A stretch of 50,196 bases of DNA from an uncultured Saccharospirillaceae bacterium (GTDB taxonomy: Bacteria > Bacteroidota > Bacteroidia > Flavobacteriales_D > CAJJDF01), in assembly GCA_950054195.1 (NCBI GenBank), contig CATLPG010000019.1:1-50196 (forward strand). The letters run 5' to 3'. Within the stretch, counting starts at the first letter, position 1. Each line of letters begins with the position of its first letter. Below the pieces are notes generated by a model. That model saw only the letters and a list, made by a program, of their open reading frames with translations, was not told the origin of the DNA and did no database searches. Shown here piece after piece: positions 1-50,196 of this stretch. The position numbers were made by a program, and so were the translations under genes.

Positions 1-815
1 ATCAAATGGAGCAGTTCTATGATCAGATTAATGAAGAGCTTGATGCGTTACAATTAGGAATTAATCATGAGCAACAACACCAAGAATTATTGACTTATGA
101 TCTAAAAAAAATAGGCTCATTGGCTGGAAAAGACATGAAGCTAGTTGATGGAATCAAAAATGAAGAAGATGAGCTAACCTTTCTCTCTGTATCAGAAGGT
201 GTTTATGATATCGGATTTTGTGATGAGGGTTTTTGTTACGATAACGAACTAGGTAAGCATAAAACCTATATTCACCCTTTTGAAATAGCGTCTAGGTTAG
301 TTACTAATGGTGAATACCTTGAATTCATTGAGGCTGGTGGATATAAAGATTTTAATTTATGGCATTCAGATGGATGGGATTTTATAAATAAGCATAAAAT
401 TAAAGCGCCATATTATTGGAAAAAAGTGGATGGTGAGTGGAAAGAGTATACGCTAAAAGGATTAGAATCTATTGATAAACAAAAACCAGTGAACCATGTA
501 AGCTTTTATGAAGCTTTTGCCTATGCTAGTTGGAAAGGAATGCGTTTACCTACAGAGTTTGAGTGGGAGGTAGCAAATGATAAATTTTCTTGGGGAAACC
601 TGTGGGAGTGGACTAATAGTGCTTACTTACCTTATCCAAATTACAAGAAAGCTGAAGGAGCTATTGGAGAATATAACGGTAAGTTTATGGTAAACTGTCA
701 TGTATTGAGAGGTGCGTCTTTTGTAACGCCAAAAGCACATAGTAGATATACCTACAGAAACTTCTTTTATCCTTCATCTCGCTGGCAGTTTTCAGGAATA
801 CGATTAGCAAAGTAA
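1..815 (+). CDS. egtB: Ergothioneine biosynthesis sulfoxide synthase EgtB, 5'-partial
   Basis: This is the C-terminal part of EgtB, the non-haem iron enzyme that uses O2 to join a thiol donor to trimethyl-histidine (hercynine). The frame is open to the left edge, so the gene begins outside the window; the ATG at 6 is internal. Counting from that Met, the end of the DinB-like domain carries HEQQHQE (His21, His25), two of the three iron ligands; the third should lie upstream. The rest is an FGE-sulfatase fold ending in the conserved WGNLWEWT, GEYNGKFM, TYRNFF and RWQFSGIRLA blocks. egtD follows 6 bases later, so the pair is probably one operon. RGAS stands where many homologues have RGGS. Whether the donor is cysteine or gamma-glutamylcysteine cannot be told here. 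Confidence 0.93.
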   Translation, partial: QMEQFYDQINEELDALQLGINHEQQHQELLTYDLKKIGSLAGKDMKLVDGIKNEEDELTFLSVSEGVYDIGFCDEGFCYDNELGKHKTYIHPFEIASRLVTNGEYLEFIEAGGYKDFNLWHSDGWDFINKHKIKAPYYWKKVDGEWKEYTLKGLESIDKQKPVNHVSFYEAFAYASWKGMRLPTEFEWEVANDKFSWGNLWEWTNSAYLPYPNYKKAEGAIGEYNGKFMVNCHVLRGASFVTPKAHSRYTYRNFFYPSSRWQFSGIRLAK

Positions 816-821
816 ACGTTT

Positions 822-1760
822 ATGGCTGATTTTTTAAATGATTTTATAGAAGGTCTAGAAGATCATCCCAAAAGGATATCTTCTAAGTATTTATATGATG
901 ATGTTGGGAGCGCAATTTTCCAAGAAATCATGCATATGCCTAGCTATTACCTAACAGATTGCGAGCTTGAGATATTTAAAACGCAATCGAAACAAATAGT
1001 AGAGCAAATTACCTGGAAAGAAAAGTTTAAAGTTATTGAATTAGGAGCAGGTGACGGGTCTAAAACTTCCTATCTTATCAAACAACTCATTGAGGCTGAT
1101 CTAAATTTTGAGTTTAAGCCGATAGATATCTCTGAGGCAGCTAATACTGAATTGTGTTCAAACTTAAAAAAACAATTTCCAACCTTAGAGGTTACACCTG
1201 AAACAGGAGATTATTTTAAAATTCTTAAAGACCAAAAATTTTCAGATGCACCTATTTTACTGCTATTTTTAGGAGGTAATATAGGTAATTATGGAAAAAA
1301 AGACGCTATAAATCTTTTACGCTTATTTAGTAATAATTTAAAGTCTGGAGATCTCCTTTTATTAGGAGCAGATCTGATGAAAAATCCATTGATTATTCAT
1401 CAAGCATATCAAGATTCGTTTGGAATTACTAAAAGATTTAATCTTAATTTGTTAAATAGAGCAAATCGTGAATTAGGAGCTGATTTTCAATTAGATTATT
1501 TTGATTTCTATTGCTATTACAATCCTGAAAATGGAGACCTTAGGAGTTATTTAATTAGTCTTCGAGACCAAAAGGTATTTATTGAAAAAGCCAATAAAAC
1601 AATTCATTTTAAATGGAATGAAATCATTTGGACAGAACGTTCAAGGAAATATAGTCTTGATGATTTAATTGAAATGGGTGAACAAGGAGGCTTTAAGTCA
1701 GTAAAGCAATTTTTAGACTGCAAGCATTATTTTACAGATAATTTATTCATTAAGAGTTAA
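822..1760 (+). CDS. egtD: L-histidine N(alpha)-methyltransferase EgtD
   Basis: EgtD uses three SAM molecules to trimethylate the alpha-amino group of histidine, giving hercynine, the substrate of EgtB. The 312-residue length fits the family. Visible family blocks are KYLYDDVGSAIFQEI near the N-terminus, the SAM-binding loop ELGAGDGSKT (GAGDG at 75-79), the FLGGNIGNY block that includes the family's substrate-binding Asn, and the C-terminal WTERSRKYS segment matching the family's Glu/Ser substrate contacts. It starts 6 bases after egtB, so the two are likely co-transcribed. Its last 18 bases overlap the 3' end of the opposing gene. No gamma-glutamylcysteine ligase or EgtE-type lyase lies next to it. 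Confidence 0.93.
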   Translation: MADFLNDFIEGLEDHPKRISSKYLYDDVGSAIFQEIMHMPSYYLTDCELEIFKTQSKQIVEQITWKEKFKVIELGAGDGSKTSYLIKQLIEADLNFEFKPIDISEAANTELCSNLKKQFPTLEVTPETGDYFKILKDQKFSDAPILLLFLGGNIGNYGKKDAINLLRLFSNNLKSGDLLLLGADLMKNPLIIHQAYQDSFGITKRFNLNLLNRANRELGADFQLDYFDFYCYYNPENGDLRSYLISLRDQKVFIEKANKTIHFKWNEIIWTERSRKYSLDDLIEMGEQGGFKSVKQFLDCKHYFTDNLFIKS

Positions 1761-2978
1761 CTCTTTTGACGATTTAGCTGGCTTGGATAAACTTAAAGTT
1801 ATTAAAAGTCCTAATGATCCATAGGTTAGGGTTTTGAAATGTGTGTAGTATTCTCTGAATTCTCCTAGCCATAATTCTAGATTGATAAGAACAACTGACA
1901 CAATCAATAGAGCGACTACATATTTTTTTTGATGCAAGTTTACATAGGTCAAAATGTAATAAATTGCAGGAAGTAATAAAACAAAGTTGTAAGGTCTTTG
2001 CTGGGGGAAAATTAAAGGAATAACTAAAAACAAGTAACTGATTTCCCATGCAAAATACCTTTTGTCTTTAGCTTGTTTAAATGGTAATGTTCTTATAAAA
2101 TAAAGAGTGAATGATATCAATACAACTTTTGCAGTACAGATGATAATATAAACATTTTCTTTACTTAATTCAATTATGTGATTTCTTACAGGAACAGCTT
2201 CCTTAGGCAGGTCTACAATGAATAAACTAGAAATCAATGTTCCAATTCCATGATTGTTTTCCATTTCAATTTCCAATAAATAATCCCATTCATTTTTTGA
2301 AATTTGACTGATCCATCCTTTCCATAATTGATTGACATATTCAATATCAAAAATAAGATACGTAGCTGAAATAGATAAAAAAGCAAAGGCTCCACTGTAA
2401 ATAACAGGTTTAAATTTACCTCTGTAAAGAAAGTAGGGGATAAGTACGATGGTATATAGCTTTATAAATAATCCAAAGGCAATAAGGAAACCAGCAAATA
2501 ACTGTTTATTCTTGATTTTTTCTTGGTAAATGCTTTCTAATCCTAAATACATCGTTACGATAGTAAATTGCTGAAAATGAAAATGACTATATATAGGAAA
2601 ACTTAAACAAAAAACAGAAAGCCAAAAAAATTTAATCTGTAGACGATTTTTTGCTCTTGATGTTATGAAAAAATCAATAATGACCAAAGATCTAATGATT
2701 GCTGCAATACTTACACAGCCAAAAATAATTGCTGCTATTTTGGCGGAAAAAAAGGTGAACGGAACCATTAGGTAGGTTAAGACAGGCGAACCAAAATACC
2801 AAAACAAGCCATCTACATAAAGTTTTTGATAAATATTTTCACCATTTAAAAAATCAGTAGAAGCTTCGTAATAGAATCCGAAATCTCCAACACGATGATA
2901 TTCTGCCAATAAAAAAACAAAAAGAAGAGCTCCCAGTAAGAAGTAATGAAACTTTATATCTTTTATGTTGATTTTCAT
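1743..2978 (-). CDS. GT87-like (DUF2029) polytopic glycosyltransferase
   Basis: A 411-residue integral membrane protein with about ten hydrophobic segments. The N-terminal pattern, a membrane helix followed by GDFGFYYEAS, LNGENIYQ and YFGSPVLTYL, is typical of GT87/DUF2029 enzymes, GT-C-fold transferases that use polyprenyl-phosphate sugars at the outer face of the cytoplasmic membrane. The Asp in GDFGFYY is the expected catalytic or metal residue of this class (family knowledge, not shown here). Acceptor and sugar are unknown. The C-terminus is basic (SLSKPAKSSKE). It converges on egtD with an 18-base overlap and stands apart from the next minus-strand gene. Confidence 0.7.
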   Translation of the reverse strand: MKINIKDIKFHYFLLGALLFVFLLAEYHRVGDFGFYYEASTDFLNGENIYQKLYVDGLFWYFGSPVLTYLMVPFTFFSAKIAAIIFGCVSIAAIIRSLVIIDFFITSRAKNRLQIKFFWLSVFCLSFPIYSHFHFQQFTIVTMYLGLESIYQEKIKNKQLFAGFLIAFGLFIKLYTIVLIPYFLYRGKFKPVIYSGAFAFLSISATYLIFDIEYVNQLWKGWISQISKNEWDYLLEIEMENNHGIGTLISSLFIVDLPKEAVPVRNHIIELSKENVYIIICTAKVVLISFTLYFIRTLPFKQAKDKRYFAWEISYLFLVIPLIFPQQRPYNFVLLLPAIYYILTYVNLHQKKYVVALLIVSVVLINLELWLGEFREYYTHFKTLTYGSLGLLITLSLSKPAKSSKELTLNE

Positions 2979-3026
2979 TTTATTCCACAGTGAAAAGTTG
3001 AGGTTGCATTGCTGATCGTAGATTCA

Positions 3027-3668
3027 TTAATCAATCAAAATTTCATCTTTTCCTTTAAATAAAGATTCGATGTGTGGATAGTTTTGATAAATGTTTTCAA
3101 TAATGAAATCTACTGGGACATCACCAAAGTAACTATAATCCTCTATGTATTCCATAAACTTCCCTCCATTTTTATCAAACTCTTGAAAAAGAGAGTCGTT
3201 TTCACCATCGAATGCTAATGGAGCTACATTGCAATAGTCGCAAAGTTCTTTATTAAATGCAGGAGAGGCTTTAATCCATTTATTATTCAAATAAACTTCA
3301 GCCATGCCGTGAGGTGTAATTTCATTTGTTTGAAACTTCTCTTCAAATTTTTCAATACCAATATGGTTTTTAACCTTTGCTAATCGCAGCCTAGCAGGAA
3401 TACCTAAAGCCCTCATACAAGCAATAAAAATAATTGATTTTTCAATGCAATTGCCTTTAGTTTGTTTGCTAATTAAGCTAGCCTTATAATGTTCATCTTT
3501 AAGTCCTACACGGTATGGGTAATATCGGTAGCCGTCACGTATTTTTAAATAAACTTGCTTTGCTAGTTCTTTTTTAGATGAATTTTTGTCTTTAAAAGGA
3601 GCAATTATCTCTTGGATTTCGTCCGAATGATAATCAATAAATACGGTTTCTTTTAAAAAATCTTCCAT
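3027..3668 (-). CDS. Transglutaminase-like superfamily protein
   Basis: A 213-residue soluble protein without a signal peptide, carrying the transglutaminase/protease core: Cys74 in KGNCIEKS, then RALGIPARLR, then His120 in TPHGMAEVYL. The third triad position, usually Asp in a 'DPT' context, is here KASPAFN, a variant I recall from a bacterial subfamily that also has the later AFDGENDS and MEYIEDY blocks seen in this protein. The substrate is unknown; peptidase, transglutaminase or amidase activity are all possible. It is followed on the same strand by a phosphopantetheinyl transferase 55 bases away in the upstream direction, perhaps by chance. Confidence 0.78.
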   Translation of the reverse strand: MEDFLKETVFIDYHSDEIQEIIAPFKDKNSSKKELAKQVYLKIRDGYRYYPYRVGLKDEHYKASLISKQTKGNCIEKSIIFIACMRALGIPARLRLAKVKNHIGIEKFEEKFQTNEITPHGMAEVYLNNKWIKASPAFNKELCDYCNVAPLAFDGENDSLFQEFDKNGGKFMEYIEDYSYFGDVPVDFIIENIYQNYPHIESLFKGKDEILID

Positions 3669-3723
3669 GTGTAAGGTTAATCGCTAAAGTTATAAATTTT
3701 TAAAGTATTAACATTAAATACTG

Positions 3724-4332
3724 CTACTCAATAAACCAAGTTAAAATAAACTCATTAAAGAGGAATAACCCAGTTTTGAAAGGAATCTTTTTGTTAGGAT
3801 AAACAATTTCTCCTGTAACAGTATCAGGATTTACTTGTTTAATAATTAATTGCTTTTTAAATTCTAATTTATCTTCAGAATATGCTTTGTACAATGTTTC
3901 TTTTACCGACCATAGTATATTTAACGTAGTTAATTTGTCGATACCTGGTAATAAGAATTCTTCCTCATTTAAAAATTTATGTTTTACACGATCAACGGTT
4001 TTAGAAATGTATTGAACATCGATTCCTGTTTTTTTTCCTTCTTCTTGGAGCATAATAAATACAAGCTCTTTTGAGTTTGTAATAGAAATCTCTTTTTTGC
4101 TACCTTTTAATAGAGGGCGCTTCTCAAAATAATGAATATGGCAACCTGGAAGTTGTTCTTGCAACAGAATACGGCTAACCATTAATTCTTTCTTGCGGTG
4201 AGGTCGGTTTCTAGCTTCTACTAAGTCAGCTTCATAGTTGTCTAAATGAACCAACTTAATTAAATCATTTACAGATTCTTTTATTTCCCAAGAAAATATA
4301 GAAGGATGATCAATTATTTTGACTTTAGGCAT
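3724..4332 (-). CDS. 4'-phosphopantetheinyl transferase superfamily protein
   Basis: This 202-residue protein resembles enzymes that move the phosphopantetheine arm of coenzyme A onto a serine of acyl or peptidyl carrier proteins. The magnesium-binding motif is present as GIDVQ (Asp105) and the second motif as NILWSVKETLYK (Glu145, Lys149), separated by the usual basic VKHKFLNEEE stretch. Two positions deviate from the common pattern: Gln follows where GID-x-E is usual, and ITNS replaces the more common 'SHS'. The overall form is closest to the Sfp/EntD-like group with a degenerate N-terminal half. It is divergent from ahcY, with 75 bases between. No carrier protein or synthase gene is nearby, so the target is unknown. 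Confidence 0.8.
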   Translation of the reverse strand: MPKVKIIDHPSIFSWEIKESVNDLIKLVHLDNYEADLVEARNRPHRKKELMVSRILLQEQLPGCHIHYFEKRPLLKGSKKEISITNSKELVFIMLQEEGKKTGIDVQYISKTVDRVKHKFLNEEEFLLPGIDKLTTLNILWSVKETLYKAYSEDKLEFKKQLIIKQVNPDTVTGEIVYPNKKIPFKTGLFLFNEFILTWFIE

Positions 4333-4349
4333 TTAGTTTTATGAATAAG

Positions 4350-4380
4350 TTGATTAAGTCTAAAACTAGCATTATCTTTA
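4350..4380 (+). promoter_or_regulatory. Candidate ahcY promoter
   Basis: TTG at 4350-4352 and TATCTTTA at 4373-4380 are 20 bases apart, matching the Bacteroidota pattern TTG-N(17-23)-TAnnTTTG with one mismatch at the last base. The ahcY start codon lies 28 bases downstream. The function is inferred from the motif and its position only. Confidence 0.45.
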
Positions 4381-4407
4381 TAAAGAATAAATATTTAAAA
4401 CAAAAAA

Positions 4408-5724
4408 ATGAGCGAAGTGCAAAACAACACGTTACCTTACAAAGTAAAAGATATTTCTTTGGCAGATTGGGGGAGAAAGGAAATTAGACTAGCTGAAGCA
4501 GAAATGCCAGGTTTAATGTCTATCAGAGAGGAGTACAAAGATGAGCAACCTTTAAAAGGAGCTAGAATTGCAGGTTGTTTACATATGACTATCCAAACAG
4601 CTGTATTAATAGAAACATTAACAGCACTAGGAGCTGAAGTTACTTGGTCTTCTTGTAATATTTTCTCTACACAGGATCAAGCTGCTGCTGCTATCGCTGC
4701 TACAGGTGTTCCTGTTTATGCTTGGAAAGGGATGAACGAAGAAGAGTTTGATTGGTGTATCGAGCAAACATTATTTGCTTTTGAAGGTGGTAAGCCACTA
4801 AACATGATTCTTGATGATGGTGGAGATTTAACAAACATGGTATTTGATAAATATCCAGAGTTATGTGCTAACATCAAAGGATTATCAGAAGAAACTACAA
4901 CTGGTGTTCACCGTTTATACGAGAGAGTTAAAAATGGAACATTAGTAATGCCAGCTATCAACGTAAACGATTCTGTTACTAAATCTAAATTTGATAACAA
5001 ATACGGATGTAAAGAATCTTTGGTTGATGCAATCAGAAGAGCTACAGATACAATGATGGCAGGTAAAGTTGCTGTTGTTGCTGGATACGGAGATGTAGGT
5101 AAAGGTTCTGCTGCTTCTTTAAGAGGTGCAGGAGCTAGAGTTATCGTTACAGAAATTGATCCAATTTGTGCGTTACAAGCTGCTATGGATGGTTTTGAAG
5201 TTAAAAAGCTAGAGTCTGTTATCGGACAAGTAGATATTGTTGTAACAACAACAGGAAATAAAGACATCGTAGTTGGTCGTCATTTTGAAGCAATGAAAGA
5301 CAAAACAATCGTTTGTAACATTGGTCACTTTGATAATGAAATTGATGTTGCTTGGTTAGAAAACAATTTTGGTAGTACTAAAGTTAATGTTAAGCCTCAA
5401 GTAGACATTTTCAATGTAAATGGTAATGATATTATCTTATTAGCTGAAGGTCGTTTAGTAAATCTTGGTTGTGCAACTGGTCACCCATCATTTGTAATGA
5501 GTAATTCATTTACTAACCAAACTTTAGCTCAAATCGAACTTTGGAAGAATTCTGATAAGTACGAGAATGATGTTTACATGTTACCAAAACACCTTGATGA
5601 AAAAGTAGCTAAATTACACTTAGCAAAAATTGGTGTAGAGTTAACAGAACTTACAACTGATCAAGCAGAATATATTGGAGTAACGGTTGATGGACCTTAC
5701 AAGCCAGAACATTACAGATATTAA
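4408..5724 (+). CDS. ahcY: Adenosylhomocysteinase
   Basis: This cytosolic NAD-dependent enzyme splits S-adenosylhomocysteine into adenosine and homocysteine, relieving product inhibition of methyltransferases such as EgtD. The 438-residue length is normal. Recognisable parts are the N-terminal substrate domain ([32 protein letters not shown]), the catalytic region with [13 protein letters not shown], the NAD-binding [10 protein letters not shown] loop starting near residue 226, and the C-terminal YKPEHYRY that closes over the cofactor. The gene uses a narrow set of codons (many GGT, GCT, AAC, TAC) compared with its neighbours, as expected for high expression. It has its own candidate promoter and a strong terminator, so it is probably transcribed alone. 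Confidence 0.98.
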
Positions 5725-5784
5725 TTAAGTTTTATGCATATTCTTATAATAGGATAAGCGTTAATTTTAGTTTAAAAATTAGTT

Positions 5785-5813
5785 AAGCGACCCAAAAAAG
5801 GGTCGCTTTTTTT
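5785..5813 (+). terminator. Rho-independent terminator after ahcY
   Basis: A perfect 9-bp stem (AAGCGACCC / GGGTCGCTT) with a six-A loop runs straight into a seven-base T tract. It begins 61 bases after the ahcY stop codon and ends that transcription unit. Because the stem is flanked by As on the left and Ts on the right it might work weakly in reverse too. Confidence 0.92.
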
Positions 5814-5936
5814 GATAAATACTGTATTTTCGAAAAAAATGGTTTTATAAAATCAGGATATTCATTTATTTGATTTAAGATTTAAACACAACCATTTGAG
5901 ATCAATATTAAAAACAATTTAATTAATTATTTATAG

Positions 5937-6491
5937 ATGAAAAATTTAATGAATCCATGGCATCATGTTTCTCCAGGAGAGAATACTCCTTCAGTAGTTA
6001 CTGGAATAATAGAAATACCACAAAACTCAAGAGCAAAATATGAGTTAGATAAAGAGTCTGGAATGTTAAAGTTGGATCGTGTGATTTATTCATCGATGCA
6101 TTATCCTGCAAACTATGGATTTATTCCTAAAACATACTGCGATGATAAAGATCCTTTAGATATAATGATACTGTCACAAATTAAGATGGTACCGATGTGC
6201 CTAGTTTCTGCAAAAGTAATAGGAGTAATGCGTATGCTTGATGGAGGGGAAATGGACGATAAAATCATTGCAGTTGCCGAACACGATATGAGTGTAAATC
6301 ACTTTAATGATATATCCGAACTCCCTGAACATTTTTTGAAAGAACTTAGAAATTTCTTCGAAGACTACAAAAAGCTTGAAAACAAAACAGTAGAAGTTGA
6401 AGATTTTCAAAGTGCAGCACTAGCTAGAGAAATTATAGCTAAAAGCTTCGAAGATTATAAAAAAGAGTTTGGTGAATTAGCTGTTGTTTAA
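5937..6491 (+). CDS. ppa: Inorganic pyrophosphatase (family I)
   Basis: This soluble enzyme hydrolyses pyrophosphate to two phosphates, pulling biosynthetic reactions forward. The 184-residue length is normal for family I. The signature DKDPLDIM carries metal-binding Asp70, Asp72 and Asp75; other family blocks are [11 protein letters not shown] (Lys34, Glu36) and [12 protein letters not shown]. The segment IIAVAEHD corresponds to the usual 'DdKIIAV' block. It is separated from ahcY by a terminator and a 120-base AT-rich leader in which I find no clear TAnnTTTG promoter. The next gene starts 66 bases later in the same direction and may be read through. Confidence 0.96.
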
Positions 6492-6557
6492 GACTTTCTT
6501 ACAATAACTAGTTTTAGATCATCGTTTATTACAGGTAACCTATTAAAACCGTTAATT

Positions 6558-6974
6558 ATGAAGATCAAATTTAAAAAATTAGTAGTAAGCCTTAGTTTAG
6601 TTATAAGTACTTGCTTGTCATTTAGTCAAGTAGAAGTAGGAGAGGTATTAGTGATTTATCCTTATGTAGGAGAGTATTCAGTAAAAGATAGTTTAATTAA
6701 AATAACTGACTTATTAGAAGTTGAAGGTATAACGGCTATACGCGAAGACGGAGCTGAATTTGAAGTTGTGAGATTTGATTTAACTATACTTGATTCTTCT
6801 AAAGGATATGTTTTAGTTGGAGGTGGTTCTGCCAATTCAAAATTTACTGGTAAGATGAGAAATTTAATAAAACACCTTAAAAAAGGTGATAAGCTTTATG
6901 TAGAAAATATAAAAGTCTTAAATAATGTAGGGAAAAAAATTCCTGTAGGAGGATTATCCTTTAGGGTTATTTAA
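6558..6974 (+). CDS. Secreted protein resembling a lone GldM C-terminal domain
   Basis: A 138-residue protein with a signal peptide (residues 1 to about 23, cleavage near SFSQ) and then one small all-beta-looking domain. The pattern FEVVRFDLTI, then a Gly-rich GGGSANSKFTGKMRNLIKHLKKGDKLYVENIKV, ending in GGLSFRVI, resembles the last beta-sandwich domain of GldM/PorM, the periplasmic arm of the T9SS motor. Full GldM is about 500 residues with an inner-membrane helix; this protein has neither that helix nor the other domains. The relation rests on remembered pattern similarity, so it is tentative. Its 3' end overlaps the opposing oxygenase gene by 21 bases. Confidence 0.55.
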   Translation: MKIKFKKLVVSLSLVISTCLSFSQVEVGEVLVIYPYVGEYSVKDSLIKITDLLEVEGITAIREDGAEFEVVRFDLTILDSSKGYVLVGGGSANSKFTGKMRNLIKHLKKGDKLYVENIKVLNNVGKKIPVGGLSFRVI

Positions 6975-7931
6975 CTCAGGAAAAACCTTTCCAACCTTAT
7001 TCAGAATATATTCACCGTAAGTACCTGATACTTCATCTAAATTTAAGTCATCCCATCGTTTTGATTGGATGGCTTTTTTGTTTGTTAAACTAGAAGTATC
7101 GATAGTTTTTAACTCGCTATCAAAATTTGGGTCAAAAAAGAAAGGGTAGGAGTAACGGTCTTTTCCACTAGTGTTTAATACACGATGTGGAGTAGAAACA
7201 TAATAACCGCCTGTTAGTTTCTCTAGCATATCTCCAATGTTGCAAATAAATGTATTTGGAATATATGGAGCATCAATCCAATGGTTGTTTGATTTGATTT
7301 GTAAACCACCTACCTCATCTTGTTTAAGAATAGTTAATAAACCATAGTCGGTATGCTCTCCCACACCCCAGGGAGCTTGTTTTTTAACGTTTTCACTCAT
7401 AGGAGGATAGTGAAAGATTCGAAATAAAGTAAAAGGGTCACTCGTGAAGTGATTATAAATATAGTTTTTTGGGAGGTCCAAGCTTAAAGAAATAAGCTTC
7501 ATTAATCGGTGACCTAAGCTAGTTAGCTCATCCATGTAGGTTAAAATAATACCTCTCATTTTTGCAGGTGTCTCGGGAAATAGGTTTTTTCCGTGCATGG
7601 GCACTCCTGCTTTAACCTTTGGATGGTTATTAGGTAATTCCTTACCAAAGTAAATGCCTTCTTTGAGGTCTGCCTTACCTGAGGTCAACTCTCCCATAAC
7701 AGGAAAATATCCTCTCCATGCTTTCCCCGCTTTATCCATGCTGATAGTCATTTTCTCATCTTCATCAAGAGAAAAAAAAATGTGAGAAGTTTTTTCAAGT
7801 TCCTGTTGTAAATCTAAAGAAACACCATGATTGGTTACATAAAAAAAGCCATCGAGAATACAAGCCCGATGAATAGAATTAGCTAGTTCTTTTTCATCTT
7901 TTGATGAAAGATCTATTATAGGAATAGACAT
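6954..7931 (-). CDS. Isopenicillin N synthase-like 2-oxoglutarate/Fe(II) dioxygenase
   Basis: A 325-residue cytosolic oxygenase. The N-terminal DIOX_N-type half starts with IPIIDLSS and contains RACILDGFFYVTNHG. The catalytic double-stranded beta helix holds the iron triad His193-x-Asp195 (GEHTDYGLLTIL) and His249 (TPHRVLN), with Arg259-x-Ser261 in the 2-oxoglutarate-anchoring RxS position. The presence of RxS supports 2-oxoglutarate as co-substrate rather than an IPNS-type reaction. Relatives act on amino acids, flavonoids and hormones, so the substrate cannot be named. A small lipoprotein gene ends 5 bases upstream and is probably in the same transcript. Confidence 0.88.
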   Translation of the reverse strand: MSIPIIDLSSKDEKELANSIHRACILDGFFYVTNHGVSLDLQQELEKTSHIFFSLDEDEKMTISMDKAGKAWRGYFPVMGELTSGKADLKEGIYFGKELPNNHPKVKAGVPMHGKNLFPETPAKMRGIILTYMDELTSLGHRLMKLISLSLDLPKNYIYNHFTSDPFTLFRIFHYPPMSENVKKQAPWGVGEHTDYGLLTILKQDEVGGLQIKSNNHWIDAPYIPNTFICNIGDMLEKLTGGYYVSTPHRVLNTSGKDRYSYPFFFDPNFDSELKTIDTSSLTNKKAIQSKRWDDLNLDEVSGTYGEYILNKVGKVFPELNNPKG

Positions 7932-7936
7932 GAGAC

Positions 7937-8398
7937 TTAGTTAAAGAAATAAACAACTCTTTTCTGACTATCTGGAGTACCAATGATATTATTGATATAG
8001 TCTTTTTTAGGGACTAAATCACCACGTTTGATATATCCTTTACCCATTGGCATACAAGCTCCCCATGATCCAGAGGCTTTACAATCTTCTATATTGCTAA
8101 TTTTAACAATCGTATGATCTTCAACCACAATAACTGAAAATGTATATTGTTCCATTTGTTCAATTAAAGATGAAACATTTTCTTTTGTTAAAGTTACTTT
8201 GTCAGCAGCTGTTTCTTCTGCTTCTTGAGCATAGTCAGCAATAGGAGTTTTAGAATCAAATTCTTCTAAAGCAGATATCTTTTTATTAAACGCTTTAACA
8301 ATTTTAGGAGTTGACTCAGTATCATCAGTACTTTTCGTTTCGTTTGAACAAGAAACGAAGAACATGCCTGCTAAGATAAAAGGAAAGAATTTTGTCAT
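7937..8398 (-). CDS. Putative lipoprotein, unknown function
   Basis: A 153-residue protein with a lipoprotein signal (FILAGMFFVSCSNE, lipid-bearing Cys near residue 17) followed by a Ser/Thr/Glu-rich linker typical of exported Bacteroidota lipoproteins. The remainder includes a conserved-looking region with ASGSWGACMPMGKGYIKRG and a C-terminal VVYFFN. Two cysteines in that region (DCKASGSWGACMP) could form a disulfide in the periplasm. I do not recognise the family. It lies 5 bases before the oxygenase gene and 50 bases after rarA on the same strand. Confidence 0.75.
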   Translation of the reverse strand: MTKFFPFILAGMFFVSCSNETKSTDDTESTPKIVKAFNKKISALEEFDSKTPIADYAQEAEETAADKVTLTKENVSSLIEQMEQYTFSVIVVEDHTIVKISNIEDCKASGSWGACMPMGKGYIKRGDLVPKKDYINNIIGTPDSQKRVVYFFN

Positions 8399-8448
8399 TT
8401 TTTTGTTTTTATGAATGTAAGAAAGTCAAATGGATATTTGAAATGATA

Positions 8449-9729
8449 TTAATAGCCGTATTTATCTCCCCAAAGTTTACTTAACACTTTGCGTAAATCA
8501 TTTTCTCTGGCATTATTACCAGGCTCATAAAATTTTGAGCCACTTATTTCTTCAGGTAAAAACTCTTGGGCAATAAAATTTCCTTGTCCACTATGAGAAT
8601 ACTGGTAATCCTTTCCATAGTTTAATTCTTTCATCAATTTAGTAGGAGCATTTCTTAAAGCTAAAGGAACAGGTAAATTACCATGCTTATTTGCTACTTG
8701 TTGAGCTAAATTAATAGCTTGATAAGAAGCGTTACTTTTTGGAGAAGAAGCCAAATAGGTTACACATTGTGCTAATACAATTCGAGATTCTGGCCAGCCT
8801 ATTGCATTAACTGATTGAAAGCAACTGTTAGCAAGCACTAAAGCAGTAGGGGTAGCATTTCCTATATCCTCTGAAGCTAAAATTAACAGTCTACGAGCAA
8901 TAAATTTAGGATCTTCTCCTCCTTCAATCATTCGAGCTAGCCAATACAAGGCTGCATTTGGGTCACTTCCACGTATTGATTTAATAAAAGCTGAAATAAT
9001 ATCGTAGTGTTGTTCTCCTGATTTATCGTAAAGTAATGTTTTGTTTTTTATTAACTTATCTACAAGTTCATTATCAATAACAATATTATCTTGATTGGCA
9101 CCACTAACAACAATTTCTAATAAGTTTAAAAGCTTTCTTGCATCACCACCACTTAAACGGATGAGGACATCTGTTTCTTTAATCGTAATATTTTTCTCCT
9201 TTAAAATTTGATCTTCTTTAATTGCTCGAAGGAGTAATTTATCTAAATCATCTTTAGAAAAATGTTCTAAAACATAAACTTGACAGCGTGATAGTAATGC
9301 TGATATTACCTCAAAGGAAGGATTCTCTGTGGTAGCACCAATCAAGGTGATAATTCCTTTTTCAACAGCTCCTAATAACGAGTCTTGTTGGGATTTACTA
9401 AACCGATGAATTTCATCAATGAACAAAATAGCATTAGATCCTCCAAACATCCCTTGGTTTTTTACTTTCTGTATCACTTCACGGATGTCTTTCACTCCCG
9501 AGTTTATAGCACTTAATTCATAAAAAGGACGTTTTAATGAGTTCGAAATAATATTTGCCAAGGTTGTTTTTCCAACTCCGGGAGGACCCCATAAAATTAA
9601 AGAAGGAATATAACCCGAGTCAATAGCTTTTCGTAACGGAGCATCTTTTCCAACAAGTTGCTCCTGACCAATATAAGTATCTAAGTTTTGAGGTCTTAAT
9701 CGTTCTGCTAAAGGGATATTTGTACTCAT
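8449..9729 (-). CDS. rarA: Replication-associated recombination protein A (AAA+ ATPase)
   Basis: RarA (MgsA/WRNIP1 family) is a AAA+ ATPase that works at stalled replication forks. The 426-residue length fits. Walker A is GPPGVGKT at 48-55, Walker B is ILFIDEIHRF at 101-110, and GATTENPSFEV marks the sensor-1 region, followed by ALLSRCQVYVLEHF. The C-terminal part has the tetramerisation and MgsA_C blocks (IKSIRGSDPNAALYWLARMIEGGEDP). The start codon overlaps the stop of the upstream SGNH gene by 4 bases (ATGA), so translation is probably coupled to the acyltransferase genes, an unusual partnership. Confidence 0.96.
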   Translation of the reverse strand: MSTNIPLAERLRPQNLDTYIGQEQLVGKDAPLRKAIDSGYIPSLILWGPPGVGKTTLANIISNSLKRPFYELSAINSGVKDIREVIQKVKNQGMFGGSNAILFIDEIHRFSKSQQDSLLGAVEKGIITLIGATTENPSFEVISALLSRCQVYVLEHFSKDDLDKLLLRAIKEDQILKEKNITIKETDVLIRLSGGDARKLLNLLEIVVSGANQDNIVIDNELVDKLIKNKTLLYDKSGEQHYDIISAFIKSIRGSDPNAALYWLARMIEGGEDPKFIARRLLILASEDIGNATPTALVLANSCFQSVNAIGWPESRIVLAQCVTYLASSPKSNASYQAINLAQQVANKHGNLPVPLALRNAPTKLMKELNYGKDYQYSHSGQGNFIAQEFLPEEISGSKFYEPGNNARENDLRKVLSKLWGDKYGY

Positions 9730-10754
9730 AGATTACGTTTTATTTGATCAGCGACTTGCTTTGCAATTATTCGTTTTCCAGTAAAATTATAGTGTTCTGT
9801 TGGAAAATCTCTATCAACAAAGCAAGAGTCTGGAACAGCATGAAGGTTATTAACTACTATTGCTCCTTTTTTTGAATACCTATTAATAAGAAATTGTGTG
9901 TTTTTTTCAATTAAATAAATAAGTTTTTTACCTACTAACTTTTCAGCTTCTTCTACATTTTCTCCAAGAATATTAAAATATATGGTGTATCTTCTTTTTT
10001 TTGCTAACTCCATAATAGCATCAAAATCATGAATTCGTTCATTTGTATTGGTATCAATGATGAAAGAAAAACTTTTAATGTATTGAGCAGCTATTGGAAT
10101 GTTTTCTTTAGTGAGATTTGGGTTTGATGTTAACCAAGTTTCCCAAGCCATTGCCGAATCCCATGAATGAGTGGTGTGGTAATCAAATTCAGGGATATTA
10201 AACGTATCTTTTTGCCAAGCTTCATGCACTTGATTTTCACGCTCGTGATCGCTTTTATAATCGTAAGCTTTTAAAGAAACCATAAAACGATTGATAATAG
10301 GTAGTGTAGGGGAAAGCATGCGCTCAGTTTTTGCTAAGTAATTCTCTGCTCCATTACCAGCATATCGCCATCCAGCTCCAAATGAGCGTAAATTCATAGT
10401 GATGATGAAGATATTTACTTTGCTATCTTTAGGAATATTCTTCATTACAGCCAAATAGGTGCCAGCGTGTAATCCTGAGTTGTCTACATGATGAACCTTC
10501 AGCTGAGGAACCATAGTATCTATTATACCACTTATTCGATATTTCATGGTGTCTCCAGGAGATTCATGGAAATTAGACGACTCACCAAAGTAAATTGCTT
10601 CAGTATCAGAAGGAACTACCCATAAATTTTCTAGTATATCTCCATGCTTAGCAACGTCTTTTTTGTAAAAGCTTATACGATACAAGAAGTTGGCGATAAC
10701 AACGAGTAAAGCAATTAATAGAATTCTTATAGATATGTATTTGACTAAATGCAT
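9726..10754 (-). CDS. Membrane-anchored SGNH-hydrolase-like partner of the MBOAT acyltransferase
   Basis: A protein of 342 residues if it starts at MHLVKYIS (ATG complement at 10752-10754), two bases past the end of the MBOAT stop codon. A longer frame starts at 10805 but would overlap the MBOAT gene by 50 bases and add an unlikely N-terminus. Residues 5-28 form one membrane helix; the rest should face outside. The YFGESSNFHE segment (Ser59/Ser60) is in the position of the SGNH nucleophile block, and FPTEHYNFTGKRIIA near the C-terminus looks like the D/E-x-x-H block. By analogy with AlgJ/AlgX and DltD it would help transfer acyl groups to an exported polymer. The polymer is unknown. Confidence 0.72.
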   Translation of the reverse strand: MHLVKYISIRILLIALLVVIANFLYRISFYKKDVAKHGDILENLWVVPSDTEAIYFGESSNFHESPGDTMKYRISGIIDTMVPQLKVHHVDNSGLHAGTYLAVMKNIPKDSKVNIFIITMNLRSFGAGWRYAGNGAENYLAKTERMLSPTLPIINRFMVSLKAYDYKSDHERENQVHEAWQKDTFNIPEFDYHTTHSWDSAMAWETWLTSNPNLTKENIPIAAQYIKSFSFIIDTNTNERIHDFDAIMELAKKRRYTIYFNILGENVEEAEKLVGKKLIYLIEKNTQFLINRYSKKGAIVVNNLHAVPDSCFVDRDFPTEHYNFTGKRIIAKQVADQIKRNL

Positions 10755-10755
10755 A

Positions 10756-12153
10756 CTAAAATTGAAAATAAATAAACGGTCTAACATCAGTTCCAGATCG
10801 AGCAAGTATCAAGAAAATTAAGATAAAGTAAATCGTCCATCGAATGATGGGGGGAATACTTTCTAAACGCAGATGAAAAGGTTTTTTTCGAGTAAACCAA
10901 TCAAAAAGGATAAATAAAATAACGTATACAATTGGCTCGTAATTGATTTCTGTAAAAGCTAATTCCCATTGGTTAAAAATTCCCCTTATAAAATCTTTAG
11001 CTATAGAAAAGTTAGGACTTCTAAAGAAGATCCATAATATACTCACTAAACCAAAAATAAATAAGCTGCGAATAGTATTTACTAATTTAGAGGTGCTCTT
11101 TTTATCTGCTCCAATGATTTTTTCCAAAAGAGTTAAACCGCCATGTAGTGCACCCCAAACAATAAACGTCCATTGAGCACCATGCCAAAACCCACTGATT
11201 ATAAATACAATCATAATCGCGATCATCCATTTAAGTTTACTTCCTTTGTTTCCTCCAAGGGGATAATAAATATAATCTCTAAACCAAGAAGTGAGCGTGA
11301 TGTGCCATTTTCTCCAAAAAATAGTTAATGAAGGAGAAAAGTATGGGGCTTTAAAGTTCCCTGAAAGGTTAATGTCAAAAAGCTTAGCAACACCAATAGC
11401 AATAGTACTGTATCCATGAAAGTCACAAAGTATTTGAAAAGAATACAAACAAGCAGCGATAATTAAGTTAAAGCTTGAAGTGGTTGAAATATTTTGATAG
11501 GTATTGTCAACAATAATCCCAATGTTATCAGCTACAACCATTTTCATAAAGAAACCATATAGTATTAACCTAAATCCATGAGATAAGTTTTCTCTTGTTA
11601 GGTAAGCTTTTTGTTTAAACTGTTGAATAAGGTCAGAGAAACGCTCAATCGGACCAGCGACTAATTGTGCAAAAAAGCTTACATATAAAGCAAAATAAGC
11701 AATGTTCTTTTCTGGTTTTATCTTTTGATTGTATACATCAATAGTATAGCTGATGGTTTGAAAAGTATAAAAAGAAATACCTACAGGAAGAATAATATCT
11801 AATAATTGGATTGACTCAAAAGGAGAGCCAGCTTTATAATTTACTCTGTTAAATGTGTCAATAAAAAAATTAGCATACTTAAAATAAATAAGCATACCTA
11901 AATTGATAACCAAACTACTCCATAAGATGAGTTTTCGAGAAGACTTTTTTGTTACTCTTTCAAGGCTTAGCCCTGCAAAGTAATCTGTAAACGTTGATAT
12001 TAGTATTAAAGATAAATAAGCAGGGTTCCAGCTAGCATAAAAATAATAGCTCGCAAGTAGTAAAATAAATACCCTGTACTTGTGAGAGATGATATAAAAT
12101 AACCCAAAAACTACAGGTAAAAAGTAAATAAATGTTAATGAGTTAAAATACAT
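10756..12153 (-). CDS. MBOAT family O-acyltransferase (AlgI-like)
   Basis: A 465-residue polytopic membrane protein of the AlgI/DltB type, which carries acyl (usually acetyl) groups across the inner membrane for O-acylation of surface polysaccharides. Typical blocks are LPVGISFYTFQTISYTIDVY, FVAQLVAGPIERF-like FFAQLVAGPIERFSDL, and the catalytic histidine His324 in SGFWHGAQWTFIVWGALHG. TIFWRKWHITLTSWFRDYIYYPLGGNKG is the conserved cytoplasmic loop. It is the first gene of a minus-strand operon with the SGNH partner and rarA. A perfect TATTTTTG motif lies 35 bases upstream of the start. Confidence 0.95.
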   Translation of the reverse strand: MYFNSLTFIYFLPVVFGLFYIISHKYRVFILLLASYYFYASWNPAYLSLILISTFTDYFAGLSLERVTKKSSRKLILWSSLVINLGMLIYFKYANFFIDTFNRVNYKAGSPFESIQLLDIILPVGISFYTFQTISYTIDVYNQKIKPEKNIAYFALYVSFFAQLVAGPIERFSDLIQQFKQKAYLTRENLSHGFRLILYGFFMKMVVADNIGIIVDNTYQNISTTSSFNLIIAACLYSFQILCDFHGYSTIAIGVAKLFDINLSGNFKAPYFSPSLTIFWRKWHITLTSWFRDYIYYPLGGNKGSKLKWMIAIMIVFIISGFWHGAQWTFIVWGALHGGLTLLEKIIGADKKSTSKLVNTIRSLFIFGLVSILWIFFRSPNFSIAKDFIRGIFNQWELAFTEINYEPIVYVILFILFDWFTRKKPFHLRLESIPPIIRWTIYFILIFLILARSGTDVRPFIYFQF

Positions 12154-12187
12154 AAATAGCTAGTGAAATTGGTGTTAGCTGATTGGA

Positions 12188-12195
12188 CAAAAATA
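12188..12195 (-). promoter_or_regulatory. Candidate -7 element for the MBOAT operon
   Basis: On the minus strand this reads TATTTTTG, a perfect match to the Bacteroidota -7 consensus TAnnTTTG, 34 bases before the MBOAT start codon. I do not see a TTG at the right distance upstream, so the call rests on the -7 element alone, and such motifs occur by chance in AT-rich DNA. Confidence 0.3.
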
Positions 12196-12250
12196 TAAAA
12201 AATGAAGGTATTACTTTCTTTCATTTAACATTATTAGGAAAGTTTAGAGC

Positions 12251-12277
12251 AAAAAAAACACCGCTCGATGAGCGGTG
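12251..12277 (-). terminator. Rho-independent terminator after the HU gene
   Basis: On the minus strand an 8-bp perfect stem (CACCGCTC / GAGCGGTG) with a three-base loop is followed by eight T residues. It begins 28 bases after the HU stop codon and should isolate HU from the downstream MBOAT operon. Confidence 0.92.
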
Positions 12278-12304
12278 CCGTAAATAGTTATAAACTAATT
12301 AAAA

Positions 12305-12577
12305 TTAGTTAACTGTGTTAGCTAATTCAGAACCAGCTTTGAACTTTACTACATTTTTAGCAGCAATTTTGATTTCTTTACCAGTTTGTGGGTTTCTACC
12401 AGTTCTAGCAGCTCTTTTAGATACAGACCAAGTACCCCATCCAACTAAAGAGATTTTGTCACCTTTCTTTAAAGAACCAGCAACAGTCTCAGTAAAAGCT
12501 TCTAATGCTCTTTTAGAATCAGCTTTGCTTAAATTTGCTTTTGCAGCAATTGAATCGATTAATTCAGTTTTGTTCAT
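12305..12577 (-). CDS. hup: HU family DNA-binding protein
   Basis: This 90-residue protein is a histone-like dimeric DNA-bending protein. It starts [25 protein letters not shown] and contains the core [24 protein letters not shown], where the RNPQTG arm inserts its Pro into the minor groove; it ends [11 protein letters not shown]. Both the length and the lack of an extended tail mark it as a canonical HU rather than a Bacteroidota long-form HU-like protein. Its codons are strongly biased, as for an abundant protein. It is transcribed alone, with a candidate promoter and a clear terminator. Confidence 0.97.
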
Positions 12578-12608
12578 TGTTATAAATTTTAATTGTTTAA
12601 CTGTGAAG

Positions 12609-12644
12609 CAAATATATATGTAAATTTTTCAGAAACTCCCCAAA
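12609..12644 (-). promoter_or_regulatory. Candidate HU promoter
   Basis: On the minus strand TATATTTG (12609-12616) matches the -7 consensus TAnnTTTG exactly, and a TTTG lies 24 bases upstream (12641-12644), slightly beyond the usual spacing. The HU start codon is 31 bases downstream of the -7 element. The remaining 12645-12839 of this divergent gap holds nothing else I can name. Confidence 0.45.
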
Positions 12645-12839
12645 ACCCTTGATTTTGTTGATAAAAGTGAGTTTTTGTGAATAACTACGTTAAAATTTAG
12701 CTAAAAATTGCCCGAAACATAACATATAGCAAGGGTTTAACGTATATACAAACATTATTTAAAGACTAAAAAAAGGTAATATAACCTTTAACTTTATTAA
12801 TCAGTTGCTAAATATTAGGTGAGATATCAAATAAAAACT

Positions 12840-12847
12840 TATTTTTG
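12840..12847 (+). promoter_or_regulatory. Candidate -7 element for the TPR/PD40 gene
   Basis: TATTTTTG is a perfect TAnnTTTG match, 19 bases before the start codon at 12867. No TTG sits 17-23 bases upstream, so this is tentative. Confidence 0.3.
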
Positions 12848-12866
12848 AAAATATTAAAAGAAAGCT

Positions 12867-14399
12867 ATGAAGAAGATTACTTTATTAAGTATATTTTTAA
12901 TATCAATACTTACTGCTGGTTTTTCTCAAAAATCAAAAGCAGATAAATACTTCAGACTCCAAAACTTTAACTTTGCATTAGATGAGTATCTAGAGCTTTT
13001 GGACGAAGAAGAGGATGATTTAGAATACAATTACAGAGCAGCTGTTTGCTATCTTAATGTTAATGGAGATAAGGCACAAGCAATTCCTTATTTGGAAAAA
13101 GTTGTTGCAGCAGAAAATACTAACCCAGACGCTGTTTATTTATTAGGTAGAGCTTATCAATTTGGTTATAAATTTGACGAAGCTATCAAGCAATTCAATG
13201 TTTACAAGCAAACTGGTAAGGGTAGTTATTATAACCTAGAAGATGTTGATAGGCAAATTGAGCACTGCCAAAATGCAAAGCAATTAATGAAGACTCCTGT
13301 AGATGTTTCGTTCTTCAATTTAGGAGAAGAAATTAATTCTTCTTTTGATGATTATTATCCATTTGTTCCAAAAGATGAATCTTTTGTGATTTTTAATTCA
13401 CGAAGAAGAGATAATAGTGTTCAACAAGATAATGGATTATTCTTTACTAATACTTTCATATCTAAAGTGGTAGATGGAGATTATCAAAAAGCTTCTTTAA
13501 CTTTTGATATCAATGACCCAAAACTAGATAATGAGGTTGTAGGAATGAATGCTGATGGTACTAAAATAGTATTCTATAATAATAATTATAGAGGTATATC
13601 TGATCTAAGACTTGCGGATTTTTCTAGAGAGGGTAGAGCGAGTAACATTACAAAGCTAGGAGAAACTATTAATTCAAAATATACTGAAATCTCAGGGGCT
13701 TTGTCTGAAGATGGGAAAAAATTCTTTTTTGCTAGTGACAGAGAAGGAGGGTACGGAGGAACAGATTTGTATTTATGCCAAAAACTACCTAATGGAGAAT
13801 GGAGTGAAGCTATGAATCTAGGACCTACCATTAATACTGTTTATGATGAAGACTTTCCAAACTTATATGACAATGGCAAAGTGCTTTACTTTAGTTCTAG
13901 AGGTCACTCTAGTATGGGGGGATATGATATCTTTAAAGCTAAATGGGATGAAGGTGAAAAACAATATGCCGCTGTTGAAAATTTAGGTTACCCTATCAAT
14001 ACACCAGAGGACAACATGAATTTCCGTTTATCTGATAATGGTAAATTTGGGTATATGGCTGCTGTTAGAGAAGATAGCTACGGAGGTTTAGATATCTACA
14101 GAGTAAACTTTAATGACATCGAATCTAAGTATACCGTTATACGAGGTGAGATTATAAATAAGTCAGAAAATAAGCCACAGAATATTTTTATTACCGTTTA
14201 TGATGAAAATGGAGATGTGTATGGAGACTATAAACCAAACATGGAATCCATGAAGTATGTTATTATTCTACCAGCTGGTAACTACACAATGGAGGTTGAA
14301 AGTCCAGGCTATAAGTTAATAGAAGAAACGATTGCTGTTAAAGATAAAGTTTCCTACAAGCCTGAGGTTGTTTCCGATATCGTTTTGACTAAAAATTAG
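12867..14399 (+). CDS. Exported TPR and PD40 beta-propeller repeat protein
   Basis: A 510-residue exported protein. Residues 1-20 are a signal peptide (ending TAGFSQ). Residues 22-140 hold TPR-like repeats (YFRLQNFNFALDEYLELL, AIPYLEKVVAAENTNPDAVYLLGRAY). Residues 150-420 hold PD40 blades with the repeated pattern 'ALSEDGKKFFFASDREGGYGGTDLY', 'LYFSSRGHSSMGGYDIF' and 'GKFGYMAAVREDSYGGLDIY'. A C-terminal carboxypeptidase-regulatory-like beta domain (KPQNIFITVYDENGDVYG) closes the protein. This is the architecture of PorE-like OmpA proteins but without the OmpA domain, so peptidoglycan binding is not expected. It may act in the periplasm with T9SS or surface assemblies; this is inference. It stands alone with its own leader. 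Confidence 0.82.
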   Translation: MKKITLLSIFLISILTAGFSQKSKADKYFRLQNFNFALDEYLELLDEEEDDLEYNYRAAVCYLNVNGDKAQAIPYLEKVVAAENTNPDAVYLLGRAYQFGYKFDEAIKQFNVYKQTGKGSYYNLEDVDRQIEHCQNAKQLMKTPVDVSFFNLGEEINSSFDDYYPFVPKDESFVIFNSRRRDNSVQQDNGLFFTNTFISKVVDGDYQKASLTFDINDPKLDNEVVGMNADGTKIVFYNNNYRGISDLRLADFSREGRASNITKLGETINSKYTEISGALSEDGKKFFFASDREGGYGGTDLYLCQKLPNGEWSEAMNLGPTINTVYDEDFPNLYDNGKVLYFSSRGHSSMGGYDIFKAKWDEGEKQYAAVENLGYPINTPEDNMNFRLSDNGKFGYMAAVREDSYGGLDIYRVNFNDIESKYTVIRGEIINKSENKPQNIFITVYDENGDVYGDYKPNMESMKYVIILPAGNYTMEVESPGYKLIEETIAVKDKVSYKPEVVSDIVLTKN

Positions 14400-14497
14400 T
14401 AGGTTGATTGTCTAAAGGCTAATTTAGCTGTTGACTCTATAATTTATTCCATCTGACATTATCAATTAACATACTAATTATTATTATCACAGTTGGA

Positions 14498-15064
14498 TTG
14501 TCTATTTACGCTTTCGAGCGGCAGGATGTTAAATACAAGCTGTTATTTAGTCCATACCAAGTAATCCATCATAATAAATGGTATAAGTTGTTTTCTCATG
14601 CATTCATCCATGCCGATTGGATGCACTTGATTTTTAATATGTATACCTTATATATTTTTGGAAGATTTATAGAAGCATACTTTACAAAATATTACAATCA
14701 AGGAAGCCTTTATTATTTAATTCTATACTTTGGAGGAATTCTATTTTCTTGTGTTCCTTCTATGATTAAGCATAAGAATAATGATCTCTATTTTTCATTA
14801 GGTGCTTCAGGAGCAGTATCTGCGGTATTATTCTCTACAATTATAATTAGACCTGATTTACAATTTTTCTTTGGAATTCCAGCAGTAATTTTTGGACCAT
14901 TATATTTATTGTATGAGTACCTAATGGGTAAGCAAAGCCAATCAAGGATAGCGCATGATGCTCACTTTGCTGGGGCTTTATTCGGGATTATTTTTACGCT
15001 TATGCTGGATTTTAACTATTTTATCAATAACTTTATTATACAAGTCAAACTATTGATAAATTAA
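14498..15064 (+). CDS. Rhomboid family intramembrane serine protease
   Basis: Rhomboids cut membrane proteins inside the bilayer. Family blocks are HADWMHLIFNMYTLYIFG (His43 and Asn47 of the oxyanion region), catalytic Ser104 in LGASGAVSAV, and catalytic His156 in AHDAHFAGALFG, counted from the TTG at 14498. The start is uncertain. The frame stays open upstream to a TGA at 14432-14434, and the intervening codons read a hydrophobic stretch (NILIIIITVGLSIYAF) that looks like the usual first membrane helix of this family, yet no ATG, GTG or TTG lies ahead of it; only CTG at 14453 or ATT/ATA codons could start it. The gene is followed 4 bases later by the PLP enzyme. Confidence 0.87.
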   Translation: MSIYAFERQDVKYKLLFSPYQVIHHNKWYKLFSHAFIHADWMHLIFNMYTLYIFGRFIEAYFTKYYNQGSLYYLILYFGGILFSCVPSMIKHKNNDLYFSLGASGAVSAVLFSTIIIRPDLQFFFGIPAVIFGPLYLLYEYLMGKQSQSRIAHDAHFAGALFGIIFTLMLDFNYFINNFIIQVKLLIN

Positions 15065-15068
15065 ACCA

Positions 15069-15923
15069 TTGTCGCTAGATTTAATATATAACGGAGAGTT
15101 TTTTCCTGAGGATCAACCAATCCTTTCTGTAAGTAACCGGTCGTTTAGGTATGGAGATGGATTGTTTGAAAGTATTCGAGTAGTCAACGGACATGTATAT
15201 AATTTTGAAGGTCACTACAGGCGTTTGTTAGAGGGGATGGAAGCCTTTAATTTTGAGGTGCCAAGTAACTATTCGGTAGAATTTTTTCTTAATCAAATAA
15301 ATAGTTTAGTTCAACGAAATGGTATAAAAGAAGGTGGAAGAATAAAGCTATCTATTTATAGAAAGGGGGTAGAATCAAGCTATCTTTCAGAAGTTAATGA
15401 TCCTGGCTTTATTATTGAAGCAAGGCCTTATTTCAGTAATTACTTTACACTTAACCCAGAAGGAATTGAAATTGATCTTTTTAATGAAATTCCTAAAATT
15501 GTAAACAACTATTCAATTTATAAATCTTCTAATGCTTTTTTCTATGTAAATGCTTCTATAGAAGCTAAAAAAAGAGGTTTGAAAGACCTACTTTTAGTTA
15601 ATAGCAGAGGAGGAATTATTGAGTCAACAAACTCTAACTTATTTATTGTTAGTAACGGTGTTTTATATACTCCACCTTTGTCAGAAGGATGTGTAGGAGG
15701 AACCATGCGGATGAAAATCATTAATCTAGCTCTTGAAAATGGTGTAAAAGTGTATGAGTGTACAATTTCACCACAACACATTCTTTCGTGCGATGAAATT
15801 ATCCTAACAAATGCCATCCAAGGAATAAAGTGGGTGTCGAGTTACCGAACTAAGCGTTACTTCCATAAAATTGCTGATAAACTCATTAGTTTTTTAAATG
15901 AGGATTTAAAGGCTAATTATTAA
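15069..15923 (+). CDS. Class IV PLP enzyme (BCAT / aminodeoxychorismate lyase-like)
   Basis: A 284-residue fold-type IV pyridoxal-phosphate enzyme. The PLP lysine is Lys152 (SIYKSSNAFFYV); Arg51 (HYRRLLEG) and Glu185 (GGIIESTNSNLFIV) are the other cofactor contacts, followed by the phosphate-binding GCVGGTMR. The N-terminal SNRSFRYGDGLFESIRV block is shared by branched-chain aminotransferases and PabC lyase. KSSN resembles the 'KTLN' of PabC more than the BCAT pattern, so 4-amino-4-deoxychorismate lyase in folate synthesis is a fair guess, but no pabA/pabB is near. The start is TTG, since a stop codon lies just upstream and no ATG is available. It lies 4 bases after the rhomboid gene. Confidence 0.85.
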   Translation: MSLDLIYNGEFFPEDQPILSVSNRSFRYGDGLFESIRVVNGHVYNFEGHYRRLLEGMEAFNFEVPSNYSVEFFLNQINSLVQRNGIKEGGRIKLSIYRKGVESSYLSEVNDPGFIIEARPYFSNYFTLNPEGIEIDLFNEIPKIVNNYSIYKSSNAFFYVNASIEAKKRGLKDLLLVNSRGGIIESTNSNLFIVSNGVLYTPPLSEGCVGGTMRMKIINLALENGVKVYECTISPQHILSCDEIILTNAIQGIKWVSSYRTKRYFHKIADKLISFLNEDLKANY

Positions 15924-15941
15924 TCACTTCAAAATCCTTAC

Positions 15942-17048
15942 ATGGGTGTTAGATTTCTATTGGGAGCATTATTCGTATGTAACTTATTAGTTGTAAAAGC
16001 CAATATGGCAGAACCAATCGATAGAGGTACATTAGCTACTAGCCCATTTTTAAACCAATACGTAGATATTCTTCATGAAGATATTTATGTAACGCTAGAT
16101 AGTGAATTTAAAAAAGCGAATTACGAAATCGTCTATAACATAAAAGCTCAAAAAGAAGGCGTTAATATTCCATTTTTGTTTTATGCTTCAGAGGTTGAAG
16201 GTAATTTTAAGGTTACAATAGATGGGAAACCTCTTGAGATAAGTCAAGTCCCAGATTTATACGTTGATGTTGATAGCACCGAGTTCAGAGATTTTTCTTA
16301 TTTCTTTAGTACTGAGAGTTTTGATGATCATGAGAATAAAAGATGGGTACATCTTGATGAAAGTGAAGATAATGACGGGTTTTACATCACTTTAGATGAT
16401 TTTTTATTTTTTGAAACTGATATTTTAGAAGGAGAACACCAAATAAGAGTAACGTATACAGCAACCAGCTGGAGAGATGGGTGGAATTGGGTAAACGAAT
16501 ATAGTTTTCGTTATGCACTCTCACCAGCTAAGTATTGGAAATCCTTTGGAAGTTTAACAATTACGCTAGATGCAACTAAATATGAAAATAAACTATCCAC
16601 AACAATTGGGGAACCTACTTCTGGTAAAATAGATAGCATAGCAACATGGAAGTTTGATAGCCTACCAAGTAATATGTTTAACATTCTTTATATACCAGAA
16701 ATAAGTAGTACTGCACAAACATTCATTAATATAGGTTCAACAAGATTTAAATATGTATTAACTGTATTATTAGTAGTTCTTCATATTTTATTCATTTTCA
16801 TGTTTCGAAAAAGAAAGCCTAAAGCAAAGTTTTCTTGGATAGTGTTATTGGGTAGTCTTATTATCCCTTTTGTTTATTTGAGCGTATCAATTTTTTTCTA
16901 CAGCTATGTTGATGATTTAATAGGAGAACATACGAGTGGAACACATGGCTATGCTGGTATCGAAATAATTTTATATCCATTACTAATGCCTATTTACTTT
17001 TTATTTGCTTGGCTAGTCGATCGATGGATAAAAAATAAAAGTAAATAA
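15942..17048 (+). CDS. Unknown envelope protein: exported beta-rich domain plus three membrane helices
   Basis: A 368-residue protein I do not recognise. Residues 1-20 look like a signal peptide or first helix (MGVRFLLGALFVCNLLVVKA). Residues 22-255 are polar, with alternating beta-like segments and an aromatic-rich part (TATSWRDGWNWVNEYSFRYALSPAKYWKSFG), and should lie in the periplasm. The end holds three membrane helices (about 265-286, 300-323 and 338-360) and a basic tail (DRWIKNKSK). It reads as a membrane-tethered binding or enzyme-like domain without a visible catalytic motif. It follows the PLP enzyme by 18 bases and may share its transcript; a transporter gene converges on it. Confidence 0.8.
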   Translation: MGVRFLLGALFVCNLLVVKANMAEPIDRGTLATSPFLNQYVDILHEDIYVTLDSEFKKANYEIVYNIKAQKEGVNIPFLFYASEVEGNFKVTIDGKPLEISQVPDLYVDVDSTEFRDFSYFFSTESFDDHENKRWVHLDESEDNDGFYITLDDFLFFETDILEGEHQIRVTYTATSWRDGWNWVNEYSFRYALSPAKYWKSFGSLTITLDATKYENKLSTTIGEPTSGKIDSIATWKFDSLPSNMFNILYIPEISSTAQTFINIGSTRFKYVLTVLLVVLHILFIFMFRKRKPKAKFSWIVLLGSLIIPFVYLSVSIFFYSYVDDLIGEHTSGTHGYAGIEIILYPLLMPIYFLFAWLVDRWIKNKSK

Positions 17049-17053
17049 ACCTA

Positions 17054-17938
17054 CTATTTTTCTTTCCTTGTTAAATAAATACCGCTAATAACAAGAAAGA
17101 TAAAGAGCATAGACCAACTTAATTTTTCATTCATAATCCAGCCCCATCCTATAGCTACAAAAGGAATTAAGTATGTCACTGAAGAGGCAAAAATAGCAGA
17201 GCTTATCTTTATTAAATAATTAAAGAGTATAAGCGCGATAGTGGTGCCTATAATAGCCAAAATAATTATATAGTATAACGCAGGGAGGTAAGATTTCGTA
17301 AAAACTGCTTCGGGATTAGGCTCTAATAAATACAATATAATACCTCCAGGAATTACTAAAAACAATGATAAACCAGTTATGGTTATTGAATTTAAATGAT
17401 GTAATCGCTCACGGATTATATTTAAACTAAAAGCATAACATATAGTCGCTAAAACAACCATAAGGATAGCACCGATAGAGTATGAAGAAAAATCTCCATC
17501 TTTAAACATGATTAAGCATATTGCACCAATAAATCCAATAAATACTCCGGTTATACCAAGCTTACTTACTTTTCTTTTAAAAACAAAAACAGCAACTAAA
17601 AACGAAAAAATAGGGACCAATGAATTAAGCGTTCCCGTATAAGAAGTGGATAAGTGCTTTTCTGCGTTTGTAAATAAAAGAGCAGGAATCAAGTTTCCTA
17701 ATAAGCCTACACATAAAAGCCAAATCACATCTTTTGTAAAAAGAAGTTTATACCGTTTGATTAAAACTGGAGAAATAACCAATCCAGCAATAATTACACG
17801 TAAACTTCCAACTTGATTTGGAGAAAAGAAAAGATTCCCTTCTGCATCTTCCATTCCTAGCTTCATGAGGATGTATGAACTTCCCCAAATAAATGCAAGG
17901 CTAGCTAATAATAGCCAGCTTAATACGGGTCTATTCAT
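17054..17938 (-). CDS. EamA/DMT superfamily transporter
   Basis: A 294-residue inner-membrane protein with ten predicted helices built as two EamA repeats of five. Typical features are the opening LASLAFIWGSSYILMKLG, the first-repeat AEKHLSTSYTGTLNSLVPIFSFLVAVFVFKRKV, and the second repeat ending IGWGWIMNEKLSW. Members export amino acids or other metabolites or act as drug/metabolite transporters; the substrate cannot be read from sequence. The gene sits one base downstream of the DUF4293 gene, so the two are probably co-transcribed. Confidence 0.92.
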   Translation of the reverse strand: MNRPVLSWLLLASLAFIWGSSYILMKLGMEDAEGNLFFSPNQVGSLRVIIAGLVISPVLIKRYKLLFTKDVIWLLCVGLLGNLIPALLFTNAEKHLSTSYTGTLNSLVPIFSFLVAVFVFKRKVSKLGITGVFIGFIGAICLIMFKDGDFSSYSIGAILMVVLATICYAFSLNIIRERLHHLNSITITGLSLFLVIPGGIILYLLEPNPEAVFTKSYLPALYYIIILAIIGTTIALILFNYLIKISSAIFASSVTYLIPFVAIGWGWIMNEKLSWSMLFIFLVISGIYLTRKEK

Positions 17939-17939
17939 C

Positions 17940-18392
17940 TTATCTTAACCTATCCAATGATGAAATTAATTTTTCATCATTTTTAATTCCTCTATTTGCT
18001 AAAAAGTTAAAAACTAAGGCAGCCAAAGGTAAAAAGAACCCTGCACCATAAGCACTGGCTTTTTTAGATTCTGTTAACCCTTCAATGGTATTAAAATCTA
18101 CAAACATTAAAGCAATAGATACCAAAATGATGAGGTAGTTTAACTTATTAAGATTTAGCTGTAGCTTTCTATTCTTATAAAGTCCAATGCTTATTAACGC
18201 TAGTAAAGCCCCAGGAATAAATAAAAGCATTAAAGGAAAATATGTTTGATTTTCGCCATTAAGCATAAATCCTTGTGCGTTGTAGTTATAAGTTGTATCT
18301 CCAATTTCATAATAACTGATAGCAAAAATATTAGCTAAGCCCATGCATACTACTACTAAAACAAGGTATATGGTTTGAATTCTTTGAATCAT
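17940..18392 (-). CDS. DUF4293 family membrane protein
   Basis: A 150-residue membrane protein with four hydrophobic segments. I chose the start at MIQRIQTIYLVLVV (18390-18392) because this is how DUF4293 proteins begin; a longer open frame reaching 18479 adds an Asn/Lys-rich stretch that does not look like protein. DUF4293 proteins commonly lie beside rho in Bacteroidota, as here, where rho is divergent 150 bases away. The molecular role is unknown. I see no clear promoter motif in the divergent gap. Confidence 0.85.
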   Translation of the reverse strand: MIQRIQTIYLVLVVVCMGLANIFAISYYEIGDTTYNYNAQGFMLNGENQTYFPLMLLFIPGALLALISIGLYKNRKLQLNLNKLNYLIILVSIALMFVDFNTIEGLTESKKASAYGAGFFLPLAALVFNFLANRGIKNDEKLISSLDRLR

Positions 18393-18542
18393 AGTTTTTT
18401 TATTTTTTTTCCGAAAGTATGAAAAAATATTTGTATCATTGCGTGTCGCATTCGCGATGTTTATATTATAATCAAGCAATCATTTGAAATCAGAAAATTA
18501 GGCGTTCGCCAAATAGTATTCAATTTTTAACATATTTACTAG

Positions 18543-20162
18543 ATGCACGACATTTCATCGTTAAACGAAAAAAAGTTACCTGAGTTAAAAGAAATAGCAA
18601 AGGAATTAAAGATTAAAGGGATTAACTCGTTGAAAAAACAAGATCTCGTTTATAAAATATTAGATGAGCAAGCAGTAAACCCTCCAGCCAAACCTAAAGG
18701 TGAAGCTCCAGCTAAAACTGAAAATAAAGCTCCTCGTCAGAGAAGACAAAGAACAAACAATAACAATCCAAAGAGCACAAATGCTCCCAAAGCAGAAACA
18801 TCTAAAGCTGATACATCAAGCAGTAAGCCTCAGCATGATGACAACAAGCGGAGAACAAATAATAATAAATCAAACGAATCAAAATCTAATGATTCAAAAC
18901 AAAATGATTCAAGTTCTGAGGAAAAGAAAGAAAGAAAAGATAATCGAGTAAATCGTAACGATAATAACAACGATAAAAAGAGAAATCACAGAAATAATAG
19001 ATCAGAAGATAAGCCTAAGCCAGGAGAGGAGCATGGATATAACTTTGACAACCTTGTATGGATGGAAGGAGTGCTCGAAACAATGTCTGATGGTTATGGT
19101 TTTTTAAGATCATCAGATTACAATTATTTGAATTCTCCTGATGATGTATACGTTTCTCAATCTCAAATTAAACTCTTTGGATTAAAGACGGGAGATACTG
19201 TTAGAGGTTCTGTACGTCCGCCAAGAGAAGGAGAAAAGTATTTTCCTTTATTAAAAATTGATAAAATTAACGGTAGAGAGCCTGCTTATATTAGGGATAG
19301 AATACCTTTTGAGCATTTAACACCTCTATTTCCAGATGAAAAACTAAAAATTACTGGACATTCCAAGCAAAGCTTATCTACAAGAGTAATGGATTTGTTT
19401 GCTCCTATCGGAAAAGGACAAAGAGGAATGATTGTAGCGCAACCAAAAACAGGTAAAACGGTTTTATTAAAGGATATTGCAAATGCAATCGCTGAAAACC
19501 ATCCTGAGGTTTATTTAATCATCCTATTAATTGATGAGCGTCCGGAAGAGGTTACAGATATGGCAAGAAATGTAAATGCTGAGGTTGTTTCTTCTACTTT
19601 TGATGAACCAGCTGAAAGACATGTGAAAGTTGCTAATATCGTATTAGAAAAGGCAAAACGAATGGTTGAGTGTGGACATGATGTTTGTATTCTGTTAGAT
19701 TCAATTACCCGTTTAGCTAGGGCATACAATACCGTTTCTCCTGCTTCTGGAAAAGTACTTTCTGGAGGTGTTGATGCAAATGCATTACACAAACCAAAAA
19801 GATTTTTTGGAGCTGCTCGTAAAATAGAAAATGGAGGTTCACTATCTATTATTGCTACCGCTTTAACAGATACTGGATCTAAAATGGACGAAGTAATTTT
19901 CGAAGAGTTTAAAGGTACAGGTAACATGGAGTTACAGTTGGATAGAAGAATTGCTAATCGTAGAGTTTATCCAGCAATTGATATCTTGGCTTCAGGTACA
20001 AGAAGAGAAGATCTTTTAATGAGCCAAAGTGAATTACAACGCATGTGGATTTTAAGAAAGTATTTAGCAGACATGAACCCAATTGAAGCGATGGAATTCA
20101 TCAAGAATAAAATGCAATTAACGAAATCAAATGAAGAGTTTTTAGCATCTATGAATGGTTAA
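18543..20162 (+). CDS. rho: Transcription termination factor Rho with disordered N-terminal insert
   Basis: Rho is the hexameric RNA helicase that ends transcription of untranslated RNA. The protein is 539 residues, over 100 longer than E. coli Rho. Residues 1-45 are the Rho_N domain ([29 protein letters not shown]). Residues 50-160 are a low-complexity insert rich in Asn, Lys, Ser, Asp and Arg. Then comes the cold-shock-like RNA-binding domain ([27 protein letters not shown]) and the ATPase with P-loop PKTGKT at 301-306, [12 protein letters not shown], the Q-loop, and the R-loop region [28 protein letters not shown]. The insert is typical of Bacteroidota. A hairpin terminator starts 26 bases after its stop codon, inside the next gene. 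Confidence 0.98.
18865..18940 (+). repeat. Low-complexity Asn/Ser/Asp/Lys repeat tract in rho
   Basis: Imperfect in-frame repeats encode runs such as [17 protein letters not shown] inside the disordered insert of Rho. The DNA is A-rich with recurring AATGATTCAAA-type units, so length variation between strains by slippage is possible. Confidence 0.6.
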
Positions 20163-22149
20163 AAACTGGCTTAAGCATAACTTTGAGGGGCTATTAACAG
20201 TAAGTATTTTACTGTTAATAGCCTTTTTTTTTCATAATAATACCTTTAAAAAACTTCCTTTTGGATATCATGTTTGGTCAAAATCAGATCATTTAGCATT
20301 AACCTATGGCTTCTATAATAATGATTTGGATTTATTCCATCCAGAAACATTTGTAATAACTGAAAATGATACCATTAATCACGTAACTCATCCTGGAACT
20401 AGCATAACTGCTGCCGATATTTCAATTCATTCTTACATTCCAGCAGTACTAATGAAAGTAGTAGGGGAGAAGTCTCCTTTTTTTCATAGAGTCTATATGT
20501 TTTTAATCAGTTTCCTTGGATTATTTTATCTTTTTAAACTTGGTGAAACGCTAACAGAAGATAAATTTAAAGCTGCTCTTATAACAGTTTTTGGATTTGT
20601 AACGCCAGTCTTTTTATTTTATCAAACGTCATTTTTACCATCCATTGGAGCATTTTCTTTAGCAATTATTGGGTGTTATTTTTACTTCTCTTACCTCAAA
20701 ACAGGTGGTAATCGTGTTTACACAGCTATTTTCTGGTTAACAGTAGCAGGCTTATCTCGAACACCATTTATTATCCCCCTATTTGCAGTGTTTGGTAATG
20801 AAGTTATGCGAATGCTTAGAAGTAAAGCTTCAGTAAAAGTAGTAACCGCTATTGTTACTTCACTGATAATATTATTTACTTATACAGTATATAAAAGCAG
20901 TCTGAAAAGTACCTACGGAACAATATTTTTGGGGGAGCTATTACCGCCAGCATCACTTGCAGAAGCTCAAAATATTTTATCAGAAATGATACGAAAATGG
21001 AAATGGACCTATCTATCCATAACACAATGGGGTGTTTTTATTCTGCTAAGCATTTATACACTGTTTCATAGTAATAAAAGTAAAAGGTGGAGCTATCCAC
21101 AGTTTTTATGGATATTTCTGCTAGGCGAATTGGCTTTCTTTTTCGTAATGATGAAACAGTTTGTATACCATGATTATTATTTCATTGATAGTTTTTTGTT
21201 ACTTTTTGTCTTGTTTTTTGCTTATTTAGTGAGTCTTATATCATTAAATAAAAGTGCCAAAAAGATAGTTGTAATATTCGTTAATGTAGTCTTATTACTT
21301 AGTGTTTTTAAAACATTCCAAAAAAAGCAAGATCGTATTTCAGCATCGCAAAACGATAACTACCATAAAACAGTTCAGAGTTATGAGCATGCTGGAGCTT
21401 TTCTAGATCAACAAGGTGTTTCTAAAGAAGCAAAGATTCTTGCGTTAGGAGCTTACGGAACAAATATTGCTTTTCTAAACATGAACCGTAAAGGGTATTT
21501 TATTCCGATTATGTCTAAAGAACGTATGCAGCATTCATTGGAATACTACCATTATGATTATATTCTTTTTCCTAAAGCGTTTTTTATGGATGATGTATAT
21601 AGTCAATTTCCAGAGATATTAAACCAAGTTCAAAAAGTAGCAGCCAATGATCATTTGATTTTGGCTAAAAAAGTAGAAGGAGAGGGGACTTCGCTTAACG
21701 AGTTTTTAGGATTTACTAATGATAAACTTAAATATCAAGCGATTTTAAATAGTGAATTTACTAACAATTGGAATAACTTAGTATTCAATCCTTCTGATAG
21801 TTGTTATTCTATTGATTCAGATATGTTATTTGGACCTGCACATACATTGGCTATTGATGATAGCTTATTTAATCAATACTTAACTGTTATCATTACAGCT
21901 GATGTTAATTTATCTGATGAAATAAATAGTTCTATCATTTTTGGAATTTCATCTAAGGAAAAACCTGACCTTGTTTATGAAAATTTTGAATTAAGAGAAT
22001 ATATAAATCAGTCAAAAACTTGGAGTCAATTAAAAATTTTAACAGTAATTCCTGTTGTAAAGGGGACAGAGCTAGAGGCAAAATGCTATTTTTATAATCC
22101 TAATAAAGCTACTTTGTTTGTGAAAAATGTTGCTGTAGAAGTTTATTGA
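20155..22149 (+). CDS. Large GT-C-like glycosyltransferase-type membrane protein
   Basis: A 664-residue protein starting within rho (8-base overlap). Residues 12-26 form the first membrane helix; it is followed by an extracytoplasmic loop [30 protein letters not shown], in which the Asp of KSDH and His-rich surroundings recall the first loop of ArnT/PMT-like GT-C transferases. About ten more helices follow to residue 400, then a soluble region of some 260 residues ([23 protein letters not shown] and a beta-sandwich-like C-terminus). It probably transfers a sugar from a lipid carrier outside the cytoplasmic membrane; donor and acceptor are unknown. Its first helix is encoded by a perfect terminator hairpin. 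No in-frame ATG exists for about 100 codons, which supports the start given. Confidence 0.8.
20189..20232 (+). terminator. Intrinsic terminator inside codons 12-26 of the post-rho gene
   Basis: A perfect 15-bp stem (20189-20203 pairs with 20209-20223; GGCTATTAACAGTAA and its complement) has a five-base loop and is followed at once by nine T residues (20224-20232). It begins 26 bases after the rho stop codon, the normal place for a terminator, yet it lies wholly in the coding frame of the downstream glycosyltransferase-like gene, where it encodes [15 protein letters not shown]. Translation through it could open the stem, so it may act as an attenuator for the downstream gene. Confidence 0.88.
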
Positions 22150-22243
22150 TATATTTCGCTTGGAAGTTTTAAACCTTAAAAAATTATTTGTGCTAACTAG
22201 CAGCGTTATACTATAGAGTCATACTTTTAAATATCTTCATGCT

Positions 22244-22774
22244 ATGAAAAATATAAATTTATCGTTAATTCTTGCAGGGTTGTGGATACTAACTAAAATG
22301 TTATTGTTTTATTTGGGATCAAGTAACCAAGAACTAATAGGTGTATTTATCAATATCTTATTTATTTTATTAATTACATTAGGTGCTATTTACCAAAAGG
22401 TTGCTAAGGAGAAAAAGCTGGATACCTATGGGAACAACTTTAAGTTATGCTTACGACAAGCAGGTATATATATCATACTAGTAACAGCCTATATAGCTAT
22501 TCATTTCAAATATGTAAATCCAGATTACCTAGAAAGTAGAAAGAATGAACGTATAGAACATACAATAAATACACTGCCTCCTGAGAGTGAATTTACTGGA
22601 GCACTAGAAGGTAAGACAAAAGAAGAGGTGATCGAAGAAATAAAAGGAAACTTTGACATTTTTGGTTCAGTAACAATGAACACTAGTATTTATTTTCTTC
22701 TATTATTTTTCTTTTCTATTATCTATAGCATTCTATCACCAATACTTTATAAAAAGGTGATTTTAAGAGTTTGA
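22244..22774 (+). CDS. DUF4199-like membrane protein
   Basis: A 176-residue protein with four hydrophobic segments: two N-terminal helices (about 7-25, 33-50), one near 72-88, and one near 147-170 ending in a short basic tail. Between helices three and four lies a charged region with KTKEEVIEEIKGNFDIFGS. Layout and the closing helix pattern fit DUF4199, a Bacteroidota family of unknown role. The family assignment is by pattern and moderate in strength. It is separated from the glycosyltransferase-like gene by 94 bases that hold no clear signal. Confidence 0.65.
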   Translation: MKNINLSLILAGLWILTKMLLFYLGSSNQELIGVFINILFILLITLGAIYQKVAKEKKLDTYGNNFKLCLRQAGIYIILVTAYIAIHFKYVNPDYLESRKNERIEHTINTLPPESEFTGALEGKTKEEVIEEIKGNFDIFGSVTMNTSIYFLLLFFFSIIYSILSPILYKKVILRV

Positions 22775-22792
22775 TTTATTTTTTTTTAATAA

Positions 22793-23350
22793 TTATTGCT
22801 GTCTTTTAAGCAATAGGTGATAGCTATAAGTATCTAAACGATGGGTGTTTGTAATTGTGAATTTGTAGGGGAGTTTTTTATATAAGTCAACTCTTTGAAT
22901 CAATAAAATGTCTTCATCATAAATGTATTGTTCTATTTTGTTGTAATCTTTTTGGTCAAAAGCATTTTGAAGAGAGTCGAAATTTAGCCTTACCATTTCT
23001 GATATGTTAGCGAAGGGAACATCATGATCCTCTTCAATAACTACAAGCAAAACTTGCTCAGTAAAAGGTATTACAGTTTGAATTGAATCTGAAAGATAAA
23101 CCGTTTTTCTGGTAGATGAAATAACAGGTTTTATGGAATCATTTGCTATTGGATAAATCAACAAGTTTAATTCGTCATTTTTAGTTGATAAACGACTCAT
23201 GTCTTCACTCAAATTAAGAGCCTTCAATGTGATAGAGATAGAGTCTGTTAAACTAGGAGATGTTTTTGAGGTAGCGTTGATATTTTTTCTAAAGGATTGA
23301 CATCCAAAAGCTGCTATAAGCAAGAAAATTATTGCTGGCCTAACCAACAT
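22793..23350 (-). CDS. Putative lipoprotein, unknown function
   Basis: I place the start at MLVRPAIIFLLIAAFGC (23348-23350), which gives 185 residues with a lipobox (IAAFGC, lipid Cys at 17). The start codon shares one base with the stop of the upstream monooxygenase gene (TAATG), a classic sign of translational coupling; the longer frame to 23380 would overlap that gene. The mature part is Ser/Asp/Leu-rich without cysteines or a motif I recognise, and ends DTYSYHLLLKRQQ. It belongs to a three-gene unit with the SAM hydrolase and the ABM protein. Confidence 0.75.
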   Translation of the reverse strand: MLVRPAIIFLLIAAFGCQSFRKNINATSKTSPSLTDSISITLKALNLSEDMSRLSTKNDELNLLIYPIANDSIKPVISSTRKTVYLSDSIQTVIPFTEQVLLVVIEEDHDVPFANISEMVRLNFDSLQNAFDQKDYNKIEQYIYDEDILLIQRVDLYKKLPYKFTITNTHRLDTYSYHLLLKRQQ

Positions 23351-23634
23351 TATATTTTGAACTGTTGTTTTAAGCTCCAAGCAAGAGGTTTCTCTATAAA
23401 CAAGGGTTTAACATTACTCCAAATACCTTTAAAAACATCAGACTTTCTATAATTTTCAAGATCTTGTGGTGTATTCCAATAACTATAGGTCATTAATACA
23501 TTATCTTCTTGTAATAATTCTAAGTGCGTACAGCCATCAAACGCACGAATCTTTTCCATTCCAGCCTCATAAACGGATTTAAATTCAGCTACTTTATCTG
23601 GATCAATGGTCATTTTTACTATTCGGATAATCAT
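23350..23634 (-). CDS. ABM (antibiotic biosynthesis monooxygenase) domain protein
   Basis: A 94-residue ferredoxin-like alpha/beta barrel protein of the ABM/YgiN type, which act as small dimeric oxygenases, haem-degrading enzymes or unknown factors. Recognisable blocks are MIIRIVKMTIDPDKVAEF, the central RAFDGCTHLELLQED and YSYWNTPQDLENYRKSDVF. A full set of haem-binding residues cannot be verified by eye. It overlaps the stop of the SAM hydrolase gene by 4 bases and the lipoprotein start by 1, so all three are probably made from one message. Confidence 0.87.
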   Translation of the reverse strand: MIIRIVKMTIDPDKVAEFKSVYEAGMEKIRAFDGCTHLELLQEDNVLMTYSYWNTPQDLENYRKSDVFKGIWSNVKPLFIEKPLAWSLKQQFKI

Positions 23635-24431
23635 AAATCAAAAAATTCAATTAATACAACTTCATTTAAGCGTAAACCTAATAGTTGAGCAGCACTTCCT
23701 CCAACGCCAACAACACCTCGGTTTATTGCTATTTCTAAGTGCCCTGTACTATTAAAAATAGCGAGTTTATCTCCATCAGGTACTTCAGAGTATGTTTTAG
23801 AAATATGCTTTATTTCATAATTCTTAAAGCGAATAATAAACTTTCTACCTCTTCCAACTTCTCTAAATAAACGTTCATTGATATTCGTAATAATATTTCC
23901 GTAGGCATCTGTATATATAATTTGTCCTCGAATAGAAATATTAGTAGTTGTAGCTCTAAAATTTTGGTAACGTTTATAGTCTTCGGTTTTTCTACCAATG
24001 ATTTCAGGTGTTCCTCCGCGAGCTATATGACTTGCTACTTTAACAAAAATATTTTTTGTTGGAAAAGTTAAAATATCTGTTTCTTGATCTACTGTTATTT
24101 CATATATGGTATCTGGTAAACGATCAAACATTAATGAAAACAAACCATTGTCTGCACAAATGAAATAATGATCATCATAAACCATAAGTAAAGCTGGAGT
24201 CTTTGCAGATACTTCTGCATCTACGCTAATGATATGAATAGAACCCTTTGGAAAATCATCGTAACAATTTTTAAGAGTAAAGGCCGCGTAATGGATATTG
24301 AAAATAGGAACTTCATGAGTGATGTCTACAATATCATGATCCATATTTAAATTACTCAAAAGCTTTCCCTTTATTGAAGGCACGTAAAAGTCCTTTTGAC
24401 CTAAATCAGTTGTAAGAGTTATTACAGACAT
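23631..24431 (-). CDS. SAM hydroxide adenosyltransferase (DUF62 / SAM hydrolase)
   Basis: A 266-residue member of the DUF62 family, related to fluorinase and chlorinase but usually hydrolysing SAM to adenosine and methionine with an activated water. Visible blocks are ITLTTDLGQKDFYV (Asp in TTD, and the D-x-YV), DITHEVPIFNI, HIISVDAEV and FICADNGLFSLMF in the N-terminal domain, and the C-terminal beta-barrel with YTDAYGNIITNI and NRGVVGVGGSAAQLLGL. The Asp-Arg-His hydroxide-activating triad cannot be fully checked by eye. A perfect TAnnTTTG lies 38 bases upstream. The physiological role of the family remains unclear. Confidence 0.9.
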   Translation of the reverse strand: MSVITLTTDLGQKDFYVPSIKGKLLSNLNMDHDIVDITHEVPIFNIHYAAFTLKNCYDDFPKGSIHIISVDAEVSAKTPALLMVYDDHYFICADNGLFSLMFDRLPDTIYEITVDQETDILTFPTKNIFVKVASHIARGGTPEIIGRKTEDYKRYQNFRATTTNISIRGQIIYTDAYGNIITNINERLFREVGRGRKFIIRFKNYEIKHISKTYSEVPDGDKLAIFNSTGHLEIAINRGVVGVGGSAAQLLGLRLNEVVLIEFFDL

Positions 24432-24469
24432 AAAAATTGCTTCTTCCTTAATAAAATAGCCTTATTGTT

Positions 24470-24477
24470 CAAAAATA
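24470..24477 (-). promoter_or_regulatory. Candidate -7 element for the SAM hydrolase operon
   Basis: On the minus strand TATTTTTG matches TAnnTTTG exactly, 38 bases before the start codon. No TTG is found at the usual upstream distance. Confidence 0.3.
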
Positions 24478-24513
24478 ATACAATTTTAGGTTTTTAATAA
24501 GTACATTGTTTTT

Positions 24514-24521
24514 TAGTTTTG
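24514..24521 (+). promoter_or_regulatory. Candidate -7 element for phoH
   Basis: TAGTTTTG matches TAnnTTTG exactly and lies 22 bases before the TTG start of phoH. With the opposing element at 24470-24477 it would make this 112-base gap a compact divergent promoter region. A -33 TTG at the right distance is not seen. Confidence 0.35.
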
Positions 24522-24543
24522 AGTTTGTTTAAAAAATACGTTC

Positions 24544-25506
24544 TTGCAAGAAAGAGAAATAACCATAAATGATGTTGAACCTATTGATTTATTAGGTGTT
24601 AACAATGAAAAGCTAAAATATATTTTAGATAAATTCCCTAAGGTCAAAGTTGTGTCTAGAGGTAGAAAACTTATGATTAGTGGAGAAAGTCAAGCGTTAG
24701 ATCACTTTGAAGAGAAAATCCAAGTGATGCTTGTGCATATTAATAAATACAATAAACTTACCGAAGGTGATATCGATTCAATATTAGAAAACGAAGGACA
24801 AGAAAGTGTGAGAGATGGTTCTGGAGATGAAGTTCTTGTTTTCGGGAATAATGGATTAAAAGTTACAGCTCGTACACTCAACCAAAGAAGGTTAGTTGAG
24901 GCTTCTAACAAAAACGATATGGTTTTTGCGGTAGGGCCAGCAGGAACAGGAAAAACCTATACTGCTGTAGCATTAGCTGTTCGAGCACTAAAAAATAAAG
25001 AGGTTAGAAAAATTATCCTTACAAGACCAGCAGTTGAAGCAGGGGAGAATTTAGGTTTTTTACCTGGAGATTTAAAGGAAAAATTAGATCCTTATCTACA
25101 ACCATTGTACGATGCTTTAAGAGATATGATTCCGCCAGAAAAATTAGCAGCATTTATTGAGCAAGGAACAATACAGATAGCTCCTTTGGCTTTTATGAGA
25201 GGTAGAACACTGGATCATGCATTCGTAATCTTGGACGAAGCACAAAATACTACAGAGAGCCAGATAAAGATGTTCCTAACTCGTATGGGGAAATCTGCTA
25301 GGTTTATTTTAACTGGTGATCCCTCACAAGTAGATTTACCCAGAAATCAAAAGTCAGGGCTAGTAAAGGCATTAGATGTATTAAGAGATGTAGAAGGTAT
25401 TTCAATTATTAGATTATCTGAAAATGATGTAATCAGGCATAAATTGGTGAAAAGAATTATTTCAGCATTTAAAGAAGAAGAAAACAAAAACGAAACAAAA
25501 AAATAA
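24544..25506 (+). CDS. phoH: PhoH family ATPase
   Basis: A 320-residue cytosolic P-loop ATPase of the PhoH/YbeZ type, linked in other bacteria to RNA metabolism and ribosome maturation. The N-terminal part (INDVEPIDLLGVNNEKLKYI) is typical of Bacteroidota PhoH. Walker A is GPAGTGKT at 131-138; later come RPAVEAGENLGFLPGDLKEKLDPYLQPLYDAL, the Walker B FVILDEAQN and TGDPSQVDLP. The start is TTG: a stop codon lies eight codons upstream and no ATG is available, while the family N-terminus begins right here. It ends 2 bases before the SRPBCC gene, so the two are likely one operon. ybeY, a frequent partner elsewhere, is not adjacent. Confidence 0.94.
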   Translation: MQEREITINDVEPIDLLGVNNEKLKYILDKFPKVKVVSRGRKLMISGESQALDHFEEKIQVMLVHINKYNKLTEGDIDSILENEGQESVRDGSGDEVLVFGNNGLKVTARTLNQRRLVEASNKNDMVFAVGPAGTGKTYTAVALAVRALKNKEVRKIILTRPAVEAGENLGFLPGDLKEKLDPYLQPLYDALRDMIPPEKLAAFIEQGTIQIAPLAFMRGRTLDHAFVILDEAQNTTESQIKMFLTRMGKSARFILTGDPSQVDLPRNQKSGLVKALDVLRDVEGISIIRLSENDVIRHKLVKRIISAFKEEENKNETKK

Positions 25507-25508
25507 AG

Positions 25509-25907
25509 ATGAATATAACGAGTAGAAAATCAACAATAGAAAATTCGCAAGAAGAAGTATTCAATTACCTAACAAACTTAGATAACTTGCAGTATTTGTT
25601 GCCAAAGGGTAAATATTCTGATTGGGAAGGAAGTGAAGATAAATGTTCGTTTAAAATACAAGGATTTAAAATTCCTTTGGAAAAAGTTGAAACGATTCCA
25701 AACGAAAAAATTAAAATGAAAACGGCTAAAGGCTCTCCTGTAGATTTTGATTTAAATATTGAATTAACTGATAATGGAGATGGAACAACCACAGGTCAAG
25801 TAATTAGTGATTTGAGAGTGAATATGTTCTTAAAAGGAATGATTAAAAAACCGTTAACATCCCTTTTTGAATACATGGCAGAAAGATTAGAGAAAGTTGA
25901 TTACTAG
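25509..25907 (+). CDS. SRPBCC-fold (START/CoxG-like) protein
   Basis: A 132-residue cytosolic protein with the helix-grip SRPBCC layout: an N-terminal strand and helix (IENSQEEVFNYLTNLDNLQYLLP), a twisted sheet (CSFKIQGFKIPLEKVETIPNEKIKMKT), and a long C-terminal helix (LKGMIKKPLTSLFEYMAERLEKV). This fold binds hydrophobic ligands in its cavity; the ligand here is unknown. It starts 2 bases after phoH in the same direction. This arrangement suggests co-expression only. The gene is complete and shows no anomaly. Confidence 0.82.
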   Translation: MNITSRKSTIENSQEEVFNYLTNLDNLQYLLPKGKYSDWEGSEDKCSFKIQGFKIPLEKVETIPNEKIKMKTAKGSPVDFDLNIELTDNGDGTTTGQVISDLRVNMFLKGMIKKPLTSLFEYMAERLEKVDY

Positions 25908-25953
25908 TTTATCAGCTTACTTAATCTATCTTCATTCACTAAATAAAACTCAA

Positions 25954-27870
25954 ATGAAAAAAATCATATTTTTGATGGCTTTTTGGGCTGTTTCTCTGTC
26001 GTATTATGGACAATCTCCTTATATAATCCCTGTTGTTTTTCATGTAATTCATGAAAATGGACCAGAAAATATAAGTGATGCTCAGATCTTGGATCAAATA
26101 CGTATTTTAAATAGAGATTACTCAAACCCAGATACGAATATCATTACTGATTCTTTTCGATCAATTGTAGCAGATTGTGATATTGAGTTTCGATTGGCAA
26201 CTAAAGATCCACAAGGAAATTGCACAAAAGGTATTACTCGACATTACAGTTTACTAACACAAACGGGAGATCACGCAGTAAAGTCAATTGTTCACTGGCC
26301 TCCAAGCATGTACTTAAATTTTTACATTGTTGAAAATGCAGCTGGTCTAGCTGGTCATGCACTATTGCCCAGACAAGCTGATTCTGTTGAAGCTTGGGAT
26401 GGTATTGTAATGACTCATTTATACACCGGAAGTATAGGAACATCAAGTGTTCAGCGTTCTGTGGTAGGGACACATGAAGTTGGACATTTTTTAGGATTGG
26501 AGCATGTGTGGGGAGGAAATAATGTACCTAATTTCCCTTACTTACAAGTTGGTCAGTCAACTAATTGTGGTACCGATGACGGAATAGGAGATACACCAAA
26601 TACCATTGGTAACGTTGTTTGTAACCTAACCCAAATGAACTGTGGTTCTTTAGATAATGTGCAAAACTTTATGGATTATTCTTATTGCGGAGCAATGTTT
26701 ACCGAAGGACAAAAAACAAGAATGCACCAAACCCTCAATAGTACAGTGGCAAATAGAAATAATTTATGGTCAGCCTCTAATTTAATTGCAACAGGTACTG
26801 ATGAATCATCTACTCAACTGTGTGAAGCAATTCAAATGGTTAGCAGCCAAGTTGTGTGTGCGAGTGACACCATTTTTCTACAAGATAATTCTTATCATTA
26901 TGTTGCTAGCAGGTATTGGGAAGCAGGACAAATTAACGATACAAGTTCTGTATTAGATTCATTACTTTTTGTAAGTCAAGATTCTTTGGCAATATGGCCT
27001 ACATTAACAGAAGGTGTATATGGCTTAGTACTTGTAGCTACTGATAGTATCAATGGGTATCAACGTTCAGATACGCTAAAAATAATTGTTTTGCCAGCTT
27101 CAGGCCCTGCAATTACCCTTAGTGAAGATGTAGAAAATTTAGATTTATGGAGTACTCCTGATTGGTTAGTTACAAAAGAAGGTTGGGAAGTAAATAACGC
27201 TGTAGGTTATTCTGGAAGTCATTCATTATATGTAAATAACTTTGATAATAATTTCCTAACCGAAATCCAATCAAGAAATATAGATTTATCAACAAGCTCA
27301 ACAGCAGAAGTCGCATTTAGATACGCCTACCAACAAAGAGAAGTAGGTTCATTTGACCGAATTAAGGTATATTTTAGTAACGATTGTGGAGATAGTTGGT
27401 CGTTGTTTTCAACAATGACGATAGGAAGTTTATTAACTAATTTCGATACGGATACCGTTCCATTTGTGCCAACACCACAAGATTGGTTACAAAAGCGAAT
27501 CAATATTCCTGTATCCTATTTAGTAGATAACTTTAGAGTCAAAATTGAATTTGAAGGTACTAGCCAAGGAAATAATGTTTATGTTGATGACATAAATATA
27601 GGAAACCCTGATGATATAGGACTGGAAGAACTATTATTAGAGAATATTGTTGTTTATCCAAATCCAATGCAGGATGAATTAAAAGTTTCTAACCTACCAA
27701 ATAAATCAGATCTTATTCTTTTTGATACAAAAGGGAGAGTGGTTTGGAATAGGTTAAATCTTAATCAAGATAATTATATTATTAGCACTCAGGGATTAAA
27801 AAGAGGTTATTATTATTTATCTGTTCGTCACAATACCCATCAAAAAGTAGTAAAGGTTAATAAACTATAA
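25954..27870 (+). CDS. Secreted M43-type zinc metalloprotease with T9SS type A C-terminal domain
   Basis: The start is taken at MKKIIFLMAFWAVSLSYYGQ (ATG at 25954), which gives a clean signal peptide; an earlier frame start at 25897 overlaps the SRPBCC gene. The mature protein begins with IIPVVFHVIHENG, typical of pappalysin-like M43B proteases. The zinc site is HEVGHFLGLEH (His174, Glu175, His178, His184) and the Met-turn follows near FMDYSYC. After the protease come a PKD-like segment, a jelly-roll-like domain (about 400-560), and a C-terminal sorting domain opening VVYPNPMQDELKVSN and ending in a basic strand. It should be exported by Sec, moved out by T9SS and probably released or surface-attached. 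Likely an extracellular nutrient-scavenging protease. Confidence 0.93.
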   Translation: MKKIIFLMAFWAVSLSYYGQSPYIIPVVFHVIHENGPENISDAQILDQIRILNRDYSNPDTNIITDSFRSIVADCDIEFRLATKDPQGNCTKGITRHYSLLTQTGDHAVKSIVHWPPSMYLNFYIVENAAGLAGHALLPRQADSVEAWDGIVMTHLYTGSIGTSSVQRSVVGTHEVGHFLGLEHVWGGNNVPNFPYLQVGQSTNCGTDDGIGDTPNTIGNVVCNLTQMNCGSLDNVQNFMDYSYCGAMFTEGQKTRMHQTLNSTVANRNNLWSASNLIATGTDESSTQLCEAIQMVSSQVVCASDTIFLQDNSYHYVASRYWEAGQINDTSSVLDSLLFVSQDSLAIWPTLTEGVYGLVLVATDSINGYQRSDTLKIIVLPASGPAITLSEDVENLDLWSTPDWLVTKEGWEVNNAVGYSGSHSLYVNNFDNNFLTEIQSRNIDLSTSSTAEVAFRYAYQQREVGSFDRIKVYFSNDCGDSWSLFSTMTIGSLLTNFDTDTVPFVPTPQDWLQKRINIPVSYLVDNFRVKIEFEGTSQGNNVYVDDINIGNPDDIGLEELLLENIVVYPNPMQDELKVSNLPNKSDLILFDTKGRVVWNRLNLNQDNYIISTQGLKRGYYYLSVRHNTHQKVVKVNKL

Positions 27871-27921
27871 ACCCCAACTTTTGAAATACTAGCCCTATTT
27901 AGTGAATGCTTACAAAATTCA

Positions 27922-27929
27922 TATCTTTA
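27922..27929 (+). promoter_or_regulatory. Candidate -7 element for yidC
   Basis: TATCTTTA, the same octamer as before ahcY, lies 19 bases upstream of the yidC start and matches TAnnTTTG except at the last base. No TTG is at the expected upstream distance. Confidence 0.3.
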
Positions 27930-27948
27930 CACCCCAAATTAATCATTA

Positions 27949-29916
27949 ATGGATAGAAATACCATCATAGGAATCGTTCTTCTCGTAGGAATCCTTATTA
28001 CGTTTAATGTAATTACTCAGCCTAGCGAAGAGGAAATTGCTCAACAACAAAAAGAACAAGCCATTCAAGATAGCATAGCTCAAATCGAGGCTAAAGTTGT
28101 AGAAGTTCCTGAAGAAAAAAAATCAATTACTTCAGTAGTTCCTGATAGCTTATTACAAGGAAAAGATTCAGTAGAGAAAGAAGCTTTTGCTTTAGCTTAT
28201 GTAGATAGCTTAAATAAGCAGAGACGCAATACTGCACTTGATATATTTGCTGTTTCAGGGGAAGGAGAGAACAAAGAGTATACGTTAGAAAACAAGAAAA
28301 TAAAAATTCATATTTCTAATAGGGGGGGATTTATATCTTCTGCTAAGCTTAAAGAGTATCAATCGTACGATAATTACATGATTGCTCGTGAACAAAAGAA
28401 AGATGGAGAAATTGATATCATCGAGCCTTTAGAATTATTTGATAAAGATTCTTCTATTCAGTTTTTAGATTTCTATTTGAAAAACTCAAAACAAATAAAG
28501 ACTTCAAGGCTATATTTTACACCTGTTAAGCAAACAAAATCTGAGTTAGTTTTAAGAGCAAATACTATTGATCCTAAAAAATATATTGAATACACCTATA
28601 GGCTAGGGGAAAATGGATATGATGTAAACTATAACATTGCTTTAGTTGGTTTACATGATGACGTAGATGGAAGAGACTTACAGTTAAAATGGTATGTTTC
28701 ATCTAAAGCTACCGAAAAGCTTACTTTGGGAGAATCTGCTAATCAAAGTAGAATGAGTAGTGTATTCTACAAGCCAAAAGAGCTAGATAGAGAGTATTTA
28801 ACAGAATTAATGCCTGATGCTAAAACAGCAGAAAACAATCTAGAATGGGTAGCCTTTAAACATTGTTATTTTTCTTCTGTAATCTTAAGTGATGAAGGAT
28901 TTGATAAAGGAAGCTTTTTAGCTTCTGTACCTTTAAAAACAAGCAATTATTCGGATTATTATGCGGCTCAACTAAATATGTCGCGTACATTGAATAGTAC
29001 AACCAATATTCCCTTAAAGTTTTACTTTGGACCAAACGACTATGAAACATTAGCTGTTTATGGGAATGAAATGGAAGATTTAATTGATTTAGGAATTACT
29101 CCTTTACGTCAAATAAACAAGTACCTAATCATGCCTGTTTTTAATTTATTCAATGGGTTTGGATGGAGTTTAGGTTTAGTGATATTTATTGTAACTATCA
29201 TGGTAAGGATACTTATTTTACCATTAACCTATAAGAGTTACAAGTCAAGTGCAAAAATGAAAGTACTTCGTCCAGAAATTCAAGAGATAAACGAAAAATT
29301 TAAGGATAAAGACCCAATGAAAAAGCAGCAAGAAACAATGGCTCTTTATCGTAAAACAGGGGTTAGTCCTATGGCAGGTTGTTTACCAGCATTAATTCAA
29401 ATGCCTTTGGTAATTGCGGTCTTTAGGTTTTTCCCATCCACGATTGATTTACGTCAAAAATCGTTTTTATGGGCAGAAGATTTATCAACCTACGAGTCGG
29501 TATATAATTTACCGTTTACGATTCCAGCTTATGGTTCGCATGTTAGTTTATTTACACTAATATTGGCTATAACAATGATTTTTTATACTAGAGTTAATAG
29601 TAGTCAGATGGCTATGCCACAACAGCAGGGAGCACCAAACATGAAAATAATCATGTACATGATGCCAGTTATGATGTTGTTTTTCTTTAATTCATACGCT
29701 TCTGGATTATCTTTTTACTACATCTGTGGTAACTTGATGATGTTGTTGATGATGTTCTTAATCAAAAAGTATATGGTAGATGAGAAAAAGATTCGTGCTG
29801 CTATTGAAGAGAACAAAAAGAAACCAAAGAAAAAGTCTAAATTTCAAGAACGAATGGATATGCTGGTTAAGCAGCAGCAAGCAAAACAAGCAGATCTAAA
29901 GAACAAGAAAAAATAA
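27949..29916 (+). CDS. yidC: Membrane protein insertase YidC
   Basis: YidC inserts proteins into the inner membrane alone or with SecYEG. The 655-residue protein has an N-terminal helix (about 4-21), a Glu/Lys-rich linker, a large periplasmic beta domain (about 95-370), and the conserved 5-helix core: FGWSLGLVIFIVTIMVRILILPLTYKSYKSSAKM with the hydrophilic-groove Arg, the cytoplasmic hairpin MKVLRPEIQEINEKFKD, then GCLPALIQMPLVIAVFRFFP. It ends in a Lys/Gln-rich tail (KKPKKKSKFQERMD), as in Bacteroidota YidC, which helps bind ribosomes. An ATP- and cofactor-free enzyme. Transcribed probably alone or with the following lipoprotein. Confidence 0.97.
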   Translation: MDRNTIIGIVLLVGILITFNVITQPSEEEIAQQQKEQAIQDSIAQIEAKVVEVPEEKKSITSVVPDSLLQGKDSVEKEAFALAYVDSLNKQRRNTALDIFAVSGEGENKEYTLENKKIKIHISNRGGFISSAKLKEYQSYDNYMIAREQKKDGEIDIIEPLELFDKDSSIQFLDFYLKNSKQIKTSRLYFTPVKQTKSELVLRANTIDPKKYIEYTYRLGENGYDVNYNIALVGLHDDVDGRDLQLKWYVSSKATEKLTLGESANQSRMSSVFYKPKELDREYLTELMPDAKTAENNLEWVAFKHCYFSSVILSDEGFDKGSFLASVPLKTSNYSDYYAAQLNMSRTLNSTTNIPLKFYFGPNDYETLAVYGNEMEDLIDLGITPLRQINKYLIMPVFNLFNGFGWSLGLVIFIVTIMVRILILPLTYKSYKSSAKMKVLRPEIQEINEKFKDKDPMKKQQETMALYRKTGVSPMAGCLPALIQMPLVIAVFRFFPSTIDLRQKSFLWAEDLSTYESVYNLPFTIPAYGSHVSLFTLILAITMIFYTRVNSSQMAMPQQQGAPNMKIIMYMMPVMMLFFFNSYASGLSFYYICGNLMMLLMMFLIKKYMVDEKKIRAAIEENKKKPKKKSKFQERMDMLVKQQQAKQADLKNKKK

Positions 29917-29926
29917 ACTGGTCTAG

Positions 29927-29964
29927 TTTTTGAAGTAGAGATATGAGTAATCTCACTTTCAAAA
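29927..29964 (+). other. Imperfect hairpin between yidC and the DUF6438 gene
   Basis: The arm TTTTGAAGTAGAGAT (29928-29942) pairs with ATCTCACTTTCAAAA (29950-29964) with two single-base bulges and a seven-base loop. There is no T tract after it, so it is not a good intrinsic terminator. It could be an RNA-stability or processing element. Confidence 0.35.
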
Positions 29965-29986
29965 GTGTTTAAAACGATTTAATCTT

Positions 29987-30544
29987 ATGAAAACAATCAT
30001 TTCAATTATCATAGCAAGTTCACTGTTAGTTTCGTGTAAGTCTAAAAAAGATGCTAAAGCAAAAGAGGAAACTAAAACAGAAAATACTACAGTTGCCAAC
30101 ACAAACAATAATGAAAATACCACCAACTCATCTGATCAAGGAAGAAGAGCAGGTTTAGTTGTTAGCATAGAGAAAACTCCTTGTTTTGGAAAGTGTAAGG
30201 TATATAAAGCCGAAATATTTAGTAATGGAGCAGTAACGTTTTATGGTGAGCAAAACGTGAAAAATATTGGTAAATTTTATGGTACAATTTCCTACGATCA
30301 AGTAAAGGAAATTTGGAAAAAAGCAGATGAAATAAATTACATGAAACTCAAAAGTGAGTATGATGATAAAATGGTAACTGATTTGCCTACAACCATTACT
30401 ACCTTGCGCCCAGAAAACGAAAATAAAGCTAAAACAATTAGAGTTCGTTACAGAGCACCAGAGGAATTATATGATTTTCAGCAATACATTCATCAATTAG
30501 TAATGGATGTGCAATATACAAAAGCTCCAGAAGGAGATGAGTAA
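29987..30544 (+). CDS. Lipoprotein with a DUF6438-like domain
   Basis: A 185-residue lipoprotein: signal IISIIIASSLLVSCKSKK (lipid Cys at 17), a 40-residue Lys/Thr/Asn linker, then a conserved domain of about 110 residues. The domain starts VVSIEKTPCFGKCKVYKAEIFSNGAVTFYG, continues GTISYDQVKEIWKKADEINY and ends with VTDLPTTITT and a C-terminal helix. The CFGKC pair of cysteines and this order match DUF6438, a Bacteroidota family of unknown role. The cysteines probably form a disulfide or bind a metal. It follows yidC by 70 bases and converges on the hydrolase gene. Confidence 0.75.
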   Translation: MKTIISIIIASSLLVSCKSKKDAKAKEETKTENTTVANTNNNENTTNSSDQGRRAGLVVSIEKTPCFGKCKVYKAEIFSNGAVTFYGEQNVKNIGKFYGTISYDQVKEIWKKADEINYMKLKSEYDDKMVTDLPTTITTLRPENENKAKTIRVRYRAPEELYDFQQYIHQLVMDVQYTKAPEGDE

Positions 30545-30546
30545 GT

Positions 30547-31479
30547 TTAATTGTTCTCGTCTTCATCAAACTTATTCAACCAATCCAATGCTATAGGGTA
30601 AACATCTTCCTCTGCTAACTTGTGAGTTAAGATGTTGATATGATTGTAATCATGAAGATTCCCATAGTTTTTACCAACTATAGAAAACTCTATGTCTTTG
30701 TGTTTACCTACTTCAGCAATTAATTTTTCTACATCTACTGGATTTCCCAATATTTTATCTTTAATCCCTGTTAGGTGCAGAGTAGGAGGCATTTCGGTAT
30801 GCTTAAAGGCTTCATGATAATCAAATTGATCCTCTCTTGAAATCCATTTTTTTGTATAAACCCATTGGTTCATTCCTAAAAACACATGTTTTGGTTCATA
30901 TTCACTACCTACAACTCCTTTTTTGAACTTTGTGTAGCCATAAGCGGTATTTAAAAGCTTTCCTCCAATATTCCAGACTAAATCAAGATGGATTAACCGT
31001 TTAGGGGAAAAAACAGAAACTCTTCTTTTAGAACCAAACATAACAAACGATTTAAAATCATTCGAATGTCCTAAACGACCTACTAATGAATAAAGCCAAA
31101 CACCTCCCCAAGAATGAGCAACGGCATGTAGCTTATTATGCCCAGTTTTATTTTTTATAAACGAGATGCAAGAAGGAATATCTATAGTTATTGCATCTTT
31201 TTGTGTTTGATTTAGGTGTTTGTCAATTTTAGGGAAACTTTCTCCTTTACCTCTCATATCAACAATAAATACATCGTAACCATGCCTAGCTAAGTAAGGA
31301 CCAATGCCTCTTTTATTCTTTGAATAAAAAATTTTACCATCTTCAATAGCACCATGTATCATCATTACAGGTGTGCCTCCAGAGGAAGTATGAAACCGAT
31401 GAATCGCTAACGTATCCCTATCGTTAACTTGTAAAAGATGTTTTTCGTAAGTTAATTTATTGTCTTGTCCAGGCATCAA
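30547..31479 (-). CDS. Alpha/beta-hydrolase fold protein
   Basis: A 310-residue protein with the classic hydrolase order: oxyanion block MMIHGAIEDG near 39-48, nucleophile elbow AHSWGG (Ser123), an acid in the TGIKDKILGN region, and a likely catalytic His in NLHDYNHINIL. It has no signal peptide, so it probably acts in the cytosol. The SWGG elbow departs from the common G-x-S-x-G only at the first position. Substrate unknown: esterase, lipase or peptidase are possible. The start overlaps the end of the M61 peptidase gene by 23 bases (20 if the second Met is used), which suggests translational coupling. Confidence 0.85.
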   Translation of the reverse strand: MMPGQDNKLTYEKHLLQVNDRDTLAIHRFHTSSGGTPVMMIHGAIEDGKIFYSKNKRGIGPYLARHGYDVFIVDMRGKGESFPKIDKHLNQTQKDAITIDIPSCISFIKNKTGHNKLHAVAHSWGGVWLYSLVGRLGHSNDFKSFVMFGSKRRVSVFSPKRLIHLDLVWNIGGKLLNTAYGYTKFKKGVVGSEYEPKHVFLGMNQWVYTKKWISREDQFDYHEAFKHTEMPPTLHLTGIKDKILGNPVDVEKLIAEVGKHKDIEFSIVGKNYGNLHDYNHINILTHKLAEEDVYPIALDWLNKFDEDENN

Positions 31480-33262
31480 AATTAGTTTGCTGTTGCTTGG
31501 TTAGTTTTTCCATTTTTTCAATAGAAATAAGTGTTCTTTTTCTAGCGTCTAATTTTACAGGAATGGATCGTTTTACACCATCACGTAACAATTCAACAGT
31601 AACAGTTTCTCCCACTTTATATTTAGCTAAAATCTCAGAAACATTATTTTTTACTATCTCGTCCCCAATTTTAACGATATAGTCATTTACATTAAGTCCA
31701 CTTTCATAGGCAGTTCCTCCTTGAGTCATTCTAGCAATTACATTACCTCTTAAACTAGCATCTAATTCTGGACTTTCCGTAGCGAAAGCAGTTTCTGTAA
31801 AATTTAAACCTATAGGAGCGAAATAATCTGAATAATTGGGCTTACCTGGTTCAAAAACATATTGCTCAAAAAAGCTATCCATTGACTTTTCCGCTATGTT
31901 CTCAACTGCTTTTTGAAACTCTTCATCAGTAAAACCTCTTTTCTTTTTTACTGCATATTCTTTATATAAGTATTGCATAAGATTGTCCAAGTTTCTCTTA
32001 CCATTAGTAGAATTAATGATTTCAAAATCAATAAGCTGAGCTAAGGTTGCTCCTTTAGAATAATAAGAAATAGTAGTGTTCGCAATATTTTCATGCGGAC
32101 GATAAGCTTTGATCCAAGCATCGAAACTCGCTTCGGTAGCACTCTGTACACGATTTCCTGGTGAATTTTCTACATAACTAAACTTCCCATTTAATGTTTT
32201 AATCATTTCTTCATCAGTGTAAAAACCGGCATCTCTTAATATGATGCTTTCATAGTAGCTAGTGAAGCCTTCCATTACCCATAACAAGTGTGTATAATTC
32301 TCTTTTTCATAATCAAACGGACCCAGAGCTTCAGGTCTTATTCGTTTAACGTTCCATAAATGGAAGTACTCATGTGCTACTAAGCTTAAAAAACCTTTGT
32401 AGTTTTCATCGTAAGTTTCTCTGCCAACTTGTAATGTTGTAGAATTGTGATGCTCTAAACCACCACTACCAACAGTGAGGTTATGAATAATAAACGTGTA
32501 ATCTTTATTTGGGTTTTCACCAAACACTGCAGTAGAAGATTCACACACCTTTTTCATATCCATTTTTAACTGCTCAACATCATAATTAGCATCTCCATAT
32601 ATTGCTACATGATGAGGAATACCATTAACCGAAAAATCAAAGGTTTCTTGATTCCCAATTTCTATAGGGCAATCAACTAAATAGTCATAATTCGTGAAGG
32701 TGTAAGTAAAATCTTCCTTTTTCTGTAGGCTAGTAGTAACCTTTTTAAAGTTTTCATGAGGAACAACAGTTAGTGTGCCAGATTTTTGCATGAGATCATC
32801 TACATACATAAACACACTTGTTCCGTTAAAATAAGCATGTGAATCATCAACAAAACTAGTTCTCACAGATAACTCAAAACAATAAACACTGTAGGAAACC
32901 TTAATATCTTTAGCATTATTCGTGTAAACCCTCCATATATTTTTAGCTATTTTGTCAGTCTTTAAGTCTTTATTATCTCCTTGAGCTTTAAAATTCTCAA
33001 CAAAACGAGGAAATTCCCTAATCAGATATGAACCAGGAGCCCAAACAGGCATTTTAACATCAATATACTCTTTACTGTAATTGTTGATTTCGTAAACCAC
33101 ATCAGCGAAGTGTGTTTCTGGTCTAGGTGTTGAAATAGTATAATTTATTTGAGCGTTTTTTGCTTCAACTGAAAGAGGTTCAGAGTAAACATAAATGTCG
33201 TTTTGCGTTTTGCAAGATACAATTGATAAAACCGATAGTAGAAAAAAGATGTATTTCGTCAT
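31457..33262 (-). CDS. M61 family aminopeptidase with PDZ domain
   Basis: A 601-residue protein of the M61 glycyl aminopeptidase family. Residues 1-17 form a lipoprotein-type signal (FLLSVLSIVSCKTQ). An N-terminal beta domain (about 30-200) is followed by the zinc site HEYFHLWN (His297, Glu298, His301) with the third ligand region WVMEGFTSYYE (Glu331). Residues 500-585 hold a PDZ domain (GNVIARMTQGGTAYESGLNVNDYIVKIGDE). It probably sits on the periplasmic side of an envelope membrane and trims peptides. It is 12 bases after the Nramp-like gene and overlaps the hydrolase gene, forming a three-gene unit. Confidence 0.94.
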   Translation of the reverse strand: MTKYIFFLLSVLSIVSCKTQNDIYVYSEPLSVEAKNAQINYTISTPRPETHFADVVYEINNYSKEYIDVKMPVWAPGSYLIREFPRFVENFKAQGDNKDLKTDKIAKNIWRVYTNNAKDIKVSYSVYCFELSVRTSFVDDSHAYFNGTSVFMYVDDLMQKSGTLTVVPHENFKKVTTSLQKKEDFTYTFTNYDYLVDCPIEIGNQETFDFSVNGIPHHVAIYGDANYDVEQLKMDMKKVCESSTAVFGENPNKDYTFIIHNLTVGSGGLEHHNSTTLQVGRETYDENYKGFLSLVAHEYFHLWNVKRIRPEALGPFDYEKENYTHLLWVMEGFTSYYESIILRDAGFYTDEEMIKTLNGKFSYVENSPGNRVQSATEASFDAWIKAYRPHENIANTTISYYSKGATLAQLIDFEIINSTNGKRNLDNLMQYLYKEYAVKKKRGFTDEEFQKAVENIAEKSMDSFFEQYVFEPGKPNYSDYFAPIGLNFTETAFATESPELDASLRGNVIARMTQGGTAYESGLNVNDYIVKIGDEIVKNNVSEILAKYKVGETVTVELLRDGVKRSIPVKLDARKRTLISIEKMEKLTKQQQTNFDAWTRQ

Positions 33263-33274
33263 TAAATGAATTTT

Positions 33275-34468
33275 TTACAATAGATAATAAATATAATACA
33301 AAGCAAAGCCAACTAAAAATATACTTCCAGTCCATGATACAATTTTAGTAATTGTTGAGGGATAATATTTCTTAGGAAAATCAGTTCGGTAAATAACGAG
33401 ATGGTTCATAATTGCTAATACGGGAGCTGATACAAAAGAAATAGCTGTTGCTACTTTAATCATTTGTCCCATGTTACTAATAAATAACCCAATAATTACT
33501 AATGCTCCAGTAGCTATTATAAAGATCCACAACCAATAAGTATTTTTTTCTTTCGATAATTTCGAAAGTGTACGTGGAAAAGCATCAAAGCAAGTTAAAG
33601 TTGTACTAAACATAGTGGCTAAAGCACAAAAAGCAATAATGGGGTAGGACCAAGAGCCTATATTTTCAGTGAAAATAGAAATAACTTGTTGTGAAAAAAC
33701 AACGCCACTACTTGATAAGTTTTCATTGGTGCCAAAAAAGACAAAGGCTCCTAAAGCTAAAAATAGACAAGCTAATAGAGCAGTACCCCAATAACCAATA
33801 TGAAAATCAAATAAACTCTCTTTTAAACTACGTTTAACTAATTTTTGTTTTTCGGTGGTCCAAACCGAGTTCCAAACAGCAATATCAAATGGAGCAGGCA
33901 TCCACCCAACCAAACCAACTAAAAAAATAATATCTAAAGAATTAGTCATTGAGAAGTCACCAAAAAGAGGTCTGCTTTCAAAAGAACCAACAGCACTAAT
34001 TAAAGAAATAATAAGAGTAATACTAAGTAATATCACTACCCATTTCACTAACCGATCCAGCAATTGATACTGACCAATAAATAAAATAATTACACAAATA
34101 AATAAGATGATGAAAGACCACCAAAAAGGAGTTAACTCAGCTCCAAAGATGTATTGAAATAATCCCGCAGTTACCATCGTTACAGCTGCTACCACTGTAA
34201 ACATAGTAGAAACAGTAACTAAAACAAACACAGGGATTCCCCATTTACCTAACTTTTTATACCCATCAAGTAAACTGTTTCCTGTAACTTGAGCATACCT
34301 AACCCCGAATTCAAAAAATGGATATTTTAAAAGGTTGGTTATTAATACAATTCCAATTAAAGTTAGTCCGTAAGTAGCACCAGCTTTAGTCGATTGAACT
34401 AAATGAGAAACTCCAATAGCAGCACCAGCATACAATAATCCAGGACCAAGTTTGCGAAATAAATTCAT
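33275..34468 (-). CDS. Nramp-related divalent-metal transporter, atypical metal site
   Basis: A 397-residue protein with eleven membrane helices in the Nramp (SLC11) fold. It opens LFRKLGPGLLYAGAAIGVSHL, where classic manganese/iron Nramp proteins have the DPGN motif that binds metal. Helix six reads VGWMPAPFDIAVWNSVW, without the Met-Pro-His of classical members. Both changes alter the metal-binding site, so the transported ion may not be Mn or Fe; a Mg-type or other substrate as in Nramp-related transporters is conceivable. The rest (TKAGATYGLTLIG, EFGVRYAQVTGNSL) is clearly Nramp-like. The gene is divergent from a FecCD-type import locus by 23 bases and heads the M61/hydrolase unit. Confidence 0.85.
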   Translation of the reverse strand: MNLFRKLGPGLLYAGAAIGVSHLVQSTKAGATYGLTLIGIVLITNLLKYPFFEFGVRYAQVTGNSLLDGYKKLGKWGIPVFVLVTVSTMFTVVAAVTMVTAGLFQYIFGAELTPFWWSFIILFICVIILFIGQYQLLDRLVKWVVILLSITLIISLISAVGSFESRPLFGDFSMTNSLDIIFLVGLVGWMPAPFDIAVWNSVWTTEKQKLVKRSLKESLFDFHIGYWGTALLACLFLALGAFVFFGTNENLSSSGVVFSQQVISIFTENIGSWSYPIIAFCALATMFSTTLTCFDAFPRTLSKLSKEKNTYWLWIFIIATGALVIIGLFISNMGQMIKVATAISFVSAPVLAIMNHLVIYRTDFPKKYYPSTITKIVSWTGSIFLVGFALYYIYYLL

Positions 34469-34491
34469 ACTTTTGTGTTGAAGCTAGAAGC

Positions 34492-34986
34492 ATGAAAATA
34501 GGTATATTATCAGACACACATGGTTATTTAGACGATAAAATATTCGACTACTTTAAAGATTGCGATGAAATTTGGCATGCAGGAGATATTGGAGATATCG
34601 CTGTAACAGATAAAATTAAAGCCTTTAAAAAGCTTCGAGCTGTGCACGGAAACATTGATGGTGGAGAAATTCGAAAGGAATTTAAAGAAACCATCCGTTT
34701 TACATTAGGAGGGGTTCATTTTTTAATGACACATATAGGAGGAAAACCTTATGTGTATTCTAAAAACATTAAAGATGAAATCACAAATAATCCCCCAGAT
34801 GTATTTATTTGTGGACATTCTCATATACTTAAAGTGCAATATGATAAGCGGATAAATACACTTTATATTAATCCTGGAGCCTGCGGAAAACACGGTTTTC
34901 ATAAAGTAAGAACCATTATTCGGCTAGAAATTAAAAACAGGAGACTGGAAAATATGGAAGTCATAGAGTTAGGTAAAAGAGCTTAA
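34492..34986 (+). CDS. YfcE/MJ0936-like metallophosphodiesterase
   Basis: A 164-residue calcineurin-like phosphoesterase. The two-metal motifs are all present: SDTHGYL (Asp8, His10), HAGDIGD, VHGNID, then THIGG and GHSHILKV. Small enzymes of this family hydrolyse phosphodiesters and some are tied to signalling or RNA turnover; the natural substrate is unknown. The stop codon is directly followed by the GTG start of the FecCD permease gene, so the two are very likely one operon. Confidence 0.93.
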   Translation: MKIGILSDTHGYLDDKIFDYFKDCDEIWHAGDIGDIAVTDKIKAFKKLRAVHGNIDGGEIRKEFKETIRFTLGGVHFLMTHIGGKPYVYSKNIKDEITNNPPDVFICGHSHILKVQYDKRINTLYINPGACGKHGFHKVRTIIRLEIKNRRLENMEVIELGKRA

Positions 34987-35958
34987 GTGAATCAAACAAA
35001 AGTACATATCAGTTTAGGCATTATTATTCTTGCACTCATTGTTCTCTCATTAGGTCTTGGGTCTGTGTTTTTACCCATCAATAATTGGTTTGATTTTAGT
35101 CATCCACTTATCCAATTAAGAGCAACAAGAACAGTTTCATCCATTTTTGCTGGTGCAGGAATTAGTTTGGCAGGGTTACTTATGCAAACGTTGTTTAGAA
35201 ATCCATTGGCAGGTCCATCTGTTCTAGGAATAAGCTCAGGAGCATCTCTAGGAGTAGTAATTGCTTTGGCGTTATTTCCAATAATAGGGATTGTAACGTC
35301 TAAAATAGCTCTGTTGGTTTTAGGAATATCTGGTGCAGTTACAGTTCTTCTTCTGATTATTTTGGCTTCAAAATACATAGCAAACATCAATACACTTTTA
35401 ATTGTAGGGTTAATGATAGGTTATTTTGCATCAGCTGTTGTTGGAGTTATTTCATTTTACACTGATAAATCTAGTCTGCAAGCTTTTGTTTTTTGGGGAT
35501 TAGGAGGTTTTGATAAAGAATTACAAGCAATAACTGTTGCTATTTATGGAGTCCTGATTTTACTTTTAACAATTCTATCTTTTACTAAAATAAAGGTATT
35601 AGATACCTTACTTATTGGTGAAGAATATGCAAGAGCAATTGGAGTTAATACCAAAGCAAACCGTTTGGTTATTATTACTATTGTTGGGATACTAACAGGA
35701 GTGATAACTGTATGGTGTGGACCTATAGCTTTTCTAGGTATTGCTGTACCACATTTAGCTCGTCAGTTAGTTAAAACATCAAAACACTACCATACGATTA
35801 TAGCCACTTTACTAATTGGAGGAGGAATTGCATTATGTTGTGATATTATTTCGAGAGTACCAGGGAGGTCAGAAATTTTACCTTTAAATGCCATTACTTC
35901 ATTTATTGGAGCTCCAATAGTTGTCTGGATTCTGTTTAAAAATAAGTCAATCGTTTGA
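34987..35958 (+). CDS. FecCD family ABC importer permease (iron-chelate / B12 type)
   Basis: A 323-residue polytopic permease of the BtuC/FecCD family, which pass siderophores, haem or cobalamin through the inner membrane. Typical blocks are LRATRTVSSIFAGAGISLAGLLMQTLFRNPLAGPSVLGISSGASLG, WGLGGFD, and the closing FLGIAVPHLARQLV and GRSEILPLNAITSFIGAPIVVW. It has about nine to ten helices. The start is GTG, placed immediately after the phosphodiesterase stop. The ATPase gene follows with a 4-base overlap. No substrate-binding protein or TonB receptor is adjacent, so the ligand cannot be assigned. Confidence 0.95.
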   Translation: MNQTKVHISLGIIILALIVLSLGLGSVFLPINNWFDFSHPLIQLRATRTVSSIFAGAGISLAGLLMQTLFRNPLAGPSVLGISSGASLGVVIALALFPIIGIVTSKIALLVLGISGAVTVLLLIILASKYIANINTLLIVGLMIGYFASAVVGVISFYTDKSSLQAFVFWGLGGFDKELQAITVAIYGVLILLLTILSFTKIKVLDTLLIGEEYARAIGVNTKANRLVIITIVGILTGVITVWCGPIAFLGIAVPHLARQLVKTSKHYHTIIATLLIGGGIALCCDIISRVPGRSEILPLNAITSFIGAPIVVWILFKNKSIV

Positions 35959-36656
35959 GTACTTTAAAGTATGCCATATCATTAAAAAACATTGAACTAG
36001 GGTTTAAAAATTATAGCTTGATCAGTGATTCAAGTGTTGATATTCCTAAAGGCAAACTTATTGGGTTAGTGGGGTTAAATGGCACAGGTAAAACAACTTT
36101 ATTTAAAGCTATTCTAAAAGAAGTTCAACTTAGTAAAGGAGAAATCATCATCAATAATTTGAACTTGGAATCAGTAGCTATAGAAGAACATATTAGCGTA
36201 GTATATACACATCGCTTTAGAGCTTTTGGCTTAACGGTAATGGATGTAGTTTCTATGGGGAAACATAAATTAGCCAATTGGAAAGGAGAACTTTCGTCAA
36301 CTGATATTGGGGAAGTCATGAAATACCTTAGCTACCTTGGACTTGAAGAAATAAAAAACCAAAAAATTAATACACTAAGTGATGGACAGTTTCAAAAGGT
36401 AATGATTGCTAAAGCATTGGTTCAAGAGACCCCAATAATTTTAATGGATGAACCAACCGCTTTTTTAGATGTGAAACAAAAAAATGAATTTTATAAATTA
36501 CTTAAAGTTTTAGTAAGAGAACAAAACAAAACAATCATCGTATCTACTCACGATCAAATCTTTATTCAAGAAAAGTGCGATGAGTTATTAGTCATTGACA
36601 ATAAGAAACTTTTATTAACAAGTCCCTCATATTTTCAGGAATTTATATTATCTTAA
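35955..36656 (+). CDS. ABC importer ATPase (FecE/BtuD-like)
   Basis: A 233-residue nucleotide-binding subunit partnering the FecCD permease. Walker A is GLNGTGKT at 40-47, the signature is LSDGQFQKV at 141-149 (LSDGQ instead of LSGGQ), Walker B is IILMDEPTAF with Glu166, and the switch His is in VSTHDQ. The start is TTG, overlapping the permease stop codon by 4 bases (TTGA), so translation is probably coupled. The Gly-to-Asp change in the signature is a known variant. With the permease it should form a two-permease, two-ATPase importer. Confidence 0.93.
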   Translation: MSTLKYAISLKNIELGFKNYSLISDSSVDIPKGKLIGLVGLNGTGKTTLFKAILKEVQLSKGEIIINNLNLESVAIEEHISVVYTHRFRAFGLTVMDVVSMGKHKLANWKGELSSTDIGEVMKYLSYLGLEEIKNQKINTLSDGQFQKVMIAKALVQETPIILMDEPTAFLDVKQKNEFYKLLKVLVREQNKTIIVSTHDQIFIQEKCDELLVIDNKKLLLTSPSYFQEFILS

Positions 36657-36693
36657 ATCACTAGAAGCAACTCTATTTTTTTTAAAACGTTTT

Positions 36694-37932
36694 ATGAGCG
36701 TGAAAAGAATACTAACCATAACATTATTTTTAATATCCTGTGTCAGTTATTGTCAAATGTATAATAATGCAGCTATGACAGTTACAAGTGGTGCAGCTGT
36801 TACTGTATCTGCAGGAACTTTACGTAATGATGTAACTGGTGATATAGATAATAACGGTAATATTTATGTTGATATCGACATTGATAATGGAGGTACTATT
36901 CAAGGAAGAAGTTTGGCTTCTAGTCAATTTAATTTAGGTCAAGATTGGGTTAACGATGGAACGTTCATTGCAGATAGCTCAACAGTAACTTTTTTTGGTA
37001 ACGATCAATTTATAACTGGTTCATCAGTTACACGGTTTTATAACGTAGTTTTTGATGGTAATGGAGTAAAAGCTCAAACGATTGACGCTGAAACATACTT
37101 TATGGACCTAACTTCAAATGAGTTAGCAACAAATGATTATGTTATGACAGTTCTTTCGCCTGATGTTAATGCTATTTCAAGAACGAATGGTTTTGTAAGT
37201 AGTTTAAATGATGGTCATCTTGAAAGAATGACTAATAGCACTGATTCTTATTTATTTCCAACGGGTTCTTCGGTACAAACATTAGGTTTTTATCGCCCGA
37301 TAGTTATGACACCAAATACAAGTGCTTTAGGAAGCTATGGTGTTCGTTTGGCTCATACAGATGCAACCTTTGAGGGATATGATCGTTCGATAAAGGCAGA
37401 TAACGTAAAAAGTACGAATCCATATTTTTATCACCACCTTTATCGTTTTGCTGGAGCACCTCCAACTGATATTACATTTCAATACCTTCCAGTTGATGGA
37501 ACATTCGAAAATGCGGCTCAATGGTGGTATACAGGTCAATGGGAGTCTAATTTCTTAGAGAATACAAGTGCTTCGGGAGCATTTAGTGAGGTGTCTTTGT
37601 ATGAAGTTTCTAATTTTAATACAAGAGCATTTATTCTAGCAAATAGAATAGAACCAATTTTTATCCAAAACGCATTTAGTCCTAACGGAGATGTTGTGAA
37701 TGATGTTTTTGAATTACAACTTAGTTACGAAGATTTCACAGAATTTGAGTTTGTGATATTTAACCGTTGGGGAGAAGTGATTTTCGAAACAAATCAACCT
37801 GATTTCTCATGGGATGGTAGCTATAAAGGAAAAGATTGTCCAATAGGTGTTTATCCTTACAGGATGACTTACCGCTATGAGAACCAAGCAGCAGTTCAAG
37901 AAGAGGCAGGACATATTAACCTAATCAGATAA
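36694..37932 (+). CDS. Surface protein with T9SS type B (gliding-motility-associated) C-terminal domain
   Basis: A 412-residue exported protein. The signal peptide is residues 1-20 (ends SCVSYCQ). The N-terminal half carries beta-helix-like repeats rich in Thr, Val, Gly and Asp (AMTVTSGAAVTVSAGTL, VDIDIDNGGTIQG). The last 90 residues match the CHU_C / type B sorting domain: IQNAFSPNGDVVNDVFEL, VFNRWGEVIFE-like FVIFNRWGEVIFETN, WDGSYKGKDCPIGVYPYRMTYR. Type B proteins leave by T9SS and are held at the surface by PorP/SprF-type proteins, one of which lies two genes downstream. The surface ligand or adhesive role is not visible. Confidence 0.9.
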   Translation: MSVKRILTITLFLISCVSYCQMYNNAAMTVTSGAAVTVSAGTLRNDVTGDIDNNGNIYVDIDIDNGGTIQGRSLASSQFNLGQDWVNDGTFIADSSTVTFFGNDQFITGSSVTRFYNVVFDGNGVKAQTIDAETYFMDLTSNELATNDYVMTVLSPDVNAISRTNGFVSSLNDGHLERMTNSTDSYLFPTGSSVQTLGFYRPIVMTPNTSALGSYGVRLAHTDATFEGYDRSIKADNVKSTNPYFYHHLYRFAGAPPTDITFQYLPVDGTFENAAQWWYTGQWESNFLENTSASGAFSEVSLYEVSNFNTRAFILANRIEPIFIQNAFSPNGDVVNDVFELQLSYEDFTEFEFVIFNRWGEVIFETNQPDFSWDGSYKGKDCPIGVYPYRMTYRYENQAAVQEEAGHINLIR

Positions 37933-37981
37933 TCCAATACATTGATGTTTTTTGTATCTTAGGATATTACAGAAATATCCT

Positions 37982-39682
37982 ATGGTCAAGTATTTATATT
38001 ATATTATTGGTTTATTATTAGTTTCCTTAAATGGATTATCCCAAGAACTAAACCTTGAAGCAATTAGTAACTGGAGAGATACAGGTACTACTAGATATAA
38101 CGACTGCTGGGCATGGGCACAAGATGGTAAAGAATATGCTGTAATTGGCTCAAGATTTGGAGCCCACATAATAGATGTAACTGATCCACAAAATATTTTT
38201 GAAGTAGACCGGGTAAGAGGTAGACATTTTGGTAGTAACGTTATCCATCGAGATTATAAAACATACAATGGATATTTATATGCAGTTGGAGATCAAGGAA
38301 ATGCCAGTTTACAAATTATTGATCTCTCGTATTTACCCGATTCTGTTCATTTGGTTTATGATGAGGATTCTTTATTGGTTCGATCACACAACATTTTTAT
38401 AGATACAGTTAATGCAAGGTTATATTCTGGAGGAGGTTCTAAGATAGGAGGAGGAAATCATCTTCGAATTATTGACATTAGCAATCCAACAAATCCTTTC
38501 CTATTGGTTGATTGTTTAACTGAATTCCCTTGGTGGCAAGTTTTTGTAGGGTACGTTCATGATTTATACGTAAGGGATAATATAGCTTACGTACACGATG
38601 AAGATGCTTTTCACATCATAGATTTTACCGATCCTTTAAACCCTGTGGTAACAGGACAATTATCGATGTATGTGGATGAAGGCTATAACCACTCTGGATG
38701 GTTACATGAAGATGGAAGCAAGTACATTATGTTTGATGAAACTATCGGTAAGCGTATTAAAATGCTGGATGTATCAAATCCAGTGGATATAAAAGTAGAT
38801 GACGCTTTTGGAGTGTATACTGGTGATAATACGAATACAATTGCACACAATGGTTTTTTTCTAGGTGATTTAGCTTATGTAAGTTATTATGATGATGGTG
38901 TATATGTATATGATTGCACCGATCCTCAAAATGTTGAAATTGAAGGTTATTACTACATAAATAATGGTCCCTTTGGAACAGGTTCAGCAGGGGTATGGGG
39001 AGTTTATCCTTATTTGCCTTCAGGAAATATAATAGCTTCAGATATGGGATCAGGTTTACATGTGTTAAAATGGAAAACACCTGAGGTATTTATAGAGTCT
39101 GGTGTTGATACCACATATTTCGAAGGAGAAGTAACTTTTGGAGCTCCATTACGAGTATCTCTATCACATGCTACTTCTCACAACGATATTACTGTAGATT
39201 TATCTTTTGATACTGTGAGCTCTACCGCAGACACAAACGATTTTGACTTTATCTTCTCTGATTTAACTGGAGATTTGCCTCGATCAATAACGTTTGAGAA
39301 AAACTATACTAAAAGTTTTGCTTTTGATGTTTCAATGGAAGGTGATATGATTCCAGAATCGGATGAGTATATAAAACTTAAGCTATCAAATTTAATTGGT
39401 GCAACATTAGGTAAAGATGAATTAACGTTAATTATAAAAGATACCTTAATTACATCAGTAGAATCATTAGAAAAGGATCTTTTGAAAATTTACCCTAACC
39501 CTATTAGTCAAGGAGAAAACATCAACTTTAGTGAGCCAATCAGTTATGTGCTTTTTGATATTTCAGGCAATAAAATCAAAGAAGCAAACTTAGCCAATCA
39601 GTTGAATACAGCTAATCTTACTAGAGGAGTTTATATTTTAAGATCTTCCAAACAAACAGTTTATAGAATAATAGTGAATTAG
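37982..39682 (+). CDS. Choice-of-anchor B protein with T9SS type A C-terminal domain
   Basis: The ATG at 37982 starts MVKYLYYIIGLLLVSLNGLSQ, a clean signal peptide; a TTG at 37952 gives only ten extra residues. The 566-residue protein has LVIVD-type propeller repeats (NHLRIIDISNPTNPFLLVDC, DAFHIIDFTDPLNPVVTGQL, DGVYVYDCTDPQNVEIEGYY), which define the 'choice-of-anchor B' family. A Calx-beta-like domain with acidic calcium-type residues follows (about 380-490), and the protein closes with a type A sorting domain (LLKIYPNPISQ ... GVYILRS). It should be a secreted or surface protein. The SprF-like gene starts 2 bases after its stop. Confidence 0.9.
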   Translation: MVKYLYYIIGLLLVSLNGLSQELNLEAISNWRDTGTTRYNDCWAWAQDGKEYAVIGSRFGAHIIDVTDPQNIFEVDRVRGRHFGSNVIHRDYKTYNGYLYAVGDQGNASLQIIDLSYLPDSVHLVYDEDSLLVRSHNIFIDTVNARLYSGGGSKIGGGNHLRIIDISNPTNPFLLVDCLTEFPWWQVFVGYVHDLYVRDNIAYVHDEDAFHIIDFTDPLNPVVTGQLSMYVDEGYNHSGWLHEDGSKYIMFDETIGKRIKMLDVSNPVDIKVDDAFGVYTGDNTNTIAHNGFFLGDLAYVSYYDDGVYVYDCTDPQNVEIEGYYYINNGPFGTGSAGVWGVYPYLPSGNIIASDMGSGLHVLKWKTPEVFIESGVDTTYFEGEVTFGAPLRVSLSHATSHNDITVDLSFDTVSSTADTNDFDFIFSDLTGDLPRSITFEKNYTKSFAFDVSMEGDMIPESDEYIKLKLSNLIGATLGKDELTLIIKDTLITSVESLEKDLLKIYPNPISQGENINFSEPISYVLFDISGNKIKEANLANQLNTANLTRGVYILRSSKQTVYRIIVN

Positions 39683-39684
39683 CT

Positions 39685-40698
39685 GTGAAACGAGTTTTAC
39701 TATTAACATATGTATTGATTTTTTGTAATGTTATATTAGTAGCACAAGACATCCATTTCTCACAGTTTTACCAATCACCTCTTACTTTAAATCCGGCACT
39801 TACAGGTCAATTTGATGGAGATTATCGATTTGCAGGTAATTATCGTAACCAGTGGAGCTCTGTTACCGTTCCTTTTCAAACATTTAGTCTTTCAGTTGAT
39901 GCTCGAGAGCCTTTTAAGCAAAAAGACATAGGAGCTGGTATTTTGTTTGTACATGATCATACAGGAGATTCTAAGTTTAGGACAACTATTTTTAATGTTA
40001 GTGGGGCATATAAGTTCAAGATAAATACAGATTCTACTCAGTTTTTAAGTGTAGGGGGGATGTTCGGAGTTACAAGGAAAAGTTTAAATTTTCAATTCTT
40101 AACATTTGATGCTCAATACAATGGATTTCAATATGATGCTTCACTTCCCAATGGAGAATCATTTACGAACTCTCGTCAAACCCTTATAAACGTTCATCTA
40201 GGAGTTAGCCATGAGTGGAATTTTGGAACGAGAAATAAGTTAACTAGTGGTATTGCAGGTTTTAACCTAACATCACCAAAAGAATCTTATTTCGGGAATA
40301 AATCCATTGCTCTTGATCGAAGAATTGTACTTCATAGTCAATTAAATTATCAAGTAGCACAAAATTATGATGTTATACCTACGTTATTGTATATGAATCA
40401 AGGTACTTATAACGAGTTTGTTTTAGGAGCCTTAGGAAAGTTTGTAGTGGATGATACTCCAGGTGTTATGTACAAGGCAGCTTATGCAGGTATTTTGTTT
40501 CGAACAAGAGACGCAGGTTACTTAACTGCTGGGTATCAATATAGAAATTGGGATGTTAGTATCAGTTATGATTTTAATTTCTCTACATTAACGCCAGCAA
40601 GTAATGGTTTGGGAGGTATTGAGTTAGCTGCAATCTATATTTTAAAGCAGTTTAAGCCTCAAAAAGTTAAACATCGTATTTGTCCGGATTATATTTAA
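39685..40698 (+). CDS. PorP/SprF family T9SS outer-membrane protein
   Basis: A 337-residue beta-barrel protein. A GTG start gives a signal ending ILVAQ, then QDIHFSQFYQSPLTLNPALTGQFDGDYRFAGNYRNQWSSV, the hallmark N-terminus of the PorP/SprF family. In gliding bacteroidetes SprF is needed to export and hold the adhesin SprB, and PorP-type proteins serve type B CTD cargo. It sits in the same run as a type B CTD protein and directly before a TPR/PD40/OmpA protein (1-base gap), the usual neighbour. The C-terminal residues (KVKHRICPDYI) do not end in the phenylalanine common in outer-membrane barrels. Confidence 0.94.
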   Translation: MKRVLLLTYVLIFCNVILVAQDIHFSQFYQSPLTLNPALTGQFDGDYRFAGNYRNQWSSVTVPFQTFSLSVDAREPFKQKDIGAGILFVHDHTGDSKFRTTIFNVSGAYKFKINTDSTQFLSVGGMFGVTRKSLNFQFLTFDAQYNGFQYDASLPNGESFTNSRQTLINVHLGVSHEWNFGTRNKLTSGIAGFNLTSPKESYFGNKSIALDRRIVLHSQLNYQVAQNYDVIPTLLYMNQGTYNEFVLGALGKFVVDDTPGVMYKAAYAGILFRTRDAGYLTAGYQYRNWDVSISYDFNFSTLTPASNGLGGIELAAIYILKQFKPQKVKHRICPDYI

Positions 40699-40699
40699 A

Positions 40700-42913
40700 A
40701 TGAAGTTTTATTTACAAATAGTATTCATCTTAATGAGTTGTTTTGGACTTTCTCAAACCAAAAATCAACTAATAACTTTTGCAGATGAGCAAGTAGCAGA
40801 AGGAGATTATTATGGAGCTATCAATTATTATCAAAAAGCAATGAACATTGATAGTATTGATATTGATGTGTTATTCAAATATGCTGAGGCGTTAAGATTA
40901 TATAAAAACTACCCCAAAGCAGAGTATTACTACGAAAAAGTGTATAAAAAGGGAAATGGTAGAATTCATCCATCGTGTGTATTTTGGTTAGCATCTATGC
41001 AAAAAATGAATGGAAAGTATAAGGAGGCTTCCAAAATGTGGAAACGGGCAAAAACAATTGCGAGAGATAAAGACTCCTTTGAACATCAAAAAGCCAAACA
41101 AGAAACGAGAAGCTGTACATTTGCTCGAAGGATATCCAAGTATATTACTGATGCTGAAGTTAAAAATATAGGAGAAGGAATTAATAGTTATGATTCAGAG
41201 TTTTCTCCATTTATACATAATTCAACGCTTTATTATTCTTCCTTATCATCTGATCGTATGGGAAGCGATCAACAAGTGTTGGATGAACAGTATAAAGTAG
41301 AAATATATGCTGGAAAAAAGATAGATTCTACATGGAACAAAGAAAAAAAACTTGAACGTTCAATTAATAATCTGACTCAACACAATGCAAATGGAACATT
41401 TAGTCTTGATGGATCAGAATTTTATTTTACACGCTGTAATAGCTTTGATCAATGTCAAATTATGGTTTCTGAAGTAAAGGATGATAAATTTGGAGAAGCA
41501 AAAACTGTAAACATTAATTCAGTAGGTTCCACTCAAACACAGCCTCAAATAGCTTTATTTGATGGAAAAGAAGTGTTGTTTTTTGTCTCTAATAGAAAAG
41601 ATGGCTTTGGAAAGCTTGACATTTGGTATGCTGAGAAAAAAGGCAAAGGAAAGTTTGGTAAGCCCATCAATGCAGGTAAAGAGATTAATTCAATAGATAA
41701 TGAAATAACACCTTTTTTTGATTCAAAAGAGAACGAGTTATATTTTAGTTCTGAATGGCATTTTGGCTTAGGAGGGTTTGATATTTTTAAATCAACGTTT
41801 AAAAATGGTGAATTTGGGAAGCCAGAAAACTTAAAGCCACCAATCAACACGAGGTGGAATGATTTTTATTTCACTTTAGATACAATAAACTATAAAGGTT
41901 ATCTTGCCTCTAATAGGGAGGGGAGTCTTGCATACAGTCACCCTACTTGTTGCAATGACATTTATGTAGTAACATTTCCAAAGCCTGTTGTACCTGAAGA
42001 AGTTGAAATTGTAACTTTAGAGGATTTAAATAAGTATTTACCTGTGAAATTATATTTTCATAACGACTGCCCCAATCCAAGAACAGTAGATACAGTTACT
42101 AATTTAAATTATTTAACTACCTACGATGATTATATTGATTTAGTCCCTAAGTATCAGGAAGAATATAGTAAAGGGCTGTCAGAAGAAAAAGCTGTTGAAG
42201 CAGAGGTCGACATTACTGACTTTTTTAAAAAATATGTAGAGCAAGGTGTTGATGATTTGGAGTTGTTTACAAAGCTCCTCTTACTGGAACTTAAAAAAGG
42301 AACTAGAATTAATATGACAGTTAGAGGTTTTGCTTCTCCATTAGCAAAAACCGATTATAACGTTAAACTTACTGGTCGAAGAATTTCTTCATTAATGAAT
42401 TATCTAAACGAATTTAATGGAGGTGTTTTTGTTCCTTTTATTCAATCCGAGCAACTTACATTTACTAAGATTCCATATGGGGAATATACAGCTTCTAATT
42501 TTGTAAGTGATAACTTAAATGATCAAAGGAATTCTGTGTATAGCAGAGCTGCTGCATTAGAGCGAAAAATAGAGATTGTATCTGTTAATTTAGCTCAAGA
42601 AGAAAAAGGAGAGCCTGTTTTTGATAATGAAATTCATGATTTTGGAAAAGTAACATCATTAGATACATTAAAACATGCATTTACCCTACAAAATAAAGGA
42701 ACAAAACCATTAACGATTAAAGAACTTAAAGCAAGTTGCTCGTGCACTGGGGGAATTGTATCTAAACAGGTTTTGTTACCAAATGAAAAGACTAAAATCG
42801 AAATTTTTACTAAACCAAACCCATTTAAAGGAAAGCAAATCCAACGAGTTGAAGTCTTGACTGATGGTATTCCTGAAAAAATAGAATTATCGGTTGCTTT
42901 TGAGTTAGAATAA
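40700..42913 (+). CDS. TPR-PD40-OmpA-like protein with fused DUF1573 domain
   Basis: A 737-residue exported protein. Signal peptide 1-19 (CFGLSQ); TPR repeats about 22-130 (GDYYGAINYYQKAMNIDSIDIDVL); PD40 propeller about 150-430 (FVSNRKDGFGKLDIWYAEK, YFSSEWHFGLGGFDIFKS); an OmpA-like domain about 530-635 (TVRGFASPLAKTDYNVKLTGRRISSLMNYL ... RAAALERKIEIV), stretched by an insert before the last strand; then a DUF1573 immunoglobulin-like domain (DFGKVTSLDTLKHAFTLQNKGTKPLTIKELKASCSCT). The OmpA part should clamp peptidoglycan. PorE-like proteins have the first domains but normally end at OmpA; the DUF1573 tail is unusual. It is the last gene of the surface-display run. Confidence 0.88.
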   Translation: MKFYLQIVFILMSCFGLSQTKNQLITFADEQVAEGDYYGAINYYQKAMNIDSIDIDVLFKYAEALRLYKNYPKAEYYYEKVYKKGNGRIHPSCVFWLASMQKMNGKYKEASKMWKRAKTIARDKDSFEHQKAKQETRSCTFARRISKYITDAEVKNIGEGINSYDSEFSPFIHNSTLYYSSLSSDRMGSDQQVLDEQYKVEIYAGKKIDSTWNKEKKLERSINNLTQHNANGTFSLDGSEFYFTRCNSFDQCQIMVSEVKDDKFGEAKTVNINSVGSTQTQPQIALFDGKEVLFFVSNRKDGFGKLDIWYAEKKGKGKFGKPINAGKEINSIDNEITPFFDSKENELYFSSEWHFGLGGFDIFKSTFKNGEFGKPENLKPPINTRWNDFYFTLDTINYKGYLASNREGSLAYSHPTCCNDIYVVTFPKPVVPEEVEIVTLEDLNKYLPVKLYFHNDCPNPRTVDTVTNLNYLTTYDDYIDLVPKYQEEYSKGLSEEKAVEAEVDITDFFKKYVEQGVDDLELFTKLLLLELKKGTRINMTVRGFASPLAKTDYNVKLTGRRISSLMNYLNEFNGGVFVPFIQSEQLTFTKIPYGEYTASNFVSDNLNDQRNSVYSRAAALERKIEIVSVNLAQEEKGEPVFDNEIHDFGKVTSLDTLKHAFTLQNKGTKPLTIKELKASCSCTGGIVSKQVLLPNEKTKIEIFTKPNPFKGKQIQRVEVLTDGIPEKIELSVAFELE

Positions 42914-42932
42914 ATGGTTTTTATTTACTCAG

Positions 42933-43640
42933 CTATGCTCTATAAATTGATCTGGGATAGTCAGATATTCGTATATGAGGCTTGGTAAGTTCTTTTAATA
43001 CATCATTACTTATCCATTGTGCCGCTTTTGAGGGATTTTCCTCTTTCATTTTTTGAGCAAGTTCAATAGCTTTTGGCTTTAGATCAATGTTTCGTTTTCC
43101 TATATTTCTTAGTGCCCAGCTTACAGCTTTTCTAACATATATTCTGTTGTCATCTGATGCCTGTTCGATTAAAGGAAAAAAAGCTATAAATTTTTCATTT
43201 GAAGCCTTTTTATCAGCCATGCAATAAGCAGCAATGGTAGCAAAAGCAGCACGCTTAGTAAACTCATGATCCGATTTACTCCATTGCTCAACTTTTACTA
43301 AAGGAATATGACTTTTAGCAAAAACTTCCATGCAAAAAGAATCACAAATCTCCCAATTGTCAAAATGTGCTACCCATTCGTCCATTAGTTGTGGAGTTAG
43401 TTCTTTAGCAGGAAAAATTTTACTACACAAAAGTTTTGCTTCGTATATGTTGGTATTAAATAAGTCAATAGCTAAAATCTTATTTTTTCCTATTTCTTTG
43501 GCTATCGCTTTGATGTCTTTTTGATAGATTCCTAACACTTGAGCCTCTCCAGAAGAAATGTTATACTTCTCTTTTTTGAAGTTAACTTTTGATTGATCAG
43601 CAAATAAATGAAGAGCTTGAATAACATCTTCTAACTTCAT
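42933..43640 (-). CDS. AlkD-like DNA alkylation repair protein
   Basis: A 235-residue all-helical HEAT-like repeat protein of the AlkD/AlkC group, base-excision glycosylases that remove cationic alkylated bases without flipping them. Recognisable blocks are NISSGEAQVLGI (start of the repeat solenoid), IDLFNTNIYEAKLL, LMDEWVAHFDNWEICDSFC, TKRAAFATIAAYC and IYVRKAVSWALRNIG. Trp and Asp in the FDNWEICD block lie at the DNA-contacting face in AlkD. It overlaps the patatin gene by 4 bases (ATGA), so it is probably translated from the same message. Confidence 0.9.
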   Translation of the reverse strand: MKLEDVIQALHLFADQSKVNFKKEKYNISSGEAQVLGIYQKDIKAIAKEIGKNKILAIDLFNTNIYEAKLLCSKIFPAKELTPQLMDEWVAHFDNWEICDSFCMEVFAKSHIPLVKVEQWSKSDHEFTKRAAFATIAAYCMADKKASNEKFIAFFPLIEQASDDNRIYVRKAVSWALRNIGKRNIDLKPKAIELAQKMKEENPSKAAQWISNDVLKELTKPHIRISDYPRSIYRA

Positions 43641-44485
43641 GTATTCAGATTTTTAAGATACTCTAAACCGCTATTTTTACCATACTGATAATCAGTATTA
43701 ATTGATTCAATAGAATACCCCATGATTGTGCTCGCAAGTACTTCTTTAGGGTCGATGATATCAACTTTTAAATCAGCAGGTGGATTTTTTGCGAATGTTA
43801 GTCCCTCATTGATTCTATTATGCATGTTTGCATACAAGTTCCGTAATACTTTAGAGCGATTGAGTTTGCTTCCTAAATAATTGGGCCAAGTTCGAGTATG
43901 TTGAAAATCTCTAGGGTAGGTACGGAGTAATGTAATGTGTTTAGCTCCTTGTTCGTAGGCTCTTTTCACAGGAATTGGATCAGACCAACCACCATCAAAA
44001 TATGGTTTGTCATTAATGTATTGAGTTCCCTTTGTAACAAAGGGTAGCGTACAAGAGGCGATCACTTTTTCAACCCATAGTTTCCCTTCGGGGGATAAAT
44101 ATTCTGGTTTTCCACTTAATTTGTTGGCTACAACAAAATATACTTCTTTATTTTCTCTGTTTTTTTTGGCTGTGTCAATATCAAAAGGAAATTCTTTTGA
44201 TGCGATTGTCTTCATATAGTCAATATCCATCATTCCCTTTTTTGAAAAGAGCCTAGAGAACTTTGTAAATCCTTTGGCTTCTGTCATATGCAGGTGTGCC
44301 TTGTAGCAATCCTCTTTTTGCTCACTTAAATAATAAGATATTGCTATTGCTCCTCCAGAAACACCGTAGTAAGATTGAAAAGGATTATACCCCTTTTCCA
44401 AAAAAGCATCTAATACTCCAGTAGTGAATGCAGTTTTAAAACCTCCTCCTTCAACAATAAGTGTTTTCTTAGTATTATCTGACAT
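43637..44485 (-). CDS. Patatin-like phospholipase
   Basis: A 282-residue lipid acyl hydrolase of the patatin fold, without a signal peptide. The oxyanion motif is VEGGGFKTAF, the nucleophile elbow is GVSGGAIA (Ser43), and the catalytic aspartate is in FDGGWSDPIP (Asp164). The C-terminal region includes HITLLRTYPRDFQ and a closing GYSIESINTDYQYG. It resembles bacterial patatins of the YjjU type that act inside the cell on membrane lipids. The downstream AlkD-like gene overlaps by 4 bases. The functional link between the two is not obvious. Confidence 0.93.
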   Translation of the reverse strand: MSDNTKKTLIVEGGGFKTAFTTGVLDAFLEKGYNPFQSYYGVSGGAIAISYYLSEQKEDCYKAHLHMTEAKGFTKFSRLFSKKGMMDIDYMKTIASKEFPFDIDTAKKNRENKEVYFVVANKLSGKPEYLSPEGKLWVEKVIASCTLPFVTKGTQYINDKPYFDGGWSDPIPVKRAYEQGAKHITLLRTYPRDFQHTRTWPNYLGSKLNRSKVLRNLYANMHNRINEGLTFAKNPPADLKVDIIDPKEVLASTIMGYSIESINTDYQYGKNSGLEYLKNLNT

Positions 44486-44558
44486 TTGAATTTGTAAGTG
44501 AACAACTAAAATACTGATTTTATTTTTTTGATGCTTTATAAGTTAATCAAGGAAAATT

Positions 44559-45755
44559 CTAGTTGTTTAGTTCAGCGATTTCTTTTAAGATAGCAGCCCA
44601 GTAAACACCTCCTGTTCTTTTGCCCAAACGTACAATAACAGTTTTTGATGCTGGATGCACATAAATATGTTGACCTAACACACCTCTAGCAAAATAGTCA
44701 TCGACTGGCTGTATATCATACTGATCTAAATTTTCTCCTTTGTAGATGTTGAAGAAATCTTTTCTAGTCAATGGTTCGTTATTCTTTTTGGTTACATCAT
44801 TGTTGTGCCACCATTGGTAGGAGTAGAGGTATCTATTTTCTTTATTTTTGTAAGACGTGCTTTCTTTCACCCAATCCTTAGGTACAATTTGCTCTCCGTT
44901 CCAGTTACCATCATGAAGATATAGCAAACCCAATTTAGCAAAATCCCTAGCACGAGCATTTATGCAACAAAACGTTTTGAAGTTTTCATGCTTTTTACTG
45001 TCTTGATTCCAAGTTGCTGCAAACTCTGGTTGAAGCGGTTGCCAAAGTTTTTCGTTAAAATAATCTAAGAAGGTTCTACCGGTTGAAGCTTCAATAATCT
45101 CGCTTAAAATTTGCGTGTTTACACTAATATATTCAAAATCACCTGGAGTAGATTTGACCTTGATATTGTATAAGTATTTTTCAGTATTTAGCCCGTAATA
45201 ATATTTGGCTACATCAGCCAAAGGACTATAATAAACTTCAGTAAACTTTAACCCCGACTCCATCGTTAAAACGTCTTTAATAGTAATAGGTTTTATTTCT
45301 TCTTGATTTTTAAAATCTAAATAATGCGTAATGGGATCATTAATAGAGTTAATATGTCCTTCGGAAATAGCAATACCAATTAAAGCCGACACAAATGATT
45401 TTGCAACAGAAAAAGAAGGTACAATAGAGGAGTCAGCGTATTTATTTAAGTAGTTTTCATAAACAATTGAATCATTTTTGATAACTAGAAAAGCAACAGT
45501 CTTAGTTTTGTCTAATAACTCTTCGAAAGAATCATAATCCTTAGATTGGGGTAACTTAAGGGTGGTATTAGCGTAGGGAAATATATAAGGATTAGTGTTT
45601 GGTTCAATTTCTACTGAAGGGAACTTTTTATAATCATTAATATCAGCGAAATTGTAATAAAAATATCTTCCAACGTAACAACCTTGTAAAATAGCAGTTG
45701 CTGAGATAAAAAGGAAGAGCTTTGAAAGTGTATTTAATTGTTTCAAAGCTCTCAA
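44559..45755 (-). CDS. Class C beta-lactamase-like serine hydrolase lipoprotein
   Basis: A 398-residue lipoprotein: signal LSKLFLFISATAILQGCYVGR (lipid Cys at 26). The penicillin-binding fold carries SVAK (Ser116, Lys119), a likely Tyr-x-Asn in YISVNTQ, and the later GLLYLHDGNWNGEQIVPKDWVKEST block typical of this group. Enzymes of this type include esterases, D-Ala-D-Ala peptidases and beta-lactamases; nothing here decides among them. The protein ends KRTGGVYWAAILKEIAELNN. It is 5 bases downstream of the beta-barrel gene, so it is the last member of a three-gene minus-strand run. Confidence 0.9.
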   Translation of the reverse strand: MRALKQLNTLSKLFLFISATAILQGCYVGRYFYYNFADINDYKKFPSVEIEPNTNPYIFPYANTTLKLPQSKDYDSFEELLDKTKTVAFLVIKNDSIVYENYLNKYADSSIVPSFSVAKSFVSALIGIAISEGHINSINDPITHYLDFKNQEEIKPITIKDVLTMESGLKFTEVYYSPLADVAKYYYGLNTEKYLYNIKVKSTPGDFEYISVNTQILSEIIEASTGRTFLDYFNEKLWQPLQPEFAATWNQDSKKHENFKTFCCINARARDFAKLGLLYLHDGNWNGEQIVPKDWVKESTSYKNKENRYLYSYQWWHNNDVTKKNNEPLTRKDFFNIYKGENLDQYDIQPVDDYFARGVLGQHIYVHPASKTVIVRLGKRTGGVYWAAILKEIAELNN

Positions 45756-45760
45756 AATTT

Positions 45761-46435
45761 TTAGTTAGCCGTTGTAAGCTTAAAGTTTAATCCAATTGCA
45801 ACTTCTAATCCTTTAGCATTTAAATCTCCTGATAAATTACTAGGTGTATTTGTTGTATTACCAGAAGTAAAGGTATACTCTTTCAAGTCAAAATAATTAC
45901 CATCATATCCCAAATGGAAAAACATGCCAATTGATTTGGTGAAGTATGCATTTAAACCTAAGCGTACTTGTAGGTTTGAACCAGCATATTTAGCTTCAGC
46001 TTTGGTATTGCCATCTTGTTCAGAAGTTCGAAGTCTTACAAAACCTAATCCTAAACCAGTATATAAATTGAACCTATCTCTATTTATTATATAGAACTTT
46101 GGCATTATTCCAAGCTTAAAAAAATGATTTTCTCTATCTCTAGTATTTGTGTCAGACTCTAAATAACTTCCAGATTGTAAATAAAATCCAGCACTAAAAA
46201 GTTTTGATACACCATAATCACCGGATAAATAGGCATAAGTAGTAGCTGCGGCACTGGTATCTTGATCTCTAATAACTAAAGAGCCCCCAAGATAAGTAGC
46301 ACTAACTTCTGAGTTTGTTGCATAAAGACCTGCACCAAGTCCACCACTAAGGTTTAACGTTCCAAAAGAATTTGATTGTGCCTTACTACTGAGTACTATC
46401 AGCAACAAAGCGGTAGTAGATAAAATTTTATTCAT
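45761..46435 (-). CDS. Outer-membrane beta-barrel protein
   Basis: A 224-residue protein with a signal peptide (1-19, ending SSKAQ), followed by alternating amphipathic strands rich in Tyr, Gly and Asn (YAYLSGDYGVSKLFSAGFYLQSG, LGIMPKFYIINRDRFNLYTGLGLGFVRL, GMFFHLGYDGNYFDL) and a final GLEVAIGLNFKL. This layout of about eight strands fits a small OmpA/OmpW-like barrel. The last residues (KLTTAN) do not include a terminal aromatic, but the preceding strand carries NFKL. Cargo and role unknown. It follows the Omp28-like gene by 3 bases. Confidence 0.82.
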   Translation of the reverse strand: MNKILSTTALLLIVLSSKAQSNSFGTLNLSGGLGAGLYATNSEVSATYLGGSLVIRDQDTSAAATTYAYLSGDYGVSKLFSAGFYLQSGSYLESDTNTRDRENHFFKLGIMPKFYIINRDRFNLYTGLGLGFVRLRTSEQDGNTKAEAKYAGSNLQVRLGLNAYFTKSIGMFFHLGYDGNYFDLKEYTFTSGNTTNTPSNLSGDLNAKGLEVAIGLNFKLTTAN

Positions 46436-46438
46436 AGC

Positions 46439-47293
46439 TTAATTCCAATCTGTACTTTCTCCTACTGCAACTTGCTTAGCATTGTAAGATTGTAAATTTT
46501 GATTAAATACATAATCCTCAACGATAGCCACAACTTTTAAGTTTGCTGAGTTATATGCAGAAATATCAATGTCATTATATTCTTTTAAATATTCAACTCT
46601 AGCCTCTGCTATGTTTAAGGCCTCACCATGGGGAGAAGAAGTCAATACTCTTCTTAATACATGTTGGTGAATATAATTAGGCCCAGCATCACCAGTATAG
46701 TCAGCTTGTGCATTTGGAGACGATTGCGGTACATTATCTTCTACTAAGTATAGTGTAATATACGCACTGCTAATTGCTTCATTAGAAACAACTTTTGCTT
46801 TAATGTCTAGTAAGCCATTGTCATCAATTTCAGTTTGCAAACGTATTCCAAGTTTTGCTGTTTGGTTTACAGATGCATCAATATCTGCTTCCCAACTAGG
46901 ACTTCCATCCGTGTAATCATTTGATTTCTTACGATCAATTACGGCAGAAGGATAATATTGAACATTATACCTCATGCTACCATTAGATAAATAATTAGTA
47001 TGCGTAGTTTCCATTGGATCACCACCATGCAAATCAACTAGAATCATTTGGTCTCCATAAATATCATTGATTCTCTTCATTTCCTTGTTTCCTCCAGGGC
47101 AGTATCCACACCATTCTCCTGTAAATTTTTCTACAACTACTCTTTTTGTAAATGTATCAGGAACCGTGTTCGGGTCAGGATTATTGTTAGGATCAGTTTT
47201 GGTAGTTTCTTCTTTTTCTGTTCCTTGCTTCTCTTTTTTACAAGCTGCAATAGAAAGAGTTGCTGCTAATAAAACGACAAATTTAAATTTCAT
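46439..47293 (-). CDS. Omp28-like thioredoxin-fold lipoprotein
   Basis: I use the start MKFKFVVLLAATLSIAACKKEK (47291-47293), which gives a proper lipobox (lipid Cys at 18); an upstream frame start at 47317 adds eight residues. After a Glu/Asn/Pro-rich linker the protein has VVEKFTGEWCGYCPGGNKEM with a Cys63-x-x-Cys66 redox-type pair, then an extended beta-rich region (about 150-280). This order fits Omp28-related outer-membrane lipoproteins of Bacteroidota. It may guide disulfides or bind partners at the surface. The 284 residues and the 3-base gap to the barrel gene suggest an operon. Confidence 0.87.
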   Translation of the reverse strand: MKFKFVVLLAATLSIAACKKEKQGTEKEETTKTDPNNNPDPNTVPDTFTKRVVVEKFTGEWCGYCPGGNKEMKRINDIYGDQMILVDLHGGDPMETTHTNYLSNGSMRYNVQYYPSAVIDRKKSNDYTDGSPSWEADIDASVNQTAKLGIRLQTEIDDNGLLDIKAKVVSNEAISSAYITLYLVEDNVPQSSPNAQADYTGDAGPNYIHQHVLRRVLTSSPHGEALNIAEARVEYLKEYNDIDISAYNSANLKVVAIVEDYVFNQNLQSYNAKQVAVGESTDWN

Positions 47294-47326
47294 AGTAAAT
47301 TGAATTGATGTATACAATTTACGATT

Positions 47327-48106
47327 TTAAACGATTACTTCGAGATTATCATAGGATAAAAATATGTTTTTAGGTAACTCCCCTTGAATTTCCTGATGTT
47401 TTCCTAAGGTATGACTCATATGAATAAAGTAAGTCTTCTCAGCATTAATAAGTTGTGCAATCTCTATAGATTCGGATAATTTAAAATGAGAAATATGAGG
47501 TTCTTTTTGGAGAGCATTAATGACAAGCACTCTTGATCCTTTAATTTTTTCAATTTCCTTAGGCTTAATTCTGTTCATATCAGTTATGTAGGTAATATCA
47601 CCAATCCGATAACCTAGAACAGGCAATTTGTAGTGATACCCTCTAATAGGAACAATTGTTTTTCCAAAAAGATTAAAAGGGCTTTGTGTAATTATATTTG
47701 GTTTTACTCTTGGAATACCAGGATAATTAAATTTCTCATCAAAAATGTATTCGAATTCTTTGGAAAGCCAATCTAAAACGGGTTGTTCTAGATAAATGTC
47801 CATTTCTTTTTTATGTTTAAAGCAAATAGGACGAACATCATCTAATCCCGCAGTATGATCTTTGTGACCGTGTGTATATAGAATAGCATGGACATTAGTT
47901 GTTTTACTCCTTAACATCTGCATACGGAAGTCTGGTCCAGTATCGATAACAATATTTTTATCATTGAAAGTAAACATCACCGAGGTACGTAACCTTTGAT
48001 CCATTGGATCATTAGAAGTACAAACTTCACACTCACAACCTATTACTGGGATACCTTGGGAAGTCCCTGTACCTAAAAAGGTTATTTTCATGGATGATTC
48101 TTTCAT
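47327..48106 (-). CDS. PhnP-like MBL-fold metallo-hydrolase
   Basis: A 259-residue metallo-beta-lactamase-fold enzyme. The metal motif THGHKDHTAGLDD (His79, His81, Asp83, His84) is complete and SHTLGKHQE carries a later His. GCECEVCTSND near residues 23-32 provides the cysteines that in PhnP hold an extra structural zinc. PhnP opens cyclic ribose phosphates, but relatives in Bacteroidota lack phosphonate genes, and none are here, so a nucleotide phosphodiesterase role is a guess. A second Met five residues later (MKITFLGTGTSQGIP) matches the family start better. It lies 3 bases downstream of the cysteine desulfurase gene. Confidence 0.88.
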   Translation of the reverse strand: MKESSMKITFLGTGTSQGIPVIGCECEVCTSNDPMDQRLRTSVMFTFNDKNIVIDTGPDFRMQMLRSKTTNVHAILYTHGHKDHTAGLDDVRPICFKHKKEMDIYLEQPVLDWLSKEFEYIFDEKFNYPGIPRVKPNIITQSPFNLFGKTIVPIRGYHYKLPVLGYRIGDITYITDMNRIKPKEIEKIKGSRVLVINALQKEPHISHFKLSESIEIAQLINAEKTYFIHMSHTLGKHQEIQGELPKNIFLSYDNLEVIV

Positions 48107-48109
48107 GTA

Positions 48110-49240
48110 CTATTTTAAAAGTATCTCTTTCAGTTTTTTTACGCAATAGTCAACTTCTTCTAGTGTGTTTAGCTTTGAGAAAGAAAATCGAATACAAATA
48201 TAATTCTTTTCTAGTTCAGGATCCACTGCTTCTAGTACATGAGAACCTTGAAGGCTTCCAGAAGAACAAGCACTACCACTTGAGGCAGCTATTCCATTCA
48301 TATCCAAGGAAAATAGTAGCATATTGTTAGCAATTTCTTTAGAAAAACCCACATTCAATATATTGTAAGCACCATTCTCTAAGGAAGAGTTAAATATAAT
48401 TTGATTTCCAAATGCTTCTTCTAATTGATTAGCCATAGCTGATTTAATTGAAGCAATGTGCTTTTTATCTTTTTCAAGATTATTATAACATATTTCTAAT
48501 GCCTTGGTTAATCCTTGAACACCTATAATATTTTCTGTTCCAGGTCTGAATCCTTTCTCCTGTCCTCCTCCAAAAACTAAGGAAGACATCCCGTATTTAA
48601 TGTTGGCATACAAAAAGCCAATTCCTTTTGGTCCGTGAAATTTGTGTGCACTACATGTTGCAAAATGAATACCTAAATCTTCAAAAATAATAGGTTCATG
48701 CCCAATGTGTTGTACACTATCTGTATGGAAAATAGCTGCATGAGTTTTACATAAATCTCCTACACGCTTAGCATCAAGAATTGAACCTATTTCATTGTTT
48801 ACAAGCATGAGTGAAACTAATGTTTTGGTTGACTCAGAAGCCAATAATGTCTCTAATGCTTGATAATCAATGTCTCCTTTTTTAGTAAGAGTTACATATT
48901 CAACCTTAACACCTTTAGAAGCTTCAACAGTTTCTAAAACAGCTTTGTGTTCGGTTTTTGATGTAATGATACGTTTAACACCTAAAATATTTATAGCATG
49001 GTTTATAACCATATTATTCGCCTCAGTAGCTCCCGAGGTAAATATTATTTCACTTGGTTTGGCACCAAAATGATTAGCTGTTGATCGCCTCGCTAGCTCG
49101 ATACTATTTTTTGTTTTACGACCCAGACTATGAGTAGAAGAAGGGTTTCCATAAATTTCGGACATGCTTTTTGTGAGGTGTTCGATAACCTCAGGAAGCA
49201 TTGCCGTTGTTGCTGCGTTATCAAAATAAACCTGTTGCAT
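48110..49240 (-). CDS. Cysteine desulfurase (NifS/IscS family)
   Basis: A 376-residue PLP enzyme that takes sulfur from cysteine for Fe-S clusters, thiamine or tRNA thiolation. It starts VYFDNAATTAMLPEV, has GATEANN near 70-76, HTDSVQHIGH with the PLP-contact residues, the PLP lysine Lys200 in CSAHKFHGPKGIG, and the mobile-loop nucleophile Cys325 in SSGSACSSGSL. The loop length fits the group I (IscS/NifS) type. No iscU or scaffold gene is adjacent. It forms a minus-strand run with the phosphoglucosamine mutase (3 bases away) and the PhnP-like gene (3 bases away). Confidence 0.95.
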   Translation of the reverse strand: MQQVYFDNAATTAMLPEVIEHLTKSMSEIYGNPSSTHSLGRKTKNSIELARRSTANHFGAKPSEIIFTSGATEANNMVINHAINILGVKRIITSKTEHKAVLETVEASKGVKVEYVTLTKKGDIDYQALETLLASESTKTLVSLMLVNNEIGSILDAKRVGDLCKTHAAIFHTDSVQHIGHEPIIFEDLGIHFATCSAHKFHGPKGIGFLYANIKYGMSSLVFGGGQEKGFRPGTENIIGVQGLTKALEICYNNLEKDKKHIASIKSAMANQLEEAFGNQIIFNSSLENGAYNILNVGFSKEIANNMLLFSLDMNGIAASSGSACSSGSLQGSHVLEAVDPELEKNYICIRFSFSKLNTLEEVDYCVKKLKEILLK

Positions 49241-49243
49241 CTT

Positions 49244-50179
49244 TTACCCTTTTGCTATTTCAAGTGCTTTATTCATAATTGCTTGAGCAATTTTGTCAGC
49301 GTTTTCTTTACTGTTGCTCTCTGAGTAAACACGTATGATTGGTTCTGTATTTGATTTTCTAAGGTGAACCCATTCGTTTGCAAAGTTAATTTTTACACCA
49401 TCAATGTCATTAATTTCTTCATTTTGGTATGCTGTTTTTATTTCTTCCAAAATGTGATCTACGTTTATTGATGGGGTTAATTGAATTTTATTTTTACTCA
49501 TTTCATAATTAGGATAAGAAGCTCTTAATTGTGAAACCGTTGTTTTTTTATTAGCAAGATGAGTTAGAAATAGTGCAATACCAACCAAAGCATCTCTTCC
49601 GTAATGAAGCTCTGGATAAATAATTCCTCCATTTCCTTCGCCTCCAATAACAGCATTAACTTCTTTCATTTTTTCAACAACATTAACCTCTCCAACAGCA
49701 GAAGCATAATACGTTCCGCCATGAGATAAGGTAACATCTTTAAGAGCACGAGTCGAGGAGAGGTTAGATACCGTATTTCCTTTCTGTTTTGATAAGATAT
49801 AATCAGAAACAGCAACTAACGTGTATTCTTCTCCAAACATTTCTCCATCTTCACTGATAAATGCTAAACGATCTACATCAGGATCAACTACGATACCTAG
49901 ATCAGCTTTTTCTTCAACAACAACTTTTGAAATTTCGGTTAAGTGTTCTTTGAGTGGTTCTGGGTTATGAGGAAATTCTCCCGTAGGATCACAATATAGC
50001 TTGATTGTTTCAACGCCTAGTCTTTCTAGAAGGTATGGGATAAACAAACCACCAGTTGAATTTACAGCATCTACTGCTATAATCTCAATATCATACCTAG
50101 TAATATTTAATATTCTTCTTCTTAATTCTGCAGATAACCCTCCACCTGCAGAAGTAAGCAATATTATATATTTATTCAT
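49244..50179 (-). CDS. glmM: Phosphoglucosamine mutase (GlmM-like), 5'-incomplete or frameshifted
   Basis: The 311 residues match the second half of domain I-II onward of phosphohexomutases: AVDAVNSTGGLFIPYLLERLG near 35-55, the metal loop DPDVDR (Asp99 to Arg104), the sugar-binding GGEGNGGIIYPEL, and the phosphate-binding RKSNTEPIIRV. The GlmM-type Bacteroidota form would make glucosamine-1-phosphate for peptidoglycan. About 140 residues of the N-terminal domain, including the active-site serine loop, are missing. The open frame begins at an ATG at 50177-50179, and an in-frame TAG lies at 50193-50195, so the missing part, if present, is in another frame. Either a frameshift or a truncated paralogue; near the window end a sequence error is quite possible. 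Confidence 0.8.
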   Translation of the reverse strand: MNKYIILLTSAGGGLSAELRRRILNITRYDIEIIAVDAVNSTGGLFIPYLLERLGVETIKLYCDPTGEFPHNPEPLKEHLTEISKVVVEEKADLGIVVDPDVDRLAFISEDGEMFGEEYTLVAVSDYILSKQKGNTVSNLSSTRALKDVTLSHGGTYYASAVGEVNVVEKMKEVNAVIGGEGNGGIIYPELHYGRDALVGIALFLTHLANKKTTVSQLRASYPNYEMSKNKIQLTPSINVDHILEEIKTAYQNEEINDIDGVKINFANEWVHLRKSNTEPIIRVYSESNSKENADKIAQAIMNKALEIAKG

Positions 50180-50196
50180 TATTTTGTAGATCTAAA

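Follow-up and report, generated by a model that had tools for sequence, protein, structure and literature searches.

The four genes studied here, within the window (the whole 50,196-nt stretch of DNA that was analysed), are rather probably to be read as an old carrier-anchor pair, B3-B4, whose DUF7948 cargo has been relocated and is carried in trans, whose operon slot has been taken by the propeller protein B2, and whose members are joined by a putative disulfide. The orthology of the pair, the content of the slot, the orphan cargo and the invariance of the cysteines are direct observations. B3 would collect from the translocon a protein of type B and hold it at the cell surface, and B4 would fix B3 from the periplasmic side. 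The ancestral cargo would have been a DUF7948/propeller/PKD type B protein, encoded directly before the carrier in many relatives; in the window's family its gene would have moved away (to contig C7 in the window genome), the protein probably still being served by B3 in trans. B2, a type A beta-propeller protein exported via PorV, would then have taken the operon slot, to be co-produced and co-displayed at the surface, and B1 would be a late neighbour, found in the window genome only, that B3 may serve as well, as an optional client. The single tail cysteine of B3 and the vicinal cysteine pair of B4 are perhaps disulfide-joined. Carriage in trans, the co-display of B2 and the disulfide are thus what we infer.

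Organization of the block and family assignments

The genes were labelled B1 (type B protein), B2 (type A propeller protein), B3 (PorP/SprF) and B4 (PorE-like), and all four ORFs lie on the + strand (Table 1). The ORF of B2 opens at a TTG (37952-39682), the ATG at 37982 being the start chosen in the first-pass annotation, and that of B3 opens at a GTG. The gaps of 49, 2 and 1 nt given in that annotation were reproduced from the ORF coordinates, and no terminator-like site was found on the + strand inside the block. Profile scores upheld the families assigned to the four genes with two amendments, both on B4: a DUF1573 domain had been missed, and the OmpA-like part is divergent. A second PorE-like protein of 510 aa is encoded in the window far from the block (12867-14399, +), with 27% identity to residues 30-410 of B4.

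Table 1. Positions of the genes, domains and cysteines of the block in the window
Feature	Position	Strand	Remark
B1, secreted, 412 aa, CTD of type B (CHU_C)	36694..37932	+	neighbour of the triad in the window genome alone
B1 type B sorting domain	37660..37929	+	closest CTDs: orphan, DUF7948 cargo, and pairs of the B3 clade or B3-like
B2, choice-of-anchor B propeller protein with Calx-beta-like domain and type A CTD	37982..39682	+	cargo slot before PorP in 6/6 family genomes
B2 type A CTD (TIGR04183)	39488..39679	+	chain 8glk_D, named Endonuclease I, matched by the family profile
B3, PorP/SprF-family carrier	39685..40698	+	model: 14 strands, FadL-like fold
B3 Cys333 in C-tail (HRICPDYI)	40681..40683	+	kept in all B3 orthologs examined
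B4, PorE-like: TPR, 5-bladed propeller, divergent OmpA-like part, DUF1573	40700..42913	+	usually single copy per genome in the order
B4 vicinal cysteines Cys417-Cys418 (TCCND)	41948..41953	+	73/73 orthologs, 0/50 other PorE-like proteins
B4 divergent OmpA-like region	42017..42589	+	Ser546/Asn554/Arg561 match PorE Asp576/Asn584/Arg591 by spacing
B4 DUF1573/HYDIN-type Ig domain with Cys-Ser-Cys (Cys680/Cys682)	42620..42895	+	Cys in 51/73 at each position

A probable carrier-anchor pair conserved in the Flavobacteriales

B3 and B4 form an orthologous pair spread through the Flavobacteriales. Relatives of B4 (E <= 1e-100) were found in 188 of the 299 genomes of the order, and in 162 of the 203 good ones, nearly always one in each. 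B3 scores well over the cut-offs of its family profiles (TIGR03519, 161 bits against 90.55; PF11751, 110 bits against 22.3), and its model is a 14-stranded barrel (mean pLDDT 74.8) with FadL as best fold match in the PDB, where 8gl6_F of a type IX secretion system (T9SS) complex was also matched; by sequence, no PDB match was obtained up to E 1. Subunits of BAM were considered as the identity of the pair and dropped.

Pfam matches in B4 are to TPR, PD40 and DUF1573, and the TPR matches together with a propeller at residues 148-431 of the model give it the TPR/propeller organization of PorE. The curated PorE profile NF052230, on the other hand, gives 176 bits over residues 8-414, below its threshold of 600 bits. 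No match to the OmpA family PF00691 was found in B4 at E <= 1, and six of 12 orthologs gave matches only at E >= 0.018; three other PorE-like proteins of the window's family have OmpA matches of 4e-16 to 5e-20. CarboxypepD_reg was not matched in B4 by the Pfam scan, while the PorE-like protein of locus L052 has this domain. Against the PDB, B4 matched by sequence TPR proteins only, the OmpA-like part being without a solved relative, and in the fold searches the propeller filled the list, so that the OmpA-like part was barely probed.

PorE contacts peptidoglycan via Asp576, Asn584 and Arg591 (PMC7192894), and each of the three B4 residues that correspond to them by spacing is invariant in 73 orthologs. 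B4 had been taken for a peptidoglycan anchor at first reading. This assignment is uncertain: B4 keeps two of the three contact residues of PorE, the replacement of Asp by Ser counts against it, and the binding of peptidoglycan by B4 may, as judged from these residues, be kept, altered or lost.

Cysteines of the carrier and its partner

The C-terminal tail of B3 is disordered and carries a single cysteine past the last strand, mostly in the motif CPDY[IL], and this holds for all B3 orthologs, so that the Cys-X-Cys of SprF is not present in any of their tails. In the model, the vicinal pair of B4 falls within a loop of low confidence that precedes the last strand of the propeller. Among 57 B3-clade carriers with a PorE-like neighbour the tail cysteine is found in all 57 and the CC in the nearest ORF in 55. 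Outside the B3 clade, 21 PorE-linked carriers (B3-like and other) include 20 that lack a tail cysteine and one with a cysteine only in the last strand, and none of their PorE-like neighbours has a CC. A further 15 carriers outside the B3 clade have a tail cysteine and no PorE-like neighbour, with a GldJ/GldK-like gene downstream in six. PorP/SprF tails with two cysteines (e.g. FTCKPP...TISCPSF) were observed at loci L005, L212, L217, L245, L248 and L249, before a GldJ/GldK-like gene; no type B gene stands directly ahead of these carriers, which may be SprF-like and track-linked.

In Flavobacterium johnsoniae, the Cys-X-Cys in the C-terminal tails of SprF and PorG is bonded to Cys343 of GldK (PMC12635249). 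The split of the cysteines by carrier class, together with this bond, leads us to propose, tentatively and at rather less than an even chance, that B3-B4 is a covalently locked static anchor, in which the tail cysteine of B3 would attack the vicinal disulfide of B4, as the mirror of SprF-GldK. The two have in common a carrier with a conserved cysteine in its periplasmic C-tail; in the gliding track, however, the twin cysteines are on the carrier and the single reacting one is on GldK (PMC12635249), whereas here the carrier would provide the single cysteine and the PorE-like partner the pair, the bond being putative. Since B3 and B4 each form a single clade, the joint presence of tail cysteine and CC counts as one evolutionary event and not as independent co-variation.

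It could also be the case that, like the tail of SprF, the tail cysteine of B3 is bound to GldK; B3 would then be mobile and track-linked, and B4 would not be its covalent partner. GldK is present in the window genome, the bond has the precedent of SprF and PorG just cited, and the tail-cysteine carriers that lack a PorE-like neighbour, six of them followed by a GldJ/GldK-like gene, fit such a role. Nevertheless, we regard it as rather unlikely: B3 has one cysteine where SprF has Cys-X-Cys, it is PorE-linked wherever a neighbour is seen, in F. johnsoniae PorE-like genes do not accompany the genes of mobile substrates (PMC12618676), and the invariant CC of B4 would be left unexplained.

The cargo slot and the orphan cargo

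The slot in front of B3 was surveyed in stretches read from 60 loci of B4 relatives and 14 loci from named contigs, on which the counts rest, and the census comprises the 57 non-redundant loci that have both B3 and B4. The named relatives of the window's organism are Flavobacteriales, including Crocinitomicaceae. Directly before B3 there is a DUF7948 type B cargo in 27 loci, no gene in 15, another gene in eight, B2 in six and a type A fragment in one. The usual cargo has about 1,050-1,630 aa, with DUF7948, SBBP propeller repeats, PKD or Ig domains and CHU_C. The same order of cargo, carrier and anchor was found in a Cytophagales contig (L093), and the arrangement is therefore not confined to the order Flavobacteriales. 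The six loci with B2 are exactly the window's family, a clade (support 1.0) nested among lineages with a type B protein in the slot, so that the B2 state is most simply derived. The type A fragment (L114:130-489) comes from a different family, where an ORF of 119 aa with a type A CTD lies a short way ahead of B3. Between its end at base 489 and B3 there is a hairpin with a run of T, and the idea that a type A protein had entered the slot in this family too was dropped on this account.

With the Crocinitomix cargo as query, a whole-length relative was found in each of the six family genomes, away from any PorP gene (C7:51359-55081 in the window genome), and these orphan orthologs score 1549-1582 bits with the cargo profile. 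In 60 of 63 paired type B CTDs the most similar other CTD was paired with the same class of carrier, which indicates that type B CTDs predict their own carrier class. The CTDs of the family's orphan cargo have one another as nearest relatives, and any paired CTD that comes next is of the B3 clade. B3 is expected to pair with the DUF7948 type B protein encoded on another contig, and carriage in trans has a precedent in F. johnsoniae, where Fjoh_1677 is shared by three type B proteins that are orphans (PMC12618676). In that study AlphaFold3 complexes of cognate pairs reached iPTM values above 0.8. Faster change of B3 relative to B4 was not seen on the branch where the slot was swapped (the mean residual is 0.009 and the sd of the outsiders 0.35); this counts against the main reading, as nothing in B3 points to a new cargo.

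The triad in the window's family

The order B2-B3-B4 is kept in six family genomes of two genera, at 43-64% identity, with a B2-B3 junction of 2-3 nt or a one-base overlap. In genome G005 (L058:10478-12846) B4 is split into two overlapping ORFs of 254 and 552 aa at a contig end, which may be a frameshift or an assembly error. In the four relatives with a long enough contig, a YidC-like gene and one for a protein of about 180 aa stand 5' of B2, and none of them, a member of the same genus included, has a type B gene before the triad; the contig of a fifth relative ends 0.5 kb before B2 and was left out of the upstream comparison. In the window genome the triad stands after an ABC transporter pair, and the comparison indicates that it is in a changed place and that B1 is a local neighbour. 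The four genes had been described as a single block, an idea that was to be abandoned if they proved scattered in close relatives; B1 is indeed missing in the four, and its place beside the triad is peculiar to one genome. What survives of the proposed export-and-attachment unit is the general idea, since type B-PorP-PorE operons have been described (PMC9143113), five of them in F. johnsoniae (PMC12618676), and what does not is a self-contained unit of four genes.

B1 has a type B CTD by scores over the cut-offs (CHU_C, E 7e-18, 65 bits; TIGR04131, 57 bits). That it is the cognate cargo of B3, with B2 as an extra subunit of a self-contained display unit, was the original model. It is in keeping with the adjacency, the short gaps and the lack of a terminator-like site on the + strand, and also with the CTD of B1, which forms a long branch in the vicinity of the CTDs of orphan, cargo and B3-like proteins and whose nearest CTDs are from orphan, cargo, B3-clade and B3-like proteins and not from other carrier classes. 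However, besides being missing in the four relatives, B1 has its closest homologues, in relatives and in the window genome, including proteins of about 417 aa, in separate modules with a PorP of their own (without tail cysteine) and a PorE-like gene. In the window genome (G000), B1 is matched 63 times at E <= 1e-5, for the most part in its type B CTD, and the PorP family 21 times, so that many type B proteins must share carriers and neighbours of the kind of B1 are frequent. We consider this model, with its putative B1-B3 pairing in one genome, unlikely; the CTD of B1 is, by its sequence, a fitting subtype for B3 and leaves room for B1 as one of its clients, which it may be.

B2 matches the choice-of-anchor B profile TIGR04312 (E 7e-54), its Calx-beta part is supported by profile matches to NCX1, and its CTD is of type A, over the cut-offs of Por_Secre_tail (PF18962, 28.7 bits) and TIGR04183 (31.8 bits). 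A type A protein and not a type B one is thus found directly before PorP in all six family genomes, and B2, once seen as an accessory to a type B pair, occupies the cargo slot itself. That B2 is carried by B3, its type A-like CTD being recognised by a PorP/SprF carrier, would suit its exact cargo position and tight junction in six genomes but is very unlikely, since its CTD is type A by both profiles, type A CTDs use PorV in described systems (PMC12618676), PorV, needed for type A export, is present in the window genome, and the divergence of B3 is not unusual. The place of B2 in the operon does not imply contact with B3 or B4, which gene order alone cannot show.

Four family genomes encode another choice-of-anchor B protein, of about 460 aa and with a type A CTD, directly after a type B protein of about 770-840 aa (L166:5617-9551, L173, L174 and L177), with no PorP beside the two in these stretches; L175 and L176 have the propeller gene, and no type B ORF was flagged before it.

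Relation to known systems and significance

The PorE-PorP-PG1035 complex of Porphyromonas gingivalis (PMC9143113) likewise combines a PorP-family barrel, a periplasmic partner of TPR/propeller/OmpA-like build and a client of type B at the surface. B4 differs from PorE in its DUF1573, its vicinal cysteines, the Ser in place of the peptidoglycan-contacting Asp and the lack of a CRD match, and the operon slot in the window's family holds a type A protein. F. johnsoniae Fjoh_3952-3951-3950 has the same order of cargo, carrier and PorE-like genes, and static anchoring has been proposed for the operons of this organism (PMC12618676); here, in contrast, a type A propeller protein replaces the cargo gene, and the true cargo is probably in trans, like the orphan substrates of Fjoh_1677. 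In a word search, no paper was found that links choice-of-anchor B to type IX secretion. Within the literature so searched, three features appear to be new: the family-wide presence of a type A protein in the cargo slot, the relocated cargo and the cysteine signature of B3-B4. Absence of precedent is weak evidence when literature is searched by words only.

The slot swap means that adjacency, the usual means of pairing cargo and carrier, fails in the window's family, the predicted cargo being on another contig. What sets a type B carrier moving on the gliding track or keeps it fixed was left open in previous work (PMC12635249, PMC12618676). The carriers fall into three groups, those linked to PorE and without tail cysteine, those with a tail cysteine and no PorE-like neighbour, and the order-wide pair that has both together with the cysteine pair on the anchor, and this split is a testable sequence rule for moving and fixed carriers. 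If the proposed bond is true, disulfides would be the means by which Bacteroidota decide whether a surface protein moves or stays fixed.
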